A DNA stretch of 33,018 bases from a virus: IMG/VR virus record IMGVR_UViG_3300035698_003700, positions 1 to 33,018 of that record; one strand, given 5' to 3'. Below are positions 1 to 33,018 of the stretch, one piece after another. The translations under genes were made by a program, and so were the position numbers. The notes beneath the pieces were generated by a model. It saw nothing but the letters and a program-made list of their open reading frames with translations, made no database searches and was not told the DNA's origin. The number at the start of each line of letters is the position of its first letter. Positions within the stretch are counted from its first letter, which is position 1.

Positions 1-1718
1 AGAATTATACCATTCCCAGTCATTAAGTTTGGCCTGATGTTGCAACCGCCAATCGCATCGGCAGCGAATATCTGAGAGCCACCATCATCTTCAAGTACGA
101 TGTCATTTATGCTTGCACTGCCAGCTTTTCTAACATCCACTCCGCTCATTTGTATGACTGCGCCAAGGTTCGCTTTCACGCCGTTTGTGGTCCATCCGGT
201 TATGGTAGAATTGTCAATGTTGACTACCCCGCTATTAGCCACAACACCCCTGTTAGTACATCCGACTAGAATGGCGTTGATGGCATTCACCATACCTCCC
301 TCGTTGACAGAGATGCCTATCACACTCCCCGTGACATCTACTCCCCTAGCCTGGATCGTGCCTCCACGCCTGACTCTCAGTGCCGCAGTTGTGCCAGAGG
401 CTAATACGTCCGCTGCCGTAGCAGTGATCAGGCCACCATCGTAGGCATATAACGCATAGTTACCAGTACACCCATCACAGGTACTTTCGATGGCTTGTAC
501 ATGCCCTCCGTCAGTGGCGAGGATAGCATTTTCTGTACAGTTTGAAGCATCTGCTTGAAACGCCCCTACAAAACCTCCGTCAATAGCTCTCAGCCCTATG
601 CCAGAGCCTGACACATCCGTGCCTGACGCTGATACTTTACCAGCACCAGTGCAAGCTATGGCCGTTCCAGTAGAACCAGAGAAATCACTACCAGTCAAGC
701 TAACATACGCGGTCCCAACTGCAATCCCAGAAGTGCATCCTGTAGCGACAATTCCGGCACCTGATAGAAACGAAGCGTTGGACACTCTGACGCCTATACC
801 ACTATCACTCCATATCGTATCCTGTGCCCAGACTGTTGAGCCCAGACTGACTTCCAATCCTCGATATAACGACCCTTTACACCCTGACTCAAACTCGAAA
901 TTACCTCTCGACAATTTGTATTGAAAACCTATAGTGTTAACTGCTGCTCCGGTGGTATTAAAGATGAACAAAGCGTCTATATTGGGAGCAAACGAATTGT
1001 AGAAACAAAACGCTGGATAAGCACTGTCACCTTTGAGGCTTGTCTTTCCCGGAGTGCCGCCGCCATCTCTAACAACGCCTTGATCGTATAATTGTGTTGT
1101 CATGCTCGCTCGATCAATCACAACCTCTGCGTCCACCGAAGTGATTCTAACCCAAGAGAGATCTTTGTTGAACACAAAGACCTGTTCTTCCATCACAAAA
1201 CCAGTGAGCAACTGAATGGTCGTGAAATACGCTACAGGTTCGTATTGAGGCTTGTATCGTTCAGCATATTCAATTGCCTCCGCAATGGTCACAAAGTCGC
1301 CCGCCGCACCAACGGTTATAACTTTATCAGCGTTATACAGCCTTGGCTGCACCTGCCAGTCAGTACCATCGCCAACTAATATTGAACCATTTGTAGCATC
1401 TCCTGAAGCTACTTGTTTACCTTCAACAGCCATTTTACCAGCACTATCTCTTGATAAAGTGGTATCAGTAGGATCACCAAGTTCTATTGTGTCTACGTAC
1501 ATTGTATTATCTCCAGGAAACGGAACAAAATCACCATTTGAATCTTTTGCATATATTTTATTTCCAACATAAAGATCAGCTAGTACATTTTTATCAGCAC
1601 CAAAGTCTTGTTTTATAACTCGTTCCAGATCCTCTAAATATAATCTAAGATCATAATCTATAGAATCTGGTATTCTAGAAGATATATTGATATTATTTAC
1701 TCTTGAGTCAGTAGCCAT
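1..1718 (-). CDS. Tail fibre/tailspike with beta-helix domain, C-terminus off window
   Basis: The frame opens with ATG at 1718, two bases after the stop of the upstream gene, and stays open to base 1, so at least 572 residues are present and the C-terminus is missing. It begins MATDSRVNNINIS. At about residues 135-155 it carries ITVGAAGDFVTIAEAIEYAE, a phrase typical of phage tailspikes at the entry to a pectate-lyase-like right-handed beta-helix. After that come many short Gly/Ser/Thr/Asn-rich rungs (for example VTATGCTSGIAVG-like and DGGHVQAIEST), as expected for a parallel beta-helix. Role inferred: receptor binding or surface glycan degradation at the tail tip. The N-terminal ~110 codons are AT-rich like their neighbours. 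From about position 1345 leftwards the coding becomes clearly more GC-rich, which suggests that the distal domain was acquired as a module. Confidence 0.75.
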   Translation of the reverse strand, partial: MATDSRVNNINISSRIPDSIDYDLRLYLEDLERVIKQDFGADKNVLADLYVGNKIYAKDSNGDFVPFPGDNTMYVDTIELGDPTDTTLSRDSAGKMAVEGKQVASGDATNGSILVGDGTDWQVQPRLYNADKVITVGAAGDFVTIAEAIEYAERYKPQYEPVAYFTTIQLLTGFVMEEQVFVFNKDLSWVRITSVDAEVVIDRASMTTQLYDQGVVRDGGGTPGKTSLKGDSAYPAFCFYNSFAPNIDALFIFNTTGAAVNTIGFQYKLSRGNFEFESGCKGSLYRGLEVSLGSTVWAQDTIWSDSGIGVRVSNASFLSGAGIVATGCTSGIAVGTAYVSLTGSDFSGSTGTAIACTGAGKVSASGTDVSGSGIGLRAIDGGFVGAFQADASNCTENAILATDGGHVQAIESTCDGCTGNYALYAYDGGLITATAADVLASGTTAALRVRRGGTIQARGVDVTGSVIGISVNEGGMVNAINAILVGCTNRGVVANSGVVNIDNSTITGWTTNGVKANLGAVIQMSGVDVRKAGSASINDIVLEDDGGSQIFAADAIGGCNIRPNLMTGNGII

Positions 1719-1720
1719 TA

Positions 1721-3343
1721 TTATCTCTCACTAGCCGAAGTAATTCCGACATTTATAACACCACGCAATTGAAAATCTTTGCTTGAATCCTGGAACAATC
1801 TAAACCGGATTCGTCTAGACGATACGTCCAGTGGTTTTTTATATGTAGCCCAGTTGCTCGTAATGCTGACTGGTGAATCAACAAGCGTTATGTAGTTGTT
1901 TCCACCATCTGTTGAATACTGAATGCCAATGGATGCAGAAGCTATAGTTGATAGACACTCGAATGATACCCAGATTGATCTGAATATATTCTCAGCAGGA
2001 TCAAGTCGAATGTCTTCAGTAACATAGTGACAAGATATATCAGTGCCAGAATCTGTTCCAGTTTGTTCGTCTAGTTTGAAAACATATCCAGTGTCACTTA
2101 TAAAGCATGTGATCGGGTATCCTGATTCTCCAAACGAGTCATCACAATAAAAAGACACTTCATCGCAATAGTAAGTTGCATATGGTGCATCATCACAATA
2201 AGCTTCATCAGTAGATATTAATGGGTTTGTTCCTCGCATACTATGTGCAAATTCATAATACTCCCAAGGATTCCCAGGTAATGCATAGTTGATAACATAA
2301 AAGCTTTTTGGATAAGTACTAGAAGATGTCGGAAATCCGAAAAACAGTTTTTGTCTATTATAGTCTAAGTCACTTATGATCTTAGCTTTATTTGATACTG
2401 ACATTCTATCAAATAAGTCTTGAGATATGCTGTGTCCAATATCGACAATCTGTTTTCCGCCACGATATTGATAAATTCTTTGATCAGTTCCTAAGAAATA
2501 ATGTTGCCCATTTACTTTTGATACTGCACGATTCGCAAATAGTCCTGTGTCATTGATAACGGTCGGGCTATTAAATATCAGTGTTCCACCTACATACGAA
2601 ACACTAGTAATGCTAAATTCGCTATAAACTATTAGATCATATCCGAGCTTCATAGCTCGTTGAATATCGCCTATTGAATCAGTAAGATTAATTTCACCAG
2701 ATGTTCCTGATACCCACTCATCAATGTTGCCAGCACTCGAGTATGCAAAGTTCTTTACATGCTTAGCTGAGTCTGTAAAGTCCAGAATAAAAAAGTGATT
2801 CCAGAACTCTTCGATAGATCGAGCCGATGCAAAGCTAGTAAATCCAGTTGTCAGTGCCTGAAACTTATCATTAGATTGCCCTTCAAAGTAGAACATTTCT
2901 TCAACACCATTAGTTATTACTAGTGCTGTACCACCATTGTTAGTAAATTCTGCAGTATCAGTAGCTAAAGATATTATCCAATTATTATTTACATCACCAG
3001 TAAAATCTCCAGCAGCAGGTGTAATATCATCCCACTCATCATTACTAAAATCATAGTGATAAGCATTAGTTGTTGTCAATGCTATTAAATGTTCATTTCC
3101 TCTTGGATCAACATAAGATGTTAGTTCCATCCCAACACCAGTCAGTGGCAAACTAGTACATCCGACTTCAGTATAGCCAAGACGCTTTCGTATCCGTGTT
3201 CCGTCTATGACCATGTTCTTCATATCTGGACTATAGTTGCCTTCAAATCCCAGTGACTCGTCTCGGTTATTGATTCCACCGATTCGAGTTCCTGGAATAT
3301 TGTGTGCAACCGGTATAGTAATTGTACTATAGTCTGTAGCCAT
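1721..3343 (-). CDS. Large virion protein, probable tail hub/nozzle (beta-propeller-like)
   Basis: 540 residues. The start at 3343 overlaps the stop of the preceding gene by one base (TAATG). The N-terminus (MATDYSTITIPVAHNIPG, then NYSPDMKNMVIDGTRIRKRLGY) matches a layout common in podovirus tail hub or nozzle proteins, where an opening 'list of variables' segment ends in R-x-R-x-GY and is followed by repeated beta-rich blocks. The rest is rich in Y/F/W, Gly and beta-strand-like stretches with no membrane segment. P22 gp10 and T7 gp12 are the functional analogues I have in mind; I infer this from architecture and gene order (adaptor, small structural gene, this gene, tail fibre), not from a detected homologue. 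Cys-rich CDDxxxATYYCDE region at about residues 385-405 is unusual. Confidence 0.55.
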   Translation of the reverse strand: MATDYSTITIPVAHNIPGTRIGGINNRDESLGFEGNYSPDMKNMVIDGTRIRKRLGYTEVGCTSLPLTGVGMELTSYVDPRGNEHLIALTTTNAYHYDFSNDEWDDITPAAGDFTGDVNNNWIISLATDTAEFTNNGGTALVITNGVEEMFYFEGQSNDKFQALTTGFTSFASARSIEEFWNHFFILDFTDSAKHVKNFAYSSAGNIDEWVSGTSGEINLTDSIGDIQRAMKLGYDLIVYSEFSITSVSYVGGTLIFNSPTVINDTGLFANRAVSKVNGQHYFLGTDQRIYQYRGGKQIVDIGHSISQDLFDRMSVSNKAKIISDLDYNRQKLFFGFPTSSSTYPKSFYVINYALPGNPWEYYEFAHSMRGTNPLISTDEAYCDDAPYATYYCDEVSFYCDDSFGESGYPITCFISDTGYVFKLDEQTGTDSGTDISCHYVTEDIRLDPAENIFRSIWVSFECLSTIASASIGIQYSTDGGNNYITLVDSPVSITSNWATYKKPLDVSSRRIRFRLFQDSSKDFQLRGVINVGITSASER

Positions 3344-4134
3344 TATTGTGCCACCAATCCACCTATCCCATTAGGTATCCAACTATATTCAGATATACTG
3401 ATATTTGCTACAACTTTTACATAGTTGTCTTTTGGAACCGGAACCGTTACGCCACCCCAAGTATTGTCAGCATCTGCATCTTTACGTCTAACAGTTGTAG
3501 GGGGATTAAATGTATCAGCATAGCAGGATATATTACCAGCCCCACAATTTGCCATTACAAATCCATCAGCTTGAGCTTTGTAGACAGTGCTATTTGATAA
3601 TGCAGCCGCAACAGTATCAACTGCTGTATAGTCTCCGAATCTATTATTAATATTTACAGTCCCAGTTGAAGCAGCAATTGTAAAATCTGCTGTATCCAGT
3701 TGACCGACATGCATAGCCTGACCGGTCTGAGTTGCAGCGGCTACACTTGCAAGTACTCGTGATCCCATATCACAGTCAGTATCAGCCTGTAAACTTTGAA
3801 CAGCAACACGATTAAATCCTGTGCTGATACCAGCCGATGTTGCAATATAAACTCTTAGAAGATTGTCAGATCCAGTCAATATTGCCAATCTTCCATCATC
3901 AGATGTTGCCGATGTATCTAGACCATTGCCAGCTGGATCTGTACCTGGTGCAGCAGAGTCCAAGTATACTCGTGCAGAACCTTTAGAATGCTCGCCACCA
4001 GCATTGCTTGTAGATGGATTTACATGCTCTTTAGATATTACGATCTTAGCCATAGACGTGACGTCTCGGATTTCGCCGGGAATGCTTCCTATTAGCGTAT
4101 GATCTACTGGTTTGGTTACGTCCCAATCAGCCAT
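3343..4134 (-). CDS. Virion-associated structural protein, possible fibre/adaptor-associated
   Basis: 263 residues, starting MADWDVTKPVDHTLIGSIPG. The DHTLIGSIPGEIR opening followed by a 'GGEHSKGSARVYLDS' stretch is a pattern seen in many podovirus structural genes located beside the tail fibre. The remainder is Ala/Ser/Thr/Asp-rich, beta-like and lacks Lys-rich or membrane segments. The ribosome site AAGGAT lies a few bases upstream of ATG. A copy of the palindrome/CGAGCAA repeat (4145-4175) fills the whole gap between the preceding stop and this start. Its stop overlaps the next start, so translation of the two is probably coupled. Exact role unknown. Confidence 0.55.
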   Translation of the reverse strand: MADWDVTKPVDHTLIGSIPGEIRDVTSMAKIVISKEHVNPSTSNAGGEHSKGSARVYLDSAAPGTDPAGNGLDTSATSDDGRLAILTGSDNLLRVYIATSAGISTGFNRVAVQSLQADTDCDMGSRVLASVAAATQTGQAMHVGQLDTADFTIAASTGTVNINNRFGDYTAVDTVAAALSNSTVYKAQADGFVMANCGAGNISCYADTFNPPTTVRRKDADADNTWGGVTVPVPKDNYVKVVANISISEYSWIPNGIGGLVAQ

Positions 4135-4144
4135 TTTATTATCC

Positions 4145-4175
4145 TTTGCTCGTATTCATTTAATGAATATGATTA
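4145..4175 (-). repeat. Palindrome/CGAGCAA repeat, copy 1
   Basis: On the plus strand it reads TTTGCTCG then TATTCATTTAATGAATA then TGATTA. The middle part can fold as a 7-bp stem with a TTA loop. The 31 bases are identical to copy 2 at 13788-13818. It starts directly after the TGA stop of the adaptor gene (4176-4178) and leads into the ribosome site of the next gene. Related copies lie at 19493, 20104, 23058 and 30711. Its position fits either an intercistronic regulatory hairpin or an inserted palindromic element. Confidence 0.85.
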
Positions 4176-4925
4176 TCAATTATCGAACCACAATACAGAG
4201 TTGCCTTGATTCGGCGCTCCATCAATATTGTTTGTTACTGACAATCCGAATCCATTGCCATTTAGTCCTGATCTGCCTGATTGCAAGTAATGCATCCAAG
4301 CAGTCTTGTCAGTATTAACTGCATCTAACAGTGTGCCACCGATTTTGCCCTGCTCGAATCTAGCTCCAAGACATATGTTCTTCCAGAATTTATACTGTTC
4401 TTGTTGCTCAATAGATAGAAAAAGAAAAGCCGTTACATACTGAGTTACAAATATATCTAATAGTTCTATCGGGCACTCAGTGCTGTCGTCTGTAAATGTT
4501 TGATAAGTTGTCGCACGAGTCTTGAGTGTTAGATTTGATTCGGCTGGTCTGTCGAACATTATACTGGGCTTATCCCACAAAGCATTAGCAGGCCAGCCCT
4601 TGAAGTTACTGGCCGGATTCACTGCGTTGTTGTCGAACCAGAATCGTCCTCTTAATAGCAATGGCTTATATCGCGTGCCACTAGTCTGAACGATTCTGGC
4701 ATCAACAACATTGTGAAGATTTGATATTGAACTGGACAAGTCTACAGAAGTCGAATCTTCAACAATAACTGTACTGTACTCTGCAGATGCGTCAAAAAAT
4801 GCCTGGTGATTCAATGCAACTCGAAGTGCTTCATCGCAAAGTGTTTCAATCAGTGTAGCTTTTTCTGTGCCTCGCCCAGTGTAACTATCTACAACTGTCT
4901 TAATTTGACTTCTAGTTCTTGCCAT
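4176..4925 (-). CDS. Head-tail adaptor (tail accessory/gp4-like) protein
   Basis: Start taken as ATG at 4925 (MARTRSQIKTVVDSYTG), two bases after the stop of the gene before. A longer frame adds ten residues (MCCRIFGILI) but would overlap that gene and lacks a ribosome site. 249 residues. An N-terminal helical segment (LIETLCDEALRVALNH) is followed by beta-rich sequence, then KPSIMFDRPAESNLTLKTRA and CPIELLDIFVTQYVTAFLFL. This is the usual plan of phage head-to-tail adaptor proteins: Pxxx.F.P..., a strand, then a helix pair that docks on the portal. Inferred role: extends the portal ring so that the tail hub can attach. Confidence 0.55.
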   Translation of the reverse strand: MARTRSQIKTVVDSYTGRGTEKATLIETLCDEALRVALNHQAFFDASAEYSTVIVEDSTSVDLSSSISNLHNVVDARIVQTSGTRYKPLLLRGRFWFDNNAVNPASNFKGWPANALWDKPSIMFDRPAESNLTLKTRATTYQTFTDDSTECPIELLDIFVTQYVTAFLFLSIEQQEQYKFWKNICLGARFEQGKIGGTLLDAVNTDKTAWMHYLQSGRSGLNGNGFGLSVTNNIDGAPNQGNSVLWFDN

Positions 4926-4927
4926 AA

Positions 4928-5434
4928 TTAAAATCCCGAAAATTCTACAACACAATCTCCATCAAAAGTTCCATATCCATGGAATACTACGTTTTCGTAT
5001 CCACAACTATCGAACACACCTCTGGCACATTGATCAGCTCCAGGAGCAGCAGTATAAGTATCTTTCAGAAACAATGTTGTACTTGCCCAAGTAATTGTAT
5101 CAGCAAAAACAAGACCTGTCACAACTCCGTTTTCATCAAACTCTGCTTGCTGTCCTGCTATTACATCAAGTGTTCCAATCTTAATAAGATTGTCATCGTT
5201 TTTTCTAGTTCCGTAGACATCAATGTCTACATCAAAGTTATTAGTTCCAAGTTTGAACAGAAACTCTATAGCATTGATTCCTTGTCCAAGCTTAGCTACA
5301 ACTACATTGTCTAATAAACTTGCACTTGCCAAGCTTCGTTCAGCAACGCCAAGTGCTGAGTCTGCTGCCGCTGCCGTTGCATCTATTGTTCCAGCATTAA
5401 CCCATCTAGTTCTACTAGTATTTACTGTATCCAT
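4928..5434 (-). CDS. Small virion protein of unknown function
   Basis: 168 residues, start MDTVNTSRTRWVNAG. Not recognised. The N-terminal third is Ala-rich and helical (ATAAAADSALGVAERSLAS); the rest is beta-like with a hydrophobic, Gly-rich C-terminus. No zinc, membrane or nucleotide-binding motif is visible. It lies between an 87-aa virion-type gene and the head-tail adaptor, with gaps of 11 and 2 bases, so it belongs to the structural operon. A minor capsid, tail fibre support or decoration role is possible. Confidence 0.5.
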   Translation of the reverse strand: MDTVNTSRTRWVNAGTIDATAAAADSALGVAERSLASASLLDNVVVAKLGQGINAIEFLFKLGTNNFDVDIDVYGTRKNDDNLIKIGTLDVIAGQQAEFDENGVVTGLVFADTITWASTTLFLKDTYTAAPGADQCARGVFDSCGYENVVFHGYGTFDGDCVVEFSGF

Positions 5435-5445
5435 AATAGTATCCC

Positions 5446-5709
5446 TTAGCTAGATGCAGTCATATTGACATATGTAGTAGCGGTAATATACCTGTATACA
5501 TCGTTATTGGTTGTATCAAGTATAAGATCATTAGCAACCATGCCAGTCGGGATAGCCCCAGCAGGCACGCCTGCATTAGTCCACAATGATCGTGTGATTC
5601 TGGACTTAGTGTTTCCACCGCGAGGAAGCTCTACATCTGCATCCCCATTGATCGCAGCTAGGATCTTCGTCCAAATCCTGTGTTTATTCTTTGCTAGTGT
5701 AATAGCCAT
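5446..5709 (-). CDS. Small virion-type protein, unknown
   Basis: 87 residues, start MAITLAKNKHRIWTKIL. The ribosome site AGGAG sits inside the last codons of the upstream aminotransferase gene, with good spacing to ATG 5709. The C-terminal half (PTGMVANDLILDTTNNDVYR, then YITATTYVNM) resembles short beta-structured phage decoration or fibre-linked modules that read 'ndlilDtttndvYr...'. Function not known. Confidence 0.5.
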   Translation of the reverse strand: MAITLAKNKHRIWTKILAAINGDADVELPRGGNTKSRITRSLWTNAGVPAGAIPTGMVANDLILDTTNNDVYRYITATTYVNMTASS

Positions 5710-5711
5710 CT

Positions 5712-6803
5712 TTAATAACTCCTAACCGTTTCAATAATATGATCTAAGTTTTCTAAGTTTACCCACCATCCACAAGGAATACAAACTTGCCTTGAAGCAA
5801 AGCTATCTACTCCTGGCAATGGTCTGGCAAACTCACTAAATACTGTTTTGGTATGATTCGGCAGATGTACTCTGCTTGATTCAATATCTTTTGACTTCAT
5901 ATATGCAATGAAATCATCCGGATCATCTACTAGCATTGAGAACAGCCAATACGATGATACGCTGTGATACTCATAGTCCAGTAATTCTACTGTTGAAAGA
6001 TCCTTAAATGCTGATCTCATTTTCTCAGCATTAGATCGACTGGCATCCATAGTCCCATGAACATAAGAAAAGTTCTCTATTCCAATCGTAGCTGATATGT
6101 CGTTCATATGGAACTTATAGCCCCAGTCATACATATCCTGATAGCATCTCATGGATGAACCAGCATCCCGATCAAGATAGAACCAACGCATTTTCTTAGC
6201 TTCAACATACTTGTCGTGATTACTCAACAACAGTGCTCCACCGTCTCCGGTCGTCAAATGCTTAATAGCCTGAAAGCTAAAACAAACATAATCACCAAAG
6301 AATCCAACCGGGTTGTTTCTATAGTAGGATAAAAATGCATGAGCTGCATCTTCGATTATTGGAACATGATAATCATCTTTGAGCTTTCTTAGCTTTTGCA
6401 TATCACACGGGTAGCCTGCCCAATGAACACACATAATAGCTTTGACTGAAAACTGATCCAATAATTCTTTGACACTTTCCGGATCAATGTTGCCAGTTTT
6501 AGGATTAATGTCTGCCCAAAGTATTTTTGCTCCAAGTGACAGAATCGGCATATTGGTTGCAAGACAAGTCATCGGAGTTGATATTACATAGTCATTATGC
6601 CCTACACCTGCAAGCCTCAATGCTAACGTAATCGCAGCCGTTCCACTATTAGTCGCTACTACACGCGGATTACCAACATTGTCTGCAACTAATGTTTCAA
6701 ATCTTTTTACTTGTGGCCCTTCACCAACATAGCCGGACTCTAGAACTGGTTTTAATTTCTTAGTTACATTCGGACTCATTGTTACTTTAAATAGAGGTAT
6801 CAT
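5712..6803 (-). CDS. DegT/DnrJ/EryC1-type PLP-dependent sugar aminotransferase
   Basis: 363 residues, close to the usual size of the DegT/DnrJ/EryC1/StrS family. These enzymes use PLP to move an amino group from glutamate to a nucleotide-linked keto-sugar. Visible landmarks are YVGEGPQVKRFE (residues 25-36), NSGTAAITLAL near 52-62 (phosphate cup), the EDAAHAF motif at 151-157 whose Asp152 should pair with the PLP ring nitrogen, and SFQAIKHLTTGDGG at 176-189 with Lys181 as the expected Schiff-base lysine. The key residues are therefore intact. It is the last gene of a four-gene sugar cassette inside the virion operon, and its start overlaps the methyltransferase stop (TAATG). Substrate unknown. 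Confidence 0.88.
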   Translation of the reverse strand: MIPLFKVTMSPNVTKKLKPVLESGYVGEGPQVKRFETLVADNVGNPRVVATNSGTAAITLALRLAGVGHNDYVISTPMTCLATNMPILSLGAKILWADINPKTGNIDPESVKELLDQFSVKAIMCVHWAGYPCDMQKLRKLKDDYHVPIIEDAAHAFLSYYRNNPVGFFGDYVCFSFQAIKHLTTGDGGALLLSNHDKYVEAKKMRWFYLDRDAGSSMRCYQDMYDWGYKFHMNDISATIGIENFSYVHGTMDASRSNAEKMRSAFKDLSTVELLDYEYHSVSSYWLFSMLVDDPDDFIAYMKSKDIESSRVHLPNHTKTVFSEFARPLPGVDSFASRQVCIPCGWWVNLENLDHIIETVRSY

Positions 6804-7369
6804 TATATGACTCCCTTCTTAGCAATTGAAACTCTTACTGGAGTTCTTCTTACGCTATACATCGGAATATCATATACGGGAACTAAATTAAACTGCTTTA
6901 ACTTTTCATTTATTATATCTTCATTAAAGCAATTTTTGTGATGCATACCTAAATCTTCTTGTGAGCCAACTAACATTTTAGTAATATAATCTAAGTCATC
7001 AGATCTTGCTAACCATCTTCTAGATATTTCATCAACACACGGATAAGCAGTTATAACATATCCGTTTGAACTCAATACTCTGAAAAATTCTGCTAAAGCT
7101 TTATCTAATTCTTCAAATGTCAAGTGTTCTATCATACATATAGATTCTATCAATTGGACGCTATTATCTTCAAACATAGACAAATCTGTAGCACTTATGT
7201 GATTAGCTCCTTTAGTAAATGGATCACAATTTACCATGCCAGCAACCAAGTTCATTCCACAGCCTAAGTTCAATCCAATATCACAACTTAGCCTTAGTTC
7301 TTTAACGAAAGAAGTTACTTCAAGACTTTTATCTTTATCAGTCATTTCATATATATTTAGAGGTATCAT
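6803..7369 (-). CDS. Class I SAM-dependent methyltransferase
   Basis: 188 residues, small for the family but with the core intact. Motif I is LNLGCG at 33-38, followed by VNCDPF with the acidic residue at 49 expected to bind the ribose of SAM. MIEHLTFEELDKALAEFFRV matches the post-I region (the EH-x-helix of type 11 methyltransferases), and VLSSNGYVITAYP matches the strand that follows. It overlaps the glycosyltransferase gene by ATGA and the aminotransferase gene by TAATG, so the cassette is translationally coupled. Likely action: O- or N-methylation of a sugar made or transferred by its neighbours (inference). Confidence 0.75.
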   Translation of the reverse strand: MIPLNIYEMTDKDKSLEVTSFVKELRLSCDIGLNLGCGMNLVAGMVNCDPFTKGANHISATDLSMFEDNSVQLIESICMIEHLTFEELDKALAEFFRVLSSNGYVITAYPCVDEISRRWLARSDDLDYITKMLVGSQEDLGMHHKNCFNEDIINEKLKQFNLVPVYDIPMYSVRRTPVRVSIAKKGVI

Positions 7370-8226
7370 CTTTTACCTCCATCAAGCATAGTTTTGTAGT
7401 CAGCAATAATATCAAACTTATTGTATTCTCTAGATTTTAAATATGCATGACAACACATATCAAAATAATGATCTGGAATATCTATCAGATCATGCATTTC
7501 TTCAATAATTTCATCAATACTATTAGCTGATATAAATTCTTTCTTTTCTTTCCACTCGCTCGTGTATCCAATCTCTGGAAATGCTATTGTCGGGATTCCG
7601 AAGCAACCAGCATTAGCTAGCTTTAATGGATTCTTCATTTCAGGCGGCATCATTGGATGTATATTAGGTGTTCTGAAACATATCTGTAAGTCAATAGAAA
7701 GATAAAAATCTATTACATCTTGTTCAGTTTTGAAATCAAAACAAGTCTTAAAGTCAATCTTTACATCATTCCATAGCCTACTAGCCAATTCATTTTTATC
7801 TAACTTTAAGTTATCTTCGTATCCGATAAATCCTGCTGTTTTGATCATTTTCTTTTCTAGCTTTTTGCATTCATAATCTACGTGAAACTCTGGTATAATC
7901 CAGATCTTGTGAAATGGCAAACGATTTTCTAAATACTGATAAGATGATTCGCCTATTGCTATTAATTCCGCATCTGGTATCTGTGATATTATTTCAAGCC
8001 CGGCACAACCATCAACTGGATCAAATATCAATCTATAGCCACCTTTGATTAATGCCTGTAATGATTCTTCTTCTGGCATAGTCTTGACAAATACAATAGT
8101 ATTGATGTCTTTGTGAAGTTCCGGCTCATCTATTCTGCAACCAAGTTCAGATACTACTTGATAACCACGTACCTGAGAACTGGCCCAGGTTTTATTTGTT
8201 ATAAACATTACATTAGGTCGGATCAT
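7366..8226 (-). CDS. GT-B-like glycosyltransferase
   Basis: 286 residues. The N-terminal half begins with VMFITNKTWASSQVRGYQV, a first Rossmann strand and loop. The C-terminal half has PPEMKNPLKLANAGCFGIPT near residues 194-213 and an acidic-Gly loop (PEIGY), the usual donor-binding region of GT-B retaining enzymes (GT4-like), including the K-x-x-NA-x-x-x-GxPxIA pattern. The protein is shorter than typical GT4 enzymes (350-400), so the N-terminal acceptor domain looks reduced. The start overlaps the upstream glycosyltransferase by 14 bases. Probably acts in the host cytoplasm on a phage protein or a host glycan. Confidence 0.6.
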   Translation of the reverse strand: MIRPNVMFITNKTWASSQVRGYQVVSELGCRIDEPELHKDINTIVFVKTMPEEESLQALIKGGYRLIFDPVDGCAGLEIISQIPDAELIAIGESSYQYLENRLPFHKIWIIPEFHVDYECKKLEKKMIKTAGFIGYEDNLKLDKNELASRLWNDVKIDFKTCFDFKTEQDVIDFYLSIDLQICFRTPNIHPMMPPEMKNPLKLANAGCFGIPTIAFPEIGYTSEWKEKKEFISANSIDEIIEEMHDLIDIPDHYFDMCCHAYLKSREYNKFDIIADYKTMLDGGKR

Positions 8227-8968
8227 AGTATACTCCTTGCTGATCGTGATTCAGCGTTCGGGTCTTTTTCAAAATATCCATTAGCTGTTTTTGCTCTTTG
8301 GCATTTTGCGGATACACTACATTATCGATTCCGTAGTGCCCAATCAAGACTCTCGTATCTATGAAACATTTCTCGCCTATATCATAGAAAGCATTGCACA
8401 AGTTTATGTCGCTTCTAAAATTATAGGGTTCTGAGTTCTTAGTAGCACTATTAAACGTATCTCTAAAATATGGTTTTTTTAGCTTTTTGAGTTTTTCAAG
8501 ATTTATTAATGTTGCTCCAAATGCACAAACGGCCACTTGATAACAACGCCCATCAAGCGGAAGCTCTGTTTGAATATATAGTCCAGTTTCATCGCGTTGA
8601 CAACATACTTGCTCATATTCGTTACCTCGCTTACAGATTAGTCCCGATACCATAGCTTCATCTCGAGTTTCCCACAAATGATCTAGTAGTTCTTTTGGAA
8701 TCAGATGATCCCCGTCAACTATCAAAAGATGGCTACAGTTGTTTTCTATAGCCATCTCTGATAGTTGATTTCGTGCTGTTGCTGCATTGAGTCCTTTACG
8801 ACCCATAAATACTAAATCATACGACCTAGCCCACTCGGCGGCACAATGCATATGATTGAAGTAAACTTCATAAGGAACATAGTTAAAGACATGAGTACAA
8901 AAGGCTACACGACCTTTAAAGTTTGTACTATTGTCTACAGTTTTCGCTTCGTGATTGTCTTTGTTCAT
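8213..8968 (-). CDS. GT-A-type glycosyltransferase (DGD motif)
   Basis: 251 residues. ATARNQLSEMAIENNCSHLL followed by IVDGDHLIP places a D-x-D metal/nucleotide-sugar motif at Asp85-Gly-Asp87, preceded by the hydrophobic strand expected of a GT-A fold. CAFGATLINLEKL and RSDINLCNAF downstream fit the acceptor side, and HYGIDN near the end may supply the late His often used as a metal ligand. AAAGGA upstream of ATG 8968 is a good ribosome site. It is the first gene of the sugar cassette and directly follows the probable capsid decoration gene, so a virion protein is a plausible acceptor (inference). Confidence 0.7.
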   Translation of the reverse strand: MNKDNHEAKTVDNSTNFKGRVAFCTHVFNYVPYEVYFNHMHCAAEWARSYDLVFMGRKGLNAATARNQLSEMAIENNCSHLLIVDGDHLIPKELLDHLWETRDEAMVSGLICKRGNEYEQVCCQRDETGLYIQTELPLDGRCYQVAVCAFGATLINLEKLKKLKKPYFRDTFNSATKNSEPYNFRSDINLCNAFYDIGEKCFIDTRVLIGHYGIDNVVYPQNAKEQKQLMDILKKTRTLNHDQQGVYYDPT

Positions 8969-8985
8969 TCAACAAGTCCTTTACT

Positions 8986-9555
8986 TTATGGCAGGCATCG
9001 TACCCGAACTAGAGCACTTGCAGCCGTTGCAGGTGTAACAGCTGTTGGTGCAGCTGCTATTTCGATGTGACGACCAAATGTGATAACTTCAGTTGCAGGA
9101 TACGGAACACTTGTTACAGCTTGACCCCACGGATAAGTTGCAGGCATAGAACTAGTTCCAACTGCACGACATCCAGCCTGTTGATCCACAGCTGTGCTAA
9201 TGGGCACATGAGATACTCGCTTGTATCCTTGAACCATAATCCAGCCATGATCTCCTGTGTCAGCACCAGATGCAGCGATGCCAGCCATAGGAACTCCAGC
9301 TGGGACAGAAATCAATGCAGTAGTTGGCCCGGTAGCCGCATCCGGTGACAATACAGATTGATTCAAACTAGCAGCAGTTGTCTTGCCTAACTTTGCAAGA
9401 CAAGAACCATTGGCAACAAGTGCTGTAGACCCTACATTTTTAACGAACCGATACTGGTTTCCACGAGCGTCATCTCGCAGATTGCCTAGGCCATCGACAT
9501 CAGTTTTGGACAAGTCAGTCAACTTGCTTGCCCACATTACCTTGCGTCCACTCAT
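8986..9555 (-). CDS. Probable capsid decoration/cement protein
   Basis: 189 residues, start MSGRKVMWASKLTDLSKTD, with AAGGAGT upstream of ATG 9555. Directly after the major capsid gene, where decoration proteins usually lie. Composition is Ala/Thr/Val/Gly-rich and beta-like with few charges (VPAGVPMAGIAASGADTGD), as in capsid surface proteins. No enzymatic motif. It is followed immediately by the first glycosyltransferase gene. Call rests on position and composition. Confidence 0.55.
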   Translation of the reverse strand: MSGRKVMWASKLTDLSKTDVDGLGNLRDDARGNQYRFVKNVGSTALVANGSCLAKLGKTTAASLNQSVLSPDAATGPTTALISVPAGVPMAGIAASGADTGDHGWIMVQGYKRVSHVPISTAVDQQAGCRAVGTSSMPATYPWGQAVTSVPYPATEVITFGRHIEIAAAPTAVTPATAASALVRVRCLP

Positions 9556-9569
9556 ACTATGTTACTCCT

Positions 9570-9610
9570 TAATAAGATTAGTTGGGAGTTTATCCCATTT
9601 TTTATGTCTA
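9570..9610 (-). other. Short gap with weak hairpin between capsid and decoration genes
   Basis: On the minus strand TGGGA-TAAAC-TCCCA can form a 5-bp hairpin in the gap after the major capsid stop. No T-run follows, so it is not a normal terminator. It might adjust relative expression of the two genes or stabilise the capsid mRNA; weak evidence. Confidence 0.25.
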
Positions 9611-9614
9611 ACTA

Positions 9615-10679
9615 TTAACTAGCATACTCCATACATCCGTGTCTACGAGGTTGTGCAGTGATCAAACCCGGAGTCATGCAAAGAATATATGCTACACGTT
9701 CCAACTGATTAGGAGTCTGTTTCCAGTCAGTCATATCAAACCATACGTTAGGATGATAAGGCATCTCAATATGATTGAGATTCAACATGAACAGATGGTT
9801 TTCTGTCAGCCGGCTACTGTATGTCATAGTAGCACCCTTGAACGTAAAGGCCTCGAAGCCAAGATCAACGGCCTTCTTAGTGAATGCACTTTGAACCACC
9901 ATTTGCTTATCACTAGCTTCGTCCTCGTATGCTTCATACATAGACTGGTTAGTGATGATGAAGTTCGGGCTTTCTTTATTAGCTGTTACACTGTTCCAGA
10001 AATGTCTCATATCAGGAACAAGGTTCAAGCTATATGGTGCATTAGTTGGACCAGCGATTTTGGCACTAACATCTTCACTGGCTCCACTGTATGCAACCCA
10101 GTTTCTCCACCATTCGTTAGTACGACTGATGCCACCGTTGCTGGTTCCAGCAATCTGAGTATCCGACGCAGATCCGTCACCGACTGCACTCTCAGCAGTA
10201 TACAGAGGACAAACATCATACAGTGCGTTGGGTTGAGGATCACCACTATAGTATGCACCCCATTGGAACAGATATTTGTCGAGATCTTCGACCATCGTAT
10301 CACGAGCAGTAGTCAGTCGATCGGCTACGTAATCACTGATCTGAAATGCACCCATATTCTGATTGTCTTCAACCAGCGAACGATTAATATCAACTCCAAA
10401 GTATCGCCAATCCCAGAATGCAGCCGAACGATCCTTAGCTTCAGATTGAGTAAACACTGAGCCCTTGTCAAACCGCTGGGTTTCTTTCAACGCATACTTG
10501 ATTGTTCGTTCGATCTTTCGTCCACCAGCTTGTGACTTCATAGATCCGTGATCTTTGATTGCCATCCAGAGGATATTAGCTTGCAGAATATTATCAATAG
10601 CGGCAGACCTGATCTCGTACCAAGTCTGAGTAAACTTATCATCAATTGTTTCAGTTAAAACTGGTAGTGTCGTAGACAT
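9615..10679 (-). CDS. Major capsid protein
   Basis: 354 residues. Located immediately after the scaffold gene. The pattern is that of an HK97-fold coat protein: an N-terminal arm (TQTWYEIRSAAIDNILQANI), an E-loop-like Lys/Arg/Glu-rich segment with RTIKYALKETQRF and AAFWDWRYFGVDINRSL, a helical spine (ISDYVADRLTTARDTMVEDL), and a C-terminal beta-rich A-domain region (NFIITNQSMYEAYEDEAS, GATMTYSSRL). The hydrophobic, Trp-rich segment FWDWRYFGVDI recurs in a subset of podovirus coats. No protease gene is visible, so cleavage is not indicated. High expression is expected. A 273-codon open frame antisense to it is a shadow. Confidence 0.85.
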   Translation of the reverse strand: MSTTLPVLTETIDDKFTQTWYEIRSAAIDNILQANILWMAIKDHGSMKSQAGGRKIERTIKYALKETQRFDKGSVFTQSEAKDRSAAFWDWRYFGVDINRSLVEDNQNMGAFQISDYVADRLTTARDTMVEDLDKYLFQWGAYYSGDPQPNALYDVCPLYTAESAVGDGSASDTQIAGTSNGGISRTNEWWRNWVAYSGASEDVSAKIAGPTNAPYSLNLVPDMRHFWNSVTANKESPNFIITNQSMYEAYEDEASDKQMVVQSAFTKKAVDLGFEAFTFKGATMTYSSRLTENHLFMLNLNHIEMPYHPNVWFDMTDWKQTPNQLERVAYILCMTPGLITAQPRRHGCMEYAS

Positions 10680-10691
10680 TTAAAACTCCTA

Positions 10692-11438
10692 TTACTGTGT
10701 GTTACCTACAATTTTTTGAGCAGCTATTCTAGCTAGTTCTTTAAAACTACTAGAACTACCCATTGATCCAACGGCATTCATACTATCACCGTCTCTTCTA
10801 TCCATTTCTTGTCCAGCGTTTCTAGATGCAATATTATCAGGTCTTTCAGTTGCCGCCAAATTAGTAGGAGGTGATCCTACACCAGCTTTAGCCTTAGCCA
10901 GTATGTATGCATTTTCGATTGACAGACTTGGTGTTTCTTCAAGCAATTTTGATACAGCTGGCCCGAAAGATCCAAAGTCCTCGTATTTGCCTTTGACTTC
11001 ATTTACATCCATCTTAGCCAGAAGACCACCGAGTGCATCAGTGATTTTGCCAAGCTGTTCAGCCTGAGGCAAGTTTTCAGTTTTCATCGTCTTGCCAAAA
11101 GCCTGAAGTTTTCCGTCCATAGACTGATCTAAAGACTTAGACAATACATCCAACATCTGACTATTAGACAAGTTATCGAACGGGTTAGTTTCTGGCTGTG
11201 CATTCAACTGGCTGCTTTCGTTATCCAAGATAGACTTTAAATCTGCAGATGCTAGCAGATCCTGGTCTTCTTTAACGCTGTTCATGTTTGCAACTGTAGA
11301 CTCAAGTGTTTGATTTTTAGTGTTTAATTGTGCAATCACGTTTTTCATCTGGTCCATCTGACCAGTTAATTGCAATAGCATCTCGGGTGTTACAGCTTCT
11401 TGACCTTCGTTTTGACTGGCTAATTCCATCGCATTCAT
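10692..11438 (-). CDS. Capsid scaffolding protein
   Basis: 248 residues, almost wholly helical and acidic. A coiled-coil segment spans about residues 20-60 (LTGQMDQMKNVIAQLNTKNQ and following) and a second helical block about 95-140. The C-terminal third includes YEDFGSFGPAVSKLLEETPS, followed by LSIENAYILAKAK, a motif common at the end of phage scaffold proteins. Low in aromatics. It sits between a 67-aa gene and the major capsid gene, the canonical place. Acts as internal scaffold during procapsid assembly. Confidence 0.75.
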   Translation of the reverse strand: MNAMELASQNEGQEAVTPEMLLQLTGQMDQMKNVIAQLNTKNQTLESTVANMNSVKEDQDLLASADLKSILDNESSQLNAQPETNPFDNLSNSQMLDVLSKSLDQSMDGKLQAFGKTMKTENLPQAEQLGKITDALGGLLAKMDVNEVKGKYEDFGSFGPAVSKLLEETPSLSIENAYILAKAKAGVGSPPTNLAATERPDNIASRNAGQEMDRRDGDSMNAVGSMGSSSSFKELARIAAQKIVGNTQ

Positions 11439-11439
11439 A

Positions 11440-11643
11440 CTATTGTGCCTTTCTTGTTAGATCCTTCTTAATCTGATTTCTTCTGAACTCCCTGATTGAT
11501 TCACGCCGTTCTAGCTCAATTGCTCTCAAGAGTCTTGTTAACTCCCTTTTGCTAATATGCCCACCTAATATCTTAACAATCGGAGCACCAGCTGGTGTGA
11601 AACTACAGACTATTTTTCGTTCATCTACTTGTTGCTTCGCCAT
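11440..11643 (-). CDS. Small basic protein, unknown
   Basis: 67 residues, start MAKQQVDERKIVCSFTPAG. The C-terminal half is a highly charged helix (ISKRELTRLLRAIELERRES, then Arg/Lys-rich). No known motif. It lies between zinc ribbon and scaffold with gaps of 9 and 1 bases. A packaged or assembly-related helper is possible. Confidence 0.45.
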   Translation of the reverse strand: MAKQQVDERKIVCSFTPAGAPIVKILGGHISKRELTRLLRAIELERRESIREFRRNQIKKDLTRKAQ

Positions 11644-11652
11644 TTAAAACTC

Positions 11653-11916
11653 CTAGTGTGCCATGTCAATATATGCTCCTGTTGACTTTTCATAATCTCT
11701 CATCTCTTGTTTGGAATGGAAGGTTTCCCCTTTATCCGAGACGTGTTCTAAATAAATCCCTTCAGCGGGAAATGTATCAGGCTTAAACTTTGGTGGAAGC
11801 TTATTGGTCGGTGCATTACAAAAGATACATTCTGGAAGCTTATCATCATAACGCTTTAGAAAAACATCTTTTCTAACAGTCCCGCAGTCTGAACATTTTA
11901 CATCAAAAATGGGCAT
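11653..11916 (-). CDS. FmdB-type zinc-ribbon protein
   Basis: 87 residues. The N-terminus MPIFDVKCSDCG plus PECIFCNAP gives two CxxC knuckles about 25 residues apart (Cys8, Cys11, Cys31, Cys34), the layout of FmdB-like zinc ribbons found in many phage head operons next to the portal. The C-terminal part (HSKQEMRDYEKSTGAY) matches the 'skkelrdylk..G' tail often seen in these phage versions. Role in phages not established; DNA or protein binding is likely. Confidence 0.65.
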   Translation of the reverse strand: MPIFDVKCSDCGTVRKDVFLKRYDDKLPECIFCNAPTNKLPPKFKPDTFPAEGIYLEHVSDKGETFHSKQEMRDYEKSTGAYIDMAH

Positions 11917-11919
11917 CTT

Positions 11920-13668
11920 TTATTGGCCTCCTGTTCCTGGCAAAGTTGGTAAGCCAGGACTAGCTGACTGAGAACTACCTGGAGCCGGCCCACCTTGAGC
12001 GGGTAACTGGCCACCACCTTGCTGTTGTTTATTAGCAAGTGATCCACCTGGAGCATTCAATAACGCATTGAATCTCGGGTCACTTGATGCGTTCATAAGA
12101 TGATTCTTTATGAAGTTCCCGTCTAGTGGCACACCCATCTGTGACAGCTGTGCAGCTATAGTAATGGCTTCAATGACTCGCTGACTTCTACTCAGGACTT
12201 CTTTGTTCAGCAATGATAGCTTAAACATATAATCGCTGTTGATATTAGCGCCTGTTATTGACTGCCAGCCACCATTAACCATTAGCTCACGCGGTTGTTG
12301 CCAGAACTTAGATGCTAGTTTTACACACATTTTAATAGTGTTTATGTACAATCTTTCAGTACTTCCTGCTCTGTTATTGGTTCGAGTGCTAGAACCCATC
12401 TGTACGAAAGTTGATTCCCTGGCAGTTGTTCTTGAATTAGAAAACTCACCAATCTGATTCCTTCCAAATCCAATCGCATCTCGTGCATTCGATCTTTGGT
12501 CTTCTTTTTGCAATTGAAAGTCATAGCTTTGTCCTTGTGGAAACGGTGCAACAACATCTTTTGGATTCTTAGTAGTGTTGACCTTAGCCACAGCTCCGAC
12601 ATCACCGCTAATTATACGTTCCATTTCTTCTAACGTCATAGCTCCATCTTGAACCAAGAACTTTAGATTATTTATACGTCTCTGTTTTTCTTCTTGAATA
12701 GCTATGTCTTGAATAGTGTGTTGTGTTTGACCAAGATAATAAGCAAGCGGTGTAGTCCACATCGAGCGGGGATGCTTAATGAATGTTTCCACAACATACG
12801 GCAGCCCGCCAACAGCGGCTTGAATAATATCTACATCATCTCGTAAAAACTTATCATGATCCCGTGACACTACATAAACCCGCCCGGTAACTCTATCATT
12901 GATTTCCCACAGCTCGTTGAACTTCGGCTGATTGTTTTCATAATAGTTCATTGAATCAGCACTGTACCGGACTCGCTTGGCAGCTACAGTATTGTAGCTT
13001 TCCATATACTGTTCCATAGATATTTGTGGTTCAAGTTTTGATTTGTTTGTATATTTTGGATCTTTCTTTATTGCATTGTTGTCACGAATAAATCTCATCG
13101 CACACCATGGAGCATCTTCTAGATGAACTGTTCCCCAAGGCACTACAAAATCATGTGGCAAGACTGATTTACACCACGGCCATCCGGGCTTCACGTTATT
13201 GGTTTCAATCCGGTGACCTTTTTTATCAAACTGTGTCAGTGATGCACCAAAGAAATTATTGTTCTGGCCTATATCGAAGCTTGGAGAAAATCCGAACTCA
13301 CTATCGTAGCCGATTTTCATAACACCAGCTGAATATAGATATTCATGAAGCGTCGATAGTTCTACCCATTTCTTAATATCCAGCTGATTTATGAACACAT
13401 CGGAAAGCGCTTCAATCACTGGAGCTCCGTCAACTCCAGCTGATAGAAGCGGTATAGCCGTAACTTCTGGGTCCATTACAACTAAATTCGACATCAGAGT
13501 GTCGCCCATCGAATATATCAGATTGGGTCCGACTACTGCAGATCCGAGCGGATCATTCGTGTATGTTAGTTCGAGCTTTTTCCATTGTCGTTCACGCCCG
13601 AATTTCTCACGAAACTCCAGAGCATTGTCTATTTCGGCTATCCATTTTTCTGGAGTTAATTTTTTCAT
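11920..13668 (-). CDS. Portal protein
   Basis: 582 residues. Placed after the large terminase and before the scaffold and coat. Features of podovirus portals: early helical wing region, PLSGSAVVGPNLIYS-type loop (here DPLGSAVVGPNLIYSMGDTL), a stem/crown region with long helices around residues 320-360, and a Gln/Gly/Pro-rich low-complexity tail (QQQGGGQLPAQGG). Forms the dodecameric vertex ring through which DNA is packaged. ATG at 13668; a 58-aa ORF overlaps its first 62 bases in another frame. Identification comes from gene order, length and general pattern rather than one catalytic motif. Confidence 0.75.
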   Translation of the reverse strand: MKKLTPEKWIAEIDNALEFREKFGRERQWKKLELTYTNDPLGSAVVGPNLIYSMGDTLMSNLVVMDPEVTAIPLLSAGVDGAPVIEALSDVFINQLDIKKWVELSTLHEYLYSAGVMKIGYDSEFGFSPSFDIGQNNNFFGASLTQFDKKGHRIETNNVKPGWPWCKSVLPHDFVVPWGTVHLEDAPWCAMRFIRDNNAIKKDPKYTNKSKLEPQISMEQYMESYNTVAAKRVRYSADSMNYYENNQPKFNELWEINDRVTGRVYVVSRDHDKFLRDDVDIIQAAVGGLPYVVETFIKHPRSMWTTPLAYYLGQTQHTIQDIAIQEEKQRRINNLKFLVQDGAMTLEEMERIISGDVGAVAKVNTTKNPKDVVAPFPQGQSYDFQLQKEDQRSNARDAIGFGRNQIGEFSNSRTTARESTFVQMGSSTRTNNRAGSTERLYINTIKMCVKLASKFWQQPRELMVNGGWQSITGANINSDYMFKLSLLNKEVLSRSQRVIEAITIAAQLSQMGVPLDGNFIKNHLMNASSDPRFNALLNAPGGSLANKQQQGGGQLPAQGGPAPGSSQSASPGLPTLPGTGGQ

Positions 13669-13783
13669 TTTGAATCCCTTGAATATCTTGTTTTGCGATT
13701 GTAAACCAGTAATCTACATCTTGATAAGCATAGCCCTTAAAACAAATTTCCTTTGCCCGATCATATGGTTTTATGTTTTTCAT
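13607..13783 (-). CDS. Small ORF overlapping portal start, unknown
   Basis: 58 residues beginning MKNIKPYDRAKEICFKGYAY, reading into the portal gene by 62 bases in a different frame. It starts just after repeat copy 2. The opening 40 residues look protein-like (YDRAKEICFKG, then YQDVDYWFTIAKQDIQ); the last part runs through the portal frame. The alternative is that the protein is real but was longer in an ancestor, or that this stretch only serves as the portal leader. No ribosome site stronger than an A-rich run. Confidence 0.4.
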   Translation of the reverse strand: MKNIKPYDRAKEICFKGYAYQDVDYWFTIAKQDIQGIQNEKINSRKMDSRNRQCSGVS

Positions 13784-13787
13784 ATTT

Positions 13788-13818
13788 TTTGCTCGTATTC
13801 ATTTAATGAATATGATTA
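13788..13818 (-). repeat. Palindrome/CGAGCAA repeat, copy 2
   Basis: Identical over 31 bases to copy 1 at 4145-4175. Its outer end includes the large-terminase stop codon (TTA on plus at 13816-13818), and it leads straight into the 58-aa ORF ahead of the portal gene. Same orientation relative to transcription as copies 1 and 4. Confidence 0.85.
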
Positions 13819-15474
13819 ATTAATGTTTCGCATTGATCGTTCATACTTGTTGCTTGGAAACGGTATAACGTTTAGCCTGTCGCTCATTATTCCCATATCA
13901 TACGGGTAGCCTTTTTTCTGTCCACGATCCATTAGTTCTTTTAACATGAATCCAGCAGAAGATTCATTTGATTCGATCTCGTGATCTACATCATTCTGAT
14001 GAGCTAATATAACATCGTTCCATTCGGGTATCTGCATTGACAATGCATCTATAACATCATCGTGCCCGATTGATGCTCCTGGTCTAAATGACAATAATTC
14101 CCGTTCTAGATCCTCGTGCTCGCGTTTCATGTATATTTGGCCATTACTGAAAAATGGCTGAAGTCCTTTGATTCGAGCATCTTTGGATACTTTTGCATGT
14201 AAGACTTCTTTTATGCTGAACATTGTATTCTTGGCTTTTTGCTTCTGTTGTAGCCAGTATATCAATGTTCTCTGATAAGCAACTGCTTCTACCAATACTT
14301 CGAGTGGATGAAATGTCGCATAATGATAAAAGATACGCTCTATTAGTTCGCCTGGTGTATACCGTTCTCGATCATAATGAGCAACAAATATTTTGCCAGT
14401 TTTCGGATTGACTCCGCAAGTCATTACAACATTGTAGTCTGGATCAGATGATGTCTCTTGACTTGAATCCGTTGGAGCCGGATCAACTGACGTAAAATAA
14501 ATACATTCTTTATCTATGTTTTCTCGATACTGAATCCAGTCCCGTTTGAATGTCTGGTTCTTAGCCGTTGTCGGCTTGTTCATATACAATGTAGCAAACA
14601 TATACGGCCCGAGATCCTGTTCTAGTTCTTCTAGAACACTTTCATCGAAGCGGTCCCACACAGCAGTACCACCTTCTGATGGTACTGCTGGTAGACCGTC
14701 TTTCTCTCGAACCGCACGCGTTATGACTACATACTTGCTATGGTTTTCTAACACATATCCGATTAGATCTCCATCTGCCCATCGAGTTCCGATGATAACA
14801 ATCTGGGACCGGCTCGGGTGCAATAACAGGGGATGTGCCAGCTTATGCCATCCTATAGCTTTTTCGATCTCTGCTTGCGTTGGTTGCTGCACTAGACCCG
14901 TCATTGCATCTTTAGCTGGGCTGACAGTATCATCCTCTATTATTAGATCAAAATGCCGACTAATAACAGCCGTTCCAATACCAGCTGCTTCGAATGTTCC
15001 TTCAGGAGCGGCTATGGATCGTCTGAGATTTAATTGATTATCTCGCCAAACACAACTTGAGTCTGGCAATAATTCCGGAAACAATGATCGCAATAGTTGG
15101 TTTTTTTCAAAAATCTGTTTTATAGAACCAAGCTTTTTACATGCGTTGGTCATTGAGTTCTGAGTTATTAGGATTCTTACATCTGGATTCCTGATTGCCC
15201 GCCAAATGGGATAAGCTATTGCCCCGATCGTTGATTTAAACCAGTCACGAGGCAACACAATTATGCATCGAGTGTTTACCAGATAATCTTCTAATGACTT
15301 GCAAACGGGCCTGTGAATATGATCCGTTAGATCACTGAAGCCTAGCACTGCTCGGGCAAAGAAGAACAAAGAATCTCTAGCCTTTTGCTGAATGAATGCT
15401 AGATATTCTTTGCTCATTTCAGCAGAGTCTTTTTGTTCTAAAGCATTTATTGTTAGTTCTTCAGCGATTGTCAT
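13816..15474 (-). CDS. Terminase large subunit
   Basis: 552 residues with both domains. ATPase: a deviant Walker A LPRDWFKST at 74-82, Walker B LIIEDD at 177-182, and the coupling motif IIGTRW at 227-232. Nuclease (RNase H-like): Asp331 in TSVDPAP, Glu396 in LVEAVAY, and the HDDVIDAL motif at 471-478. All expected acidic residues are present, so it should be active. It drives DNA packaging through the portal and cuts concatemers. The start overlaps the stop of the 84-aa gene (TAATG). A 10-bp perfect inverted repeat lies inside the coding sequence at 14661-14690. Confidence 0.92.
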   Translation of the reverse strand: MTIAEELTINALEQKDSAEMSKEYLAFIQQKARDSLFFFARAVLGFSDLTDHIHRPVCKSLEDYLVNTRCIIVLPRDWFKSTIGAIAYPIWRAIRNPDVRILITQNSMTNACKKLGSIKQIFEKNQLLRSLFPELLPDSSCVWRDNQLNLRRSIAAPEGTFEAAGIGTAVISRHFDLIIEDDTVSPAKDAMTGLVQQPTQAEIEKAIGWHKLAHPLLLHPSRSQIVIIGTRWADGDLIGYVLENHSKYVVITRAVREKDGLPAVPSEGGTAVWDRFDESVLEELEQDLGPYMFATLYMNKPTTAKNQTFKRDWIQYRENIDKECIYFTSVDPAPTDSSQETSSDPDYNVVMTCGVNPKTGKIFVAHYDRERYTPGELIERIFYHYATFHPLEVLVEAVAYQRTLIYWLQQKQKAKNTMFSIKEVLHAKVSKDARIKGLQPFFSNGQIYMKREHEDLERELLSFRPGASIGHDDVIDALSMQIPEWNDVILAHQNDVDHEIESNESSAGFMLKELMDRGQKKGYPYDMGIMSDRLNVIPFPSNKYERSMRNIN

Positions 15475-15728
15475 TATTGTATCTCATTTAAAACAAGCGG
15501 CTCAGTTAAAGTTACAAATTCTTTCTCTATAGGTATTAGTTTATTATCCTGAATCACTTGCGTCATCTTCTTGGTCTTAATGATGTCTGTTTCTTTACCA
15601 ATTTCAGTACTGAGAACTGCTCCATCTTGAAAATGTTTCTCAATCTTAGTTTGCATATCAAGGTTACTGGTGCCAGTGTTCTGGTAATTCCCTCTATCAT
15701 CTATAAAATAATATTGCTTTATCGCCAT
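15474..15728 (-). CDS. Small protein upstream of large terminase, unknown
   Basis: 84 residues, start MAIKQYYFIDDRGNYQNTGT, with AAGGAA upstream. Mixed charge, with no motif recognised. Coupled to the large terminase by a one-base stop/start overlap. Confidence 0.5.
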   Translation of the reverse strand: MAIKQYYFIDDRGNYQNTGTSNLDMQTKIEKHFQDGAVLSTEIGKETDIIKTKKMTQVIQDNKLIPIEKEFVTLTEPLVLNEIQ

Positions 15729-15740
15729 TTCCTTAACTCC

Positions 15741-16430
15741 TTATACTGTCACGTTGACTGAGTAGCCACGGCCCTCTAAATTTGTCTTCGCGGTTAGTCC
15801 AGCCGCAGCGGGGATCGCGTTGTTTCCACCTACGTCAATGGAAGCATTGTCGGTCACCCCCGCAGCGTCACAGGCTACTAGGACATTAGCTGCCTGTGTT
15901 GCTGTCAGGTTACAGTCTTTGAAATTTAATTCCGAAAGTGATGTGGTGATTCCAGTGAATGCCCCGCCCGTTGAGTCATAGTCTACGCCAGTGTCGTACA
16001 CATATAAATTCTCCAGTGAGCTCGGTAGAGTCCAGCTGGAGATATCACCTGTGACACCAGTGCTGTTCACCCGGAAACTCGTCAGTGAACTTGGTAGAGT
16101 CCAACCAGAGATATCACCGGAAACTGGATCTCCTGAAATATTAAACGACGTTACGGAATCCCATTCACTGAACACATAACCAATAGCGTCTCCGATAGTC
16201 ACGGAAATTGTAGCGGTTACATTGCTGGTAAGACTTGTATCCAGCACTCCATTAATATACACGTCACAAGTACCTGTGAATGTGATTTTTGGCATTATGT
16301 CGGAGGTGGCTGTGGCAGTGAACTCTAGGTCGTAGCCAGAATCTCTAATATATCTAGATCGGTTGATTATATCAAGCGGCCTGATTGCTTGAGATCCAAA
16401 TGTATATCTATTTTTTGGTATTGTTGACAT
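15741..16430 (-). CDS. Leucine-rich-repeat-like protein between terminase genes
   Basis: 229 residues. An N-terminal ~95 residues of beta-like, Thr/Ser/Val-rich sequence (ITFTGTCDVYINGVLDTS) is followed by 23-residue units: GDISGWTLPSSLTSFRVNST then GDISSWTLPSSLENLYVYDT, with a partial third unit around SLSELNFKDCNLT. The two central units are also visible as ~45-bp near-identical DNA at 16011-16058 and 16080-16127. Such GDIS-x-W-x-LPSSL units occur in BspA-type/variable LRR proteins of phage and gut or aquatic bacteria. Adhesion or virion surface display is possible. Its base composition is more GC-rich than its neighbours, like the tail fibre's distal part. Confidence 0.6.
   Translation of the reverse strand: MSTIPKNRYTFGSQAIRPLDIINRSRYIRDSGYDLEFTATATSDIMPKITFTGTCDVYINGVLDTSLTSNVTATISVTIGDAIGYVFSEWDSVTSFNISGDPVSGDISGWTLPSSLTSFRVNSTGVTGDISSWTLPSSLENLYVYDTGVDYDSTGGAFTGITTSLSELNFKDCNLTATQAANVLVACDAAGVTDNASIDVGGNNAIPAAAGLTAKTNLEGRGYSVNVTV
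16011..16127 (-). repeat. Two 69-bp-spaced direct repeats encoding LRR-like units
   Basis: The segments AGTGAGCTCGGTAGAGTCC... (from 16015) and AGTGAACTTGGTAGAGTCC... (from 16084) are near copies 69 bases apart, equal to 23 codons. Repeat number could change by recombination or slippage. Confidence 0.75.
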
Positions 16431-16451
16431 AAGATTGTTCCGCTTAAGAAT

Positions 16452-16562
16452 CTATTCTGATACTGTTATAGTAGATTGTAGCTTAGTTACTTCTACATGA
16501 TCTATTATGTTTTTTGTTGTTTGAGCAATACTTGATGCTGCAATGACCCCGACAACCCACAT
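16452..16562 (-). CDS. Holin-like short membrane frame, start unclear
   Basis: From ATG 16562 only 36 residues can be read, starting MWVVGVIAASSIAQTTKN, with one probable membrane helix. The same frame is open upstream to 16679 without a normal start codon. That extension reads RDDIHRRLFLDNGSPCVQTR followed by LDRNERLWKIT, which looks like the charged or coiled segment that precedes the membrane helix in XhlA-type small holins. The extension overlaps the 3' end of the 127-aa gene in the -1 frame. So either the true start is non-canonical, a frameshift joins the two frames, or the gene is decaying. Fills an otherwise empty 194-base gap. Confidence 0.4.
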   Translation of the reverse strand: MWVVGVIAASSIAQTTKNIIDHVEVTKLQSTITVSE

Positions 16563-16624
16563 AGTTATTTTCCAAAGCCGCTCATTGCGATCGAGCCGGG
16601 TCTGGACACAAGGACTTCCGTTGT

Positions 16625-17008
16625 CTAAGAACAGCCGTCTATGTATATCATCACGTTTGTATACGTAGTTGTTAAACTGTTATCTGATACCTCTAGTCCA
16701 GCACCATACGGAGCAGCTTCCGAAAACAAACCTCTCATTGCTTTGATGTTACTCGTTGCAAAAATGTCACCTTCATCTCCGAATCCGTATACCGGAGATG
16801 CTGTTCCTACTGACACATTGTTTACTACAGATACCTGTTGTGTATTGAAGATTCCATTTAATGTGTTCACATTTACAATAGATGTTCCGTCTTCAGACAA
16901 AATCTGGAAAAAGTCTATAGAATCTGGAATGGACTGAAATATAACTGGACCTTTTCCAGTATAGCCGGGTTTGAGTCCAAAGTCATATCTTCCTCTGACT
17001 ATAGCCAT
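16625..17008 (-). CDS. Small virion-type protein, unknown
   Basis: 127 residues, start MAIVRGRYDFGLKPGYTGKG; the start lies two bases after the small terminase stop. Beta-like and Gly/Ser/Val-rich, with a ...FFQILSEDGTSIVNVNTLNG segment resembling fibre or tail-associated beta structures. Function not recognised. Its last ~18 codons overlap the upstream part of the holin-like frame. Confidence 0.45.
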   Translation of the reverse strand: MAIVRGRYDFGLKPGYTGKGPVIFQSIPDSIDFFQILSEDGTSIVNVNTLNGIFNTQQVSVVNNVSVGTASPVYGFGDEGDIFATSNIKAMRGLFSEAAPYGAGLEVSDNSLTTTYTNVMIYIDGCS

Positions 17009-17010
17009 TT

Positions 17011-17463
17011 TCAGTCTCTATCTAAGTTTAATGTCTCTTTTATCAATGCTATGGTTTCGATATTGAGATTTACGAGTGGCATATTAGTGTGCAAAGATGT
17101 TTCGTTCTTTGTTACTTTTCCTAGTCCCGACCTGTCCAGGATCGATTCGGACGACCTTATAGCTATGTTTTCGTTATCAGAATGCATTCCAGCTGTGAGA
17201 CGCTTTACTGCTGCTTTTGTCTGCAATCGCAGCTGCTCCATAGCTTCGGTTTCATGCCGAACAATCTTTTCAGTTTCATTGTTATTAAGTTGTGTTTGTT
17301 TCTTTTCTAGTTCGTGTTTAAAAATCGGGCTATTTACGATCCTGCAGATTGAGGCCGGAGTATGTTGGACCTGTTCAGCTATTGTTGATTGGTTCATTCC
17401 GGTCAGATATAGACGCATTATTTTGTGATGAGTCGGGTTGAGTTCGAGGATATCTTGTTGCAT
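17011..17463 (-). CDS. Terminase small subunit
   Basis: 150 residues. Residues 10-50 form a helix-turn-helix (HHKIMRLYLTGMNQSTIAEQ, then VQHTPASICRIVNSPIFKHE) of the kind that binds pac/cos DNA. A helical segment with ELEKKQTQLNNNETEKIVRH follows, and then a C-terminal oligomerisation-type part. First gene of the late block and upstream of the large subunit. The ribosome site is weak (AAGAG). The adjacent hairpin array (17480-17945) could include its packaging site or promoter, which I cannot distinguish. Confidence 0.75.
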   Translation of the reverse strand: MQQDILELNPTHHKIMRLYLTGMNQSTIAEQVQHTPASICRIVNSPIFKHELEKKQTQLNNNETEKIVRHETEAMEQLRLQTKAAVKRLTAGMHSDNENIAIRSSESILDRSGLGKVTKNETSLHTNMPLVNLNIETIALIKETLNLDRD

Positions 17464-17945
17464 TTTAAACTCTTTGGCGATTTGATGCTTTTCGGTGGGT
17501 TCGGCTCCGCCTCCCAGGTCAGTTAATAAAAAATAGGTAAAAATCGGGGTTATTTTGTTTTGAAATTTTTATATTGCGTAGCAATATATGCTCATTGTTT
17601 GGGGACGGCTACGCCGACTCCGGGAGTTAAATATAAATCTGTAAAAATCGGGCTTTTTATATTTATTATGTTGCGTAGCAACATTGAGTGTACGAATACG
17701 AAGGCTACGCCTTCTTTTCCCGGATGATAAAAAATTTTAATATGTTACGCAGTAACATTTCGCTTTGATGACGAATACGGTGCTACGCACCTTTTCCCGG
17801 CTTATAATAAAATCTACAAAAATCGGGCTTCGTTGAACAGAGTTCATTTGATGATATTATTGGAAATTTTTAATATTGCATAGCAATATAAAATAAAAAA
17901 TTTTTATTTTTTATAGCAACCTTTAACGGTTTGCTTGCAAACCCT
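17464..17945. repeat. Array of short triloop hairpins upstream of late operon
   Basis: About 480 bases without a gene. It contains ATATTGC-GTA-GCAATAT (17571-17587), CGGC-TAC-GCCG (17606-17616), ATGTTGC-GTA-GCAACAT (17668-17684), GAAGGC-TAC-GCCTTC (17700-17714), ATGTTAC-GCA-GTAACAT (17742-17758), GGTGC-TAC-GCACC (17779-17791), ATATTGC-ATA-GCAATAT (17873-17889) and GGTTTGC-TT-GCAAACC (17928-17943). Two hairpins are framed by the same flanks, ACGAATACG before and TTTTCCCGG after. AAAAATCGGG appears at 17541, 17643 and 17818. The late promoter must lie in or near here, but no clear sigma70 pair was seen. Confidence 0.85.
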
Positions 17946-18136
17946 AGTATTCTATAGGTGTTTTTTGCTTTTGATATAAATTTAAATAGTTTGCTAGTAT
18001 CTCCAATCGACGACCCCCATGGGGGGTTTTATAAATGAAGCGTTGATGTGATTATAATCACAATACCCCTGGCGTGATTCCATGCACAATATTAATCCAG
18101 TGCTGTTGGGATTATAATCACAACAATATTTCGGCC
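17946..18136. promoter_or_regulatory. Intergenic stretch with twin palindromic operator-like sites
   Basis: Gene-free. TGTGATTATAATCACA at 18047-18062 is a perfect 16-bp palindrome; a near copy, TTGGGATTATAATCACAA, lies at 18106-18123. Their centres are exactly 60 bases apart. A second palindrome, CCCCCATGGGGG at about 18014-18025, is followed by TTTT on the plus strand. Paired symmetric sites suggest binding by a dimeric repressor or activator, perhaps acting on the late promoter. Confidence 0.5.
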
Positions 18137-18162
18137 AAATAAAAAAGGACGCCGAAGCGTCC
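18137..18162 (-). terminator. Rho-independent terminator of the mini-operon
   Basis: On the minus strand GGACGC-TTCG-GCGTCC forms a 6-bp GC-rich stem with a TTCG tetraloop, followed by TTTTTT ATTT. It lies 36 bases beyond the stop of the 83-aa gene. A 60-codon open frame crossing it is not a gene. Confidence 0.9.
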
Positions 18163-18197
18163 CATTTTACGATCATGTTTCACGATTTATTCATCGG

Positions 18198-18449
18198 TCA
18201 ACATGTTACCAATGAATCCTCCGGCGCTAGGATTAAATCCGATGCTGGACATTCACATTCACAAACAGAATTACCGTTAGCATCAATTCTCGAACAATTC
18301 AAACCAGACCCATCATTATACATTTTGCCAGTGGATTCACCACCAAAGAATATTGAGCGTGAACCATTATAATGTGTATCAAATGCGATTGATTTACACG
18401 ACCATCGTAAATTGGCATGGTTTTTACATGTTAGGATTCTATGCCGCAT
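18198..18449 (-). CDS. Small Cys-rich protein, unknown
   Basis: 83 residues, start MRHRILTCKNHANLRWSCKS. The start overlaps the preceding stop by one base (TAATG), which supports real, coupled translation. Seven Cys, including CECEC near residue 65, and an early C-x-x-H suggest metal binding. No family recognised. Last gene of the mini-operon, directly before its terminator. Confidence 0.55.
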   Translation of the reverse strand: MRHRILTCKNHANLRWSCKSIAFDTHYNGSRSIFFGGESTGKMYNDGSGLNCSRIDANGNSVCECECPASDLILAPEDSLVTC

Positions 18450-18895
18450 TATTGGTCACCACCTTCCGTATCATCAACCACAATTTCCGATTTGCCAATT
18501 TGATCATCCAAGCGTACGTTTCCATTTGGTGCAATGTGTATCAATTGAATTTCATTGTTCGCACGTTCGTTCGACCACAATTGTTTGGCCTTCGCCAGCG
18601 CTTTTGACATGTCCGGTTGGTCGGAAACCCGTGACCAATATTGATCCAACATCTTTGGCGTCCATTTGGCGCTGATGCCATTCCGCACCTTGGATTGCGT
18701 ATCAACAGCGCATCCGGACGTAATCCATGACACGCATTGGTCATTGGTCACGATGCCAGCGTCAATCATCGTGGCAATTTGTTCGGCGATATCACGGGAT
18801 TCGAACGTTGGTACATACGCGTATCCAGCGTTTTCCTTGCCCAATTTTGTCAATCGCACGGTGTAATTAATATCATTGATAATTGTTGTTTTCAT
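18449..18895 (-). CDS. 148-aa protein of mini-operon, unknown
   Basis: Start MKTTIINDINYTVRLTKLGK with a strong AAGGAGT nine bases upstream. Mixed alpha/beta composition, an acidic tail (VVDDTEGGDQ), no membrane segment and no motif that I recognise. Codon use stands out: Leu is nearly always TTG and Gln always CAA, unlike the flanking phage genes, which use CTA/TTA/CTG and CAG freely. That points to recent acquisition from another genome. Possibly a regulator or host-interaction protein expressed separately from both main blocks. Confidence 0.7.
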   Translation of the reverse strand: MKTTIINDINYTVRLTKLGKENAGYAYVPTFESRDIAEQIATMIDAGIVTNDQCVSWITSGCAVDTQSKVRNGISAKWTPKMLDQYWSRVSDQPDMSKALAKAKQLWSNERANNEIQLIHIAPNGNVRLDDQIGKSEIVVDDTEGGDQ

Positions 18896-18930
18896 TTTCG
18901 GTACTCCTTGATAAAAGTAGATATTTTAGG

Positions 18931-18946
18931 TTGACTACATTGTCAA
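18931..18946 (-). promoter_or_regulatory. Inverted repeat TTGAC-N6-GTCAA ahead of the 148-aa gene
   Basis: The 16-bp symmetric site lies between the 49-aa and 148-aa genes. On the minus strand it also presents TTGACA, a consensus -35 hexamer, but the -10 candidate 17 bases on (TATCTA) is poor. Could be an operator or a secondary promoter. Confidence 0.4.
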
Positions 18947-18948
18947 CA

Positions 18949-19098
18949 CTATTTGTTTCGATATTCTTTAATTTTCAATGCCATGGCGTCACGCATTAAA
19001 GGATATCGGAATTTATCCAAATGCCCACGGTCACGCCATATCCTTAGTGCATGTAAAATTGTACCACGTTTAATTAATTGTCGCCTTTTCGTGTCCAT
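18949..19098 (-). CDS. 49-aa basic protein, first gene of mini-operon
   Basis: Reads MDTKRRQLIKRGTILHALRI, then WRDRGHLDKFRYPLMRDAMA, ending KEYRNK. AAAGGAAAC lies upstream of ATG 19098 with good spacing, and a near-consensus promoter sits 54-82 bases upstream. Strongly basic and helical; a small DNA- or RNA-binding regulator is possible. Too short to appear in common ORF listings. Confidence 0.6.
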   Translation of the reverse strand: MDTKRRQLIKRGTILHALRIWRDRGHLDKFRYPLMRDAMALKIKEYRNK

Positions 19099-19151
19099 AA
19101 TGTTTCCTTTTATTAAATTATCAATTGCGCTTCATATTCTTTATATCGGCC

Positions 19152-19180
19152 ATTTTAATTCAATACTTGAATCCTGTCAA
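19152..19180 (-). promoter_or_regulatory. Sigma70 promoter of the mini-operon
   Basis: On the minus strand TTGACA (19180-19175), a 17-base spacer, then TAAAAT (19157-19152). The -35 is perfect and the -10 matches five of six. It drives the 49-, 148- and 83-aa genes. Confidence 0.8.
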
Positions 19181-19235
19181 CCACTAAATAAAAAAGTTTT
19201 CAATATTCTTTACAATCCTCGTTTTTAGCGTCATA

Positions 19236-19267
19236 ACGCACATTGGTGATTTAAACCCGTTGTGCGT
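19236..19267. repeat. Inverted repeat ACGCACA/TGTGCGT
   Basis: Seven-base arms separated by 18 bases in the gene-free region between mini-operon promoter and origin-like core. No T-run, so not a terminator. Confidence 0.5.
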
Positions 19268-19345
19268 GCCGTGGATGGATTTTAACCCATGACCCATACC
19301 AATCATCCCATCGGCATCCGATCGGCCGCTACACGCGATTTCGCT

Positions 19346-19472
19346 ATGTCACGATATTCTATGGTATTGTCGATACGCTATTGTTACAATATCGTGACAT
19401 CATTGCCGACACAGATTATATTAAATCTTTGCTATCCACAATACACTATTGTTATTTGACAACTATCCACGA
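19346..19472. other. Origin-like segment: 13-bp inverted repeat plus DnaA-box-like sites
   Basis: ATGTCACGATATT (19346-19358) and its exact complement AATATCGTGACAT (19388-19400) enclose a 29-base loop. CTATCCACA (19432-19440, one base from the DnaA box complement TTATCCACA) and CTATCCACG (19463-19471) follow, and CGATCCACA lies at 19751. A minus-strand TATAAT at 19415-19420 might transcribe across the repeat. Together these resemble the parts of a theta origin, but function is unproven. Confidence 0.4.
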
Positions 19473-19492
19473 ATCGGTGCGAAACAAAACCC

Positions 19493-19514
19493 TGCTCGTT
19501 TTCATTTAATGAAA
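19493..19514 (-). repeat. Palindrome/CGAGCAA repeat, copy 3 (diverged)
   Basis: Plus strand reads TGCTCG then TTTTCATTTAATGAAA. Same layout as the other copies but with T for A at one arm position and its complement changed, so pairing is kept (TTTCAT/ATGAAA). Not next to a gene; it lies in the origin-like region. Confidence 0.7.
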
Positions 19515-19630
19515 GGCTTGGATCGGATTTGGACGGGGGGACAATTGTTCACGTCCAATCTGGGGCCCGTAACATGGCCGCCAGTCGCCAAACATTCATC
19601 GGATGTATATTGGCCGGGGGCCTGGTAAAA

Positions 19631-19672
19631 AACCCGTTAAATCGGGCTATAGGCCCGATGTTAAAATGGGTT
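19631..19672. repeat. Large hairpin in G-rich segment
   Basis: ATCGGGC (19641-19647) pairs with GCCCGAT (19653-19659) over a TATAG loop, and the outer AACCC and GGGTT arms pair as well. No T-run follows, so a structural or replication role is more likely than termination. Confidence 0.6.
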
Positions 19673-19690
19673 GCAAAATGTTAATATGGA

Positions 19691-19888
19691 TAGGGTAGTT
19701 CCGAGATGATCTGGGTACATTTGGGGTCAGCCCCCTCTGGTTGTAATTGTCGATCCACAATGTCGCCATTTAATCACCTATAAGTAGTTATTCTATATAT
19801 ATATATATTATATATATTTTATGTCCAGAATTATTGATTAGAGGGCACCCATCAAATGTACCCAGATGATCTTGATTATACTACCCTA
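19691..19888. repeat. Long imperfect inverted repeat centred on an AT tract
   Basis: AGATGATCTGGGTACATTTG at 19704-19723 matches the complement of 19853-19872 with a single mismatch. The match extends outwards (TAGGGTAGT at 19691-19699 against ACTACCCTA at 19880-19888) and, more weakly, inwards. The centre is a TA-repeat tract (19794-19820). The left arm side is G-rich and the right side C-rich, so the composition itself is mirror-symmetric. Candidate DNA-unwinding element or cruciform of the replication origin. Confidence 0.8.
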
Positions 19889-20029
19889 AACTACCCAATA
19901 TACGCCATTCACAACCCATTCCCGTTAAATCAACATTTTCCCCCATCAAAAAACACCCCATCATAAACCCGACATTCCCGACCCCGAATTAATATTCCAT
20001 TATTTTATTTTATTTTCCCATTTTTTCAA
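19889..20029. other. G-poor stretch upstream of early promoter
   Basis: No gene. The plus strand is strikingly poor in G, with repeated C-runs: CCCCATCA twice (about 19941 and 19956), ACCCGAC and ACCCCGA. These may be iterons or only the product of the skew seen in the neighbouring inverted repeat. Confidence 0.4.
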
Positions 20030-20058
20030 TTGACAAACCCCGATCATGCCGATATAAT
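20030..20058 (+). promoter_or_regulatory. Consensus sigma70 early promoter
   Basis: TTGACA (20030-20035), exactly 17 bases, then TATAAT (20053-20058): a perfect match to the bacterial housekeeping consensus. Start of transcription expected near 20065, about 100 bases before the first early gene. It should be active immediately on entry using host polymerase. Confidence 0.92.
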
Positions 20059-20071
20059 AAAGGAGCGTTAA

Positions 20072-20085
20072 AGAACACGTGTTCT
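20072..20085. promoter_or_regulatory. Palindrome AGAACACGTGTTCT, LexA-box-like operator
   Basis: Perfect 14-bp palindrome starting about 7 bases after the predicted start site. It contains GAAC-N4-GTTC, the core of the LexA/DinR box known from Firmicutes and Actinobacteria. Placed where a bound repressor would block the early promoter. It could equally be the site of a phage repressor. Confidence 0.55.
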
Positions 20086-20103
20086 CAATGCCCAATCTAT
20101 CCT

Positions 20104-20131
20104 ATCATATTCATTAAATGAATACGAGCAA
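20104..20131 (+). repeat. Palindrome/CGAGCAA repeat, copy 4
   Basis: ATCATATTCATTAAATGAAT followed by ACGAGCAA, in the 5' leader of the first early gene and in the same orientation to transcription as copies 1 and 2 (28 of 28 bases match the complement of these). Confidence 0.85.
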
Positions 20132-20150
20132 TCGGAATGTTCCATTCCGA
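20132..20150 (+). repeat. Triloop hairpin TCGGAATG-TTC-CATTCCGA
   Basis: Eight-bp arms with a TTC loop directly after repeat copy 4 and just before the ribosome site AAAGGAAAC of the first early gene. Near copies lie at 20702 (inside a gene) and 21856. Confidence 0.8.
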
Positions 20151-20164
20151 CAAAGGAAACAAAT

Positions 20165-20368
20165 ATGATTTACTGTTCAGCAAAATGCCCTGATTGTGAC
20201 GAAATTTGTGAATCTATCGAAGAGGCACTAGCTCATTGTGGCACTTATCAAACTCCTCCGTCTGATGTAGAAATAATATTTGTATGTGAAACTTGCGGAG
20301 AAGAATTCGATAAGCACTTCTTTGCTGGAGCTATGAAACACGACTATGACAAACACAAAAACAATTAA
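20165..20368 (+). CDS. Small zinc-finger-like protein, first early gene
   Basis: 67 residues, start MIYCSAKCPDCDEICESIEE, with AAAGGAAAC upstream. CPDC and a C2H2-like part (FVCETCGEEFDKHFF...H) give two likely metal-binding knuckles: Cys8/Cys11 and Cys41/Cys44 with later His. First gene after the consensus early promoter, so it is expected at once after infection. Such proteins often bind host proteins; no specific function known. Confidence 0.65.
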   Translation: MIYCSAKCPDCDEICESIEEALAHCGTYQTPPSDVEIIFVCETCGEEFDKHFFAGAMKHDYDKHKNN

Positions 20369-20372
20369 GCCC

Positions 20373-20391
20373 GGAAGGACGTAGTCCTCCC
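20373..20391 (+). repeat. Hairpin AGGAC-GTA-GTCCT after first early gene
   Basis: Five-bp perfect core (20376-20388), extended by GG/CC with one mismatch, and a GTA loop. No T-run. Member of the triloop family. Confidence 0.65.
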
Positions 20392-20404
20392 ATACAAATA
20401 GCAA

Positions 20405-20466
20405 AATATTGCTACAATGTTGCTACAATGTTGCTACAATGTTGCTACAATGTTGCTACGCAACAT
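20405..20466 (+). repeat. Five tandem 11-bp units ending in a triloop hairpin
   Basis: One AATATTGCTAC unit, then four AATGTTGCTAC units, then GCAACAT. The last unit plus GCAACAT forms ATGTTGC-TAC-GCAACAT, the same hairpin type as in the 17.5-kb array. So the 5' arm plus loop has been tandemly multiplied. Repeat number should vary between isolates. Confidence 0.95.
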
Positions 20467-20501
20467 AATAATCAATAACACTTTATTAAAGGAAACAAAA
20501 A

Positions 20502-21077
20502 ATGAACATCAAAAAAATAACATCAACAGCAACATTAATGGCACTCGGAGCATCAAGTTTTTATCTCGGAATAACAACTCAAAGAACTATCGTTGCCCGC
20601 TCGATTCCCAACATTGCAATACAAAAAACATCTAATGTTATTTCACAACATCAAAAAGCATCTAAACCTCGGGGCGTAGCCACGGGGACTCAGGTTGTCA
20701 ACGGAATGTACCATTCCGATCAACAATCATCTAATACTGAAAAGGCCTGGGCCAAAATAATCCAGGTCGAATCCCGTTCTGGCAAACATCCAAACACTTA
20801 CATCAAGCCCGGCTCCGCAGGTGACTTCGGAATAGCACAGATAACGCCGATCCTCGTCCAGGACTATAATCGAATATCAAAAACAAATGTTTACAAACAC
20901 AGTGACTGTATATCAGACGCAGTATCAAAAAACATATACAAAACAATAACTAACCATTATTACAAGAACGGAACCGTCGAGCAACTCTGCAGACTATGGC
21001 ACAGAGGCCCGAACAAAGCCCGACAATACGACAAGCTAGGAAATATTTACTGGAATAAATGTAAAAAGGTTCTGTAA
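20502..21077 (+). CDS. Membrane-anchored lytic transglycosylase (SLT-like)
   Basis: 191 residues. The N-terminus is Lys-led and then hydrophobic (residues 8-26), fitting a signal peptide or signal-anchor. Residues 35-78 are a polar linker. The catalytic part starts at about 80: AWAKIIQVESRSG places Glu90 as the expected general acid, GDFGIAQITP at 107-116 is the G-x-x-Q-x-x-P hallmark of goose-type/SLT enzymes, and LWHRGP at 165-170 takes the place of the usual YN-x-G loop. Cuts peptidoglycan; lysis or entry role. The linker contains a triloop hairpin (20702-20718) and a GGGGCGTAGCC element, as though short palindromes were inserted in frame. AAAGGAAAC ribosome site. Confidence 0.7.
   Translation: MNIKKITSTATLMALGASSFYLGITTQRTIVARSIPNIAIQKTSNVISQHQKASKPRGVATGTQVVNGMYHSDQQSSNTEKAWAKIIQVESRSGKHPNTYIKPGSAGDFGIAQITPILVQDYNRISKTNVYKHSDCISDAVSKNIYKTITNHYYKNGTVEQLCRLWHRGPNKARQYDKLGNIYWNKCKKVL
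20702..20718 (+). repeat. In-gene hairpin CGGAATG-TAC-CATTCCG
   Basis: Same arms as the intergenic hairpin at 20133-20149, with TAC for TTC in the loop. Lies in frame in the transglycosylase linker and encodes NGMYHSD. Confidence 0.9.
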
Positions 21078-21092
21078 CACATTAGTAGCACC

Positions 21093-21169
21093 GGGCGTTA
21101 CGGTTTGGCAACAGGTATGACCTAGGATCAGATACTGCTGCTGTGTTGGTTCGATTCCAACTGCGTCCA
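21093..21169 (+). other. tRNA-like element with canonical T-arm, incomplete fold
   Basis: The 3' part is GTTGG-TTCGATT-CCAAC (21145-21161), a perfect T-stem and T-loop, followed by TGCGTCC and A. A partner GGGCGTT lies exactly at tRNA distance (77 nt in total) and pairs in six of seven positions (two G-T). A D-like stem GGTT/GACC is possible, but no acceptable anticodon stem could be found. It may be a decayed tRNA, an unusual one, or the tRNA-derived half of an attachment site. Confidence 0.3.
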
Positions 21170-21207
21170 TTTTTAAATCAATATTATTTAACTAAAGGAG
21201 CAAAAAT

Positions 21208-21555
21208 ATGAACAATTTACAAACAAGACTAAACCAAGCAAATCAGGAAAAAGAAGAAATTATTAGCTACATCAATGAACTCAAACAACAAATTATCATA
21301 GAAAAAAATAACATAAAAGTAGGAGATCAAGTAACAATAAATGATCTATCATACAGTATTGGATTCGTAGATGATAAAGAAACAACTCAAGGCTTACATT
21401 GTACATCTACACCAGAACTTCTGACAGTAATAGGAGTTAATAAAAAAGTATGGACTGAAAGTAATGGTATTAGACATCTACTAGACATTGCTGTAACAGA
21501 TAATCATGGAAAATATGGGTTATTCCCGAAACGTTTCTGTAAAAAGATTCTGTAA
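21208..21555 (+). CDS. Unknown early protein with N-terminal coiled coil
   Basis: 115 residues, start MNNLQTRLNQANQEKEEIIS. Residues 1-35 are a likely coiled coil; the rest is beta-like. The last codons and stop (TGTAAAAAGATTCTGTAACA) are nearly identical to those of the transglycosylase gene, and the leader (21178-21200) is repeated before the next gene, so this unit looks like the product of local duplication. Function unknown. Confidence 0.55.
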   Translation: MNNLQTRLNQANQEKEEIISYINELKQQIIIEKNNIKVGDQVTINDLSYSIGFVDDKETTQGLHCTSTPELLTVIGVNKKVWTESNGIRHLLDIAVTDNHGKYGLFPKRFCKKIL

Positions 21556-21566
21556 CAACATAAAGT

Positions 21567-21607
21567 AGAATGTTCCGAGCAATAATCAATATTGTTCTGA
21601 ACATTCT
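21567..21607 (+). terminator. Long hairpin between early genes
   Basis: AGAATGTTC (21567-21575) pairs with GAACATTCT (21599-21607). Inside, GAGCAATA pairs with TATTGTTC, giving 17 pairs with one internal mismatch and a five-base loop. The downstream tract is not T-rich, so it may be a processing or regulatory hairpin rather than a terminator. The inner part contains CGAGCAATAAT, shared with 23817-23867. Confidence 0.5.
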
Positions 21608-21651
21608 TCTGTATATTGTTATCAATATTATTTAACTAAAGGAAAAAGATT

Positions 21652-21855
21652 ATGGCAACTATCAATGAAGTATCAAAAGCACTGGACAGAAGATCAGCAA
21701 ATATTGCGAAGCAATATCAAATTCAAGCCGCTCCAAAAACATCACTGAAGATCTGTACAATCTGCGGATTCAAGAAACGCGGGTCAAATCACGATCTCGG
21801 AGCACATCACACTAGCGGCAAGAATGGCAAACATTCTGTATTGTCTTGTAACTAA
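21652..21855 (+). CDS. Small Cys/His protein
   Basis: 67 residues, start MATINEVSKALDRRSANIAK. CTICGF and the later HHTSGKNGKH...C give a likely C2H2/C2HC zinc site. An in-frame triloop hairpin (21701-21717) codes for residues 17-22. Strong leader ACTAAAGGAAAAAG. Function unknown. Confidence 0.55.
   Translation: MATINEVSKALDRRSANIAKQYQIQAAPKTSLKICTICGFKKRGSNHDLGAHHTSGKNGKHSVLSCN
21701..21717 (+). repeat. In-gene hairpin ATATTGC-GAA-GCAATAT
   Basis: Same arms as the intergenic hairpins at 17571 and 17873, differing only in the loop, here inside a coding sequence. Confidence 0.9.
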
Positions 21856-21872
21856 CGAAATGTTCCATTTCG
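21856..21872 (+). repeat. Hairpin CGAAATG-TTC-CATTTCG abutting a stop codon
   Basis: Begins at the base right after the TAA stop (21853-21855), and its right end runs into the GAGGAG ribosome site of the next gene, so the hairpin could hide or expose that site. A decayed relative lies at 23797-23813, also right after a stop. Confidence 0.85.
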
Positions 21873-21884
21873 AGGAGATTAACA

Positions 21885-22130
21885 ATGACAACTAACGATA
21901 CTGAACATTTCGGAACTCCATGCAAGATACCCGAAATTCCGCTCGATCCTAAGATCTGTGATTGTGGCCGACAGATGAATATTCTATCAAACTGTGAAAA
22001 ATGTGGCCGAATAATATGCGGCTCTTGTTATGAGTTTGATAGCAAAGCTAATGATTATGTTTTTCTGTGTCCACAATGTTTTATTGAAAAATGCTCTTCA
22101 AAACTGGACTCTAAACATGAGAACTCATGA
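21885..22130 (+). CDS. Small double zinc-finger protein
   Basis: 81 residues, start MTTNDTEHFGTPCKIPEIPL. CDCG, CEKCGR, CGSCY and CPQCF knuckles form a treble-clef or B-box/RING-like pattern with about nine Cys. GAGGAG ribosome site. Possibly protein-protein or nucleic-acid binding; no known partner. Confidence 0.6.
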   Translation: MTTNDTEHFGTPCKIPEIPLDPKICDCGRQMNILSNCEKCGRIICGSCYEFDSKANDYVFLCPQCFIEKCSSKLDSKHENS

Positions 22131-22713
22131 ATTATTAAAACCAATTACAATAGCTCTGTTAAAGAACAACTATGAAGTGTTCTTGCCGATGCAAGCAAAC
22201 AACAGCATTGTATGTTCTAAAAACACTATACTGTATCACTGCAAAATGATCTGGGCAACAACAACAATAAATGATCCCAGTTCAATAATAAGTATTCCGG
22301 CTGCAACAGCTGAACCGGATTTTTTCAATTACAATTGGCTTCTAATACTGGATAGAACCGGATCTGTATGGCTTCTACCAATGGACTCTATTCACGATAG
22401 GAAAAAAATCCGACTTGGAAAATCCATAGATTGTCTAAAACTAGAAAACCGGCTAGATTCAGATAAAGAAATATCTAAATTTATTCCAAAGAGCCCGAAT
22501 AAACTAGATAAACCGATTGAATTTGAACCAGTAAGAAAAGGTGCAATCAGTGCTGACAATCTAGAATCTTTTGCAGCTAAAAACATTAGACCAATGAAAA
22601 GATCTGAAGTCGACAAGATGCACGAACAAATGCTAGATCTAAAAACTCCGGATAAAACCCATGATCTTGACACTGTGTCAAGCTATGATCAATTAGAAAA
22701 GTTAGACAACTAA
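22117..22713 (+). CDS. Possible inactive PD-(D/E)XK-type nuclease-like protein
   Basis: 198 residues from ATG 22117, which overlaps the upstream gene's stop region. A longer frame from 22030 would overlap it far more and starts with sequence that looks non-native. The first ~100 residues (HELLKPITIALLKNNYEVFL, WLLILDRTGSVWLLPMDSIH, KKIRLGKS) follow the strand order of the group-I-intron-type PD-(D/E)XK family, where 'G.y.v..P', a central Q-V-K motif and 'f.yl.vvd..g.vwliP' occur. Here the central acidic and Lys residues are not evident. The remaining 90 residues are charged and helical. Family placement is inference; catalytic loss would suggest a DNA-binding or decoy role. Confidence 0.4.
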   Translation: MRTHELLKPITIALLKNNYEVFLPMQANNSIVCSKNTILYHCKMIWATTTINDPSSIISIPAATAEPDFFNYNWLLILDRTGSVWLLPMDSIHDRKKIRLGKSIDCLKLENRLDSDKEISKFIPKSPNKLDKPIEFEPVRKGAISADNLESFAAKNIRPMKRSEVDKMHEQMLDLKTPDKTHDLDTVSSYDQLEKLDN

Positions 22714-22718
22714 AGGAA

Positions 22719-22733
22719 TGTTGCTTTGCAACA
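22719..22733 (+). repeat. Hairpin TGTTGC-TTT-GCAACA
   Basis: Six-bp arms, TTT loop, six bases after the previous stop and just before the AAAGGAAAC ribosome site of the next gene. Member of the triloop family. Confidence 0.8.
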
Positions 22734-22749
22734 ACTAAAGGAAACTATT

Positions 22750-23052
22750 ATGAAAAAGTTAAGCTATGAAGTTAAATTTAGATACACCACAGATGGAATG
22801 ATACCAGTTGGAATCAAATTCAACAAGGCTCCGAATCCAGAGATCATCAACATGCTAAAATCAGACAATTGGACATATGATCCAACCAAATCTATCTGGC
22901 ATCCGCTTGCAAATTCTAACTGCCTTTTTATACCACTGCTGTTGCCAGAAGCTGTAGCAAAAGTCAATGAGCCAAAAAAGGATCTTAGCTGGTTCGCTTG
23001 TCCTCATTGTGACAAGACTATTTTAGTTAGATCTCTTAATCAGGATCTTTAA
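22750..23052 (+). CDS. Unknown protein with C-terminal zinc knuckle
   Basis: 100 residues from ATG 22750, chosen because AAAGGAAAC precedes it; a start at 22726 adds eight residues that come from the hairpin region. Body FRYTTDGMIPVGIKFNKAPN, then WTYDPTKSIWHPL. FACPHC near the end is a CxxC pair with no second pair visible. Unknown function. Confidence 0.5.
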   Translation: MKKLSYEVKFRYTTDGMIPVGIKFNKAPNPEIINMLKSDNWTYDPTKSIWHPLANSNCLFIPLLLPEAVAKVNEPKKDLSWFACPHCDKTILVRSLNQDL

Positions 23053-23057
23053 TCCAT

Positions 23058-23081
23058 TTGCTCGTATTCATTAAATGAAAA
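23058..23081 (-). repeat. Palindrome/CGAGCAA repeat, copy 5
   Basis: Plus strand TTGCTCG then TATTCATTAAATGAAAA, identical over 24 bases to copy 6 inside a gene at 30711. Here it lies 5 bases after a stop, with the tail pointing away from transcription. Confidence 0.85.
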
Positions 23082-23092
23082 GGTCAAAAAAA

Positions 23093-23344
23093 ATGTTATC
23101 AGATGATATGAGAGCTATATCCAAAAAAGATACTCGACAATTCAACAATATCGAGCTAACCGAATCAGAACTCAATGATCAAATCTTCGAGGGTGGAATA
23201 GGCTATTGTATAGCTTGTGGAGAACAATCAAGCTTTGCCGAGCCAGACGCAAGACATTATAGGTGTGATTGTTGTGATGAGCGGCAAGTATTCGGACTTG
23301 AAGAGCTTATTATGATGAATCAGATTACAATCACAAATAACTAA
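23093..23344 (+). CDS. Small zinc-ribbon protein
   Basis: 83 residues from ATG 23093, preceded by AAAAGG at suitable distance. An in-frame ATG at 23075 lies within repeat copy 5 and is less likely. CIACGE and CDCCDE form a CxxC...CxxC ribbon (about 20 residues apart) with a His between. Function unknown. Confidence 0.55.
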   Translation: MLSDDMRAISKKDTRQFNNIELTESELNDQIFEGGIGYCIACGEQSSFAEPDARHYRCDCCDERQVFGLEELIMMNQITITNN

Positions 23345-23348
23345 AAAA

Positions 23349-23388
23349 GCTTCAACATATATCACTATGTTGTGATATATTACGAAGC
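23349..23388 (+). terminator. Bipartite hairpin with T-rich tail
   Basis: GCTTC/GAAGC and ATATATCAC/GTGATATAT arms with a TATGTT loop, followed within five bases by ATTTTTATT. Likely intrinsic terminator or processing site between early units. Confidence 0.55.
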
Positions 23389-23415
23389 ATATCATTTTTA
23401 TTAGGAGTTTCAAAG

Positions 23416-23796
23416 ATGCAAACAAAAGAATCAAAAGTAAGAACAGGCGGAGAGATTGTCGGAACAGTTCAACTACCAGTCTATGAGACAATGGACGAGC
23501 TGATTGAACTTGAAGATGACATTCGTATTCTGGCCTGTTTTAACCACGGAAACCACATTAGAATCCAAGGGAACGAGCGAGCAAAGTTCAGTGTCAAGGC
23601 TCTGACTAAAAAGACTCAGATGGAAATCGCGTTCAACCATGTTCTGAGTGCTGTATTGTCTCCCGAAGAGTACTCCGAATGTTGCACGGACTTCGCCAAG
23701 CTCAATGATGCAGTTTACAACAATGAAACTGTAGTCGAAGCTACTAAGGTCAAGTACAAAGAATTGCTTGAAGCTGGCCTAATCGACAACAGTTAA
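23416..23796 (+). CDS. Unknown early protein
   Basis: 126 residues, start MQTKESKVRTGGEIVGTVQL. An acidic ELIELEDDIRILACFNHGNH region is followed by helical sequence. No motif recognised. More GC-rich at third positions than its neighbours. TTAGGAG ribosome site upstream; flanked by terminator-like hairpins on both sides, so it may be separately expressed and abundant. Confidence 0.55.
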   Translation: MQTKESKVRTGGEIVGTVQLPVYETMDELIELEDDIRILACFNHGNHIRIQGNERAKFSVKALTKKTQMEIAFNHVLSAVLSPEEYSECCTDFAKLNDAVYNNETVVEATKVKYKELLEAGLIDNS

Positions 23797-23813
23797 CGAA
23801 CTGATTCATTTCG
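23797..23813 (+). repeat. Degenerate triloop hairpin directly after stop
   Basis: CGAACTGATTCATTTCG matches the hairpin at 21856-21872 in 14 of 17 bases and, like it, begins on the base after a TAA stop. Confidence 0.5.
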
Positions 23814-23814
23814 T

Positions 23815-23869
23815 CGGGCTGATCAAGTATAATGTACGAGCAATAATTCACATGTGCTTGATCAGCCTG
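23815..23869 (+). terminator. Strong hairpin with CGAGCAATAAT loop
   Basis: GGCTGATCAAG (23817-23827) pairs fully with CTTGATCAGCC (23857-23867), extended by two more pairs, and TTTATATTTT follows. The 29-base loop contains TATAATGTACGAGCAATAAT, echoing the tail of the palindromic repeats. Probable terminator with an embedded recognition element. Confidence 0.7.
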
Positions 23870-23896
23870 CTTTATATTTTACTAAAGGAAACTACA

Positions 23897-24133
23897 ATGA
23901 AAAAGAAAAACATGACCATGAGACAAGCAGCAAAAAGAATCTCAGATAATCGCATCGGAAATGCTTGGACAGTACAAAGAATTATATCTGGAACTGGCCC
24001 AGACAATCACCCATTTGATAAGCCATGTCAGATATATGACAGTGCTTATCAGCTCGGTCACTGTTACGGGGACACATTCGATGAGTGCTTTGAGATAATG
24101 GAAACAAAAAGAACTGCTTTAAAAACCATTTAA
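23897..24133 (+). CDS. Unknown small protein
   Basis: 78 residues from ATG 23897 (MKKKNMTMRQAAKRISDNRI), chosen because AAAGGAAAC lies just upstream; the open frame continues 15 codons further but those overlap the terminator hairpin. Helical, basic N-terminus; no motif recognised. Confidence 0.5.
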   Translation: MKKKNMTMRQAAKRISDNRIGNAWTVQRIISGTGPDNHPFDKPCQIYDSAYQLGHCYGDTFDECFEIMETKRTALKTI

Positions 24134-24144
24134 AGGATCTTATA

Positions 24145-24390
24145 ATGCTAGGAAAAAGATTAACAAACTATTTATCACTAAGCATTAAAGAAAAAATATC
24201 TTTGGTTCTTAGCATTCAGGATCGGCGGCTAAAGTCGCTAGAGGAATCAATCAAAAAACGAGCTAAAAAGCCCCGAGCTAAAAAAGCCAAAAAACCAATG
24301 TTCAGTAACGATACTTTAAACAAACTGTTTGAACAAATGCCTAAAGACATTCAGAAAAGCATATCAAGCAAGAAAAGGATCAAGTTATAA
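24145..24390 (+). CDS. Small Lys-rich protein
   Basis: 81 residues with a very basic centre (SIKKRAKKPRAKKAKKPMF), likely nucleic-acid binding in a non-specific way. AAAGGATC ribosome site; stop overlaps the next start (TAATG). Confidence 0.55.
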   Translation: MLGKRLTNYLSLSIKEKISLVLSIQDRRLKSLEESIKKRAKKPRAKKAKKPMFSNDTLNKLFEQMPKDIQKSISSKKRIKL

Positions 24391-24602
24391 TGAAACCACT
24401 AAATCTTTTAATAAATGGTGACCCGACTAATCCCAATAATATTGCCCGATCATTGCTAGAAACAATGCCAAGTCTAGCTGGCAGAAAACCACGAAACATA
24501 TTCAAAGCTTCTACGATTGTCCCGTCCGATCTGAGAAGCAAGAAACCATATGAACCAATAAAAAATCGGTTTCCTTTAATCGAACCAGATGTCAGTGAAT
24601 AG
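24390..24602 (+). CDS. Small unknown protein coupled to Lys-rich protein
   Basis: 70 residues, start MKPLNLLINGDPTNPNNIAR. Pro/Lys-rich, with no motif. AAAAGGATC upstream and a one-base overlap with the preceding stop. Confidence 0.5.
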   Translation: MKPLNLLINGDPTNPNNIARSLLETMPSLAGRKPRNIFKASTIVPSDLRSKKPYEPIKNRFPLIEPDVSE

Positions 24603-24663
24603 ATGCGTTGGTAGTAGTAAATGTACTGGCGTTTATAAAAATCTTAGTAACTGGTCTGGTTAG

Positions 24664-24706
24664 TGCCAAAGAGCATGGAGGCTATTCATGCTCTTTGGTA
24701 TCTTTT
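24664..24706 (+). terminator. Intrinsic terminator
   Basis: TGCCAAAGAGCATG pairs with CATGCTCTTTGGTA over 14 pairs (one G-T), loop GAGGCTATT, then TCTTTT. The 60 bases before it (24603-24663) hold nothing I recognise. Confidence 0.75.
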
Positions 24707-24722
24707 GAAAAAGGAAACTACA

Positions 24723-25100
24723 ATGGAAAAAGACAACAAAATTATTGAATACGATCTGTTTCAAACCTGGATAAACTGTGTCAAGATGTGGAATGAAGCT
24801 GAGATAGAAAAAATATTGTATGAACATTCTCATGATTTTATACTAAAAGATAAATGGCTAGAAGAAAACGGCTATACTGATGTATCTAACAGTTGTTTCT
24901 TCTGTGAATATGCAGGAGATTTTACAAACGAAAATGGACAAATAGCCACTAATTGCCGAAACTGCCCGATGTTTGGACACTTAGAAGATCCTTGGTACGC
25001 GTGTGAATGGTCAGATAAAACTGCTTCTTGGCTTCATAATCCAAAAGAGTTCAAAAACTTTCTTAATGACGAATTTATTAAATATATGACAACTGATTGA
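24723..25100 (+). CDS. Cys-containing unknown protein
   Basis: 125 residues from ATG 24723, preceded by AAAAAGGAAAC; the longer frame from 24663 begins inside the terminator. CFFCEYAG and CRNCPMF form two CxxC pairs about 22 residues apart, followed by W-rich sequence (DPWYACEW). A metal-binding early protein of unknown function. Confidence 0.55.
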   Translation: MEKDNKIIEYDLFQTWINCVKMWNEAEIEKILYEHSHDFILKDKWLEENGYTDVSNSCFFCEYAGDFTNENGQIATNCRNCPMFGHLEDPWYACEWSDKTASWLHNPKEFKNFLNDEFIKYMTTD

Positions 25101-25110
25101 AAGTATAAAA

Positions 25111-25572
25111 ATGCTTACTGAAGAAACACTATTAGCCATAGCAACTAAAGTTGCAAAGATCCTAAAGCTGCGTGGATCTAAGATCGAACTCGACGAGTTA
25201 CTGAACGAAGCTTATGTCTTCGCGAAAGAACACGACCGATCTGAGAACTATGCGGCTTATTGGGCTTATAAAGGAACGGCTAATCTAGCCTTCAGTACGA
25301 AGCGTAAACATGGACGAGACTATGAAAAAGAATTAGTCTATTGTAATAGTCACATAGATAATACTACGACTAATGTTGACGAAGTTTTCGATCTCATAAC
25401 TGCACTCAGTGACCCGAATAATCTAAGAATGATAGAACGACTGTTTCTGTTTCATATCTTTGTTGACAACATGACTATTGAAGAAATATCAGTCTATTAT
25501 ACTAAAGAATATTCAACAGTAGCTAAAATAATAAAATCAGCGAAACAAAAATTAAAGGAGATTCTAGAATGA
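25111..25572 (+). CDS. Sigma-factor-like protein
   Basis: 153 residues. Residues 25-75 (IELDELLNEAYVFAKEHDRS, AYWAYKGTANLAFSTKRKHG) follow region 2 of sigma70/ECF factors: acidic 'DL.nEa', then an aromatic helix and a basic end. Residues 105-152 (IERLFLFHIFVDNMTIEEIS, then STVAKIIKSAKQKLKEIL) follow region 4, with the helix-turn-helix and a basic final helix. Regions 1 and 3 are absent, as in ECF factors. It could redirect host RNA polymerase to phage late or middle promoters. Stop overlaps the next start (ATGA). Confidence 0.6.
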   Translation: MLTEETLLAIATKVAKILKLRGSKIELDELLNEAYVFAKEHDRSENYAAYWAYKGTANLAFSTKRKHGRDYEKELVYCNSHIDNTTTNVDEVFDLITALSDPNNLRMIERLFLFHIFVDNMTIEEISVYYTKEYSTVAKIIKSAKQKLKEILE

Positions 25573-26480
25573 AAGTACCAGAAACATTTGATATAAAAGG
25601 CCATGATAGTTCGTCTATGTGCTGTGTAGCCAGATGTCCATTTAAGTATTATTTAGAACGTCTATGTGGCTACAGAAGCCCGGATCGATTTGTAGGAGCC
25701 CTGGACTGGGGTACAGATTTTCATAGTTGTGCACAGTTCTGTTATGACGGAAATTCAGAAAAGGCTATAGAGTTCTTTCTAGAGTCTTGGAACTCACGCG
25801 GTCACGCTGATACAGCTGCACGGAACCCGACTCGTGCTCGTGCAACTATTCAGCATTTTGTTAATATGCACAACAGTGTTAATTGTCAATACGAAATCCA
25901 GCACTATGACATCGAACCAGCAGGGAATCTAATATCTGATAATGAGATCCCGTTCTCGCTGAACATTGCTGGAGATATACCATATATTGGACGCATTGAC
26001 ATACCTGTTATCTGGAAGCAAACAGGAGAGCTCTGGACTTTAGATTATAAAACGGCCTCAGAAATATCTGGACGCTACTTTAATAATTTTCATAATTGCC
26101 CACAAGTAGTAGGTTATACAATCGCACTTGAAGCCCTGACTCAAGAGTCTGTTAAGGGCATGATTATCGAAGCAATCCGGGTATCTGGTGCCAAAACACC
26201 TAAGGACGAATGCACTAGTCAACAGTTTGTTGTCAAAGATCACATTAGAAAACAATGGATAGAGATGTTCAGGAACCAGACTGATAAGATTCAGCGATAT
26301 AATGAAAAACAGGACTGGCCACAGTGCGAAGGCTTCTCAGCTTGTGCAAGTTACAGCATGTTCGGAACACCTGGCTATGTATGTGACTTCTTTAATGTCT
26401 GCAATAGTCCGGATTGGCAATCGACACTGGATTACTTTGTGAAAGAAAAACCGTTCAACCCGCTCGAAATTGGAGCTTAA
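25569..26480 (+). CDS. Cas4/RecB-family PD-(D/E)XK exonuclease
   Basis: 303 residues. GTDFHSC places His52 as motif I; GRIDIPV gives Asp143; LDYKTA at 158-163 gives the Asp159-x-Lys161 pair; QVVGY at 179-183 is the RecB-specific Q-x-x-x-Y. Cys19/Cys23 near the N-terminus and Cys272/Cys278 near the C-terminus fit a Cas4/AddB-style iron-sulfur cluster, though the exact ligands are uncertain. Expected to degrade DNA ends and feed the recombination module that follows (Sak4-like ATPase, DUF669-like protein). Confidence 0.8.
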   Translation: MKVPETFDIKGHDSSSMCCVARCPFKYYLERLCGYRSPDRFVGALDWGTDFHSCAQFCYDGNSEKAIEFFLESWNSRGHADTAARNPTRARATIQHFVNMHNSVNCQYEIQHYDIEPAGNLISDNEIPFSLNIAGDIPYIGRIDIPVIWKQTGELWTLDYKTASEISGRYFNNFHNCPQVVGYTIALEALTQESVKGMIIEAIRVSGAKTPKDECTSQQFVVKDHIRKQWIEMFRNQTDKIQRYNEKQDWPQCEGFSACASYSMFGTPGYVCDFFNVCNSPDWQSTLDYFVKEKPFNPLEIGA

Positions 26481-26511
26481 ACAATATTATTACTTATTAA
26501 GGAACCAACAA

Positions 26512-26697
26512 ATGAAATCTACTGACCTTAACAAAGAATTGTCTGAACTATTTAACAATATCAAAGACAAAAAAACTACTTTAAAAGCGGCTGCTGAAAT
26601 GAATAATGCAGCAGGTAAACTTATTCAGTTGAATAAACTTAAACTTGAGTATGCTAAAGCAAGATGCGAAAAACCTGAAATTGATTTTTTAAATTGA
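26512..26697 (+). CDS. Small helical protein of recombination operon
   Basis: 61 residues from ATG 26512 (AAGGAAC upstream), start MKSTDLNKELSELFNNIKDK. Helical, ending ARCEKPEIDFLN. Small proteins of this sort are often found next to phage RecB-like nucleases; function unknown. Confidence 0.5.
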   Translation: MKSTDLNKELSELFNNIKDKKTTLKAAAEMNNAAGKLIQLNKLKLEYAKARCEKPEIDFLN

Positions 26698-26706
26698 ATT
26701 TTTAAT

Positions 26707-27387
26707 ATGAAAAATGTATATTCTAATCGTGCAATTGATATAACTGGAAAAAGATCTGGAATGTTAAAGGCTATAAAGCCAACTAAAGAAAGATATAATA
26801 GTGATGTATTATGGGAATGTAAGTGCGATTGTGGAAATCATGTACTAAGAAGAGCAAGTTATATAAAACGCAATATAGCAAAGTCATGCGAATATTGCGA
26901 TCATGCTAGAGAGAAAAAATATGAAAACAAAACAGTGAATGGATTTAAAGTAATCAGCAAAACAAATAGAAGGCATTTAGGATCTATTGTCTGGATGTGT
27001 ATTTGTACTCACTGCAATGAAATAACGTTTTTATCATCAGAAGAGATAAAAAGAAAACATTCTTGTGGTTGTTTACATAGGCCTGCATACACTTTCAAAG
27101 ATGTTTGCAATAAAAAATTTGGTCGGCTAAGAGTAACTGAAAAACTGGGCCGAAGAAAAGGAACAACTAAAATATTCTGGAAATGCATATGCGATTGTGG
27201 AAACTTTACTAAAGCAACTGGAGATAATTTAACTTCTGGAATGATAGTATCTTGTGGGTGTTATGCAACTGCAAGAAAAATGACAAAATATAGTGATTTA
27301 GATGCAGAAGATATTCCAATAGAATTAATTAGATTATCTCAAAATCATTGGAAAATTAAAAGGGAACTAAAAAATGAAACCATCTGA
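26707..27387 (+). CDS. Triple zinc-ribbon DNA-binding protein, homing-endonuclease relative
   Basis: 226 residues composed of three copies of a unit widespread in phage homing-endonuclease-like proteins: 'G-x-x-x-G-x-L-x-v...W-x-C-x-C-x-C-G-N...S-C-x-C'. Copy 1 at ~14-62 (WECKCDCGN, SCEYC), copy 2 at ~77-121 (WMCICTHCN, SCGCL), copy 3 at ~130-177 (FWKCICDCGN, SCGCY). No HNH or GIY-YIG nuclease motif is left. Base composition is markedly more A-rich than flanking genes, there is no clear ribosome site, and the gene interrupts the nuclease/Sak4 recombination set, all suggesting a mobile insertion. Confidence 0.65.
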   Translation: MKNVYSNRAIDITGKRSGMLKAIKPTKERYNSDVLWECKCDCGNHVLRRASYIKRNIAKSCEYCDHAREKKYENKTVNGFKVISKTNRRHLGSIVWMCICTHCNEITFLSSEEIKRKHSCGCLHRPAYTFKDVCNKKFGRLRVTEKLGRRKGTTKIFWKCICDCGNFTKATGDNLTSGMIVSCGCYATARKMTKYSDLDAEDIPIELIRLSQNHWKIKRELKNETI

Positions 27388-28126
27388 TTTAGTAAAAGAC
27401 AGTCGACCACCGAGAATATGCTTTGTAGGAACAGCTGGTAGTGGCAAAACTGCTCTGGCTGCACAGGCTAAGAATGCATATGCTTTCGACTTCGATGACG
27501 GAATGCGAACTTGCAATGTCATTAAAGATAAGTTCTATGATCTGCGACAAAAAGTCGAATTCGATCTGTATGAAAACACTGGAAACAGAATCAATGCATT
27601 CGCAAATGCTAAGAGCAAAATGATAGCACTCCAGACACTAGCTGCTGATGGTCGTATGCCATACGATGCTATTATCATTGACAGTTGGACCGGATTTTGT
27701 GACAAACTCAAGCATCATGTGATGTCTATGCAATCCGGATGCACTGCATTTACTAATCCGGAGATCCAGCATTGGGGACTGATGTTTTCTGAAGCTGAGG
27801 GCTTCTTGCACATGGCACGATCATTGCAAGTATTATTGATTGTTAATGCTCACGAAAACTTAATTGAAACAGCCAATGGTAACAGTCTGAGAATAGCTAG
27901 TATCACTAAAAGTCATGGTATGAATAAAATGGCATACTTATTTGATGAAGTCTTGAGAACAAAGACAAGAAGGAAAGGAGTAGATAACTTTAAATACATG
28001 CTAACTGGCAAAGGAGACAGTACGTTACCAACTAGAACCCGCTCAAACATTAAAGGAGACCTAGAACATACTGATATTGGACTCGCAGGGATATTAAAGA
28101 TGATGAATTTTGAACAGCAAAAGTAA
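27374..28126 (+). CDS. Sak4-like RecA-fold ATPase (single-strand annealing/recombination)
   Basis: 250 residues. Walker A GTAGSGKT at 19-26, Walker B YDAIIIDS at 96-103, and VLLIVNAHEN downstream as the strand with a sensor residue. The size and single RecA-like core fit phage AAA_24/Sak4 proteins, which promote annealing and recombination with an SSB-like partner. The adjacent DUF669-like gene supports this. AAGGGAAC ribosome site; the start overlaps the zinc-ribbon gene by 14 bases. Confidence 0.72.
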   Translation: MKPSDLVKDSRPPRICFVGTAGSGKTALAAQAKNAYAFDFDDGMRTCNVIKDKFYDLRQKVEFDLYENTGNRINAFANAKSKMIALQTLAADGRMPYDAIIIDSWTGFCDKLKHHVMSMQSGCTAFTNPEIQHWGLMFSEAEGFLHMARSLQVLLIVNAHENLIETANGNSLRIASITKSHGMNKMAYLFDEVLRTKTRRKGVDNFKYMLTGKGDSTLPTRTRSNIKGDLEHTDIGLAGILKMMNFEQQK

Positions 28127-28168
28127 TTTGAATATTACTAAATATTATTTTTATGAAAGGTATTACCT

Positions 28169-28606
28169 ATGGCAATGTTAAAAATCGACAACACTAAAGA
28201 AGAGAATTTTGAACCAAAGAACTTTGAGCTAATGCCTAAAGGCATCTACCGATTTCAAGTCGGACATAAGTTAGCTGTAGTAAAGTGTAAACCACCGTCA
28301 ACTAACAACATGATAAAGCTTATATTGACTTGTGTCGATGATGTTGAAGACGGAAAATACCTCGGTCGTAAGGTCTTTGATAACCTGGTCTTGATTGACA
28401 GTTGTGAATTTAAGCTGAATGCTTTCGCAATATCTTCAGGGCTGTATACTGCAGAGTCTCTCAAGCAAGATGGCCAGATCGATACTGAAGATTTTGAGCC
28501 AAACGACTATGAGATCGTCGCTAGCATTGATATTGAAACCAGTGAATATCGAGGCAAGACATCTACTAACAATGTCGTCAAAGCTTATATGTTCAAGAAA
28601 GATTAA
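28169..28606 (+). CDS. DUF669-like probable ssDNA-binding protein
   Basis: 145 residues. FELMPKGIYRFQVGHKLAV, then KLILTCVDDVEDGKYLGRKV and FDNLVLIDS match the order of strands in phage DUF669 proteins, which have the look of a small OB-like ssDNA-binding domain and usually sit beside Sak4-type ATPases. The C-terminus lacks a long acidic tail. Likely partner of the upstream ATPase. Confidence 0.6.
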   Translation: MAMLKIDNTKEENFEPKNFELMPKGIYRFQVGHKLAVVKCKPPSTNNMIKLILTCVDDVEDGKYLGRKVFDNLVLIDSCEFKLNAFAISSGLYTAESLKQDGQIDTEDFEPNDYEIVASIDIETSEYRGKTSTNNVVKAYMFKKD

Positions 28607-28623
28607 TAGTTGGTAAGCAGTCG

Positions 28624-28660
28624 AGTCCGGCTAGGTATTGATTCTAGCCGGACTTCTTTA
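28624..28660 (+). terminator. Intrinsic terminator after recombination module
   Basis: AGTCCGGCTAG pairs perfectly with CTAGCCGGACT (11 bp), loop GTATTGATT, then TCTTTATA. Confidence 0.8.
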
Positions 28661-28677
28661 TAAAAAGGATTTTAAAA

Positions 28678-29037
28678 ATGACTAATCAAATAGACAATAT
28701 TACAAATGCTAGAATCGCACCACTCAGAGGACACAGGCCAGTATGTGACATAGAGCTAGTTGACAAAGGACTCGATATTTGGAAGGGCAAGCTAATGCCA
28801 TTCATCGGCTGTCCGGATGGTGAGATAAAAACAGTCTATTTCGATCGAAAATATGATCCAGAGAACAATGACTTTGACCGGATCATTAAAGAATACCATA
28901 TCACTGATGTAACTATTTTGGGCATAGCGTTTTATCTGATTCCGAAAGAAAAGATGCTGTTTGGCTACGAGCCAATGTCAGCAATACTGAAACCAAATGT
29001 TACACAGATAAGAAATCCTCTAGGGAGACCTCAATAA
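28678..29037 (+). CDS. Unknown early protein
   Basis: 119 residues, start MTNQIDNITNARIAPLRGHR, AAAGGA upstream. Beta-rich, with no motif recognised. Just before the ParB-methyltransferase gene, with a one-base gap. Confidence 0.5.
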   Translation: MTNQIDNITNARIAPLRGHRPVCDIELVDKGLDIWKGKLMPFIGCPDGEIKTVYFDRKYDPENNDFDRIIKEYHITDVTILGIAFYLIPKEKMLFGYEPMSAILKPNVTQIRNPLGRPQ

Positions 29038-29038
29038 T

Positions 29039-33018: not shown

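Follow-up and report, generated by a model that had tools for sequence, protein, structure and literature searches.

Introduction

Dispersed palindromes of 13-16 bp are known as operators of ParB-family proteins (the KorB OB sites and parS), and in T4 small hairpins of one loop type, C(UUCG)G, recur between genes with varied stems. In the L5-type Cluster A mycobacteriophages, many copies of a short site, the stoperator, are found genome-wide, most of them away from promoters, with the site being asymmetric and oriented with transcription and its spelling being phage-specific and drifting with kinship (PMC6550527). The GTAG- and CGTC-tagged REP elements are 20-40 bp long and comprise a palindrome and a one-sided tag, with 6-9 bp stems, short loops, alternative complementary stem residues and a mostly intergenic location (PMC3733652). 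The promoters of phage N4 have a short stem, a 3-nt loop and a sheared G:A pair (PMC4496689).

The window analysed here is the whole of IMG/VR virus record IMGVR_UViG_3300035698_003700 (33,018 nt, positions 1-33,018), a partial uncultivated phage genome in which short palindromes recur, termed F1 (TTGCTCGTA+TTCATTWAATGAA), F2 (ATRTTGC/GCAAYAT), F3 (CGRAATG/CATTYCG) and F4 (GC-rich). The F1-type motif is like the stoperators in being dispersed, multi-copy, largely gap-borne, mostly off promoters and phage-specific in spelling, but differs from them in forming symmetric dyads, of which a genome carries 2-8, and in having tags that do not share one orientation (PMC6550527). An asymmetric, transcription-oriented site was not found in F1, which has dyad symmetry and carries its tag in both orientations, and no repressor was recognised in the partial record.

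Palindromes in the phage genome

The original prediction placed a single dispersed family of perfect hairpins with 3-nt loops, spread by copying, between 17464 and 23813. The excess of small perfect palindromes in this phage is real and far beyond chance, with 22 such hairpins with arms of at least 6 bp in this interval (a few of them overlapping AT runs at 19797-19817) against a mean of 2.43 (maximum 6) in 200 shuffles of the same interval, and 15 with arms of at least 7 bp against a mean of 0.63 (maximum 4). The parts flanking the interval were without enrichment (4 vs. 1.45 and 0 vs. 0.84 in shuffles). Hairpin density was 5.9 per kb in gaps compared with 0.27 per kb within genes, and the in-gene members that had been described do exist (20702, 21701 and 30711). 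All of the arm families named were present, and their non-random recurrence with changed loops was borne out, with what had been taken as one family resolving into at least two things, F1 and the palindromes of F2, F3 and F4.

F1 occurs in six copies between 4.1 and 30.7 kb (Table 1) compared with 0.00 expected, and the family of TTCATTWAATGAA extends beyond the predicted interval, three copies lying outside it (4146, 13789 and 30711). The near-identical stretches are 21-31 nt long and include an asymmetric flank, the tag TTGCTCGTA (TTGCTCG(TA)), which points in some copies with the downstream gene and in others against it. Given such near-identity in both orientations against 0.00 expected, some duplication of F1 inside the genome is likely. 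At two of the sites a TTCA dyad is also present in relatives, namely in the leader of gene 3343-4134(-) (L029 and L030) and at the TerL-portal junction (L005 and L066).

F2 hairpins lie at ~17571, 17668, 17742 (TTAC/GTAA), 17873, 20450, 21701 and ~22718, F3 at ~20133, 20702 and 21856 with a one-mismatch copy at 23797, and GC-rich hairpins at 17503, 17607, 17700, 17779, 20376 and 20672. The array at 17495-17892 contains eight of these, four of the ATRTTGC type and four GC-rich, each unit consisting of an F4 hairpin, an AT spacer (with AAAAATCGGG in three units) and an F2 hairpin. The four ATRTTGC-type hairpins in it stem from local tandem duplication. At 20405-20466 the 5′ arm and loop (AATGTTGCTAC, first copy AATATTGCTAC) are repeated in tandem upstream of the F2 hairpin. 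Arm changes in F2 were both-sided in four cells and one-sided in none, in an alignment picked for being hairpin-like. Both F2 and F3 were found solely in this phage, with F4-like hairpins also present in relative G015; in the gaps of relatives TTGC-N3-GCAA occurred once and AATG-N3-CATT not at all. Intrinsic terminators, with a GC-rich stem and a T run behind it, do not account for the families, among which only 22719 (reverse strand) was listed, with a weak tail. The one clear terminator, at 18163-18146, is not a member of any hairpin family.

Table 1. Palindromic sites and promoter landmarks in the window
Feature	Position	Strand	Remarks
F1 copy 1, TTTGCTCGTATTCATTTAATGAATATGATTA	4145-4175	+	Leader of gene 3343-4134(-); 31-nt identity with 13788-13818
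F1 copy 2	13788-13818	+	End of terminase large subunit gene, TerL-portal gap
Tandem array, four diverged units	17495-17892	+	Upstream of late operon; unit alignment and repeats
F2 hairpin TATATTGC-GTA-GCAATATA	17570-17588	+	
F2 hairpin ATGTTGC-GTA-GCAACAT	17668-17684	+	
F4 hairpin GAAGGC-TAC-GCCTTC	17700-17714	+	
F2 hairpin ATGTTAC-GCA-GTAACAT	17742-17758	+	Arm change compensated
F4 hairpin GGTGC-TAC-GCACC	17779-17791	+	Identical word in relative G015 at 6424
F2 hairpin ATATTGC-ATA-GCAATAT	17873-17889	+	
Core-only dyad TTCAAGTATTGAA	19159-19171	-	Occupies 17-nt spacer of sigma70-like promoter
Sigma70-like promoter TTGACA-17-TAAAAT	19180-19152	-	Strong; spacer is core-only dyad
F1 copy 3 (2 mismatches)	19492-19513	+	Divergent control region
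Perfect sigma70-like promoter TTGACA-17-TATAAT	20030-20058	+	Early operon start (landmark)
F1 copy 4	20104-20131	-	Early operon leader, downstream of 20030-20058 promoter
F3 hairpin TCGGAATG-TTC-CATTCCGA	20132-20150	+	Precedes gene 20165
F4-like hairpin AGGAC-GTA-GTCCT	20376-20388	+	Past stop at 20368
F2 hairpin (20450-20466) with upstream tandem repeats	20405-20466	+	Repeat analysis
F3 hairpin CGGAATG-TAC-CATTCCG	20702-20718	+	Within gene 20502-21077, ahead of transglycosylase-like part
F2 hairpin ATATTGC-GAA-GCAATAT	21701-21717	+	Within gene 21652-21855
F3 hairpin CGAAATG-TTC-CATTTCG	21856-21872	+	Abuts stop at 21855
F2 hairpin TGTTGC-TTT-GCAACA	22719-22733	+	Gap ahead of gene 22750
F1 copy 5	23057-23081	+	Gap preceding gene at 23075/23094
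Degenerate F3 copy CGAACTG-ATT-CATTTCG	23797-23813	+	After stop at 23796
F1 copy 6	30711-30734	+	Within 3′ part of gene 30454-30774; next start 45 nt on

The dyad in related phages

Relatives were reached solely through terminase and capsid, and none was close enough to show insertion boundaries at F2 or F3. Single-protein searches with the early proteins found none, and two of these proteins matched nothing among phage and plasmid records. One relative, G012, has terminal repeats and a length of 44,970 bases. Among all 256 half-sites at N5, TTCA-N5-TGAA was the commonest gap dyad in the relatives with 42 sites (next 17, mean 3.1). In the whole set 51 of its 74 sites fell in gaps, which make up roughly a tenth of the sequence, with a mean of 20.7 for dyads of the same composition, and in ten relatives the pattern outnumbered its reversed control by 34 to 3. 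The half-site is uniform within each phage and changed between phages, being CTTGTTCA in G012 and G014, CATATTCA in G015 and AGTATTTCA-like in G013, with different half-sites repeated on a similar plan in G003, G016 and G004. When repeated dyads were scanned for without bias, the best one exceeded every shuffle in this record and in G003, G012, G013, G014, G015 and G016; it did not exceed all shuffles in the distant G009 and G010 nor the shuffle maximum in G001, G002, G004, G017 and L067. Most of the relatives with good coverage repeat a site of this kind at gene junctions, each in its own spelling. Several relatives have no such dyad, most of these being short fragments.

Arm pairing of the F1 type exceeded permutation at offsets 7, 9 and 10, while at 8 and 11 it equalled the highest permuted value. 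Sense-strand mispairs were G.T and A.C in a ratio of 14:14 (offsets 1, 2 and 7-11), so that the dyad behaves unlike an RNA stem. Since the unit conserved across relatives is TTCA-N5-TGAA, with its centre free to stay unpaired, the 3-nt loop that had been thought part of the design is incidental for F1. Dyads overlapped sigma70-like promoters at 3 of 47 sites, which is not above background (4.4% of random gap positions), and with most of them off such promoters the dyads are not, as a rule, ordinary promoter operators. In one strong promoter (19180-19152) the spacer is taken up by a dyad with the F1 core.

Searches of IMG/VR found exact F1 nowhere else, exact F2 in 8 contigs and the F2-F4 module in 3 contigs, the latter two being chance-like hits without families. 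The F1 word as a guide to the host gave one match in GTDB genomes, which lies within a coding gene of a MAG from the Planctomycetaceae. No further member of the families occurs there, and the match was taken as chance. A tRNA search of the record found none.

Proposed dispersed operators

Half-sites that stay uniform within a phage but differ from one phage to the next, together with a free centre and the lack of an RNA-strand bias, suggest that the F1 sites are not copied hairpins but dispersed operators of a putative dimeric DNA-binding protein. The explanation we favour, and regard as reasonably probable, is that a clade-wide operator is represented in this phage by F1 and accompanied by a separate layer of F2-F4 palindromes. 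The traits of an operator that were found are two symmetric half-sites, conservation within the genome, a free centre and strand-symmetric variation. The plan would comprise two half-sites of ~9 bp separated by a 5-nt centre (TCRTATTCA-N5-TGAATAYGA in this phage), with several copies placed at junctions and in leaders. From the sequences we infer that a phage-encoded, putatively homodimeric protein would most likely bind F1 as double-stranded DNA, and that binding would adjust transcription, or block it, at many junctions simultaneously. The specificity of the protein would drift together with its sites, and on this proposal the half-site would therefore come to be spelled differently in each phage. 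Against the operator reading, no cognate protein for the F1 dyad was identified, and the asymmetric tag makes the copies longer than a plain dyad needs.

More tentatively, and with the odds somewhat against it, the dyads may belong to a global regulator used throughout the clade, a palindromic counterpart of the stoperator system in which symmetric operators at junctions are re-spelled in each phage (TTCA-, TGTTA-, ATATCC- and AATCTA-type), possibly read by a ParB-domain/DNA methyltransferase fusion. Such a fusion is encoded at 29039-30313, with relatives in G003, G012, G013, G015 and G016, and together with a sigma-like protein (25111-25572) is a candidate cognate protein only. Dispersed palindromes and a ParB-domain protein are shared with ParB-type systems, from which the dyad differs in the spacing of TTCA to TGAA, 5 here compared with 2 in parS. 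The small late gene 11440-11643 was considered as a regulator on presence or absence of the protein and not pressed because just two genomes were negative.

The F2-F4 palindromes would form a separate layer, multiplied in part through tandem duplication on the spot, and their arms would have stayed complementary through selection or hairpin-templated repair. They may be intercistronic stem-loops or operators of a second protein.

Alternative explanations

Intercistronic mRNA stem-loops, acting in processing, stability or translation control and repeated because one recogniser serves all, would account for hairpins that follow stops and precede ribosome sites, for several early-operon gaps that fold better than shuffles and for the covarying arms of F2. 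We consider this unlikely, since G.T and A.C mispairs are equal in the F1 dyads, an RNA stem formed by F1 would be weak (-3.7 kcal/mol), no Rfam family matched the record above the gathering threshold, and loop orientation is mixed, the sense strand carrying GNA at 20376 and 21701 and the opposite strand at 20132, 20450 and 21856. The T4 hairpins differ likewise, the element here being a DNA triloop on either strand and not an RNA tetraloop.

It is quite unlikely that small mobile or selfish REP/RPE/SDR-like palindromes, functionless and tolerated in gaps and protein linkers, have been copying through the phage genome. The F1 copies share 21-31 nt with their tag, in both orientations and once in a gene, members of F2 and F3 lie within genes, and the stem with a one-sided tag resembles REP architecture, as do the size of 20-40 bp, the stem and loop lengths, the complementary stem residues and the intergenic bias (PMC3733652). 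The elements differ from REPs in being phage-borne, with just 3-7 copies per family and no GTAG or CGTC at the stem foot (PMC3733652), the tag of F1 being TTGCTCG(TA) and F2-F4 having no foot in common. The Y1/RAYT transposase domain (PF01797) was absent from the record and six relatives while control genomes were positive, in a search of a partial record where a RAYT could be host-borne. In addition, F1 dyads occupy orthologous junctions in diverged phages and a single F1 plan is kept across the clade. The copying originally proposed is thus partly supported, being plausible for F1, with its near-identical copies, and for the 17495-17892 array, but the clade-wide F1 dyad fits a protein-binding site better, and a mobile palindrome is not demonstrated by these data.

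Hairpin-templated replication error, in which quasi-palindrome correction and slippage at hairpins make arms perfect and give rise to tandem copies with no need of selection, is in keeping with the perfect arms, the compensated changes with no one-sided intermediates, the repetition of exactly one hairpin arm and loop at 20405-20466 and the four diverged units at 17495-17892. It leaves unexplained why unrelated families share a 7-3-7 geometry, why there is a gap bias and why the F1 dyad is clade-wide, and we hold it decidedly doubtful.

Single-stranded hairpin promoters for an N4-type virion RNA polymerase are very improbable, for although a GNA loop closed by C-G on a short stem is seen on one strand in many F2/F4 members, as in N4 promoters (PMC4496689), the GNA strand is mixed relative to genes and not on the template strand of early genes as expected of conserved N4-type hairpins of 5-7 bp, there are a tandem array and in-gene members, and the early operon is headed by a perfect sigma70 promoter (20030-20058). 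T7-type RNA polymerase (PF00940) gave no match in the partial record or relatives, with controls also silent.

Implications for phage control circuits

With the F2-F4 palindromes, few enough to be counted, compensated arm changes arising from selection may be set against those from hairpin-templated repair. If a single co-evolving protein recognises the F1-type dyads, these would provide a ready set of sites, along with candidates for the protein, for studying a control circuit in phages seen only in metagenomes, and if the operator reading is true, regulatory or immunity groups could be read directly from contigs.

The TTCA dyad

The commonest repeated word of the window, F1 (TTGCTCGTATTCATTWAATGAA), joins a TTCA-N5-TGAA dyad, two symmetric half-sites around a free centre, to an asymmetric tag and occurs in six copies with at most two mismatches between 4.1 and 30.7 kb, where none would be expected by chance. 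Both strands are used, one copy is intragenic and three lie outside 17464-23813, the interval given in the original prediction. The F1 core recurs, with a flank particular to each phage (see table), in relatives whose terminase or capsid proteins are 55-64% identical, and the window, L029 and L030 all have a TTCA dyad in the gene 3343-4134 leader.

About thirty further relatives were recruited by a profile built from seven terminases. Among 256 four-base half-sites compared at spacing 5 in the intergenic gaps of relatives, TTCA...TGAA ranked first with 42 sites (runner-up 17, mean 3.1). Across the whole set 51 of 74 TTCA dyads were in gaps, which account for roughly a tenth of the sequence, and in ten records the pattern occurred 34 times vs 3 for a reversed control. 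The dyads recur at the same junctions across phages, namely capsid/next gene, terminase/portal and upstream of gene 3343. Alignment of 47 dyads by centre gave half-sites of approximately 9 bp, with outer-position pairing above every permutation at offsets 7, 9 and 10 and level with the highest permutation value at 8 and 11. The two innermost positions are frequently unpaired while the outer ones pair, and the 3-nt loop of F1 is therefore incidental. Sense-strand mispairs, counted from the alignment table, were equally G.T (14) and A.C (14), which fits a double-stranded site and not an RNA stem, since the latter would favour G.U.

Where TTCA dyads are few or lacking, relatives repeat a different half-site on a similar plan. 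When gap dyads were scanned without bias, the best repeated one was above every shuffle in the window, G003, G012, G013, G014, G015 and G016, not above shuffles in G001, G002, G004, G017 and L067, and at chance level in the distant G009 and G010.

Hairpins of 17464-23813

The proposed excess of 3-nt-loop hairpins is real in 17464-23813, with 15 perfect hairpins with arms of at least 7 bp vs 0.63 in shuffles preserving local dinucleotides, and the remainder of the record showed no enrichment over shuffles. Hairpin density was 5.9 per kb in gaps vs 0.27 per kb in coding sequence. The predicted arm families, F2 (ATRTTGC/GCAAYAT), F3 (CGRAATG/CATTYCG) and the GC-rich F4, are present and recur, but not as the single dispersed family envisaged: F1 is a clade-wide dyad and the recurrence of F2/F4 is partly local duplication, as eight members lie inside four diverged units. 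Many non-F1 loops read GNA or TNC, so one strand or the other carries GNA; C-GNA-G triloops are very stable DNA minihairpins. In F2, a set picked as palindromic, arm changes were two-sided in four cells and one-sided in none, a pattern that selection for the palindrome would produce and so would hairpin-templated repair. Exact F2/F3 words were not found in relatives beyond chance-like cases. F4-like GGTGCTACGCACC and GGTGCTTCGCACC are present in G015, and TGTTGC-TGGC-GCAACA, found twice in G012, may be F2 kin or chance.

That the hairpins are N4-type promoters (PMC4496689) is unlikely, as their strand is mixed and the early operon is headed by a sigma70 promoter; the polymerase search bearing on this reading had a silent control and a partial record. 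REP element membership was not supported, with no RAYT transposase found in the record or six relatives, no GTAG or CGTC tag and few copies (PMC3733652). The search for a host through the repeat gave a single genome match, a chance one inside a gene.

Genome layout

At 33,018 bases the window spans an entire IMG/VR virus record and probably covers some three quarters of the genome, since the terminally repeated relative G012 (114-base repeats) has 44,970 bases.

Features of the window and its relatives
Feature	Sequence or content	Location	Strand
F1-core word, G002	CATCC[AG]T+TTCATTWAATGAA		
F1-core word, G001	GTTGCTAW+TTCAAWGTTTGAA		
F1-core word, L005	TAGCTCG+TTCATATAATGAA		
Half-site, G012 and G014	CTTGTTCA		
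Half-site, G015	CATATTCA		
Half-site, G013	AGTATTTCA-like		
Alternative dyad, G003	TGTTA-N7-TAACA, seven copies		
Alternative dyad, G016	ATATCC-N7-GGATAT, five copies		
Alternative dyad, G004	AATCTA-N5-TAGATT, two copies		
Late genes	Terminase, capsid, other structural		-
Early genes	Sak4-type annealing protein, exonuclease, ParB-domain/DNA methyltransferase fusion, DNA polymerase		+
Control region		~17.5-20.2 kb	
ParB-domain/DNA methyltransferase fusion	Also in G003, G012, G013, G015, G016	29039-30313	+
Sak4-type gene, apparently split by an intein-like insertion	614 aa vs 250 aa in window	G012:35992-37836	
Small basic protein	Relatives in compared TTCA-dyad records, neither G003 nor G016	11440-11643	-
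Diverged units, four	Upstream of late operon	17495-17892	
Tandem repetition	F2 hairpin 5' arm + loop	20405-20466	
Larger stem-loop	GAATGTTC/GAACATTC; F1 tag CGAGCAAT in loop, no dyad	21565-21611	
Larger stem-loop	GGCTGATCAAG/CTTGATCAGCC; F1 tag CGAGCAAT in loop, no dyad	23813-23867	
Dyad in promoter of minus-strand control genes	Fills 17-nt spacer, promoter near-perfect	19159-19171	
Perfect sigma70 promoter, head of early operon	TTGACA-17-TATAAT	20030-20058	+
Palindrome after that promoter	AGAACACGTGTTCT	20072-20085	
Clear intrinsic terminator, ending control genes 18198-18895 (-)	GGGACGCTTCGGCGTCC + T run	18163-18146	-
Perfect 16-bp palindrome, operator-like	TGTGATTATAATCACA; partial second copy 60 bp off	18047-18062; 18107-18123	
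Exact 15-bp inverted repeat, non-coding control region	ATCTGGGTACATTTG/CAAATGTACCCAGAT, ~130 bp spacing	19709-19723; 19853-19867	
Word in/near terminase small subunit gene, possible packaging or binding site	AAATCGGG(C/G)T	17321, 17540, 17644, 17819, 19639	

Possible action of the dyad

By filling the promoter spacer, the dyad at 19159-19171 occupies a classical operator position. There was no general excess of dyad/promoter overlap (3 of 47 dyads vs 4.4% of random gap positions), suggesting that most dyads would work away from promoters in the manner of Cluster A mycobacteriophage stoperators. Those are asymmetric with an orientation that follows transcription (PMC6550527), whereas the clade dyads are symmetric with mixed tag orientation, and membership among them was rejected. 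The window's ParB-methyltransferase fusion and its sigma-like protein (PHROG sigma factor match, E 4.8e-7) are no more than candidates for a putative dyad-binding protein. The half-site is constant within a genome and altered between genomes, which suggests co-evolution of a protein with its many sites.
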